Assembly (NCBI GenBank): GCA_000421325.1
Contig: ATWQ01000019.1
Coordinates: 1 to 35,489, forward strand
DNA length: 35,489 bases
Direction of reading: 5' to 3'
From: an alpha proteobacterium SCGC AAA536-K22
GTDB lineage: Bacteria; Pseudomonadota; Alphaproteobacteria; Puniceispirillales; Marisalimonadaceae
Shown: positions 1 through 35,489 of the stretch, in pieces
Layout: each line of letters starts with the position of its first letter
How positions within the stretch are numbered: position 1 is the first letter of the stretch
Translations under genes and position numbers: made by a program
Notes under the pieces: model-generated
What the model was told of the DNA's origin: nothing
Databases searched by the model: none
Seen by the model: only the letters and a program-made list of their open reading frames with translations

Positions 1-1551
1 GGTTCAAATTTAGTTAACCATTATACATATGTAATTGCTGGAGATGGTTGCCTTCAAGAAGGAATTAGTCATGAAGCTATTGAATTTTCAGGGCATTTAA
101 AACTTTCAAAACTAGTAGTTCTTTGGGATGACAATAATATTTCAATTGATGGTTCCACAAATTTATCCAACTCAGCTAACCAAATTTCTAGATTTAAGGC
201 TGCGGGTTGGCATACACAAGCAATAGATGGTCATAACCATTATGAAATTGAAAAAGCTCTCATTAATGCAAAAAAATCAAGAAAACCATCACTTATTGCT
301 TGTAAAACGACAATTGGTTATGGCGCTCCAAATCTAGCGGGAACCTCGAAGACACACGGAGCACCTCTAGGTGCAGATGAAATAAATGCAACCAGAAAAG
401 TATTAGGGTGGTCAAACAAACCATTTGAAGTACCTTCTAAAATATTAAATGATTGGAAAAACACTACAGACAGATCAAAAGTTTTATTCGAAGAATGGAA
501 AAATATATTACAAGAAAGTCCTAAAAAGAATAGATTTGAAATCTTTATGAGCGGAGCTATACCTAAATCTTATGATAAAAAAATCAATTCATTTATAAAA
601 CAAATGAAACAAGAAATGCCTAAGCTGGCCACTAGACAATCTAGCCAAAAGACTCTTGAAATTATAAATCAAGTTATAGGCAATACAATTGGTGGTTCAG
701 CCGATCTTACTGGATCAAATTTGACTAAAACAAGTAAAATGAAAGCTGTTTCTTCTAGTAAACTCGCTGGAAACTATATTCATTATGGAATAAGAGAGCA
801 TGCAATGGGATCTATAATGAATGGTATAGCTTTGCACAAAGGTTTCATACCATATGGTGGAACTTTTTTAGTATTTAGTGATTATATGAGAGCATCCATT
901 AGGCTTTCTGCATTAATGTCCTTAAAAGTAATTTATGTTTTAACTCACGACTCGATTGGACTTGGTGAAGATGGACCAACTCATCAACCAATAGAGCATT
1001 TGGCTATTCTAAGATCTACACCAAATTTGAATTTAATAAGACCAGCAGACACAGTTGAGACTGCAGAAGCTTGGGACATAGCACTTAAAACTAACGGCCC
1101 AACAGTTTTGGCCTTGTCAAGGCAGGGCTTAAGAGCTTTTCGTTGTGAAAAATCTTCTGAAAATAAAGTTTCTAAAGGTGGCTATCTTGTAAATGATATT
1201 TCTTCAAAAAGAGATTTAACTCTAATAGCAACTGGTTCTGAAGTTGAAATTGCAATGCAAGCGTCTGAGCTGTTAAATGCTGAGGGTATTAAGGCTTCAG
1301 TTGTCTCTCTACCTTGTTGGGAGTTGTTTGATAAGCAAGATGAAACATATAAAAAAGAAATTTTAGGTAACTCCCCTAGAATAGCTATTGAAGCGGCGTG
1401 TGATATGGGATGGAGTAAGTATATAGGTGATAATGGTGTTTTTATTGGGATGAAAAACTTTGGAGCATCTGGTCCCGCAGACCAACTCTACAAGCATTTT
1501 GGTATGACTTCAGAAGCTGTAGTAAAACAAGCAAGATCTATAATTAAATAA
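1..1551 (+). CDS. tkt: Transketolase, 5'-truncated by the window edge
   Basis: Transketolase moves two-carbon units between sugar phosphates using thiamine diphosphate, linking the pentose-phosphate pathway to glycolysis in the cytoplasm. The reading frame is open from base 1, and the ATG at 547 is internal, not the start. The first residues read in frame include GDGCLQEGISHEA and DDNNISIDG, the Mg/ThDP-binding stretch. Further on come GGSADLTGSN, HYGIREHAMG and THDSIGLGEDGPTHQP, which are typical of the pyrimidine-binding domain, then the C-terminal domain. About 516 residues are present; full-length enzymes have about 660, so roughly the first 150 lie outside the window. pgk starts 5 nt after the stop, so the two are probably cotranscribed. 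Family assignment is secure. Confidence 0.97.
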   Translation, partial: GSNLVNHYTYVIAGDGCLQEGISHEAIEFSGHLKLSKLVVLWDDNNISIDGSTNLSNSANQISRFKAAGWHTQAIDGHNHYEIEKALINAKKSRKPSLIACKTTIGYGAPNLAGTSKTHGAPLGADEINATRKVLGWSNKPFEVPSKILNDWKNTTDRSKVLFEEWKNILQESPKKNRFEIFMSGAIPKSYDKKINSFIKQMKQEMPKLATRQSSQKTLEIINQVIGNTIGGSADLTGSNLTKTSKMKAVSSSKLAGNYIHYGIREHAMGSIMNGIALHKGFIPYGGTFLVFSDYMRASIRLSALMSLKVIYVLTHDSIGLGEDGPTHQPIEHLAILRSTPNLNLIRPADTVETAEAWDIALKTNGPTVLALSRQGLRAFRCEKSSENKVSKGGYLVNDISSKRDLTLIATGSEVEIAMQASELLNAEGIKASVVSLPCWELFDKQDETYKKEILGNSPRIAIEAACDMGWSKYIGDNGVFIGMKNFGASGPADQLYKHFGMTSEAVVKQARSIIK

Positions 1552-1556
1552 TAAAG

Positions 1557-2759
1557 ATGTCCTCTTTGATAAAAAGTATAATTAATGAAAACGTATTTGG
1601 TAAGACAGTACTGGTTAGAGCTGATCTAAATATACCTATGTCCGATGGAAAGGTTTTAGATCAGACACGTGTTGAGAGAATAATACCAACCATCAACTTT
1701 TTGAAATCGTCTGGTGCAAAAATAGTTATATGTAGTCATCTAGGAAGACCAAATGGAAAATATAATAAAAGTTATACTTTAAAACCTTTAGTAAAAACTT
1801 TATCAAATATTTTAGAAACAAAAGTTCTTTTTAGCAACTCTTGTTTAGGTCAAGAAGCTTTAGACATTAAAACATGTTTAAAAGTAAGTGAAATTCTTTT
1901 ACTTGAGAATGTTCGTTTCCATGAAGAAGAAACTAAGAATAGCCTTAACTTTGCAAAAAAAATATCTGAAGGTTGTGATATATTTGTAAATGATGCTTTT
2001 TCTTGTTCTCATAGAGCCCACTCAAGTTTGCATGCGATTACAAATTTTCTACCTTCATATTCAGGCATACTTTTGGACGAAGAAATTAAAGCCTTAACAT
2101 CCGTGTTAAGTTTTCCAATAAAGCCGGTGGCTGCATTGGTAGGTGGTGCTAAAATTTCTACAAAAATAAATATTATTGAATATTTAATGACGAAGATGGA
2201 TTATTTAATTATTGGCGGCGCAATGGCAAATACTTTTCTTGTAGCTGAAGGTTTGGATGTAGGAAAAAGTCTTTTTGAAAAAGACGCAGTAAATATTGCA
2301 AAATCAATTCTAAACAAGAGTAAAATTTTAAATTGCAAAATAATACTTCCCATTGATGTGGTAGTCTCAAAATCTTTTGAAGCTAATGGAAATACTAAAA
2401 TTGTATCTTCGGACATGATCCCATCAGACATGATGGCACTTGACGTTGGTCCAAAGACAATCAAAAAAATAAGTTTAATTTTTGAAAATATTAAGACTTT
2501 ATTGTGGAATGGTCCACTTGGAGCTTTTGAATTAGAACCGTTTGGAGAAGGTACTTTTTCATTGGCAAGACTGGCATCAAACTTAACTACCAGTAACAAT
2601 TTAATTACAGTAGCGGGAGGAGGCGATACATCTTCTGCTTTAAATAAAGCGGGTGTTAGTAACACATTTACATATGTTTCGTCAGCTGGTGGCGCTTTTC
2701 TTGAGTGGTTAGAAGGTATAGAGTTGCCAGCTATATCAGTATTGAGTAATAATAAATAA
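1557..2759 (+). CDS. pgk: Phosphoglycerate kinase
   Basis: This enzyme interconverts 1,3-bisphosphoglycerate plus ADP and 3-phosphoglycerate plus ATP. The 400-residue length is normal. Visible family motifs, in order, are VLVRADLNIP near residue 18 and SHLGRP near 60 (substrate-binding basic patch), NDAFSCSHRAHSS near 146, GGAKISTK near 197, and the nucleotide-binding GGGDTSSAL near 352. The gene lies 5 nt downstream of tkt and just upstream of gap, in the order tkt-pgk-gap-rpe. The ATG at 1557 is kept because the domain's usual N-terminal strand follows within 20 residues. Nothing is unusual apart from AT-rich codon use shared with its neighbours. Confidence 0.97.
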   Translation: MSSLIKSIINENVFGKTVLVRADLNIPMSDGKVLDQTRVERIIPTINFLKSSGAKIVICSHLGRPNGKYNKSYTLKPLVKTLSNILETKVLFSNSCLGQEALDIKTCLKVSEILLLENVRFHEEETKNSLNFAKKISEGCDIFVNDAFSCSHRAHSSLHAITNFLPSYSGILLDEEIKALTSVLSFPIKPVAALVGGAKISTKINIIEYLMTKMDYLIIGGAMANTFLVAEGLDVGKSLFEKDAVNIAKSILNKSKILNCKIILPIDVVVSKSFEANGNTKIVSSDMIPSDMMALDVGPKTIKKISLIFENIKTLLWNGPLGAFELEPFGEGTFSLARLASNLTTSNNLITVAGGGDTSSALNKAGVSNTFTYVSSAGGAFLEWLEGIELPAISVLSNNK

Positions 2760-2784
2760 TTATATTTTTTTGAGAGGAAATAAA

Positions 2785-3792
2785 ATGTCAGTCAGAGTTT
2801 CTATTAATGGTTTTGGTAGAATTGGAAGGAATATTTTAAGAGCTATAATAGAATCGGGGAGGGATGATATTCAGGTCGTTGCAATTAACGATTTAGGCCC
2901 CATAGAAACTAATGCTCATTTGTTGAGATACGATACTGTGCATGGAAGGTTCCCTGCTGCAGTCAAAGTAAGTGGTGATAATATTGATGTGGGTAAAGGA
3001 CCAATAAAAGTCACATCTATCAGAGATCCAAAAGATCTTCCATTGAAAGAACTTAAAGTTGATATTGCTATGGAGTGTACTGGAATTTTTGCTAGCCGTG
3101 AGAAAGCTTCAATGCATTTAGAAGCTGGTGCCAAAAGAGTATTAGTTTCAGCTCCAGCAAGTGGAGCTGATTTGACTGTTGTCTATGGTGTAAATCATAA
3201 TAAATTAACTAAAGATCACCTAGTAGTGTCTAATGCTTCTTGTACAACGAACTGTCTAGCTCCAATTGCAATGGTTATTAATCAAGGAGTAGGAATTTCT
3301 CAAGGGTTTATGACTACAATTCATTCTTACACTGGTGATCAACCAACATTAGATACTATGCATTCTGATATGTATAGAGCAAGAGCGGCTGCAGGTAATA
3401 TGATACCAACATCAACTGGAGCAGCTAAAGCAGTAGGCTTAGTTTTACCGGAATTAAATGGAAAGTTGGATGGTGTGTCAATGAGAGTACCAACTCAAAA
3501 CGTATCAGTTGTCGACTTTAAATTTAATGCCATGAAATCCACCTCGGTAGAAGAGATTAATAATCTAATTAAAAAAGCTTCTAATAATGTACTTAAAAAC
3601 ATTCTTGGATATACAGATGAACCTCTTGTATCGAGTGATTTCAATCATGATTCAAGATCATCAATTTTTCATATGGATCAAACAAAGGTAATGGATGGTT
3701 CATTTGTAAGAGTTTTAAGCTGGTACGATAATGAATGGGGTTTTTCTAATAGAATGTCAGATACAGCTGTTGCTATGGGCCAAACAATTTAG
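2785..3792 (+). CDS. gap: Glyceraldehyde-3-phosphate dehydrogenase (type I)
   Basis: The enzyme oxidatively phosphorylates glyceraldehyde-3-phosphate with NAD(P). The Rossmann motif NGFGRIGRN starts at about residue 7. The catalytic cysteine is in SNASCTTNCLAP, and the C-terminal YDNEWGFSNRM block is intact. The longest frame begins at a TTG at 2770, but a GAGAGG ribosome binding site at 2772-2777 lies inside that extension, 7 nt before the ATG at 2785. I therefore start there, giving 335 residues, the normal family size. The gene follows pgk by 25 nt and precedes rpe. Cofactor preference was not assigned. Confidence 0.96.
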   Translation: MSVRVSINGFGRIGRNILRAIIESGRDDIQVVAINDLGPIETNAHLLRYDTVHGRFPAAVKVSGDNIDVGKGPIKVTSIRDPKDLPLKELKVDIAMECTGIFASREKASMHLEAGAKRVLVSAPASGADLTVVYGVNHNKLTKDHLVVSNASCTTNCLAPIAMVINQGVGISQGFMTTIHSYTGDQPTLDTMHSDMYRARAAAGNMIPTSTGAAKAVGLVLPELNGKLDGVSMRVPTQNVSVVDFKFNAMKSTSVEEINNLIKKASNNVLKNILGYTDEPLVSSDFNHDSRSSIFHMDQTKVMDGSFVRVLSWYDNEWGFSNRMSDTAVAMGQTI

Positions 3793-3831
3793 TTTGATGT
3801 TATTATTCTATATTTGAAGGAAATGAATTAA

Positions 3832-4491
3832 ATGAAAGAAGTTCTTATTGCGCCTTCAATATTATCTGCTGACTTTGGTTCATTAGCAAATGATGTTAAA
3901 TTGATTGATGAAGCTGGTGCTGATTGGATACACTTGGATGTAATGGATGGTCATTTCGTACCAAACCTTACTTTTGGTCCTCCAATTATTAAATCGATAA
4001 GGCCATATTCTAAAAAACCTTTTGATGCACATCTTATGGTTACCAACCCTGATGATTTATTAGAAGAATATGTGGCCGCTGGGGTTGATATGATTACTGT
4101 CCATAAAGAAGTTACTCCAGATCTTGATAGAACTTTAACTAGAATAAGAAATTTAGGATGTAAAGCTGGTGTTTCTATAAATCCAGGAACATCTCTTTCT
4201 GGGTTAGAATTCTTATTAGAAAAACTTGATTTAATACTTGTCATGAGTGTGAACCCCGGATTTGGGGGGCAATCATTTATTAATTCTTCAATAGATAAAA
4301 TTACAGCTGTTAAAGACATGATTTCAAGTAAACCTATAAATATTCAAGTTGATGGAGGTGTAAACAATGAAATTGCTCCCCAAGTAATTAAAGCCGGCGC
4401 TAACGTTATAGTTGCTGGATCTGCTATTTTTTCAGGATCCGATGTTAAAAGTTATCAACAAAATATTGCTTTACTTCGTTGTAAAAAATAA
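3832..4491 (+). CDS. rpe: Ribulose-phosphate 3-epimerase
   Basis: This TIM-barrel enzyme interconverts ribulose-5-phosphate and xylulose-5-phosphate, one of the substrates of the transketolase encoded upstream. At 219 residues it is full length. Recognisable blocks are APSILSADFGSL at the N-terminus, HLDVMDGHFVPNLTFGP with metal and catalytic residues near residues 34-50, HLMV, VMSVNPGFGGQSF near 139, and VDGGVN near 176 in the phosphate-binding end of the barrel. An AAGGAA ribosome binding site precedes the ATG by about 10 nt. The following phosphatase gene starts 3 nt after the stop, so the two are coupled. Confidence 0.96.
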   Translation: MKEVLIAPSILSADFGSLANDVKLIDEAGADWIHLDVMDGHFVPNLTFGPPIIKSIRPYSKKPFDAHLMVTNPDDLLEEYVAAGVDMITVHKEVTPDLDRTLTRIRNLGCKAGVSINPGTSLSGLEFLLEKLDLILVMSVNPGFGGQSFINSSIDKITAVKDMISSKPINIQVDGGVNNEIAPQVIKAGANVIVAGSAIFSGSDVKSYQQNIALLRCKK

Positions 4492-4494
4492 GTT

Positions 4495-5172
4495 ATGAGA
4501 TATCTTAATTATAATATAATTTTTGATTTAGATGGGACCCTAGTTCATTCAGTTCCAGATATGCATAATGCAATAAATAAAACTTTAACCCAATATAATT
4601 TAGAAAATATATCAGAACAAAAGCTACAAACTTTTGTAGGAGAAGGTATGTTGTCTTTGTCAAAAAAAGTAGTAGATTATTGCGGCGGCAACCATGAGTT
4701 GTATGAGACCGTATTTAATAGTTATAGACAGAATTATTCTGAAGAGCCTTATAAATATAGCACTCTAATGCCCGGCGTAATGAACTCTCTTAATTACTTT
4801 CATAACCAAAAAATTCCAATGGGAATATGTACCAATAAAAGGCAATTTGTAACTGAAAAACTAATTAAACAAATGAATTTAGATAAATTTTTTGAAGTTG
4901 TCATTGGGGCAAGAGATAATATTCCTTTGAAACCAAAGCCAGACATGATCCAAATAACAATTAATCAATTTAATTCAATAAAGGGCTCTTTTTTTATGGT
5001 AGGTGATACTTCTAATGACATAGATGCAGCTAAAGCTGCAAATATTAAGTCAATTGCTGTTAATGGAGGATATACACACGTAGATATAAATTCTTTAGGT
5101 GCAGATTATACTTTACAAACTATGGAAGAGATTATTGATCTTTTTAACTCGTTTAAATTGGGTCCCAACTAA
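4495..5172 (+). CDS. gph: HAD-family phosphatase, phosphoglycolate phosphatase-like
   Basis: This is a 225-residue haloacid dehalogenase-superfamily hydrolase. Motif I is FDLDGTLVHS (nucleophile and acid/base aspartates near residues 10-12), motif II is the TNK near residue 111, and motifs III and IV are the KPKP lysine and VGDTSNDIDAA. The helical cap after motif I fits the Gph/PGP subfamily, which removes phosphate from 2-phosphoglycolate. The rpe-gph order, 3 nt apart, is a common bacterial pairing and supports the name, although HAD substrate specificity cannot be read reliably from sequence. The last 20 nt overlap the end of the convergent SDR gene. Confidence 0.85.
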   Translation: MRYLNYNIIFDLDGTLVHSVPDMHNAINKTLTQYNLENISEQKLQTFVGEGMLSLSKKVVDYCGGNHELYETVFNSYRQNYSEEPYKYSTLMPGVMNSLNYFHNQKIPMGICTNKRQFVTEKLIKQMNLDKFFEVVIGARDNIPLKPKPDMIQITINQFNSIKGSFFMVGDTSNDIDAAKAANIKSIAVNGGYTHVDINSLGADYTLQTMEEIIDLFNSFKLGPN

Positions 5173-6073
5173 AAACATCACCACTCCTATCATTAGGTGT
5201 CATTGAACTTTTAAGTGACGGAAAAGCTCTCTCAGCTATTTCATGCGGTGTCCAACCTGTAGCTGAATGGACGCTTTTAATAGGTCTGTGTTGATTATAT
5301 ATAAAGAGTTCATTTAATCGTGCGCTAAAAATTTGTCCAGTAACTTCTTTTGCTGCAGCTGATGATAAGAAAACAGCTAAAGGAGCATTCGTTTCAGGGG
5401 TCATTTTTTTAAGCCGTTCAACTCTCTCTTTTTCGGCCTCCGTAGTTGAAGGAATTGAGTTTGTCATTCTGCTCCAAGCAAAAGGAGCAATGCAATTTGA
5501 TCTAATATTAAATCTACTCATATCCAATGCAATAGATTTTGATAAACCGGCAATACCTAGTTTAGCAGCTGAATAATTAGCTTGTCCAAAATTACCAATC
5601 AAACCAGATGTACTAGTCATATGAACATATGAGCCTGAATTTTGTCCACGGAAATATGGAGCAGCAGCTCGGCTTACGTAAAAACCACCATTTAAATGGA
5701 CATTAATAACACTTTCCCAGTCAGATGGTTCCATTTTGTGAAAAATTGTATCTCTTAAAATACCTGCATTGTTAATAACAATATCAATCTTCCCAAATGT
5801 ATCTATTGCCTTTTTAATAATTAATTGAGCACTTTCCCAAGTAGAAACACTTTCATTGCTAATAACTGCTGTACCTCCCTTTTGTACAATTAACCCAGCA
5901 GTCTCTTCCGCTGGAGAATTTGAACCACCTTCCCCTGTCAAAGAAACTCCTATATCATTTACAACTATAGATGCTCCTTCTGCAGCAAGTGCTAATGCTA
6001 TTTCTCGACCAATACCTCCACCTGCGCCAGTTACAATAGCTACTTTATCCTTAAGTTCTAAATCAATACTCAT
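5153..6073 (-). CDS. Short-chain dehydrogenase/reductase, MFE-2-like hydroxyacyl-CoA dehydrogenase type
   Basis: This is a Rossmann-fold NAD(P)-dependent oxidoreductase. The cofactor motif GAGGGIGRE lies near residue 16 and NNAGILRD near 90. The catalytic Ser-Tyr-Lys is seen as TSTSG followed by QANYSAAK. The segment GNFGQANYSAAKLGIAGLS and the long C-terminal extension resemble the (R)-3-hydroxyacyl-CoA dehydrogenase domain of multifunctional enzyme 2, so a role in acyl-CoA metabolism is plausible but unproven. The longest frame begins at 6100; I start at 6073 because AGGA lies about 8-9 nt upstream and the protein then begins MSIDLELKDK, as in relatives. Its 3' end overlaps gph by 20 nt, tail to tail. 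Confidence 0.85.
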   Translation of the reverse strand: MSIDLELKDKVAIVTGAGGGIGREIALALAAEGASIVVNDIGVSLTGEGGSNSPAEETAGLIVQKGGTAVISNESVSTWESAQLIIKKAIDTFGKIDIVINNAGILRDTIFHKMEPSDWESVINVHLNGGFYVSRAAAPYFRGQNSGSYVHMTSTSGLIGNFGQANYSAAKLGIAGLSKSIALDMSRFNIRSNCIAPFAWSRMTNSIPSTTEAEKERVERLKKMTPETNAPLAVFLSSAAAKEVTGQIFSARLNELFIYNQHRPIKSVHSATGWTPHEIAERAFPSLKSSMTPNDRSGDVFSWDPI

Positions 6074-6194
6074 TTGTTTAATTCCTAAATAGTTCAACAT
6101 TTATAATATAAATTTTTGTTATCAAGTCACCACAATTTTTTTGAATAATCTAACTGTTGATAATAAGGATTATATGATATTAACTAAACTTAGT

Positions 6195-6271
6195 GGCCTC
6201 GTAGCTCATCTGGATAGAGCGCAAGATTCCTAATCTTGAGGTAACAGGTTCGAGTCCTGTCGAGGTCACCA
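6195..6271 (+). tRNA. tRNA-Arg (anticodon CCT)
   Basis: The 77-nt cloverleaf can be drawn by eye. The acceptor arm is GGCCTCG paired with CGAGGTC (one G-T pair). The anticodon stem is CAAGA/TCTTG with loop TTCCTAA, giving anticodon CCT at 6229-6231. The T arm contains GGTTCGAGTCC. CCA is encoded at 6269-6271. It reads AGG codons, which matters in an AT-rich genome where arginine is mostly AGA/AGG. No integrated element is seen at its 3' end. Confidence 0.97.
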
Positions 6272-6332
6272 TTATTTAATAAAATCTTATGGTTAATACT
6301 TAGTCTCTAAATGCGTTTTATAAGTCATTTCG

Positions 6333-6743
6333 TCAAAAATCTATATTGATTCCATATAAAATAGAGTCTTTTTTAAATTCAAAGTATGAAAAAGGAGTTT
6401 GATTATAAATAATTTTATCTGCGATATTTGAAGGGTTCATTTGCAACGACTGTCCATCACCAAAACTGTAAATCATTTTATTTTTAGATTTAATTTTAAA
6501 AGTATGTTTCATACTTTGTATATTACTGCTTGAAAAGTTTTTTTTAGTTTCTAATGATGTTTTAGATTTAGAATTTCCAAATGAGAAAAATGATTTTAGA
6601 TATTTATTAATTTTATCATCATACTCATAATGATTAAAAAGTTTGTTAGCAAATTTTTCAATATCGTTACCAAAAACGACACAGGGATTTATAAAAAAAG
6701 TGATAACTATTATAAATTTGAGTAATTTAAAATTTATTAACAT
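6333..6743 (-). CDS. Small exported protein of unknown function
   Basis: I do not recognise this 136-residue protein. It begins with a likely signal peptide: a lysine-containing start, a hydrophobic stretch of about 15 residues (KFIIVITFFINPCVVF), then G-N as a plausible cleavage site near residue 25. The mature part is basic, rich in lysine, serine and asparagine, and ends in aromatic-rich strands (FSYFEFKKDSILYGINIDF), suggesting a small beta-rich periplasmic protein. It stands alone between tRNA-Arg and a divergently oriented hydrolase. No catalytic motif is visible. A real gene is likely because of the signal peptide. Confidence 0.6.
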   Translation of the reverse strand: MLINFKLLKFIIVITFFINPCVVFGNDIEKFANKLFNHYEYDDKINKYLKSFFSFGNSKSKTSLETKKNFSSSNIQSMKHTFKIKSKNKMIYSFGDGQSLQMNPSNIADKIIYNQTPFSYFEFKKDSILYGINIDF

Positions 6744-6949
6744 CGATTTAAAATGCCTGAAATAGTTTGAAATTTATTACAAATTTAGATTAAATAAATA
6801 TTAATAAGAGTCAAATTTAGAATTTTATTTGTCTATGATTGTATTTAAGTATCTTATACTTATATCTAAATGGTAATTACAATCTCACGCTAGTATTCAA
6901 TGAATATATTCTTTTCTTCTTAACTAATATATCGGATAATATAATATTT

Positions 6950-7834
6950 ATGGATTTTTTTAATGACTTCAAAATATCTTTTGCCGAAATAAAAAAAGGT
7001 GCAATAAGGTATAGAATAGCTGGAAGTGGCCCACCATTATTAATGTTACATGGTAATCCACAAACACATGCAATGTGGCATAAAGTAGCACCAGCAGTTA
7101 TAGAAAACTTTACAGTAATTTGTCCTGATATACCAGGTTATGGTAAATCATTCAAACCTAATTTGTCAGAAAATCACAAAGAGCATTCAAAAGTTAGCAT
7201 GGCAAATAGCTTAATAGAATTTATGAAATTACTAGGATTTACGTCATTTAATATTATTGCGCACGACCGAGGAGCCAGAATAGCTCATCGTTTAGCATTA
7301 GATTTCCCAGATAAAGTTTTGAAAATGATATTATTAGATATTATTCCCACTATTGAGCACTTTGAAAGAACTAATATGGATTTTGCAATGGGTTATTATC
7401 ATTGGTTTTGGTTGGCTCAAAGAAATCCTATTCCAGAATCTGTTATCAATAAAGCGCCTGAAGAATGGTTTTTTGCACACACATCAAGAGAAAAAAAGAA
7501 AAAAGATTTTTTTTCACCAAAAGCTTTGAATGATTACCTCGAATGTCTAAAAAATCCAGAAACTATAAATTCTATATGTGAAGATTATAGAGCTGCTGCC
7601 TCAATTGATTTAATAGATGACAAAATCTGTAGGGAAAATAAAATTAAGATAAAAATACCAATATTAGTTTTATGGGGAAAAAAAGGTAAAATTGGTCAGT
7701 GGTATGATCCTTTGTCGATCTGGAAAGAGTATTGTTCCCAAGAGGTAAAAGGTTATGGAATTGATTCAGGTCACTATCTAGCTGAAGAAAATCCTGAGGA
7801 AATTATTAAAAATATTAATGAGTTTTTAACATAA
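6950..7834 (+). CDS. Alpha/beta hydrolase, haloacetate (fluoroacetate) dehalogenase-like
   Basis: This alpha/beta-hydrolase-fold protein of 294 residues contains LHGNPQTHAMWH (oxyanion region), the nucleophile elbow AHDRGARIAHR with Asp instead of Ser, and the catalytic histidine in DSGHYLAEENPEE. The segment YYHWFWLAQRNPIPE matches the halide-pocket His-Trp segment of fluoroacetate dehalogenases. The family hydrolyses the C-halogen bond of haloacetates; relatives with this layout can also act as epoxide hydrolases, so the substrate is inferred. The longest frame begins with TTG at 6839, adding 37 hydrophobic residues unlike the family; the ATG at 6950 gives normal length. oligoendopeptidase F follows 26 nt downstream. 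Confidence 0.82.
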   Translation: MDFFNDFKISFAEIKKGAIRYRIAGSGPPLLMLHGNPQTHAMWHKVAPAVIENFTVICPDIPGYGKSFKPNLSENHKEHSKVSMANSLIEFMKLLGFTSFNIIAHDRGARIAHRLALDFPDKVLKMILLDIIPTIEHFERTNMDFAMGYYHWFWLAQRNPIPESVINKAPEEWFFAHTSREKKKKDFFSPKALNDYLECLKNPETINSICEDYRAAASIDLIDDKICRENKIKIKIPILVLWGKKGKIGQWYDPLSIWKEYCSQEVKGYGIDSGHYLAEENPEEIIKNINEFLT

Positions 7835-7860
7835 ATAAAAATGAGGTCTTAAATTTAAAA

Positions 7861-9651
7861 ATGAATGAAATCAAAATAAATGAAATAAATAATCAGTTAC
7901 CAATTTGGAACCTTTCAGAAATATACGAAAATATTAAAGATCCAAATATTGGAAAAGATATAAAAGAAATTAGCAAATTATCTAATGAATTTTTAAAAAA
8001 GTGGAAGGGAAGAATACAGGAATTAAGTGCAACTGATTTTGTCAAATGTATAGAAATGTACCAAGCAATAAACGAATCTATATACAAAATAGGAACCCAC
8101 AGCAGTTTAATATTTGCCACAAATATGGAAGACCCCGAAATTTCAAGATATAATTCTTCTATTTCAGATCAAATAACTGAAATACTGTCTTCGTTAATTT
8201 TTTTTACATTAGAATTATCAAAGATAGATGACGAGACAATTGAAAGTTGGATGAAAGAAAATAGTGCTCAAAAATGGCAACCATTTATAACTATATTAAG
8301 AAAAAGAAATCCATATCTTTTAGATCCTTTAGTAGAAGAAATTTTAATTGAAAAATCAGCTACTGGAAGAGCGGCTTGGGTTAGATTGTTTGATGAAACT
8401 TCAGCTGCTTTACGTTTTCCTTTCAGAAAGGATTTACTAAGTGAAGCTGAAATTCTTAACCTTTTATCGGACTCAGATCCAGAAAATAGAAAAATTGCGG
8501 GTAAATCTCTTTCAGACATTTTAGATAAAAATAAACGTATATTTGCAATGATACTAAATGTAATTTCTAGAGATAGATATATTGAGGATAACAAAAGAGG
8601 CTTTCAACGAATTATGTCTTCCAGGAATCTAGATAATGACGTCGAAGATGAAGTGGTTGATGCACTTGTGAATACTGTTGATAAAGCCATGCCGAAGCTT
8701 ACTCATAGGTATTATAAATGGAAAGCTAAACAGTTTGGTAAAAATAAGTTAGATTGGTGGGATAGAAATGCCCCATTACCTCAAACTTCAGAAAATCCTA
8801 TTAAATGGGTAGATGCTAAAAATATTATTTTAGATTCATTTTCGTCCTTTCATCCAAAAATTTCTAATTTGGCAGAATTATTTTTTAAAAATAACTGGAT
8901 TGATGCAAGTGTAAGACAGGGTAAAGCATCTGGAGCTTTTGCACATCCCTCAGTACCTTCTTTACACCCATATATTTTAGTAAATTATCAAGGGAAAATA
9001 AGGGATGTTATGACATTGGCCCATGAATTGGGACACGGAGTTCACCAAATTTTAGCAGCTAAAAATGGACTGTTGATGGCTGAAACACCTTTAACACTCG
9101 CAGAAACAGCGTCAGTTTTTGGAGAAATGTTAGTGTTTAGAAAATTGTTGGATGAAAGCTCAGTAGAACAAAAAAAACAATTATTAGCTGGTAAAATTGA
9201 AGACATGTTAAATACTGTTGCTAGACAAATTGGTTTTCACCAATTTGAAGTTAAATTCCATGAAGCAAGAATAAAATCTGAATTAACGCCTGATGAAATC
9301 AGTGATATTTGGATGGAAACTCAGTCCCATGCTATTGGACCATATGTTAACCTTAATAAAGATTACAGGGTATTATGGGGTTATATTCCACATTTTGTAC
9401 ATACCCCTTTTTACGTATATGCTTATGCATTTGGAGACAGTTTAGTTAATGCTCTTTGGTATGCTTATCAACAAAGTGATAAAGATGAGTTTTCAAAAAA
9501 GTATATTGATATGTTATCTTCAGGTGGAACAAAAAGTCACAATGATTTATTAAAACCATTTAATTTAAGTGCTTACGAAGATAGTTTTTGGGATAAAGGT
9601 ATAACAATGATTACCAGTTTAATGGATGAGCTGGAAGAATTAAAAAAATAA
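7861..9651 (+). CDS. pepF: M3-family oligoendopeptidase F
   Basis: This is a cytoplasmic zinc metallopeptidase that cleaves short peptides. At 596 residues it is family length. The zinc site HELGH is at residues 388-392 (in TLAHELGHGVHQ), with Glu389 catalytic and the third ligand Glu415 in LAETAS. The M3 C-terminal block follows, with FHQFEVKFHEAR, WGYIPHFVHTPFYVYAYAFG and SGGTKSHNDLL. It starts 26 nt after the dehalogenase-like gene and ends 29 nt before the UbiB-like kinase, so these may share a transcript. Substrate range cannot be inferred. Confidence 0.94.
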   Translation: MNEIKINEINNQLPIWNLSEIYENIKDPNIGKDIKEISKLSNEFLKKWKGRIQELSATDFVKCIEMYQAINESIYKIGTHSSLIFATNMEDPEISRYNSSISDQITEILSSLIFFTLELSKIDDETIESWMKENSAQKWQPFITILRKRNPYLLDPLVEEILIEKSATGRAAWVRLFDETSAALRFPFRKDLLSEAEILNLLSDSDPENRKIAGKSLSDILDKNKRIFAMILNVISRDRYIEDNKRGFQRIMSSRNLDNDVEDEVVDALVNTVDKAMPKLTHRYYKWKAKQFGKNKLDWWDRNAPLPQTSENPIKWVDAKNIILDSFSSFHPKISNLAELFFKNNWIDASVRQGKASGAFAHPSVPSLHPYILVNYQGKIRDVMTLAHELGHGVHQILAAKNGLLMAETPLTLAETASVFGEMLVFRKLLDESSVEQKKQLLAGKIEDMLNTVARQIGFHQFEVKFHEARIKSELTPDEISDIWMETQSHAIGPYVNLNKDYRVLWGYIPHFVHTPFYVYAYAFGDSLVNALWYAYQQSDKDEFSKKYIDMLSSGGTKSHNDLLKPFNLSAYEDSFWDKGITMITSLMDELEELKK

Positions 9652-9680
9652 ATATCAATTTCTCAAAGGTTATAATAAAT

Positions 9681-11051
9681 ATGACAGATAAAAATAATTT
9701 ACGTGATGAATTAAGCTCTTCAATGACTGGAGGAAGACTTAGACGTTATGCAAAAGTTACTTCAGCAATGGGAGGTCTGGCAGCAAGGCTGGCCGGAGAA
9801 AAATATTTAGGTATAAAAATAGATAGAGAACAACATGCCTCTGATTTAAGAGCTGCTCTTGGTGGATTAAAGGGACCCTTAATGAAAGTTGCACAGATTT
9901 TATCTACTATTCCTGATGCACTTCCTAAAGAATATGTCAATGAACTATCACATCTTCAAGCTGATGCTCCTTCAATGGGTTGGCTTTTTGTTAAGAGAAG
10001 AATGAAAGCCGAACTAGGTGAGAATTGGTTAACTAACTTTAAAGATTTTGATAAACAAGCCTCTGCTGCTGCTTCACTTGGTCAAGTACATTTTGCTGAA
10101 AGTAATGAAGGAGAAAAACTAGCTTGCAAATTACAATATCCTGATATGGGCTCAGCGGTTCAAGCTGACTTAAAACAACTGAAACTAATTTTTTCATTAT
10201 ATGAAAAATATGATTCAGCTATATCTACTGAAGCTATACATGAAGAGTTATCAGATCGATTAAAAGAAGAACTTGATTACGCCCATGAAATTAGAAATTT
10301 AAAATTATATAGGCACATGCTGTCAAACCAAAGTAAAATTACATTGCCAGAACCTGTTGAAGACTTATCTACTAGTAGACTTCTTACTATGACGAGAGTT
10401 CATGGTATAAAGATAATGGACTTTATTAATGATAATTCTGAAATGAAAATACGAAATCAAGTTGCTATGAATATGTTTAAAGCTTGGTACATACCTTTTT
10501 ACAAATTTGGTATTATTCATGGAGATCCCCATTTAGGAAATTATACAATTCGACCTGATGGCGGTGTTAATCTTATGGATTTTGGATGCATAAGAATATT
10601 TAGACCAGACTTTGTCACAGGTGTAATCGAATTATATAAAGCTCTAAGAGATGGAAATGAAGAACAAGCAGTTAACGCTTATAAAAGATGGGGTTTTGAA
10701 AACCCATCAAAAGAACTTATAAGTGTATTAAATATTTGGGCAAATTTCATTTATCAACCTTTATTAGAAGATAAAGTTAGATTAATCAATCCAAGTGAAT
10801 CGGGTCAATATGGAAGAGAAACAGCCGAGAAAGTTCATGAAGAATTAAAAAAGATAGGAGGCGTAAAGCCTCCTAGAGAATTTGTTTTAATGGATAGAGC
10901 GGCAGTTGGTTTGGGCTCAGTTTTCATGCATTTAAAAGCTGAAGTTAATTGGTACAGAATTTTTCATGATTTAGTAGGGGATTTTAGTGAAGCAACATTA
11001 TCCAAAAAACAACGGCAAGCTCTAAAAAAATCAGGTTTAGATAGTTATTAA
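9681..11051 (+). CDS. ABC1/AarF/UbiB-family atypical kinase
   Basis: This is an atypical protein-kinase-like ATPase of 456 residues, a family best known for supporting ubiquinone biosynthesis. Visible motifs are the N-terminal PLMKVAQ (the KxGQ-type motif with Val-Ala replacing the middle residues), the alanine-rich AAASLGQVHFA loop, CKLQYP with the ATP-site lysine, and EELDYAHEIRN. The catalytic loop HGDPHLGN has D282, H284 and N287, and the metal-binding D300 is in MDFGC. There is no C-terminal membrane pair like that of E. coli UbiB, so I leave the gene name empty. It meets pntB tail to tail, 3 nt apart. A COQ9 gene a few kb away is consistent with quinone metabolism. Confidence 0.88.
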   Translation: MTDKNNLRDELSSSMTGGRLRRYAKVTSAMGGLAARLAGEKYLGIKIDREQHASDLRAALGGLKGPLMKVAQILSTIPDALPKEYVNELSHLQADAPSMGWLFVKRRMKAELGENWLTNFKDFDKQASAAASLGQVHFAESNEGEKLACKLQYPDMGSAVQADLKQLKLIFSLYEKYDSAISTEAIHEELSDRLKEELDYAHEIRNLKLYRHMLSNQSKITLPEPVEDLSTSRLLTMTRVHGIKIMDFINDNSEMKIRNQVAMNMFKAWYIPFYKFGIIHGDPHLGNYTIRPDGGVNLMDFGCIRIFRPDFVTGVIELYKALRDGNEEQAVNAYKRWGFENPSKELISVLNIWANFIYQPLLEDKVRLINPSESGQYGRETAEKVHEELKKIGGVKPPREFVLMDRAAVGLGSVFMHLKAEVNWYRIFHDLVGDFSEATLSKKQRQALKKSGLDSY

Positions 11052-11054
11052 TTA

Positions 11055-12437
11055 TCAACTAATATTTTGTAATATTGTGTCTAAAGATTTTTTTGCATCA
11101 CCATAAACCATCCTAGAATTTTCCTTAAAAAACAGAGGATTTTCGATACCTGAATAACCTTTACCTTGCCCTCTTTTTGAAATAAAAACTTGTTTAGCTT
11201 TCCAAACTTCTAAAACAGGCATCCCTGCAATAGGACTATTAGGATCCTCTTGGGCTGCGGGATTTACAATATCATTTGCCCCAAGTATCATGACAACATC
11301 AGTTTCAGGAAAATCAGAATTAATTTCATCCATTTCTAATACAATGTCATATGGAACTTTAGCTTCAGCAAGTAGAACGTTCATATGTCCTGGAAGACGC
11401 CCAGCAACTGGATGAATCCCAAATCGAACTTCTTTCTTTTTTGCTCTTAATCTAGATGTTAATTCAGAAACAGCGCTTTGTGCTTGGGCTACAGCCATTC
11501 CATAACCTGGAACAATTATTATTTTGTTAGCTTCATTTAATGCAGATGCAACAGATTCTATGTCTATTGGTTTCATTTCACCTTCTATATCCATTGCAGG
11601 ACCACTTGCATCACCCCAACCACCAAGAATAACAGAGAGAAAATTTCTGTTCATAGCCTTACACATAATATATGAAAGAATAGCGCCTGATGAGCCGACT
11701 AGAGCTCCTGTAACAATTAAAAGATCATTCCCAAGCATAAAACCAGTAGCAGCTGCAGCCCAACCAGAATATGAATTCAGCATTGAGACAACAACTGGCA
11801 TGTCTGCACCACCAATAGCAAGAACTAGATGAGCTCCTATAATAAAGGCAATAATTGTCATTATAATTAATGTCCAGTTACCTTCATGATTAAGAAACAT
11901 ATAACCAAGAAATAGACATCCAAACAACATAGTTAAATTTAAAGCGTGTCTACCAGGTAAAATTAAAGCCTTGCCAGTAATAATTTCTGATAATTTACCA
12001 AAAGCTACGATAGATCCGGTGAAAGTAATTGCTCCTATGAATACACCAATAAAAACCTCAATATTATGGATCGTTAGTTGAGAGGAGGACATCTCTGTAT
12101 GTGGCAACATAGCAGAGTTAATCCCAATAAAGACAGCAGCCAGCCCTACAAAAGAATGAAGAGCAGCAACAAGTTGAGGCATTCCTGTCATTTTAACTTT
12201 TTTAGCGACAATAGCTCCTATAATTGAGCCAATTAAAATAGCTCCAATTAACCAATGTAGCCATTCAGTTAAAAAAACTTGATTACCAAAAATGGTTGCT
12301 ACCACAGCAATCATCATTCCAACTATACCATACCAAACAGCCCTTTTTGCTTTTTCTTGATTGCTCAAACCTCCTAGAGCAAGAATAAAAAGGACACTAG
12401 AAGTAATATATGAAGCAGTTAGTATTCCAATAGTCAT
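11055..12437 (-). CDS. pntB: NAD(P) transhydrogenase subunit beta
   Basis: PntB is the membrane subunit of proton-translocating transhydrogenase, coupling the proton gradient to hydride transfer from NADH to NADP+. The first half of the 460 residues holds multiple hydrophobic helices (domain II). The C-terminal third is the NADP-binding domain III, with [42 protein letters not shown] and [10 protein letters not shown], the strongly conserved NADP loop residues. It starts 15 nt after pntA, forming one operon on the - strand. Length and motifs are typical. Confidence 0.96.
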
Positions 12438-12452
12438 TTCTTAGTCCTCTAT

Positions 12453-14015
12453 TTAGCTTCTTTGAAACATTGCTAACATTCTTTTAGTAACCATAAATCC
12501 TCCAACAATATTTATTGTTGCGATAAAAATAGATACTAATGCTAAGATACTAACAATATCGTTATCAGTTTTCATTTGTAACAAAGCGCCAATTATAATT
12601 ATACTGGATATAGCGTTTGTAACTGCCATAAGAGGTGTATGAAGAGAATGTGAAACATTCCAAATAACTTGATATCCTACAAAACATGATAATATAAAAA
12701 CTATAAAATGTTGCATGAACTCAGCAGGTGCGTAAATACCTATAAACCAAGTTATAAGAGCTCCAATTGTTAAAAGCATGACTTGTAATTTACCAGCTTT
12801 TTTTTCATCATCTATTTTTTCTTTAGCAATTTCTTCAGCAGTTTTTTGTTTTGTTTCATTGTTAGTCTGTTTTGCTATGGCGGCTATTTTTGGTTTTGGG
12901 GGAGGAAAAGTTATTTCTCCATTATGAAGTACAGTTGCACCCCTTATAACATCATCTTCCATATTAGTAATTGGTATACCATTTTTATCAGGGGTTAAAT
13001 CATCAATCATATGACGAATATTTGTAGAATATAAATTAGATGACTGTGTTGACATTCTACTTGGTAGATCTGTATATCCAATTACTTTCACTTTATTTTT
13101 TGTTTCCACCATTTTATTTGGGATTGTTACATCACAGTTTCCACCTTGTTCAGCTGCAAGATCAACAACAACAGAGCCAGGTTTCATCAAATCCACCATT
13201 TCTTTAGGCCAAAGTTTTGGTGCAGGCATTCCAGGAATTAGAGCTGTTGTAATTACTATATCAATTTCTGGAGCTTGTTCTCTAAATAATTCCATTTCTT
13301 TTTTAATAAATTCTTTGGAAGCAGGTTTTGCGTAACCACCTTCACCAGTTCCATCTGCCTCAAAATCAAGCATTAGGAATTCGGCGCCCATTGATTCGAT
13401 TTGTTCCGCTACCTCAGGCCTAACATCAAATGCTCTAACAATAGCTCCCATGGACTGAGCAGTTCCAATGGCTGCAAGTCCTGCAACTCCAGCACCAATT
13501 ACAAGTATTTTAGCAGGAGGAACCTTTCCAGCAGCAGTAATTTGTCCGGTAAAAAATCTTCCAAATTGGTTTCCAGCTTCAATAATAGCTCTGTAACCCG
13601 CAATATTTGCCATAGAAGATAAGGCATCCATTTTTTGAGCTCTACTTATTCGGGGTATCATATCCATAGCTTGGACAGTTACTTTTTTCTTTTTTAAGCT
13701 TTCAAGTAAAGATTTGTTTTGTCCAGGCCAAATAAAACTTATAATATGTTGATTTGCTTTTATTTTTGAAAGCTCAGTCTTTTCAGGACCTCTTACCTTT
13801 AATATGATGTCTGCCTCTTTCCAAAGTTGGTCAGCATTTTTAACAATCTTGACCCCTGCATCCTTATAATCTTTATCTGAAAAATTTGCATTTGCGCCAG
13901 CGTTTGATTCTATAACACATTTATAGCCTAATTTTTGGAGTTGTTTTGAGCTTTCTGGTGTCATAGCAACTCTGTTTTCACCTTTGAAAATTTCTTTCGG
14001 AGCTCCAATGATCAT
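12453..14015 (-). CDS. pntA: NAD(P) transhydrogenase subunit alpha (fused form)
   Basis: This subunit carries the NAD(H)-binding domain I and part of the membrane domain. The N-terminus GAPKEIFKGENRVAMTPES is the alanine-dehydrogenase/PNT signature, and the Rossmann motif VIGAGVAGLAA sits near residue 172. A charged linker rich in K, E and T (about residues 380-410) leads into four predicted transmembrane helices at the C-terminus. Domain I and the membrane part are therefore one polypeptide, as in E. coli PntA, whereas many alphaproteobacteria split them. The longest frame starts at 14030; the ATG at 14015 is preferred because GAGG lies about 9 nt upstream and the protein then begins MIIGAPKE. 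Confidence 0.94.
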   Translation of the reverse strand: MIIGAPKEIFKGENRVAMTPESSKQLQKLGYKCVIESNAGANANFSDKDYKDAGVKIVKNADQLWKEADIILKVRGPEKTELSKIKANQHIISFIWPGQNKSLLESLKKKKVTVQAMDMIPRISRAQKMDALSSMANIAGYRAIIEAGNQFGRFFTGQITAAGKVPPAKILVIGAGVAGLAAIGTAQSMGAIVRAFDVRPEVAEQIESMGAEFLMLDFEADGTGEGGYAKPASKEFIKKEMELFREQAPEIDIVITTALIPGMPAPKLWPKEMVDLMKPGSVVVDLAAEQGGNCDVTIPNKMVETKNKVKVIGYTDLPSRMSTQSSNLYSTNIRHMIDDLTPDKNGIPITNMEDDVIRGATVLHNGEITFPPPKPKIAAIAKQTNNETKQKTAEEIAKEKIDDEKKAGKLQVMLLTIGALITWFIGIYAPAEFMQHFIVFILSCFVGYQVIWNVSHSLHTPLMAVTNAISSIIIIGALLQMKTDNDIVSILALVSIFIATINIVGGFMVTKRMLAMFQRS

Positions 14016-14087
14016 ATAAAATTGCCTCATTATTATGTTTTATTTAAAGTGTTAATATCAAATTACTGAATACTTATAAAGTATTCC

Positions 14088-14121
14088 AAAAAAAAACCGC
14101 AATTTATATTTATGCGGTTTT
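14088..14121 (-). terminator. Rho-independent terminator after rpsU
   Basis: On the - strand a perfect 9-bp stem, AAAACCGCA with TGCGGTTTT, closes an 11-nt loop and runs directly into nine Ts. It lies 26 nt after the rpsU stop and before pntA, which separates the two - strand transcription units. This is the clearest intrinsic terminator in the window. Confidence 0.88.
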
Positions 14122-14146
14122 GACAGTTTCTAAGATTAATTTAAGC

Positions 14147-14350
14147 CTAGTAACCTTCTCTTTCTAACCTTTTCCTCATAAGCTTCCTAACTCTTCTAGT
14201 ACTTTCAGCCATTTCTCGGGCTCTTCTTTCTGATGGCTTTTCATAAGCTCTTCTGTTTTTCATTTCTCTGAACATACCTTCTCTTTGCATTTTCTTTTTT
14301 AATACTCTAAGAGCTTGGTCAACATTATTGTCACGAACAGATACATACAT
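14147..14350 (-). CDS. rpsU: Small ribosomal subunit protein bS21
   Basis: bS21 is a small basic protein of the 30S platform near the anti-Shine-Dalgarno end of 16S rRNA. The core [21 protein letters not shown] and the arginine-rich tail ([19 protein letters not shown]) are characteristic. The longest frame starts at a TTG (14365); the ATG at 14350 gives MYVSVRDNN, close to the usual start, and 67 residues, so I prefer it, with a weak GAAAG about 8 nt upstream. It is followed by a strong terminator and is divergent from the COQ9 gene, a neighbourhood often seen in alphaproteobacteria. Confidence 0.95.
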
Positions 14351-14510
14351 ATAATAAACTTTCAATTATTTTAAATAAGAAATAGCGGAATACCATACTA
14401 TATAAGGTTATGGCAAGTATTTTAAATATTATTAATCATTATATTTATATTCAATTTGTTTTAAATATGAGATAAATTAATTATATATTTTCAAACTAGG
14501 TGTAACGTGC

Positions 14511-15239
14511 ATGGTAAAAAAACAAGCGGATCATATTCAAGTTAAATTTGATTTAGTTAGAGCAATGCTCCCACATGTCCCCTTTGATGGATGGAGTTTA
14601 GAAGCTTTAGAACAAGGAGCTATCGATATAGGATTTGAACCAAAGGAAAATATTGATACTCGTAAGGAAATTTTCAGAGATTTATTTAAAAATGGTTCAA
14701 TTGATTTTATAGATACTTTTTCAGAAATGATAGATTTGGAAGTAAAAAATACCTATGAAGTAACAGATCCTAAACCTGAAAGAGTTCCAGAAAAAGTAAA
14801 AATAATTATTTTGATGAGATTGTCTCTTTGCCAAAAATATAAAGAGGCAGTTAGATCATCATTACCAATTACAGCACTACCTAAAAATTCAAAAAAATCA
14901 ATTAATCTTCTTTATAGAACTTGTAACAGCATCTGGAGAATAATTGGTGATAAATCCACTGATTTTTCTTTTTATACAAAAAGGGTTTCATTAGCAGCTG
15001 TATACTCATCTACTTTACTTTTTTGGTTAAATGATACTTCTAGTGATCAGGAGGAGACATCGTTTTTTTTAGATAGAAGATTAAATGACATAAGTAAAAT
15101 ACCTAACTTAAAGAAACCTTTTAATTTAATAAAAAAAGTCTCTACTAATATCAATAAAACCAAAAACACTTTGAAAATTAAATCTGTCTTTGATGTTTTA
15201 AAGAAATTAAACCAAATAAAAAATTCAAGTTTTAGTTAA
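14511..15239 (+). CDS. COQ9-family protein (ubiquinone biosynthesis accessory)
   Basis: COQ9 proteins are TetR-fold lipid-binding proteins that help hydroxylation steps of ubiquinone synthesis. The N-terminal half has the diagnostic block MLPHVPFDGWSLEALEQGA. The C-terminal family block is present as DFSFYTKRVSLAAVYSSTLLFWLND followed by ETSFFLDRRLNDI. At 242 residues it is slightly long because of a lysine- and asparagine-rich tail after about residue 195. An AGGTG ribosome binding site precedes the ATG. It is divergent from rpsU and is followed 26 nt later by metA. Confidence 0.9.
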   Translation: MVKKQADHIQVKFDLVRAMLPHVPFDGWSLEALEQGAIDIGFEPKENIDTRKEIFRDLFKNGSIDFIDTFSEMIDLEVKNTYEVTDPKPERVPEKVKIIILMRLSLCQKYKEAVRSSLPITALPKNSKKSINLLYRTCNSIWRIIGDKSTDFSFYTKRVSLAAVYSSTLLFWLNDTSSDQEETSFFLDRRLNDISKIPNLKKPFNLIKKVSTNINKTKNTLKIKSVFDVLKKLNQIKNSSFS

Positions 15240-15265
15240 ATCTTATAATTTTAAATTAAAATAAA

Positions 15266-16186
15266 ATGCCTATTAAAATACATGATAATTTACCAGCAAG
15301 AGAGTTACTCCTAAATGAAGTTGTTGATGTAATAAATAGTAGTAGTGCTGAAAAGCAAGATATCAGACCTTTAAGATTTTTATTATTAAACTTAATGCCA
15401 AAAAAACTTCAAACTGAAGTTCAATTTGCAAGACTTCTAGGTGCATCTCCACTACAAATTGAACTCACTCTAATGACCACAGAGACTTATGTTCCTAAAA
15501 ATACAAAAAAAGAACATTTGATTGAATTTTATAAGACGTTAGATGATATCAAAGATAATTTTTACGATGTTTTAATAATCACTGGAGCACCAGTTGAGAC
15601 TGTGCCTTTTGAAGATGTAAAGTATTGGCAAGAATTAAAAGAAATTATTTTATGGTCTTCAACAAATGTTTTTAGAAAAATTGGTATATGTTGGGGTGCT
15701 CAAGCTTTATTAAAAGTACTTCATAATATCGAAAAATACTCAATGAAAGAAAAATTATTCGGAGTATTTGATCATAATTTAAATCAGGAAAAGCAATATA
15801 GGCTTATGCAAGGTTTTATAAATAGATTTCCAATGCCAGTCTCACGTTATACTGAAAATAAAGAAAATGAAATAGTTATCTCTGGCCTAGAAATTTTAGC
15901 TTTTTCTAAAAGATCAGGAATAGGCATGGTCAGATGTCCCAAAACAAAAGATTTATTTATTTTAAACCATCTTGAATATGACGCTATTACGCTTAAAGAA
16001 GAGTTTTTAAGGGATAAATCCGAAAATATAGAGACTGAAATTCCAGAAAATTATTTTCCTAAAAATGATACTACAAGGGATCCAATAAACAGGTGGCGAC
16101 CTTATGCATTTTTATTATTCACTAACTTTATAAATGAAGTTTATCAGGACGTACCTTTTGATTTTGTGACAAAGAATATTAAATAA
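15266..16186 (+). CDS. metA: Homoserine O-acyltransferase, probably acetyl-CoA-specific MetA
   Basis: MetA acylates homoserine in the first committed step of methionine synthesis. The 306-residue protein contains the nucleophile cysteine in GICWGAQALL and the His/Glu pair in HLEYDAITL, all in normal family spacing. Residue 111 is Glu, in ITGAPVETVPFEDV. In characterised enzymes Glu at this position goes with acetyl-CoA use (Bacillus type) and Gly with succinyl-CoA (E. coli type), so acetyltransfer is inferred. The stop overlaps the end of the convergent purK by 8 nt. No methionine riboswitch was recognised in the 26-nt gap after COQ9. Confidence 0.93.
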   Translation: MPIKIHDNLPARELLLNEVVDVINSSSAEKQDIRPLRFLLLNLMPKKLQTEVQFARLLGASPLQIELTLMTTETYVPKNTKKEHLIEFYKTLDDIKDNFYDVLIITGAPVETVPFEDVKYWQELKEIILWSSTNVFRKIGICWGAQALLKVLHNIEKYSMKEKLFGVFDHNLNQEKQYRLMQGFINRFPMPVSRYTENKENEIVISGLEILAFSKRSGIGMVRCPKTKDLFILNHLEYDAITLKEEFLRDKSENIETEIPENYFPKNDTTRDPINRWRPYAFLLFTNFINEVYQDVPFDFVTKNIK

Positions 16187-17267
16187 TTTTAGTATTATAA
16201 TGTCCCATTTTTCTACCTGGTTTGGTTTGTTGTTTGCTGTATAAATGTAACATATAATCCTGGTTATTGATTATATCTCCTATATTATTAATTTCTTCTC
16301 CAATTATATTTGTCATTTCCCATTTTCCACTACATTTAACGTCTTTTACGGGTAAGCCACATATTGTTCTAATCAAAATATCAAATTGACTATTATCGCA
16401 CCCATCCATAGTCCAGTGAAATGAGTTGTGAGGTCTTGGTGCTATTTCATTGAAAAGAATACTGCCATCTAAAAGCTCGAAAAGTTCAATAGCCAATATC
16501 CCATAAAAATCTAGATTAAGAGATAACCTCTTTGTTTTTAATCTTAGATCAATTTCAATATTATTATCTATAATTATTGGAGCAATAGTTTTATTTAAAA
16601 TACCTTGTTGATGGTAATTTTCTGATATAGGGAAAAAACCATCACTATTATCAAAGCTTTTAAAATACATTATAGAAAGTTCTCTTTTGAATTCTAGTTC
16701 TTCTTCTAAAACGCACTCAACTGATCCTATCTGTTCCCAAACTTCAAATAAATTAGTATTCTCGTTAATCCTTATTTGCCCTTTACCGTCATAACCTAAG
16801 GAATTAGTTTTTAAGATACCTTTACTACCTAAAGATTTAGAGGCGGTTATTAAATCATCAGAATTCTTAATCAAATACCATTGAGGTGTTTTGAAACCAG
16901 ATTTAATGGCCATTTCTTTTTCTTTTGAACGAACCTGTGCACATCTAAATACAATACTACTAGGAATTACTTCAGTTTTGTCAGCTAATAATTCGAGTGA
17001 CTTAGAAGGAATATTTTCAAACTCAGAAGTTGCACATACAACGTTATTTGAAAACTCTACTAGTTTATCAAAGTCGTTCCACTCGCCGTTAGTAATTCTA
17101 CTAGCAACTGCCTCAGCAGGATTATCACCTTTGGGACAATATAAATGAGTTTTGTATCCTGCTCTTGATGCAGATAAAGCAATCATTTTACCTAATTGTC
17201 CTCCCCCAAGAATACCTATTATATTTTCATTGCTAGGTAATATTGGAAAATTAACTTTATAACTCAT
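16179..17267 (-). CDS. purK: 5-(carboxyamino)imidazole ribonucleotide synthase
   Basis: PurK uses ATP and bicarbonate to carboxylate AIR in purine synthesis, making the substrate of PurE. This is an ATP-grasp enzyme of 362 residues. The N-terminal GILGGGQLGKM is the PurK signature, the central region includes KTNSLGYDGKGQ and the LEEEL segment, and FNEIAPRPHNSFHWT is the metal-binding end of the ATP-grasp domain. Its start overlaps the end of purE by 11 nt, giving a translationally coupled purE-purK operon. The 3' end overlaps metA tail to tail by 8 nt. Confidence 0.95.
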   Translation of the reverse strand: MSYKVNFPILPSNENIIGILGGGQLGKMIALSASRAGYKTHLYCPKGDNPAEAVASRITNGEWNDFDKLVEFSNNVVCATSEFENIPSKSLELLADKTEVIPSSIVFRCAQVRSKEKEMAIKSGFKTPQWYLIKNSDDLITASKSLGSKGILKTNSLGYDGKGQIRINENTNLFEVWEQIGSVECVLEEELEFKRELSIMYFKSFDNSDGFFPISENYHQQGILNKTIAPIIIDNNIEIDLRLKTKRLSLNLDFYGILAIELFELLDGSILFNEIAPRPHNSFHWTMDGCDNSQFDILIRTICGLPVKDVKCSGKWEMTNIIGEEINNIGDIINNQDYMLHLYSKQQTKPGRKMGHYNTKII

Positions 17268-17763
17268 TTTTTTTGGGTGTTTCCGGCACCTTATTTGTTT
17301 GATTAGAAAGCCATTTTTTTAACAGAGAGCTAATATTACTATTAGATAAGCTTAAAATTTTAGCTGCGTAAATAGAAGCATTAATAGCACCAGCTTTTCC
17401 GATAGACATAGTGGCTACGGGAACACCACCTGGCATTTGAACTATTGAAAGAAGACTATCCATTCCTTTTAAAGCTGAGCTTTGAATAGGAACACCTATA
17501 ACAGGTAAATTTGAATGAGAAGCAACCATTCCAGGTAAATGGGCAGCACCTCCAGCGCCAGCAATTACAACTTGAATAGAATTATTTTCAGCTTGTTTTG
17601 CAAAATCAATCATTCTATTAGGAGTCCTATGAGCGGATATAATTTTTGTAATAAATGAAATTTGTAATTCGATTAAGATCTCTTCTGAGAATCTCATGGT
17701 TTCCCAGTCACTTTGACTACCCATTATCAAAGCAACTAGAGGTTTTTCTTTGATTTCTTTCAT
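17257..17763 (-). CDS. purE: N5-carboxyaminoimidazole ribonucleotide mutase
   Basis: PurE rearranges N5-CAIR to CAIR. The 168 residues show IMGSQSDWETM at the N-terminus, ISAHRTPNRM near residue 42, AGAGGAAHLPGMVASHSNLPVIGVP near 67 and VQMPGGVPVATM near 105, the full class I pattern. The C-terminus extends past the usual end by a short lysine- and asparagine-rich tail that overlaps purK. A GAGG ribosome binding site sits about 8 nt before the ATG. The 10-mer TTAATAGGTT just upstream recurs before trcR. Confidence 0.96.
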   Translation of the reverse strand: MKEIKEKPLVALIMGSQSDWETMRFSEEILIELQISFITKIISAHRTPNRMIDFAKQAENNSIQVVIAGAGGAAHLPGMVASHSNLPVIGVPIQSSALKGMDSLLSIVQMPGGVPVATMSIGKAGAINASIYAAKILSLSNSNISSLLKKWLSNQTNKVPETPKKNEL

Positions 17764-17833
17764 ATTAAGCCTCTTAATAGGTTAATATTAGTTTTTCTAT
17801 TTTTCTTATAAATAAAATTAGGTTTTGAGTAGA

Positions 17834-18379
17834 TTAACTCTCATCACTATTAGTTTCAATTGATCCACCAGCTTTAACAATGGCATTCTCAAGATCATCT
17901 TGAGAGCATAAACTTAATAAAACAGGGTGTTTTGCTGTAATATTAGAAATATTCCAATGGCTTCTAGTTCGAATTTTTTCAATAGTATCTTTTGTTGTAC
18001 CAATTAATTTTGAAATTTGATTATTTTTAACTTCGGGATGATTTTTAACAATCCAAGCAATGGCGTCAGGTTTATCACCTCTCCTTGCTAAAGGAATATA
18101 TTTAGGTCCTTTATTTTTGCTTTTAGTTTCTGGTAATGAAGAAGAAGATTTTTTTAGAGATAGTGTTGAGTCATTACAGCAATTGTCAATTTCCTCTTGT
18201 GTAAGTTGTCCATTAAGTATTGGATCAAAACCTAAAATACCCTGACCTACGTCACCATCTGCAATAGCTTGAACTTCAAGTACATGAAGATTACAAAATT
18301 CAGAGATTTGTTCAAAGGTTAATGTTGTATTGTCAATTAACCATACTGCTGTCGCTTTTGGCATAAGTAGTGAGGACAT
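17834..18379 (-). CDS. trcR: DUF1013/TrcR-family cell-cycle regulator
   Basis: The N-terminus (MPKATAVWLIDNTTLTFEQISEFCNLHVLEVQAIADGDVGQGILGFDPI) and the later PLARRGDKPDAIAWIVKNHPE are hallmarks of the alphaproteobacterial DUF1013 family, named TrcR for a role in cell-cycle transcription. A central serine- and lysine-rich linker (about residues 74-90) joins two helix-turn-helix-like parts, the second ending SKLIGTTKDTIEKIR. At 181 residues, length is slightly below or near the usual. GGAG lies about 10 nt before the ATG. It stands alone downstream of leuA-ygfZ on the same strand. The family call is firm; the exact role is taken from family knowledge. Confidence 0.88.
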   Translation of the reverse strand: MSSLLMPKATAVWLIDNTTLTFEQISEFCNLHVLEVQAIADGDVGQGILGFDPILNGQLTQEEIDNCCNDSTLSLKKSSSSLPETKSKNKGPKYIPLARRGDKPDAIAWIVKNHPEVKNNQISKLIGTTKDTIEKIRTRSHWNISNITAKHPVLLSLCSQDDLENAIVKAGGSIETNSDES

Positions 18380-18524
18380 TTTTAAAACTCCGATTAATAG
18401 GTTTTATAGAAATAAGAATATTATATACAATAACACTATTTATATTTTGCATCATTATACTTATAAATTTCATGAAATATAGTAATAATTAAGTTGAAAT
18501 ATTTAGTTTGTCAATCGAAGAAGT

Positions 18525-19439
18525 TTAGATTTTTTTTGGAAGAGGAAGCATAAATTTAGGAAAGTTAATTTTAATTTTTGCATCTAAAAAATCACCTTCT
18601 AAATTTTTGTCTAATTCAAAACTATATAGATTGGATAATGTAATTTTAGCTATTCCGTACCAAAGATCATCTTCCTTATTATATAATAAGCAAATAATTT
18701 CACCAATTTCTTTATTTTCTAAAAATATTTTTTTCTTATCAAGGTTATTAAGCTTTAAATATGATAGTTTTTTGCTTTGAATAGAAATTGGAACATATTT
18801 TCTTTTTACTACCCCTTTCCATTTAATTCTTGCATTCACTTCTTGACCTATGAAGCAACCTTTATCAAAACTAATTCCACCTAATAAATCTAAATTAGTT
18901 TCTAAAGGAAGAGACACATTTGTTTCAATTTCTTTTGAACCCTCTAAAATACTGTTTTTATATCTTAGTAAATCATACCAATTTATATTTTTATCATCAT
19001 TCACATCGTTATTTTTAATTTCGGATTGGTCCTTAATATAAACTCTTCTAAGTATTTCATTAAAAAATCTTTTATCAATCAGGGTATGGGGATAATCTGA
19101 ATTATTAGTTGTGACCAAAACTTCATAACTAGTTTTTTCTATCGTAACTTCTCTTCTTAAATTATACATGTTTAGTTTTTTAATTAATTCATTTTGATGG
19201 TCCATGTCATATTCAACAAGAACTGATTTATCATTTAAAGATTTATTAAGATTATTTGAACTTACCAACATATAAAATAATATTCTACCTTGGGGTGATA
19301 GCAATGCGCTTGGTAAAGCTTCTTTTGGTTTTAACTTGGAGATGTCAGATGTCAAAATATTGTTTAAGAATTCAATACAATTGGCACCTGAAATTTTTAA
19401 AACTTTTCTATTTTTAAGATGAATACTTTTATTTTCCAT
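18525..19439 (-). CDS. ygfZ: YgfZ/GcvT-like folate-binding protein
   Basis: YgfZ (IBA57-like) proteins bind tetrahydrofolate and help assemble or repair iron-sulfur enzymes. The defining motif KGCFIGQE, with its conserved cysteine, occurs near residue 197 in FDKGCFIGQEVNARIKWKG. The N-terminal half has the GcvT-like ISGANCIEFLNNILTSDI and LSPQGRI segments. At 304 residues the length is normal. It begins 6 nt after leuA ends, so the two are one operon; LeuA is not itself an Fe-S enzyme, but isopropylmalate dehydratase of the same pathway is. The sequence is unusually lysine- and asparagine-rich. Confidence 0.87.
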   Translation of the reverse strand: MENKSIHLKNRKVLKISGANCIEFLNNILTSDISKLKPKEALPSALLSPQGRILFYMLVSSNNLNKSLNDKSVLVEYDMDHQNELIKKLNMYNLRREVTIEKTSYEVLVTTNNSDYPHTLIDKRFFNEILRRVYIKDQSEIKNNDVNDDKNINWYDLLRYKNSILEGSKEIETNVSLPLETNLDLLGGISFDKGCFIGQEVNARIKWKGVVKRKYVPISIQSKKLSYLKLNNLDKKKIFLENKEIGEIICLLYNKEDDLWYGIAKITLSNLYSFELDKNLEGDFLDAKIKINFPKFMLPLPKKI

Positions 19440-19445
19440 AATCAG

Positions 19446-21113
19446 TTAAGATGCAATTTTGTTAATTGCGCTAATAACAGCAAGAATTGGCGCAACTGTA
19501 ATACTTGTATCAATCCCACATCCAAAAATAGAATTTTCACCATTGTTAAATTTTAGCTCTACATAAGCAGCTGACTCAGCTTTTGAAGTTGCACTTCTAG
19601 TGTTTTGACCAAAGTCTTCTAATGTAAATTGTAAGTCAAAATTCTCACGCATTCCGTTGACAAACGCTGAAATAGGCCCATTCCCTTGTGAAGAAAACTC
19701 AATAATTTGACTTTTATAATTAACTTTAGCATTTATTATTTCTAAATTTGTTTCTCTATTAGCTCCTTCAACTTTAAAATCAACCAGTTCAAAGGGATTC
19801 TTTATAATGAAATTTTCATCAAAAGTTTGCCAAATTATATCACTTGTAATTTCGTTTCCAGTTTCATCTGCAATCTTTTGAACCTTTGAAGAAAGTTCTA
19901 TTTCTGCACCTTTTGGCAATCTTATTTGATAATCTGTTTCTAACAACCAAGCAGTTCCACCTTTCCCAGATTGGCTGTTAACTCGTATTATGGCTTCATA
20001 TGTTCGACCAATGTCAGCAGGATCAATCGGTAAGTATGGTACAGCCCATTTTTCACTTTTAGTTTTTTCAATACTCTCCATACCTTTTCTTATTGCATCT
20101 TGATGACTACCTGAAAATGCTGTGTGTACAAGGGATCCAGCATATGGATGTCTTTCATGAATTGGAAGTCTGTTACAAAACTCTGCTGTATCTATTAAAT
20201 CATTTATTTTGCTAAAATCTAAATTTGGATCTACGCCTTGCGTAAAAAGGTTAAGCCCTAACGTCACCAAATCTACGTTACCTGTACGCTCACCATTTCC
20301 AAATAAAGTTCCTTCAACTCTATCTGCTCCTGCCATTAATCCCAATTCAGTAGCAGCTATAGCAGTGCCTCTATCATTATGAGGGTGAAGCGATAAAATA
20401 ACTCTATTTCTTTCGTTAAAATTATTTCCCATCCACTCTATTTGATCAGCGTGGATATTTGGAGTAGACATTTCAACAGTTGCTGGAAGATTTATTATTA
20501 CTGGTTTTTCAATACTAGCTTCCCATACATCTAAAACATTTTCACATACATCTAGGGCGTATGGTAATTCTGTTCCCGTAAAACTCTCAGGAGAATACTG
20601 TAATCTTATATTAGAGGTACTTAATTGATACAATTGATCTGCAATTATTTTTGCTCCATCAGTTGCTATTTTTTTAACTCCTTCCATACTCTCTTTGAAA
20701 ACGACTTCTCTTTGTAAGGTGCTTGTAGAGTTATAAAGGTGGATAATTGCATTTTCGCATCCTTTTAGGCTCTCTAAAGTTTTAATGATCAATGCTTCTC
20801 TGGATTGAGTTAGTACTTGGACGGTTACATCATTAGGTATATGTCCTTCTGTAATTAATTCCCTAACAAAATTAAAGTCAGTATCAGATGCAGATGGAAA
20901 GCCTATTTCAATTTCTTTAAAGCCCATGTTAACTAATTGCTTAAACATACGCATTTTTCTAATTGAATCCATAGGTTCAACTAGAGCTTGATTACCATCT
21001 CTTAAATCAACGGAACACCACGTTGGAGCTTTAGTTATTAAATTATTTGGCCATTGCCTATTTGAAATTTCTACAGCAGGATATGGACTATACTTATTGT
21101 AGTTCTTATTCAT
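19446..21113 (-). CDS. leuA: 2-isopropylmalate synthase (long, LeuA2-type)
   Basis: LeuA condenses acetyl-CoA with 2-oxoisovalerate in the first step of leucine synthesis. The TIM-barrel motifs are WCSVDLRDGNQAL near residue 32 and HPHNDRGTAIAATELG, containing the HxH metal ligands. The C-terminal region from about residue 430 is the regulatory domain, ending GCGIDTSITVAPILAVISAI, where leucine feedback normally acts. The 555-residue length and the start KYSPYPAVEISNRQWP place it in the longer LeuA2 group also found in actinobacteria. A leucine leader peptide and attenuator lie just upstream. ygfZ follows 6 nt downstream. Confidence 0.95.
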   Translation of the reverse strand: MNKNYNKYSPYPAVEISNRQWPNNLITKAPTWCSVDLRDGNQALVEPMDSIRKMRMFKQLVNMGFKEIEIGFPSASDTDFNFVRELITEGHIPNDVTVQVLTQSREALIIKTLESLKGCENAIIHLYNSTSTLQREVVFKESMEGVKKIATDGAKIIADQLYQLSTSNIRLQYSPESFTGTELPYALDVCENVLDVWEASIEKPVIINLPATVEMSTPNIHADQIEWMGNNFNERNRVILSLHPHNDRGTAIAATELGLMAGADRVEGTLFGNGERTGNVDLVTLGLNLFTQGVDPNLDFSKINDLIDTAEFCNRLPIHERHPYAGSLVHTAFSGSHQDAIRKGMESIEKTKSEKWAVPYLPIDPADIGRTYEAIIRVNSQSGKGGTAWLLETDYQIRLPKGAEIELSSKVQKIADETGNEITSDIIWQTFDENFIIKNPFELVDFKVEGANRETNLEIINAKVNYKSQIIEFSSQGNGPISAFVNGMRENFDLQFTLEDFGQNTRSATSKAESAAYVELKFNNGENSIFGCGIDTSITVAPILAVISAINKIAS

Positions 21114-21161
21114 AATTCTATACCTTTATTTTAAGTTCAAAACTTAATTATTATTAATAAA

Positions 21162-21194
21162 CAAAAATTTACCCGGACTCCTTGGAGCACGGGT
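21162..21194 (-). terminator. leuA attenuator terminator hairpin
   Basis: On the - strand ACCCG pairs with CGGGT, and inside it CTCC pairs with GGAG around a two-base loop, with a small TG/TC internal loop. The sequence AAATTTTTG follows. The hairpin overlaps the last codons and the stop of the leader peptide, and lies 48 nt upstream of leuA. Ribosome position on the leucine codons would decide whether it forms. The anti-terminator partner was not worked out. Confidence 0.72.
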
Positions 21195-21246
21195 TTCTTA
21201 ATAAACTAAGAACTTTTATAGGATTTGAATTATTATCTTTAGTCAT
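21169..21246 (-). CDS. Leucine leader peptide for leuA attenuation
   Basis: A 25-codon reading frame starts at ATG 21246 and ends at TAA 21169-21171, 55 nt before leuA. Its middle reads V-L-S-L-L-R with leucine codons CTT, TTA and TTA, and its 3' end runs into a terminator-type hairpin followed by Ts. This is the usual layout of transcription attenuation by charged tRNA-Leu, and the downstream gene is the first leucine enzyme. Three leucines in five codons is modest but fits. There is no clear ribosome binding site, and the likely promoter is very close, so initiation may be near-leaderless. Inferred, not proven. Confidence 0.65.
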   Translation of the reverse strand: MTKDNNSNPIKVLSLLRNPCSKESG

Positions 21247-21257
21247 AGTGAGTATAC

Positions 21258-21285
21258 TTTATCAATTGTATAATTATTTAGTCAA
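21258..21285 (-). promoter_or_regulatory. Possible promoter of the leuA leader
   Basis: On the - strand TTGACT (21280-21285) is 16 nt from GATAAA (21258-21263), a fair sigma-70 match that would start RNA only a few bases before the leader ATG. A competing reading uses an upstream TTGTTA with TATACA. AT-rich DNA gives many such matches, so this is weak. Confidence 0.3.
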
Positions 21286-21393
21286 GTTCTAACAAGTATT
21301 TTAACATTTTTTAATATTGCCAAATAGCATGTTTAAAACTAACTTGCAGTAAAATACTAAAAGTTGGAATTTATTTAAAATTATAGGATTTTA

Positions 21394-23196
21394 ATGACAG
21401 ATATTAATCTAATAAGAAATTTTTCTATTATAGCTCACATTGATCACGGCAAATCAACACTTGCTGATAGGTTAATTCAAGAATGTAGAGGTTTGGCAGA
21501 TAGGGAGATGAAGGAGCAGGTTCTTGATAATATGGAAATTGAAAGGGAAAGAGGAATTACCATAAAAGCACAGACTGTTAGATTATTATACAAGCATACG
21601 GATAATAAAACTTACACATTGAATTTAATGGATACTCCAGGTCACGTGGATTTTGCTTACGAAGTTTCTAGATCTTTGTCAGCATGTGAGGGTTCATTGC
21701 TTGTAGTAGATTCTTCTCAAGGAGTAGAGGCTCAGACCCTTGCCAATGTTTATCAGGCAATTGAAGTTAATCATGAAATTGTTACTGTGCTAAATAAAAT
21801 TGATTTGCCTGCCTCGGAACCTGAAAGAATAAGAAAACAAATTGAAGATGTCATTGGTTTGCCTGGAGAAGAAGGAATAGAGGTTTCTGCAAAAACTGGT
21901 CAAGGAATAAAAGAAGTTTTATCATATTTGGTAGAACAGTTAGAACCACCTGTTGGAGATGCAAGCGCTTCTTTGCAAGCTCTTCTGATAGATAGTTGGT
22001 ATGATCCTTACTTAGGTGTTCTTACATTAGTGAGAGTGGTAAATGGGACTTTAAAAAAAGGTCAAAAAATTCGTTTTATGTCAACAAAAGTATCTCACAC
22101 AATTGAAAAACTAGGTATATTTACTCCTAAAATAATGGATGTAGACATGCTTGGCCCAGGTGAAATTGGTTTTATAACAGCCTCAGTTAAAACTGTGGCT
22201 GATTGTAAAGTTGGTGATACTATAACAGATGAGCGTAATCCTGTAGAAACTATGTTGCCTGGTTTTAAACCTTCAGTACCAGTTGTTTTTTGTGGTCTTT
22301 TCCCTATGGATAATGCTCAATTTTCTGATTTAAGAGAGGCATTAAGCAAATTATCTTTAAATGACGCATCTTTTAGTTTTGAAGCTGAGACTTCAGCTGC
22401 TTTAGGATTTGGTTTTAGATGTGGCTTTCTAGGACTTTTACACATGGAAATAATCAGAGAGAGATTGACCAGGGAGTTTGACTTAGAATTAATTTCTACG
22501 GCTCCTTCAGTAGTTTATAAAGTCCAAAAAAATGATAATACAGACGTATTACTTCATAATCCTGCAGATTTACCTGATGTAAACCATATAAATTTCATAG
22601 AAGAGCCTTGGATTAAAGCTACTATCATGGTTCCAGATGAATATGTTGGCTCAGTCTTGACACTTTGTACTGAAAGAAGGGGAGAGCAAATAGATTTAAC
22701 ATATGCAGGAACTAGAGCTATGATCGTTTATAAATTGCCTCTAAATGAAGTTGTTTTTGATTTTTATGACAAGTTGAAAAGTATGACTTCAGGCTACGCA
22801 AGTTTTGATTACCAAATTGATAATTATAAGCAAGGTAATCTTGTTCGTGTGTCGATATTAGTAAATGGAGATCCTGTTGATGCTCTGGCTATGATAAGTC
22901 ATAGGGATCAGGCAGAAAGTAGAGGTCGTGCTATATGTACAAGACTAAAAGATTTAATACCTAGGCAACTTTTTAAAGTTGCTTTACAGGCTGCGATTGG
23001 GGGAAAGGTAATTGCTAGAGAAACGATTGCGGCTATGCGAAAAGATGTTACAGCAAAATGTTATGGTGGCGATATCAGCCGTAAAAAGAAACTATTAGAA
23101 AAACAAAAAGCTGGTAAAAAAAGGATGAGGCAGTTCGGGAGCGTTGAGATACCACAGAATGCGTTTTTTGAAGCACTTAAAATGGGTGATAATTAA
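21394..23196 (+). CDS. lepA: Elongation factor 4 (LepA)
   Basis: LepA is a ribosome-associated translational GTPase. At 600 residues it is standard length. The GTPase motifs are AHIDHGKST (G1, near residue 14), RGITIKAQT (switch I), DTPGH (G3), NKIDLP (G4) and SAKTG (G5). The LepA-specific C-terminal domain is present, with [27 protein letters not shown] and [27 protein letters not shown] lies 5 nt before the ATG. It is divergent from leuA and is the last conserved chromosomal gene on this strand before the integration hotspot. Confidence 0.97.
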
Positions 23197-23227
23197 TTAA
23201 AATCTTTTTGAATTAGTAGTTTGTTAC

Positions 23228-23566
23228 TTATCTTTTAACTGATTTTTTAATTCCAAATGCAATTAATACAAAACTTAAAAAGGCCAACACAGGCGCTGCT
23301 GGAAGTAATAATATAGACGATATAAACGGATGCCAAATAAATCCTGAGCAATTTAGTACATCCAGAGCGGAACAAGGATCAACGTATCTGCTAACTATAA
23401 CTTCAGCGACTTGCAGGCTATTTGGGGCGAAATAAAACCAAAATTGTCCTAACTGAGTAATTTCATTCTTATTTTCAATCTGTAAAATTATATCAAAGTA
23501 ATTGCTAACAAGTGTTAGTACAAAGGAACTTACCCCCAAAAGTATAAAAATTCTTCCTGTGATCAA
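23228..23566 (-). CDS. Small two-helix membrane protein of unknown function
   Basis: This 112-residue protein has a hydrophobic N-terminal helix (about residues 4-23), a central loop of roughly 45 residues containing two cysteines (DPCSALDVLNC), and a long hydrophobic C-terminal helix (about residues 80-105) ending in a basic tail (KKSVKR). Both ends are likely cytoplasmic with a periplasmic loop whose cysteines could form a disulfide. It lies tail to tail with lepA. I do not recognise the family. It is probably a real gene on membrane pattern and position. Confidence 0.6.
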   Translation of the reverse strand: MITGRIFILLGVSSFVLTLVSNYFDIILQIENKNEITQLGQFWFYFAPNSLQVAEVIVSRYVDPCSALDVLNCSGFIWHPFISSILLLPAAPVLAFLSFVLIAFGIKKSVKR

Positions 23567-23686
23567 CTTTAAAATCCTAAAAATTTATTAGATGCATAAT
23601 TAAGACTTATAATTACAAATTCAATAAAATAATAGTTTATATTAACTTGCTCATTAAAAAATGTTGATGTAAAATTTTAATATTTT

Positions 23687-23776
23687 GGAGGGGTGGCCGA
23701 GCGGTTTAAGGCGCACGCCTGGAAAGCGTGTTGGGGTTAACGCCTCTCAAGGGTTCGAATCCCTTCCTCTCCGCCA
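23687..23776 (+). tRNA. tRNA-Ser (anticodon GGA), integration target
   Basis: This is a class II cloverleaf of 90 nt including CCA. The acceptor arm is GGAGGGG with CCTCTCC, the anticodon stem is CACGC/GCGTG with GGA at 23721-23723, a long variable arm follows (TTGGGGTTAACGCCTCTCAA), then the T arm GGGTTCGAATCCC. CCA is encoded. Its last bases, from 23760, are repeated at 25112 and 35369, showing that this tRNA is the attachment site of mobile elements that restore an intact tRNA 3' end. Confidence 0.98.
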
Positions 23777-23785
23777 ATATATAAA
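23760..23785 (+). repeat. Attachment core 1 (in tRNA-Ser 3' end)
   Basis: This 26-nt block is the tRNA 3' end (CCCTTCCTCTCCGCCA) plus one base before and AATATATAAA after. It is identical to 25112-25137. The similarity continues, with small indels, for about 65 nt more into the TACCCA motif. This is the left boundary of the accessory region. Confidence 0.9.
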
Positions 23786-23828
23786 TATACAATAAAAACA
23801 ATAACTTAAATATCAGATAATATTATTT

Positions 23829-23850
23829 GTACCCAGAATGTACCCAGTTT
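23829..23850 (+). promoter_or_regulatory. Integrase arm-type motif A
   Basis: GTACCCAGAATGTACCCAG followed by TTT is a direct tandem of GTACCCAG with 3 nt between the units. It begins 53 nt after the tRNA CCA. Nearly identical copies occur at 25181 and 35288, and a diverged one at 35440. Position relative to the att cores suggests arm-type binding sites for the tyrosine integrase. Confidence 0.6.
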
Positions 23851-23984
23851 AAATCTACTAACATTATTTGTTTAATTCTTAGAATATTAATATGAAGTTC
23901 GTTATAAGTTAGTAATAATTAAAAAAGTTGTTTAATAAATTATTTTAGCCATCATTTTGATATATATTTTGTGGAGTTTTATTA

Positions 23985-25097
23985 ATGAAAAAATTTATTT
24001 TAGCTTTTATTTCAATTATTTTTAGTTTTAGTACTCTTGCTGAAGTTGATAAACGTTACGTAAAAAAAAGAATGATGGGACGAGACTTAAACTCTAGGGA
24101 AGGCAAAGGGCCTACACCAGTTGCATTTTTTGAAAATAAAAATCCACAGCAAACTAAGCTTGGTCAAAAAATAAATCTAGATAAATTCTTCAAAGCTCCA
24201 GGTAATTTCTCTGCCGTCGCAATGAAGGACGGCAAGATTGTTTATGAAAGATATAATAAAAAACTAAAAGCTAATCCAGATTTCTATGCGCATGGGATGT
24301 CTATGACTAAAACAGCTCTAGGGTTAACAATGGGACATTTATTATGCAGTGGGCAAATAAAATCTTTAGATGATACAACTTCTAAGTATTCACAATCTTT
24401 AAACAACAGTATCTACAAAGATATCACTGTTCGTAATTTATTAAGGATGTCTAGTGGTATTAATGAGAATCGTGATAATGAAAGAAAACTAAATCACATA
24501 ATGATGAATCGTAAAAATAATGGAAGTAATGATTTAGTAAAAGTAATTCAAAAAATTAAAACTAAATTTTCTGAACAAGGGAAGATGAGTAGATATCATT
24601 CTCTTGATATAACCGCTGCATCAATATTAATTAATGAGATAACACAAAAATCTGTTGCTCAAGTTTTTTTTGAAGATGTTTTTCCAAATATAAAACCAGA
24701 AGGTTCTTTATATTGGCTTGAAGATAATAATAAAATGTCACTAGGTATGGCTGGTATGTTTATGAAAACTAGAGATTGGGCAAACATGGCTAACTATATG
24801 AATAAAGAAATTAATTCAAAATCTTGTATGGGTAATTATCTCCTAGATGGTATCAAAAACGCATTACCAACTAATCTAAGAAAATATCAAAAATATGGTT
24901 ATTATTTTTGGATTTCTGAAATTTCAGGTAAACCAGTTATTGTTTTAACTGGTAAATGGGGACAAATTGCTGTGGCAAATCATTATAATAATAGTGTAAT
25001 TGCTTTGCTATCAGTTACTAATAAATTTAAATATAAAGGTAAAAAAATTATACAAGAGATAATTCCAGCAGCCACAATGGAACTTGGAAATTTCTAA
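23985..25097 (+). CDS. Exported serine hydrolase, beta-lactamase/6-aminohexanoate-hydrolase superfamily
   Basis: This is a 370-residue penicillin-binding-protein-fold serine hydrolase. It starts with a signal peptide (hydrophobic residues 4-18, likely cleavage after A19). The SxxK pair is S106-M-T-K109 in HGMSMTKTALG, the second motif is a Tyr (Y204) in RYHSLD, and LTGKWGQ near residue 321 occupies the third-motif position. The DITVRNLLRMSSGIN block is also typical. Members hydrolyse amides or esters, including beta-lactams, nylon oligomers and lipid esters; substrate is unknown here. It is the only gene of the small att-bounded segment, so it is horizontally acquired cargo. It ends 15 nt before the second att core. 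Confidence 0.85.
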   Translation: MKKFILAFISIIFSFSTLAEVDKRYVKKRMMGRDLNSREGKGPTPVAFFENKNPQQTKLGQKINLDKFFKAPGNFSAVAMKDGKIVYERYNKKLKANPDFYAHGMSMTKTALGLTMGHLLCSGQIKSLDDTTSKYSQSLNNSIYKDITVRNLLRMSSGINENRDNERKLNHIMMNRKNNGSNDLVKVIQKIKTKFSEQGKMSRYHSLDITAASILINEITQKSVAQVFFEDVFPNIKPEGSLYWLEDNNKMSLGMAGMFMKTRDWANMANYMNKEINSKSCMGNYLLDGIKNALPTNLRKYQKYGYYFWISEISGKPVIVLTGKWGQIAVANHYNNSVIALLSVTNKFKYKGKKIIQEIIPAATMELGNF

Positions 25098-25111
25098 GTG
25101 TCAATTTAGTT

Positions 25112-25137
25112 TCCCTTCCTCTCCGCCAATATATAAA
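25112..25137 (+). repeat. Attachment core 2
   Basis: A 26-nt direct copy of 23760-23785, including the tRNA 3' end with CCA. It separates the small serine-hydrolase segment from the 10-kb element. Only the tRNA 3' fragment is repeated, without the rest of the tRNA, as expected for a recombination junction rather than a duplicated tRNA gene. Confidence 0.92.
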
Positions 25138-25180
25138 AAGTTAATAAAATCAATAACTTAATATAATTTAAATATCATTT

Positions 25181-25202
25181 GTACCTAGAAAGTACCCAGT
25201 TT
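25181..25202 (+). promoter_or_regulatory. Integrase arm-type motif B
   Basis: GTACCTAGAAAGTACCCAG plus TTT, a copy of motif A with two substitutions. It begins 53 nt after the CCA of core 2, exactly the spacing seen for motif A after core 1. It would form the right arm of attP when the 10-kb element excises. Confidence 0.58.
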
Positions 25203-25256
25203 TGATTTATATTTTTTTGTTAATAGTATCTTTATTTTATTGATATTTTAATATTG

Positions 25257-25676
25257 TTAAGATGATTCTTTTGAAAAATAAGTATAATCCAGTCCATTAT
25301 AGTCACTAATATCCAAGTTTTTTTTGTCTATTTCCATTAATGGCATTACTGGTTGAGATTTAATTTGCAACCATTGGGGTGCTTTACAAGAGTATTTAGA
25401 AATATCTTTTTGAATATATTGATAGTACTCGTAAACATTAAGGTAGTAGTCTTTGCAGTGAAAAACTCCATCAATTAACTCAGGAGATTTAAACCCATAA
25501 CTTATCAAATCATCAACTACCTTATGCATATGCAATCTATCCATAGTAGTGAATCTAGTTAACTCACCCTCAACTTCATCTGACATTCCATCATTTAGCC
25601 ATCCATTCCAGCCACTGGGATACTTTGCACTGATAATATTTTTAGTGGTAAATAGGGTTTCAAATAATGATTTCAT
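25257..25676 (-). CDS. Hypothetical protein, element left end
   Basis: I do not recognise this 139-residue protein. It has no signal peptide or membrane helix and is rich in aromatic residues (KYPSGWNGWLNDGM, CKDYYLNVYEYYQYI), with a predicted mixed helical fold. A histidine pair in DRLHMHKVVDDL and two cysteines are present, but no catalytic pattern is evident. It lies 18 nt after the exported protein at 25695-26111 on the same strand, so they probably form a two-gene operon. No clear ribosome binding site precedes the ATG, consistent with coupling. It is the leftmost gene of the 10-kb element. Confidence 0.55.
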   Translation of the reverse strand: MKSLFETLFTTKNIISAKYPSGWNGWLNDGMSDEVEGELTRFTTMDRLHMHKVVDDLISYGFKSPELIDGVFHCKDYYLNVYEYYQYIQKDISKYSCKAPQWLQIKSQPVMPLMEIDKKNLDISDYNGLDYTYFSKESS

Positions 25677-25694
25677 AATTATCGTAAAAAAAGT

Positions 25695-26111
25695 TTATTC
25701 TAATTTACAAGTTCCATAATCAATGAAACCCATAGTTGGCGTTTTAATAAAATAAAATTCACCATTGTTTAATACCAAAGTATCAGCATATTGGTTAACT
25801 ACTCTTATACTATTTTTGCCAATGTACCACTCACCTGCATTTTTTTTTCTTAGCTTATGCATATGCCCATCAAAAACTCTTTTCAAAATTATTTCATTTT
25901 CTGTAGAAAGAATTGTATAATCCATCTTATTTGAACTTTGATATACAATTGGGTTAATGATTTCCTTTCCTGTATCTCTGTTTTTGCATATAGCGTAATG
26001 ACCACAAGCTGCTAATTCAATTCTCTTAACTGCTTTACATTTATAGGTATTAAAAGCATATGAATAATGAGAGAATAAAATGACGAATAATAAAGATAAA
26101 TGAACCTTCAT
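25695..26111 (-). CDS. Small exported cysteine-containing protein
   Basis: The 138-residue protein begins with a clear signal peptide (KVHLSLLFVILFSHYSYA, cleavage near residue 19). The mature part holds four cysteines: YKCKAV, LAACGHYAICKN and GTCKLE, so two disulfides are possible. Its strand-rich composition (DTLVLNNGEFYFIKTP) suggests a small periplasmic beta-domain. Similar small exported proteins with a terminal cysteine occur elsewhere in the element (30710-31063, 28975-29370), which hints at a theme but not at homology. Function unknown. Confidence 0.62.
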   Translation of the reverse strand: MKVHLSLLFVILFSHYSYAFNTYKCKAVKRIELAACGHYAICKNRDTGKEIINPIVYQSSNKMDYTILSTENEIILKRVFDGHMHKLRKKNAGEWYIGKNSIRVVNQYADTLVLNNGEFYFIKTPTMGFIDYGTCKLE

Positions 26112-26214
26112 ACTAAATCTCCTGTCTAATTGATTGTATAACTATTTCTAGTTTAAACAGTCTTAAAGATGACAAATTATTAATATCTAATCATAAGCAT
26201 ATATTGAGGATTTT

Positions 26215-26790
26215 ATGAAATATTTATTAATCTTATTACTATCATCATTAATTATATCATCTGCTCAATCTAGAGAAATGGCTAAACATTGTGACGAAAT
26301 GTCTAAGGAAATAGAAAGTAAATGGTTTATAGATAATGAATATGATTACATCCCTCATGTAATAAACCGTACTAAAAGAAAAGATATAGCATTTGATAAT
26401 ATTGATTTTAAAGTACCTCAATATTCAGGGATAAATATCAAAACTAAAAACAATTCATATCCCATTTGTTTTGAAGCTAAAACTCATCCAACAGCAATTC
26501 TAATTGAAGAAAAAGAACTATATAATCCTTTTGATAGAAAAATGGAGAAACATCTTTATTTTTCAATTCATGCTATGGATAATTGCGGATTACCTTGTAC
26601 ACAAGCTCATGTTTATTCAATAAGTTTTTATAAAAAAGAAAAATACTTTTGGGGTTTGACTATCAGAGAAAATGAATATCCATCAATGTGGTTTGTAGAC
26701 CATTTGACATTTAAAGAAGCATACGGATTACATCGTTATGGATTTGAGTTAGATATTTACTGGCGTGGAAAATGGTATACAATTGACTGA
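26215..26790 (+). CDS. Exported protein of unknown function
   Basis: This 191-residue protein has a signal peptide (KYLLILLLSSLIISSAQS, cleavage near residue 19). The mature part is rich in aromatic and charged residues, with cysteines in KHCDEM, PICFEA and NCGLPCTQAHVY. There are blocks such as WGLTIRENEYPSMWFVDHLTF and YWRGKWYTID at the C-terminus. A good GAGGA ribosome binding site lies 5 nt before the ATG. It is divergent from the exported protein at 25695-26111, so both may be fired from the shared 103-nt intergenic region. I cannot assign a family. Confidence 0.62.
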   Translation: MKYLLILLLSSLIISSAQSREMAKHCDEMSKEIESKWFIDNEYDYIPHVINRTKRKDIAFDNIDFKVPQYSGINIKTKNNSYPICFEAKTHPTAILIEEKELYNPFDRKMEKHLYFSIHAMDNCGLPCTQAHVYSISFYKKEKYFWGLTIRENEYPSMWFVDHLTFKEAYGLHRYGFELDIYWRGKWYTID

Positions 26791-26798
26791 TATTTTTA

Positions 26799-26990
26799 TT
26801 AAATTAGATGAATTCCACCTAAAGCTAAATATATTAAATAACCTACTATCCACATTGGGATTGCTAAAAAAAGAGTAAATAAAACCAAATCTAAATGACC
26901 AGCACTCTCATCATCATGTTTTATATAAAATATTCCATAACTGATAATTAAGCTCAAAACTATCCCAACCAATATAATATTATCTACCAA
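26799..26990 (-). CDS. Small two-helix membrane protein
   Basis: The 63-residue protein consists of two hydrophobic helices (about residues 3-23 and 36-58) joined by a short charged turn (KHDDESAGHLD). The only available start is TTG at 26990, supported by GAGGAA 6-7 nt upstream. Small double-helix proteins in mobile elements are sometimes holins or toxins, but nothing here shows that. It converges with the exported protein upstream, 8 nt between stops. Confidence 0.45.
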   Translation of the reverse strand: MVDNIILVGIVLSLIISYGIFYIKHDDESAGHLDLVLFTLFLAIPMWIVGYLIYLALGGIHLI

Positions 26991-27062
26991 AGTAATTCCT
27001 CACCTACGTTAGTTAATAAATACTAAATAATGTAACCTAATCAACAGTTAGTCCAATTAAAA

Positions 27063-27275
27063 TTAGTTTAAATCATACTTTCTCTGATATTCAGCTTGTA
27101 TCTCAGGTGTGATAGTAATGTTTCTGCACTTAGATGCAGGTCCATAAGTGCTACCCCTTAGTCCTCTCATTTTGTTACTCTTATGACCTCCCCAACGATT
27201 GTTGGAGAAGCCACGAAGGTAATAAGGCATATCTGATAGTTTCTGATTATAGTCTCTATGCTGTTTTTTTTTCAT
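27063..27275 (-). CDS. Small basic protein coupled to the Fis-type regulator
   Basis: I do not recognise this 70-residue basic protein (many K, R, N and G; GGHKSNKMRGLRGSTYG in the middle). Its ATG overlaps the stop of the upstream Fis-type gene in an ATGA arrangement (27272-27275), so the two are cotranslated. The glycine- and arginine-rich centre suggests nucleic-acid binding, without a named domain. Its role is probably tied to the regulator. Confidence 0.5.
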   Translation of the reverse strand: MKKKQHRDYNQKLSDMPYYLRGFSNNRWGGHKSNKMRGLRGSTYGPASKCRNITITPEIQAEYQRKYDLN

Positions 27276-27469
27276 TTAGATGTCCTCCTATATGTCTTAG
27301 GCATACCTAAATTACGCATTTTCCTATGTAATCCTGAATAATGCATACCTAAAGTCTCTGCAGACTTGCGTAAGCTGTATTCATTGTTTTGAAGAACATC
27401 GTTGATAAACATTATCTCAAATTGTTCTTTAGCATCTTTAAGATTGTTATGTGTGTATAGTCTACCCAT
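27272..27469 (-). CDS. Fis-type helix-turn-helix DNA-binding protein
   Basis: In this 65-residue protein the C-terminal half, NDVLQNNEYSLRKSAETLGMHYSGLHRKMRNLGM, matches the HTH_8/Fis-type pattern (helix, SLxxAAExLGxxxxxLxRKxxxLGI). Such domains bind DNA as dimers in Fis and at the end of NtrC-type regulators. AGGAG lies 7 nt before the ATG. A perfect inverted repeat sits 19 nt upstream of the start (27488-27503), and the probable structured RNA lies beyond it on the other strand. The likely role is regulator of the element, possibly autoregulated; this is inferred. Confidence 0.75.
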   Translation of the reverse strand: MGRLYTHNNLKDAKEQFEIMFINDVLQNNEYSLRKSAETLGMHYSGLHRKMRNLGMPKTYRRTSK

Positions 27470-27487
27470 TGTTTAACTCCTGTAATG

Positions 27488-27503
27488 TATATGGGGGCAT
27501 ATA
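27488..27503. promoter_or_regulatory. Inverted repeat upstream of the Fis-type gene, candidate operator
   Basis: TATATG, four Gs, CATATA: a perfect 6-bp inverted repeat with a GGGG spacer, 19 nt upstream of the Fis-type gene start and about 50 nt before the putative RNA. GC content in the spacer is conspicuous in AT-rich DNA. It resembles a dimer binding site, but no binding is shown. Confidence 0.45.
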
Positions 27504-27544
27504 AATGTATTTAACAATTTAGATTAATACTATCTAAGTAATTC

Positions 27545-27890
27545 AAATACATGGCACTTGTAGTTCCCACTAGGTATCAACGAAGAAGGTTTTGAAAACC
27601 CAATCCGTTGATAAATTATGAGAATACTTTGGTAAGGGATTTTCGCCCAACATGACCGTTGCTTTTATCGGGTGACAATTTTAAAGTGCTGCCCAACACT
27701 CTTGGGAGATGTAGTATCTGCCTTCTTTTAACCCCTTTATCATTAGCAGTTAGTATTATTCTGCATATTTGAAGTCGTTGCTTTACAATATGAAAATATT
27801 GAAACTCAGCTCAAGTCATCATTAAAAAGTGGTCTGAACATTCATGGGTTCTCGCGAGGAAGTGGCAAGAATGTGAGAGGTTTTTTATAT
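27545..27890 (+). ncRNA. Probable structured RNA of about 350 nt, unassigned family
   Basis: The 556-nt gap between genes (27470-28025) has no long reading frame. From about 27545 to 27880 it is near 40% G+C by hand count, clearly above its surroundings, and holds several helices. These are TATCAACG/CGTTGATA (27575-27582 with 27606-27613) enclosing GGTTTTGAAAACC, GGG/CCC (27636-27648), CCCAA/TTGGG (27692-27706), CAATAT/ATATTG capped by a GAAA tetraloop (27786-27801), and ACATTC/GAATGT (27838-27874). A T6 run follows at 27881. Strand is favoured as + by the T-run and the tetraloop. It matches no family I can name; tmRNA, RNase P and 6S features were looked for and not found. Confidence 0.6.
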
Positions 27891-27917
27891 ATATATAGTT
27901 ATACCTATTTTGTATAA

Positions 27918-27955
27918 AAAGTCAAGCGTTTATGCGACTTTCCAGTGATTTTTTT
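27918..27955 (+). terminator. Weak hairpin with T-run before the nuclease gene
   Basis: AAAGTC (27918-27923) pairs with GACTTT (27936-27941), with an inner GC/GC pair after a two-base bulge. A run of seven Ts begins 7 nt later (27949-27955). The gap before the Ts makes it a poor intrinsic terminator. It could end the structured RNA or simply be AT-rich chance. Confidence 0.3.
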
Positions 27956-28025
27956 CAATTAATTGCATTATTCAACAGAGGAATATAATATTTATCCTTA
28001 AAATGACTTTGAGTTAGGTAATTTA

Positions 28026-28982
28026 ATGCAACTTTTTAATAACAAAGACAATAAACTTACACCAATTGACAAAGTTTCATTTAAACTTGAGCGAAATATT
28101 CAAGATTTAGTAGAAGCAAATATTGAAGTAATTTTTGACTATCAATTTGTATCGTCTGAACTTTCCATTGGAGAGTTTAGGTTAGACACTCTAGCATTTG
28201 ATAAACAAAACAATTCTTTTGTAATAATTGAGTATAAAAAAGGACATAGTTATTCCGTTGTTGACCAAGGTTACTCCTACTTATCAATCATGATAAATAA
28301 TAAAGCAGAGTTCATACTTGAATATAATGAAAAAAACAAAGAAGGTTTAAAACGTACAGATGTAGATTGGTCATCATCTAAAGTTATTTTTATAGCACCA
28401 TCTTTTAATGCATATCAAAAAAACAGTATTAATTTCAGGGATGTTCCCTTTGAACTTTGGGAGATTAAACAATTTGAAAAAGGTTTAATTTCATTTGAAC
28501 AGTATATTGCTTCTTCTTCTGAAAGTATTCAAAAAATATCTAAAGGAGATAAGAGTTCTGTTATTTCTAAAGTATCTTCTGAAATCAAGTCTATGAGTGA
28601 AGATGACCACATAAATAATCTTAACGATTCTATAAAACCACTTTGGAAAGGACTAAGAGAAAAACTTGAAGGTTACCCTGACACAAGTTTCTCTGTCTCA
28701 AAAAGTTATATTTCTTGGAAAAAAAACAACATAACTGTTTGCTATATACATTTTAGAAACAATGAGTTCCGTCTTGATATTCGCAGAGGAAATTTAAATG
28801 TTGATAAAATAAAATCCAAAGGTTTTTTTACATTAGATGACCCTAAAAAAATATCTGTTGAAGGAAATTGGACATGGAAAAGTGGAGAGACAGGTCATTC
28901 ATACAAAATTCCATTCAAGAAAGAAAATGACCTTGATTATCTAATGTTTCTTTTAGAGCAGAAGTATAACTCAATTGATTAA
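28026..28982 (+). CDS. PD-(D/E)XK nuclease-like protein with DUF5655-type C-terminus
   Basis: In this 318-residue protein the N-terminal domain shows the pattern of a PD-(D/E)XK nuclease core: E50 in IGEFRLDTLAF, Asp at residue 54, then the E-x-K motif in FVIIEYKKGHSY near residue 70. A short helix with Q (VVDQGYSYL) follows. This layout is like NucS/DUF91 and related DNA-end nucleases. The middle (about 165-195) is serine- and lysine-rich. The C-terminal domain (LWKGLREKLEGYPDTSFSVSKSYISWKKNN, ending in FKKENDLDYLMFLLEQKY) fits the DUF5655 type often attached to such nucleases. The next gene overlaps its stop by 8 nt. A defence or DNA-repair role is inferred. Confidence 0.7.
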   Translation: MQLFNNKDNKLTPIDKVSFKLERNIQDLVEANIEVIFDYQFVSSELSIGEFRLDTLAFDKQNNSFVIIEYKKGHSYSVVDQGYSYLSIMINNKAEFILEYNEKNKEGLKRTDVDWSSSKVIFIAPSFNAYQKNSINFRDVPFELWEIKQFEKGLISFEQYIASSSESIQKISKGDKSSVISKVSSEIKSMSEDDHINNLNDSIKPLWKGLREKLEGYPDTSFSVSKSYISWKKNNITVCYIHFRNNEFRLDIRRGNLNVDKIKSKGFFTLDDPKKISVEGNWTWKSGETGHSYKIPFKKENDLDYLMFLLEQKYNSID

Positions 28983-29370
28983 CGTATATAAGAAATTCTT
29001 TTTGATGTTGGTTATAACTATAGCAATATTTATAGTTTTTTTTAGCTACCCATCTCATGCCAGAATTGGTGATAATTACTCTTGTACTTCAAAAGATGTA
29101 CTCGCTTCCTTTGGTGAAGAAATTACAAAAAGAAAAGACAAATTAAATTTAAATTTTAAATGGGAAAAAGATTCAATCAATATTGAAGGAATTTCTAAAA
29201 AAATCCCAATAGTTAAACAAACTACAAATTCATTTGATGCATTTGATGGAATACAATTAATTACGCTAAAGTATAACGATAGATACAATAACTTTCTAAT
29301 CCAGACAGAAACTACTTTTGATAAAGTAGGATTTGTATTTATTACTTATAGATGCAAAAAAAATTCCTAA
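28975..29370 (+). CDS. Small exported protein overlapping the nuclease gene
   Basis: This 131-residue protein probably starts at TTG (28975), 8 nt inside the preceding stop. That start gives a standard signal peptide with two lysines and a long hydrophobic core (FFLMLVITIAIFIVFF, cleavage near residue 29 after SHA). An alternative ATG at 29005 would lack the positive start. The mature part has cysteines in NYSCTS and TYRCKK, one near each end, which could pair. The aspartate- and lysine-rich middle shows no catalytic motif. Function unknown; coupled to the nuclease gene. Repeat copy 1 begins within its last codons. Confidence 0.55.
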   Translation: MINVYKKFFLMLVITIAIFIVFFSYPSHARIGDNYSCTSKDVLASFGEEITKRKDKLNLNFKWEKDSINIEGISKKIPIVKQTTNSFDAFDGIQLITLKYNDRYNNFLIQTETTFDKVGFVFITYRCKKNS

Positions 29371-29436
29371 TCTGTGTAAGAGCTTGAGTATACTATAACG
29401 TATAGGGGGTGTGGGTCATGTATACCCCATTAGAAT
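29364..29436 (+). repeat. 70-nt intergenic element, copy 1
   Basis: Starts TTCCTAATCTGTGTAAG and contains GCTTGAGTATA, the palindromic CTATA-ACG-TATAG, the block GGGTGTGGGTCATG, and a closing GGGG/CCCC stem. It lies between the convergent ends of the exported protein (+) and a zinc-ribbon gene (-). It aligns with 32005-32075 along its whole length. Confidence 0.85.
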
Positions 29437-29461
29437 ATTAAATGAATGATACTACAATGGA

Positions 29462-29728
29462 TTATGATGAGAAATCAGGTGCAGTATATTTTCTGCTTCC
29501 ACCTTTTCCTTTACAAAATGGGCAAGTATTCCTTCTAGATTTATCTGAAATAGAAGCAAAATGGAAATGATTATTTTTGCAAACCCACCAAAACTTTTTA
29601 CCAGATTTTGGTGTTACATCATATGGGGTTATATTACCATTTTGTGGTTGATACCATTGAATAGCTAAATCAGGATTAATAACAGCAAGATTGTCTTTGA
29701 AGTTTATCAAGGTTGTGCAATCTGTCAT
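29462..29728 (-). CDS. Zinc-ribbon protein, DUF4379-type single repeat
   Basis: The 88-residue protein contains NPDLAIQWYQPQNGNITPYDVTPKSGKKFWWVC followed by a histidine-containing stretch and CPFCKGKG, the pattern of one DUF4379 treble-clef/zinc-ribbon repeat (NPxLAxEW, NGxxTPxDVTxGSxKKxWWxC, CPxC). These repeats accompany Vsr- or homing-type endonucleases and restriction-like proteins, but no nuclease part is present here. A short frame with a better ribosome binding site overlaps the 5' end in another phase (29676-29783), so the gene may be a 5'-frameshifted or truncated remnant. Confidence 0.65.
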   Translation of the reverse strand: MTDCTTLINFKDNLAVINPDLAIQWYQPQNGNITPYDVTPKSGKKFWWVCKNNHFHFASISDKSRRNTCPFCKGKGGSRKYTAPDFSS

Positions 29729-29783
29729 AACTTAAAACTTCTGCTACTCTTTTGCAGTATTTTAAATGCTCACTATTTTTCAT
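29676..29783 (-). CDS. Short frame overlapping the zinc-ribbon gene, possible lost 5' end
   Basis: A 35-codon frame starts at ATG 29783 with GGAGA 8 nt upstream, a better signal than the one before the zinc-ribbon ATG at 29728. It reads MKNSEHLKYCKRVAEVLS and then runs out of phase with the zinc ribbon, ending at 29676. Either this is a leader cistron coupled to the zinc ribbon, or one frameshift has detached the natural N-terminus. I cannot decide without homologues. The remaining region to 29960 shows no other gene. Confidence 0.35.
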   Translation of the reverse strand: MKNSEHLKYCKRVAEVLSYDRLHNLDKLQRQSCCY

Positions 29784-29960
29784 TTGGAAATCTCCGCTTT
29801 AGTACTTTAGGCAAATGCCAAGGTGTACAAGTTGGTTTATTAAATACCTATATAAATCATAGTTATTTTCTAAGTTTACACAACAATAAAGGATTAAATA
29901 ATTTGCCTAATTTGCTGCTTGGACTGTTTCATCGTGGGCTGGAAAAGATTATCCTTGTCG

Positions 29961-30713
29961 TTAAGGTAAATTACTTTTATCAAAAGGATTGCTTTCACCT
30001 CTATAAGCCGCACATAAATCAAACTGATTTGCTAATAAAATTTTATTTTCATTTGCTAATCTTATTGCTTGTTGACTAAAACCATTTGGGCAGACTACAG
30101 CAACAATTCCTCCAACTACAGTCTTAACACCAATTGCTTCTCTTATAACGGCAGGACCAATTTTAGCAGTACCTTTACATTGAATGCTAACTTCTTCAAA
30201 TTTATGAAGGGTTAGACCAGATGAATGAGGAGCTTCTCCGGTATATCTAAAACCTTTTAAGTCTATACCTTTGTCATTTCTTTTGCCTGTGTGTTCAACT
30301 TCATATCCCATTTTTTCTAACAAATCCTGAACTGCAAGTTCTAGTTTTTTTCCTTTTCTTATTCCCCAATAATTAATAGATAAAGGAACATGAAAATCCA
30401 GCCACATAAACATAGCTGTATGAAATTCCTCATTTGAATTGTAATTATCTTTCTGGGGTTTTGGTATATCTCTTACTTTGACAAATAGATTTATCCAGAC
30501 AGGATTTGTACGTCCTTCTTCTCTAAGAAATTTTTTGGGAATATCGTAATCAAAGTACTTTTTACCATCATGTGGGTCAATTCTATAGCTAGTTGGAGCG
30601 ATGAAGTTACGGTTTTCGTCATATTCTTTACTTAATACATTTTTATAATAATTAAGCATTTTGTCATATTCCCACTTATCTTCGTTCAAGGGATATTTCT
30701 CATTAATATTCAT
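29961..30713 (-). CDS. Mrr-like PD-(D/E)XK restriction endonuclease, paralogue A
   Basis: In this 250-residue protein the C-terminal half is an Mrr-like catalytic domain: LELAVQDLLEKMGYEVEHTG, the metal-binding Asp in KGIDLKG, then VSIQCKGTAKIGPAVIREAIG carrying the Q-x-K motif. The distinctive tail DLCAAYRGESNPF follows. The N-terminal 110 residues (DKWEYDKMLNYYKN, FIAPTSYRIDPHDGKKYFDYDIP, later LDFHVPLSINYWGIRKGKK) are not a domain I recognise, but the same region recurs in the paralogue at 31211. Mrr enzymes usually cut modified DNA. Its ATG overlaps the stop of the upstream exported protein gene (ATGA, 30710-30713). Confidence 0.75.
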   Translation of the reverse strand: MNINEKYPLNEDKWEYDKMLNYYKNVLSKEYDENRNFIAPTSYRIDPHDGKKYFDYDIPKKFLREEGRTNPVWINLFVKVRDIPKPQKDNYNSNEEFHTAMFMWLDFHVPLSINYWGIRKGKKLELAVQDLLEKMGYEVEHTGKRNDKGIDLKGFRYTGEAPHSSGLTLHKFEEVSIQCKGTAKIGPAVIREAIGVKTVVGGIVAVVCPNGFSQQAIRLANENKILLANQFDLCAAYRGESNPFDKSNLP

Positions 30714-31063
30714 TTCTTGAAATCATAACAATTACCGGTAATTCTTCCTGACACTTCATTTTTTAGAGTAAGACCGGTACATTCAAAGTAGTTTTCTTTT
30801 TTATTAATAATACAAATCTCAGCTGAATCATCATTACCTCTTGCCAGAGTTAAAAAACCATCTTGATTAAAAACCACTTTATAACCAACGCCGGGAAATT
30901 CATCTCCACGGTAATGAGGTATTGCGTAGTAAAAACCTTTTTCTTTTTCAAAGGTTACTACTTCTGGTCCTTCATCTATCTTTTCAAATAAACAATTAAG
31001 TGTTTCTGCTTTTGAATTTGATACATAAAACATTAGTAACAAAATTGAGATTACATATTTCAT
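30710..31063 (-). CDS. Small exported protein coupled to Mrr-like gene A
   Basis: The 117-residue protein has a signal peptide (KYVISILLLMFYVSNSKA, cleavage near residue 19). The mature part is a small beta-rich domain with cysteines in LNCLFE, EICIIN, FECTGL and GNCYDF, four in total, so two disulfides may form. A very strong AGGAGG ribosome binding site precedes the ATG by only a few nt. The stop overlaps the start of the Mrr-like nuclease in ATGA form. A periplasmic protein cotranslated with a cytoplasmic nuclease is unusual. No family recognised. Confidence 0.62.
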   Translation of the reverse strand: MKYVISILLLMFYVSNSKAETLNCLFEKIDEGPEVVTFEKEKGFYYAIPHYRGDEFPGVGYKVVFNQDGFLTLARGNDDSAEICIINKKENYFECTGLTLKNEVSGRITGNCYDFKK

Positions 31064-31210
31064 AACTCCTCCTAATTAATAACCTTGAAGGAATAATTAG
31101 ACAAATTTATGGCGCATTATAAAACTTTACGCGTGATGGTAGATTTGATTAAAATCATTTTATGTATCAAATTTATAAATTAAAATTTCTTATTGTTGGA
31201 TTACTCAATC

Positions 31211-32002
31211 ATGAATACTGAAAAGTGGAAATATAATGAGACGCGTAATCAGTATGAAGATACTGAAAATCAAGAATTTGATAATGATTTAAACTTTATT
31301 AGTCCAATTTATTTTAGAATAGACCCTGATACTGGAAAGAAATTTTTTAAATATAATACCCCTCCAATGTATAATGTTAATCTTTATCAAAATGATGTTA
31401 CTCCAGAGCATAATGCATTTAGAAAAAATATTTATAACAATTCAGCCAAACCAATTGAAAATAATTTTGATAGCAATGAAGTTTATCAAACATCAATGTA
31501 TTATTGGTTAAATGTCAATGTTCCATTGTCACGTTATTATTGGGTGATTAAAAAAGATTATTATTTAGAGGATGCAGTTTTTTATTTGCTCAAAAAGATG
31601 GGTTACTCAGCCCAACTTACAGAAACCAGCTATGATAATGGTATAGATTTGTGGGTGCAAGACGATGACAATAATCCATTATGTATTCAGTGCAAAGGAA
31701 CTGCAAGGATTGGCCCAGCTATAATTAGAGAAGCTATTGGTGTTAGAACCATGCAAAGTAAACCTTATAGACCAAAATTAGACGTAGTTGTGGTTTGTCC
31801 TAATGGATTTAGTACTCAAGCTGAGCATACAGCCAAAAAAAATAAAGTTTTGCTAGTTGACGCCACTGATTTGTGCGCGGCTTATAGAGGTGAAAGCAAT
31901 CCTTTTTGTTTTAATAATAAAAGAAGAATTGTTCCAAAACCATTTGAATTGTTTATAGACGAGTTTGGAAATTTAAAAAAAAGAACTAATGTATACATTT
32001 AA
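31211..32002 (+). CDS. Mrr-like PD-(D/E)XK restriction endonuclease, paralogue B
   Basis: This 263-residue divergent paralogue of the protein at 29961-30713 has the same order of blocks. The N-terminus (EKWKYNETRNQYED, FISPIYFRIDPDTGKKFFKYNTPP), the bridging VNVPLSRYYWVIKKD, the catalytic Asp in NGIDLWV, and LCIQCKGTARIGPAIIREAIGVRTM are followed by VVVCPNGFSTQAEHTAKKNKVLLVDATDLCAAYRGESNPF. An insertion (about residues 55-80) and a longer C-terminal tail distinguish it. The longest frame begins with TTG at 31193; the ATG at 31211 aligns with the paralogue's start. The pair is arranged divergently. Repeat copy 2 begins 3 nt after the stop. Confidence 0.75.
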   Translation: MNTEKWKYNETRNQYEDTENQEFDNDLNFISPIYFRIDPDTGKKFFKYNTPPMYNVNLYQNDVTPEHNAFRKNIYNNSAKPIENNFDSNEVYQTSMYYWLNVNVPLSRYYWVIKKDYYLEDAVFYLLKKMGYSAQLTETSYDNGIDLWVQDDDNNPLCIQCKGTARIGPAIIREAIGVRTMQSKPYRPKLDVVVVCPNGFSTQAEHTAKKNKVLLVDATDLCAAYRGESNPFCFNNKRRIVPKPFELFIDEFGNLKKRTNVYI

Positions 32003-32004
32003 TT

Positions 32005-32075
32005 TTCCTAATCTGTGTAAGGGCTTGAGTATATTATAACGTATAGGGGGTGTGGGTCATGCATACCCTAAGAAT
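32005..32075 (+). repeat. 70-nt intergenic element, copy 2
   Basis: Nearly identical to copy 1 over the first 60 nt (TTCCTAATCTGTGTAAG, GCTTGAGTATA, TAACGTATAGG, GGGTGTGGGTCATG). The closing stem differs: TAGGG pairs with CCCTA here, where copy 1 has GGGG with CCCC. It lies between Mrr-like gene B and the zinc-ribbon gene, both on the + strand. Confidence 0.85.
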
Positions 32076-32112
32076 TTAATATGAAAACATTTGAGCGAAT
32101 TATATTGAGAAT

Positions 32113-32454
32113 ATGGGCGACATAATTAATATAAACTGTAAGAACTGTAATGATAATGAAGATTATTTCATAGGCATGGGAATGTCAGGTCAATTAACTA
32201 ATCTTTACCATTGTCCTAAATGTAATTATTTAGACCTTGAATTAGACCAAGATACTGAAAACTTTCTCAATCATAAAATAGGTTCTGATTTTAGTACGGA
32301 ATTTGATATAAAAAATATCTATTGTTCTGAATGTAAATCATCAAATATAGTTAGTGTTATGAACGTTATTGAAGAGAAAGATATTCCAAAATATAACTGT
32401 CATAAGTGTGGTGAGAAGCAATTAGAAGTGTTTCCGGCAGGTGATTGGGATTGA
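32113..32454 (+). CDS. Double zinc-ribbon protein
   Basis: This 113-residue protein has two CxxC...CxxC zinc ribbons: CKNC with CPKC (about residues 9-37) and CSEC with CHKC (about residues 71-98). Between them is an acidic helix-rich spacer (LELDQDTENFLNHKIG). Such proteins bind nucleic acid or act as adaptors; nothing more specific can be said. It ends 10 nt before the preferred start of the next gene, or overlaps it by 14 nt if that gene uses its GTG, so the two are coupled. It follows repeat copy 2. Confidence 0.6.
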   Translation: MGDIININCKNCNDNEDYFIGMGMSGQLTNLYHCPKCNYLDLELDQDTENFLNHKIGSDFSTEFDIKNIYCSECKSSNIVSVMNVIEEKDIPKYNCHKCGEKQLEVFPAGDWD

Positions 32455-32464
32455 CTATATCCAA

Positions 32465-33292
32465 ATGAATATTGATAAAGATATCAGAGATGAATTAATA
32501 GAATTGATGATGAAATCTATTAATCATTATAATTCTTTTAAACATTATGAATGGGTAGTTAAACCAGCAATACCAATTTTATTCTTTGGCAATATTATAG
32601 AATATCTAAATTCCGATATTAAAATGATTACGGTTGCCCTTAATCCATCTGACAAGGAATTTGATGAACGTAGATTTTCTTTTTGCCCCGATAAATTGAA
32701 TGAAGATGATGCAATGAAAGTTTTAGATACTTTAAATGAATACTTTAAATTTAACCCTTATGATGATTGGTTTGATAGATTTACTGAGAAAATCATGAAT
32801 AAAATGAATGTTTCATATTACTCTAATAAAGGTTTTATAAACCGTGCCTTAAATACTGATTTGTGTACTCCAATAGCTACCAATCCAACTTGGGATGGAC
32901 TTGTAAATAATAAAAAAACTAGAATTCCAAATGATTTATCAGATGAATTAAAAAAACAAGGTTTTAAAATATGGTTAGAGTTAATCAAAATTCTAAAACC
33001 AAATGTAATTTTAATATCTTTAGCTAAAGAATATTTAACATCTAATAATTTTGTTGAAAAAACTATACTCAAAAATAATGAGAATATTGAAACTACTTTT
33101 AGTTATGATGATGTACAAAATAAAGATGTCAAAGATTTAGGTCGTAAAAACATTACATATTTTACACATAATAAAATACCTGATTGTAAAATTTACTTAG
33201 GTGTCAATAATGGAGGAACTCCCTTCAGAAACATCAGCTATTCTGAAACTGATTTAGTATCAGACCTAATTATAAAACATATGAAAGAATAA
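32465..33292 (+). CDS. Unrecognised protein with a weak uracil-DNA-glycosylase-like motif
   Basis: The 275-residue protein has a segment resembling uracil-DNA-glycosylase-superfamily folds: PILFFGNIIEYLNSDIKMITVALNPSDKEF, where ALNPS recalls the GxNPS motif I region. Later hydrophobic strands include IKILKPNVILISLAKEYL. TDLCTPIATNPTWDGL is conserved-looking but unplaced. The match is by eye and short, so the family is tentative. The longest frame starts at GTG 32441, overlapping the previous gene by 14 nt; the ATG at 32465 is preferred because it begins a normal hydrophilic N-terminus, though neither has a strong ribosome binding site. It is followed by the macro-domain gene after 61 nt. Confidence 0.55.
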   Translation: MNIDKDIRDELIELMMKSINHYNSFKHYEWVVKPAIPILFFGNIIEYLNSDIKMITVALNPSDKEFDERRFSFCPDKLNEDDAMKVLDTLNEYFKFNPYDDWFDRFTEKIMNKMNVSYYSNKGFINRALNTDLCTPIATNPTWDGLVNNKKTRIPNDLSDELKKQGFKIWLELIKILKPNVILISLAKEYLTSNNFVEKTILKNNENIETTFSYDDVQNKDVKDLGRKNITYFTHNKIPDCKIYLGVNNGGTPFRNISYSETDLVSDLIIKHMKE

Positions 33293-33353
33293 ATTTTCAT
33301 ACGCCAATTCCACCCTATAGAGAAATGACATAAAAATTTATAGGAGTATCTTA

Positions 33354-33857
33354 ATGAATGTTTTAATTGCAGACCATAACAAAAGCACAATAGCTTCAAT
33401 TAATGAATGTAATCCATCTTTTGATGTTGAGTTAGGTAATCCATTAGCATTTGATATAGACGCAGTAGTTAGTCCTGCAAATACAATGGGTATTATGAAT
33501 GGTGGATATGATGCTGTTCTAAGACGTTATTTTGGGGTGGGTATTGAGTACACAGTAAGGCAATACTTTGATAAGTTTAAGCTAGATGTTGGAGATGCAA
33601 TAGCTGTTAAAACAGGACATTCAAAAGTTGAATGGTTAATTGTTACACCTACAGTAAGCGTAACTGGAGAAGGTTTATCTGGTCATGCATCTGTGTCTTA
33701 CTCATGTGCATATAACGCTGTTAAAGCAGCATATGCAAAAGACATTCAGTATTTAGGTATGACTGGATTAGGTAGTGGTGTAGGTGGGTTAGATAGAAGA
33801 GTATCTGCTAAACAACAAGTCCAAGGTATTGAAGATGCTTTGAGTGAAATCACCTAA
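33354..33857 (+). CDS. Macro-domain protein (ADP-ribose binding)
   Basis: The 167-residue protein is one macro domain. DAVVSPANTMGIMNGGYDAVLRRYFG carries the Asn-containing catalytic/binding loop and the glycine-rich NGG. MTGLGSGVGGLD is the second ADP-ribose loop. VTPTVSVTGEGLSGHASVSYSCAYNAVKAA fits the core strands and helix. Macro domains bind ADP-ribose, and some remove it from protein or DNA. AGGAG lies about 8 nt before the ATG. In the element it is the last + strand gene before the integrase, and repeat copy 3 starts directly after its stop. No ADP-ribosyltransferase partner is seen in the window, so its target is unknown. Confidence 0.85.
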   Translation: MNVLIADHNKSTIASINECNPSFDVELGNPLAFDIDAVVSPANTMGIMNGGYDAVLRRYFGVGIEYTVRQYFDKFKLDVGDAIAVKTGHSKVEWLIVTPTVSVTGEGLSGHASVSYSCAYNAVKAAYAKDIQYLGMTGLGSGVGGLDRRVSAKQQVQGIEDALSEIT

Positions 33858-33930
33858 TTTTCTCATCTATGTAAGAGCTTGAGTATATAATAACGTATGG
33901 CATGGGTGTGGGTCATGCCTATCTATTAAA
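33858..33930 (+). repeat. 70-nt intergenic element, copy 3
   Basis: More diverged copy: TCATCTATGTAAG, then GAGCTTGAGTATA, TAACGTATGG and GGGTGTGGGTCATG. Here GGCATG pairs perfectly with CATGCC around the conserved GGTGTGGGT loop. It lies between the macro-domain gene (+) and the integrase (-), tail to tail, filling the whole gap. Confidence 0.82.
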
Positions 33931-35277
33931 TTATACATTTAGTTTTGGGATGCTTTCAATCATTTCAAAGAGTTTAGACATTGACTGTCTTGCAAAGTAA
34001 GTCTTCCCAGCTTGTGTTCTTCCTATATTAGATTTCTTGTGACCTGTTAAATCAGAAATCTCTAACTCTGAATATTTAGCATTTAGTAAGATGGTAGAAA
34101 ATCCATGTCTAAAAGAATGATGTACAAATTTATTTTTATCTTCTTCTATTTCAAGTTCCTCTAACATCTTATCCTTTAATCTTCCAAACCTTTTACCAAG
34201 TGCAGTTGATGAAGGTGACATCCAATTTGATAATGTTATCTTTTTAAGTTCAGAATGAAGGGGTATTATTCTTGTAGCTGATTCTGTTTTTCCTCCATTT
34301 TCTGCAACATTAAATATTCTTACGTTCTCTTCTTTATCTAGTTTGGCAGTAAAGATTTCATCTAATCTCATTCCAGTATAATAACTTACATAAATAAGCT
34401 GTGTTAATTCTTTATCTTCAGAGGCTAGTTCAATTAATTTTACTATCATCTCACTTGTAAATGGTTTTCTTACACTTGGTTCCTTGAAGTTAGTCATTTT
34501 CTGACCTCTAAAAGGATTTTCAATATTGTTTAAATAACCTTCTCTTTTGGCAAACTCAAAGACAGCCCCTAGATAGTTAATGTCATTTCTAAAAGTTCTG
34601 ACAGCTCTATCTTTTGTTCGTGCAAACTTGACGTAATCACTTACCATCTTAGGGGTAATTAATCTTAATTCTATATCAGCAATTTCTCTATACTCTAGAA
34701 AACGTTTACTAGCGTTCTTAACTTTATTTTGCGTTTTTGATGACTTGCCTTCAGCTTTAAGTTCTTCCATATATTTATTAGACATTACTGCTAAACCAAC
34801 AGGATAGGGATGAGGTTTGTCATAAAATTTTGATTTTCTTTTTTCTCTTTCTCTCTCAATCGCCAACAGATTATTTTCTGCATTGCTAAAACTTTGCTCA
34901 TCTGTAATTTTGAGTTCATGAATATGGTCAGAAATTGAGCTGCTTGAAATCATTTCGGTGAGGTAATCATACATTGTATCTAAATCAGTATCGGTCATAA
35001 TTTCAAAATCTTGAGTGCCTTTCCAATAAGCATCTGCCCCTACTAGAACTGCTTCAGGCTTTGGTCTATCAATAATCTGCAGTTCTTTTAATCTTTTATT
35101 AGCCCTTTCATAGGCTAGATTATAGTCAGATGTTCTAAGCGTTTCTTTAAAGTTTTTCTTATTTGCAGGAAGATTAATAAAATCTGGTAATCGTCTCATC
35201 CAGTCTTTAATATGGAATTGAAGGTAAAAGTTATTACCATTATTAGAAATAGAAGTTTTGTGGTATTTTCTGCTCAT
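33931..35277 (-). CDS. int: Tyrosine-type integrase of the tRNA-Ser element
   Basis: This is a 448-residue site-specific recombinase. The N-terminal 100 residues (HKTSISNNGNNFYLQFHIKDWMRRLPDF) are a DUF6538-like arm-binding region, and the middle (about 165-260) is the core-binding domain. The C-terminal catalytic domain has Arg in YTGMRLDEIF, the lysine-bearing turn NGGKTESATRIIP, HSFRHGFS with the His-x-x-Arg, GH in LTGHKKSN, and the nucleophile tyrosine in AGKTYFARQ. All expected catalytic residues are present, so it looks active. It reads inwards from the right end; its start is about 11 nt from arm motif C and about 92 nt from att core 3. Confidence 0.93.
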   Translation of the reverse strand: MSRKYHKTSISNNGNNFYLQFHIKDWMRRLPDFINLPANKKNFKETLRTSDYNLAYERANKRLKELQIIDRPKPEAVLVGADAYWKGTQDFEIMTDTDLDTMYDYLTEMISSSSISDHIHELKITDEQSFSNAENNLLAIEREREKRKSKFYDKPHPYPVGLAVMSNKYMEELKAEGKSSKTQNKVKNASKRFLEYREIADIELRLITPKMVSDYVKFARTKDRAVRTFRNDINYLGAVFEFAKREGYLNNIENPFRGQKMTNFKEPSVRKPFTSEMIVKLIELASEDKELTQLIYVSYYTGMRLDEIFTAKLDKEENVRIFNVAENGGKTESATRIIPLHSELKKITLSNWMSPSSTALGKRFGRLKDKMLEELEIEEDKNKFVHHSFRHGFSTILLNAKYSELEISDLTGHKKSNIGRTQAGKTYFARQSMSKLFEMIESIPKLNV

Positions 35278-35287
35278 TTTTATAAAT

Positions 35288-35309
35288 GTACCCAGAATGT
35301 ACCCAGTTT
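35288..35309 (+). promoter_or_regulatory. Integrase arm-type motif C
   Basis: GTACCCAGAATGTACCCAG followed by TTT, an exact copy of the unit pair in motif A. It sits between the integrase start and att core 3, inside the right end of the element. With motif B it would flank the core in the excised circle. It may also affect the integrase promoter, since it is 11 nt upstream of the gene. Confidence 0.6.
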
Positions 35310-35368
35310 ACAAGTGTATATTTGTTATCTACAGTGTATATAAGTAATTTTTGGAGTTAAGAAGGGAT

Positions 35369-35385
35369 TCCCTTCCTCTCCGCCA
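35369..35385 (+). repeat. Attachment core 3 (right end)
   Basis: The 17 bases from 35369, including CCCTTCCTCTCCGCCA, repeat the tRNA-Ser 3' end, and GGGATT just before it echoes the T-arm. Identity stops right after CCA, whereas cores 1 and 2 share ten further bases. This marks the right junction of the 10-kb element. Confidence 0.9.
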
Positions 35386-35439
35386 TTAAATACTATTAAG
35401 TTGTTGATTTAATTGATATTATTAATTAGATAAAATCTA

Positions 35440-35460
35440 TACCCACCATTCTACCCACCA
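35440..35460 (+). promoter_or_regulatory. Diverged arm-type motif D beyond core 3
   Basis: TACCCACCATTCTACCCACC is a tandem of the same TACCCA unit with changed flanks, 55 nt after the CCA of core 3. That is the place motifs A and B hold after cores 1 and 2. It suggests that another, related but distinct, element starts here and continues past the window. Confidence 0.45.
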
Positions 35461-35489
35461 CAAAGCATCAGATCAAAACAAGACAAACT

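Follow-up and report, generated by a model that had tools for sequence, protein, structure and literature searches.

The locus at 27545-27890 raises the question of what a stretch without genes encodes inside an integrative element of a SAR116-order bacterium, and on which strand. Here we consider it within its window (the whole stretch of DNA analysed, 35,489 nt) and together with its relatives in other genomes. The stretch contains a conserved RNA structure backed by covariation among homologues, and we propose, with a probability of roughly one half (about 0.52), that its minus strand encodes the structured 5' leader of the element's HTH_8 operon, controlling that regulator in cis. A sequence-only reading of the same DNA had described the stretch as gene-free and near 40% G+C in AT-rich surroundings. 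Indeed, it has no reading frame of at least 60 aa, and its G+C content of 37.6%, compared with 30.1% for the island, is reached by 1.5% of the island's 346-nt windows (step 10 nt, the stretch's own overlapping windows counted). It is flanked by a pair of small minus-strand genes (27272-27469 and 27063-27275) and by a plus-strand gene encoding a DUF5655 protein (28026-28982, Pfam DUF5655), the product of which also matches the PADLOC candidate defence family PDC-S18 (E 1.7e-98).

The site of the host element is a tRNA-Ser(GGA) gene (23687-23776), upstream of which lies a 600-aa frame that we take to be lepA; its extent is marked by copies of a 27-bp repeat of the tRNA-Ser 3' end (23757-23783, 25109-25135 and 35366-35392) and by a minus-strand tyrosine integrase gene (33931-35277, Pfam PF00589/PF13102). 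The three copies divide the island into a 1.35-kb unit without an integrase, whose single gene resembles a serine hydrolase by eye, and a 10.3-kb unit with one. Each copy additionally has a nearby repeat (at 23819, 25171 and 35278) with TGTACC(C/T)AG-type motifs, which are possible integrase arm sites.

Homologues of the RNA are found in seven of 136 SAR116-order genomes, and were reached by several routes. A blastn search with the region gave matches in 24 of these genomes, its own included; the clear relatives are L003 and L004 (72-73% over about 310 nt), themselves a near-identical pair (94%), while the match in L007 is short (35 nt) and the remainder are pieces of 21-61 nt. L003, L004 and L007 each adjoin the same HTH_8 gene. 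Searching with the 70-aa protein encoded next to HTH_8 gave three further operons and one decayed remnant, and two of these loci, L056 and L057, have the same landmarks upstream of HTH_8. The seventh homologue, L083, was found by a covariance model, on a contig that shares 24 bases with the contig holding the rest of its HTH_8 gene. Protein coding across the leader was considered and rejected, the longest ATG frames being 27-64 aa on either strand of the seven members, with a frame in common in the near-identical L003 and L004 only.

The sequence-only reading had taken helices visible in the single plus strand of the window as evidence for a structured RNA, an argument that did not survive comparison with shuffled sequences: the plus strand folds no better than its shuffles (z of -0.02, 54 of 100 as good or better; z of +0.46 with slightly different ends), and the minus strand gives z of -1.58 and -1.65. 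Across the homologues the single-sequence scores are mixed, the plus strand being lower in L056, L007 and L004 and the minus strand in the window, L003 and L057, so that we regard single-sequence folding as uninformative here. Because the single plus strand folds like its shuffles, the evidence for structure comes from the homologues. Specifically, RNAalifold applied to an unedited MAFFT alignment of six minus strands predicts 31 pairs at -17.7 kcal/mol, compared with a mean of -1.8 kcal/mol (sd 1.6) for 200 column shuffles (z of -9.8, none of 200 as low), and 18 two-sided compensatory pairs against a shuffle maximum of 11. With seven sequences the minus-strand z is -13.9, and -18.5 when the near-duplicate L004 is left out.

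Pair counting agrees with the alignment folds. In the six-sequence structure 90.8% of 184 cells are paired, a count that scores the alignment's own predicted structure, compared with 75.8% after redealing the 3' letters and 35-48% when the arms are slid by one to three columns; all five pair-count measures are reached by none of 500 shuffles, although the shuffle and redeal controls leave shared ancestry in. Furthermore, a covariance model (R1) built from the window, L003, L004 and L007 only was able to recover the remaining members unseen: its matches to L056 (E 4e-9) and L057 (E 3e-4) are the only further ones below 0.5 in 110 kb, L083 was matched at E 5e-4 in 47 kb, and all three lie at the expected place and on the expected strand. 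Run over the whole order with stricter filters, R1 recovered five of 136 genomes and missed G076 and G064; of its three unseen members it found L056 there, but neither L057 nor L083. Helices aligned by hand are paired in 414 of 435 cells (400 Watson-Crick and 14 G-U, with 8 A-C and 13 other), a figure that is no test, the helices having been picked by eye for pairing; the count omits L083 for H1i, H3a, H3b, H4, H5, H7b, H7out and H8, the window for H7out, and L007 and L056 for H7b, and uses H1f3 in place of H1o and H1i in L056 and L057. An arm-swap test, in which the true order comes out on top whichever strand is taken and which thus does not separate the strands, carries the same by-eye bias, of which the alignment folds against shuffles, the R1 finds and the 184-cell count are free. 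Thus the homologues that the sequence-only reading had asked for were collected and do covary beyond shuffles.

These folds also bear on the strand. A functional plus-strand RNA ending at the T6 near 27,886 would account for plus-strand structure that likewise exceeds shuffles (z of -6.3 with 15 compensatory pairs for six sequences, -5.5 for seven, and -4.8 without L004), and with seven sequences the plus strand has more compensatory pairs than the minus strand (17 against 14; 18 against 12 without L004), its counts exceeding the maxima of its own shuffles (13 and 8). Taken singly, L056 and L007 also fold well on the plus strand (z of -3.8 and -2.5). Against this, the energy z favours the minus strand in three of three comparisons, while the compensatory count with seven sequences does not; the hand-aligned helices, with 14 G-U against 8 A-C pairs, lean weakly to the minus strand without significance (P 0.14). 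No invariant promoter motif was recognised by eye at the plus-strand 5' side, and the closing hairpin and T6 that the sequence-only reading had taken as a 3' end fared poorly, as the T6 is not conserved and a scan of the window from 26900 to 28100 lists no intrinsic terminator on either strand. We consider a plus-strand RNA to be quite improbable.

The minus strand, by comparison, has a promoter-like motif at the right edge of the stretch in all seven homologues, TTGAC-N17/18-TATAACTATA, in an alignment whose columns average 60% identity. In the window a -35-like hexamer, TTGACT (27920-27925), of which TTGAC is invariant in the seven, precedes a -10-like hexamer, TATAAC (27898-27903), within an equally invariant TATAACTATA; the spacer between TTGAC(T/A) and the -10 is 16 nt in six homologues and 17 nt in L056. 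The motif at 27898-27925 looks like a sigma-70 promoter. Its TATAAC is without the final T and a promoter scan did not list it, and with a single instance of TTGAC-N17-TATAAC in the genome, this is not a widespread promoter form there. Overall, we consider the minus strand quite likely to be the functional one. The transcript would probably run leftward from near 27,890 towards HTH_8, placing the T6 at its 5' end, and the predicted leader then spans 27470-27891 (minus strand, with a start placed about 7 nt after the -10). It is about 420 nt long in the window and 340-430 nt in relatives, with 338-428 nt between the -10 and the HTH_8 start across the seven homologues.

Read 5' to 3' along this predicted transcript, the structure opens with H0 (27882-27885 with 27825-27828) around hairpin H1 (27866-27873 with 27839-27846, inner pairs 27859-27861 with 27849-27851), both hand-aligned only. 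A long-range helix, P2 (27813-27819 with 27652-27658), supported by alignment and fold, closes a multi-branched domain; it is invariant at four pairs in six sequences, and its ATGAC/GTCAT becomes ACTGG/CCAGT in L083 and ATGAA/TTCAT in L057. Within the domain lie hairpins H3 (27769-27771 with 27741-27743 and 27761-27764 with 27746-27749), H4 (27695-27700 with 27685-27690, with a GGGC loop) and the hand-aligned H5 (27674-27678 with 27659-27663), all three unassigned in L083. Beyond it are H6 (27646-27648 with 27636-27638), found by alignment and fold, and the hand-aligned H7a (27606-27613 with 27575-27582) around H7b (27597-27601 with 27588-27592). The last of these is the 8-bp stem enclosing a second stem that had been picked out by the sequence-only reading, and it is present as described. 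A GAAA-capped CAATAT/ATATTG hairpin (27786-27801) from the same reading also exists in the window, although most of its 3' arm belongs to a 15-nt insertion (27798-27812) that is absent from the other six homologues. That insertion makes up 15 of the 58 nt over which 27792-27849 resembles, in the same sense, a frame of congeners read as rpoC (78%, E 5.6e-6). As the genome has no second copy of its own at E 0.001, we judge this similarity to be probably chance; it is not shared by the other RNA homologues.

A further long-range pairing is P3 (27776-27782 with 27576-27582), whose 5' arm lies in a hairpin loop and which is supported by RNAalifold, by the pair counts and by L083. P3 crosses P2, making the fold a pseudoknot. 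It comprises seven pairs as defined on the six-sequence fold, with one mismatch in the window, and its arms change together, from GGGAACG/CGTTCCC in L056 and L057 to AAGAACG/CGTTCTT in L007 and GGCAACG/CGTTGCC in L004. In the later-found L083 the arms are GCAGACG/CGTCTGC, with seven of seven paired and three pair types new relative to the other six; a fully complementary 7-mer would arise by chance no more than 20 nt from a given position with a probability of about 0.0025. The 3' arm of P3 overlaps that of H7a by 7, 5, 5, 1, 1, 3 and 5 nt in the window, L003, L004, L007, L056, L057 and L083, respectively, and thus by at least 3 nt in five of the seven and by 1 nt in two (L007 and L056).

Such covarying inverted repeats could also act as DNA, as an origin, a transfer or recombination site, a cruciform or a single-stranded fold, and the location of the stretch in a mobile element, beside the gene of a DNA-binding protein, would suit that role. 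This is very improbable given that G-U occurs among the pairs of covarying columns (e.g., P2, P3, H5), that P3 is long-range and pseudoknotted, and that the promoter-like motif keeps a constant position with respect to the structure.

What lies downstream points to the operon that an RNA leader would control. The HTH_8 (Fis-type) protein gene (27272-27469, minus strand, 65 aa, Pfam PF02954, E 3.6e-6), preceded by a ribosome-binding site, AGGAG (27477-27481), follows the RNA on the same strand in seven of seven homologues. The sequence-only reading had rightly placed a Fis-type regulator next to the stretch, but as "opposite" to it; the gene is better read as downstream on the same strand. Overlapping the HTH_8 stop is the gene of a 70-aa orphan protein (27063-27275, minus strand), present in six of the seven modules and not found by search in that of G002. 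At the thresholds used, searches of Pfam, PHROG and NCBIfam with the 70-aa protein gave nothing below E 0.1 (the best match being HoxA13_N, E 0.11), and an AlphaFold2 model of it (pLDDT 56) was not used. It has a conserved core, YLRG(F/L)SNNRWGGHKSN..RG, and occurs in seven of 136 order genomes counting a remnant in G015. The genes that flank the RNA on the side away from HTH_8 are not the same across the six modules examined (the window, L003, L004, L007, L056 and L057), which indicates that the conserved unit is the RNA with HTH_8, joined by the 70-aa gene in all but one of the seven. A nuclease gene following the RNA, proposed as part of its context from the sequence, is not found beside it in the five modules of this set other than the window. 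The sequence-only call of an undescribed structured RNA is sound as to structure, while its plus strand, its ends and its context are probably wrong.

Does this RNA belong to the HTH_8 message or is it a separate molecule? We favour a leader on the grounds that there is one promoter-like motif, that no terminator was found before the gene and that HTH_8 is always there. The main alternative, which we consider somewhat unlikely, is a non-coding RNA from the same minus-strand promoter that ends or is cut before HTH_8 and acts in trans, on element or phage messages or bound to protein, while HTH_8 would be its partner or its regulator. For a leader, the conserved structure is large, and it contains a pseudoknot. 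Conservation drops over the 106 nt that separate the 3' arm of P3 from the HTH_8 start, the helix there (H8) being weak and unassigned in L083, so that the RNA could end before the gene. Abundant non-coding RNAs are, moreover, reported in phage ICP1 and its PLE satellites (PMC7567579). A separate RNA sits less easily with the scan of the window, which gave no terminator, with the position of HTH_8 as the very next gene, in the same orientation, in all seven homologues, and with the fact that no promoter of HTH_8's own was recognised by eye.

Taking the cis-acting leader as the preferred reading, the pairings suggest how it may work. Transcription would start at the sigma-70-like promoter near 27,890, and the leader would precede a small operon of HTH_8 and, usually, the 70-aa orphan protein. 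The nascent RNA would fold into the multi-branched domain closed by P2, and a loop in that domain would pair, as P3, with a segment that immediately precedes the 3' end of the structure. The same segment is predicted to form the 3' arm of H7a, so that P3 and H7a would overlap (by at least 3 nt in five of seven). Leaders with overlapping pairings usually set the expression of what follows them, and on that basis we propose a switch, in which the choice between P3 and H7a might depend on a bound molecule, on a protein that the operon itself encodes or on the timing of transcription. This choice would in turn set the amount of the regulator, and hence the timing of element gene expression. The leader showed neither an anti-Shine-Dalgarno helix nor a terminator. 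Structure, covariation, the promoter-like motif and gene order form the sequence-derived basis of this scheme; transcription, action in cis, switching and any effect on the element are what we infer from it. It is tempting to go further and to imagine a new pseudoknotted switch-RNA class of SAR116 integrative elements, in which P3 and H7a compete to gate a Fis-type regulator on a cellular or phage signal and the RNA acts as the element's decision point, an extension that we regard as speculative and, taken whole, unlikely. The defined pairings make direct tests possible.

Comparison with known families gave no match for the RNA. As the sequence-only reading had anticipated, the RNA has no match to tmRNA, RNase P or 6S; none of the 4227 families of Rfam 15, which include GOLLD, ROOL, HEARO and group I/II introns, is reached at gathering score, and scans at that score of the whole window and of L053-L055 gave tRNAs only. 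A permissive scan (E up to 10) of the region in the window, L056, L057 and L083 gave nothing near gathering score; the best match, with 24 against 66 bits (E 0.016), is to a plastid UTR family and falls on the opposite strand. Distant members can escape Rfam models, so that a very diverged member of a known family might have been missed; the gathering-score and permissive scans leave this with very slight probability, and we give it the least credence of the readings considered.

Among the closest known systems are structured cis-regulatory leaders (orphan riboswitch candidates and autogenous leaders), with which the predicted leader would share the order of promoter-like motif, conserved structured 5' region and same-strand gene as well as overlapping alternative pairings. 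The RNA described here is longer than most of these, has no Rfam match, occurs in one order only within the collections searched, and is tied to the HTH_8 gene of a mobile element. Type III toxin-antitoxin RNAs are made of tandem repeats that precede the gene of an endoribonuclease toxin; here Tandem Repeats Finder lists no array in 27400-27960 at score 30, and the gene downstream is HTH_8. The P4-type immunity RNA is short and processed, and terminates transcription of its own leader. P4 and phiR73 are likewise integrative elements, and regulation in these satellites involves RNA complementarity to gene leaders (PMC7567579); no small processed RNA or terminators were identified here. GOLLD and ROOL are, like this RNA, large structured RNAs of mobile elements near tRNA genes, but ours is about half their length, has no Rfam match and is linked to HTH_8; the same source describes them as often near tRNAs and about 800 nt as comparable to them in size (PMC7567579). 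Vibrio PICMI satellites resemble the present element in being small, integrative and found in marine bacteria, and they too have a fis gene as a neighbour. In their case, however, fis belongs to the host and is where the satellite integrates, and the core genes include alpA and a primase (PMC10803314), whereas here HTH_8 is carried by the element itself, which sits at tRNA-Ser. Nothing naming this RNA appears among the literature matches listed for SAR116 mobile elements and non-coding RNA, and little is written on SAR116 mobile elements among those matches. What the present analysis adds is a strongly covarying RNA family that Rfam 15 lacks, together with its promoter-like motif and partner gene.

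The distribution of the RNA follows that of its integrase. With E required to be below 1e-60, six of 136 order genomes, the window's own among them, have a relative of the integrase, and five of the six carry the RNA. The sixth, G015 (81% complete), has a decayed 70-aa fragment 1.2 kb from tRNA-Ser(GGA); covariance-model searches did not find the RNA in this genome, and its element seems to have lost the RNA module. The remnant of the 70-aa gene, at 5410-5535 of locus L081, lies next to tRNA-Ser(GGA), and the integrase of that genome is 84% identical to the window's. Two further genomes, G002 and G080, have the RNA without such an integrase match, and in both the RNA lies less than 3 kb from a contig end. 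Within the order, the RNA thus tracks one integrase subfamily, which offers a handle on the regulation of integrative elements in streamlined marine bacteria.

Outside the order, the class genomes sampled gave no accepted relative of the RNA, HTH_8 or the 70-aa protein. HTH_8 at E 1e-10 and the 70-aa protein at E 1e-5 each matched one of 385 genomes, the window's own, and a second RNA model (R2) at E 0.01 matched two of 372, the window's own and G322 (E 0.008), the latter judged chance by eye. Within the order, R2 at E 0.1 gave matches in 12 of 136 genomes. Seven are strong, and all of these belong to the alignment from which the model was built; the other five are weak (20-24 bits), among them one inside a 674-aa helicase-like frame and another that aligns at its ends only. 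Viral contigs gave no relatives by DNA pattern or by protein, phages no match for HTH_8 or the 70-aa protein, and plasmids no match for the 70-aa protein, while the region itself has short weak matches only in phage and plasmid DNA. Scanning genome contigs with the HTH_8 alignment gave four loci, three on known SAR116 contigs and one an HTH of a Nitrospirae bin (35% identical). Order-wide, HTH_8 at E 1e-5 matches 23 of 136 genomes, four of them below 1e-20; by our own reading, most of the others are C-terminal domains of longer regulators.

Elsewhere in the island, a repeat of 43-84 nt lies directly 3' of three plus-strand genes (29344-29427, 31985-32068 and 33856-33921), with GGGGGTGTGGGTCATG exact in two copies and carrying two mismatches in the third. 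A similar G-rich hairpin is found 3' of the 70-aa gene in L056, L057 and L082, and repeat and hairpin are perhaps a shared terminator or cassette boundary. The island also carries two Mrr-type nuclease genes in opposite orientation (29961-30713 and 31193-32002), both of which have inverted repeats in common, of 61 nt (79%) and 40 nt (95%).
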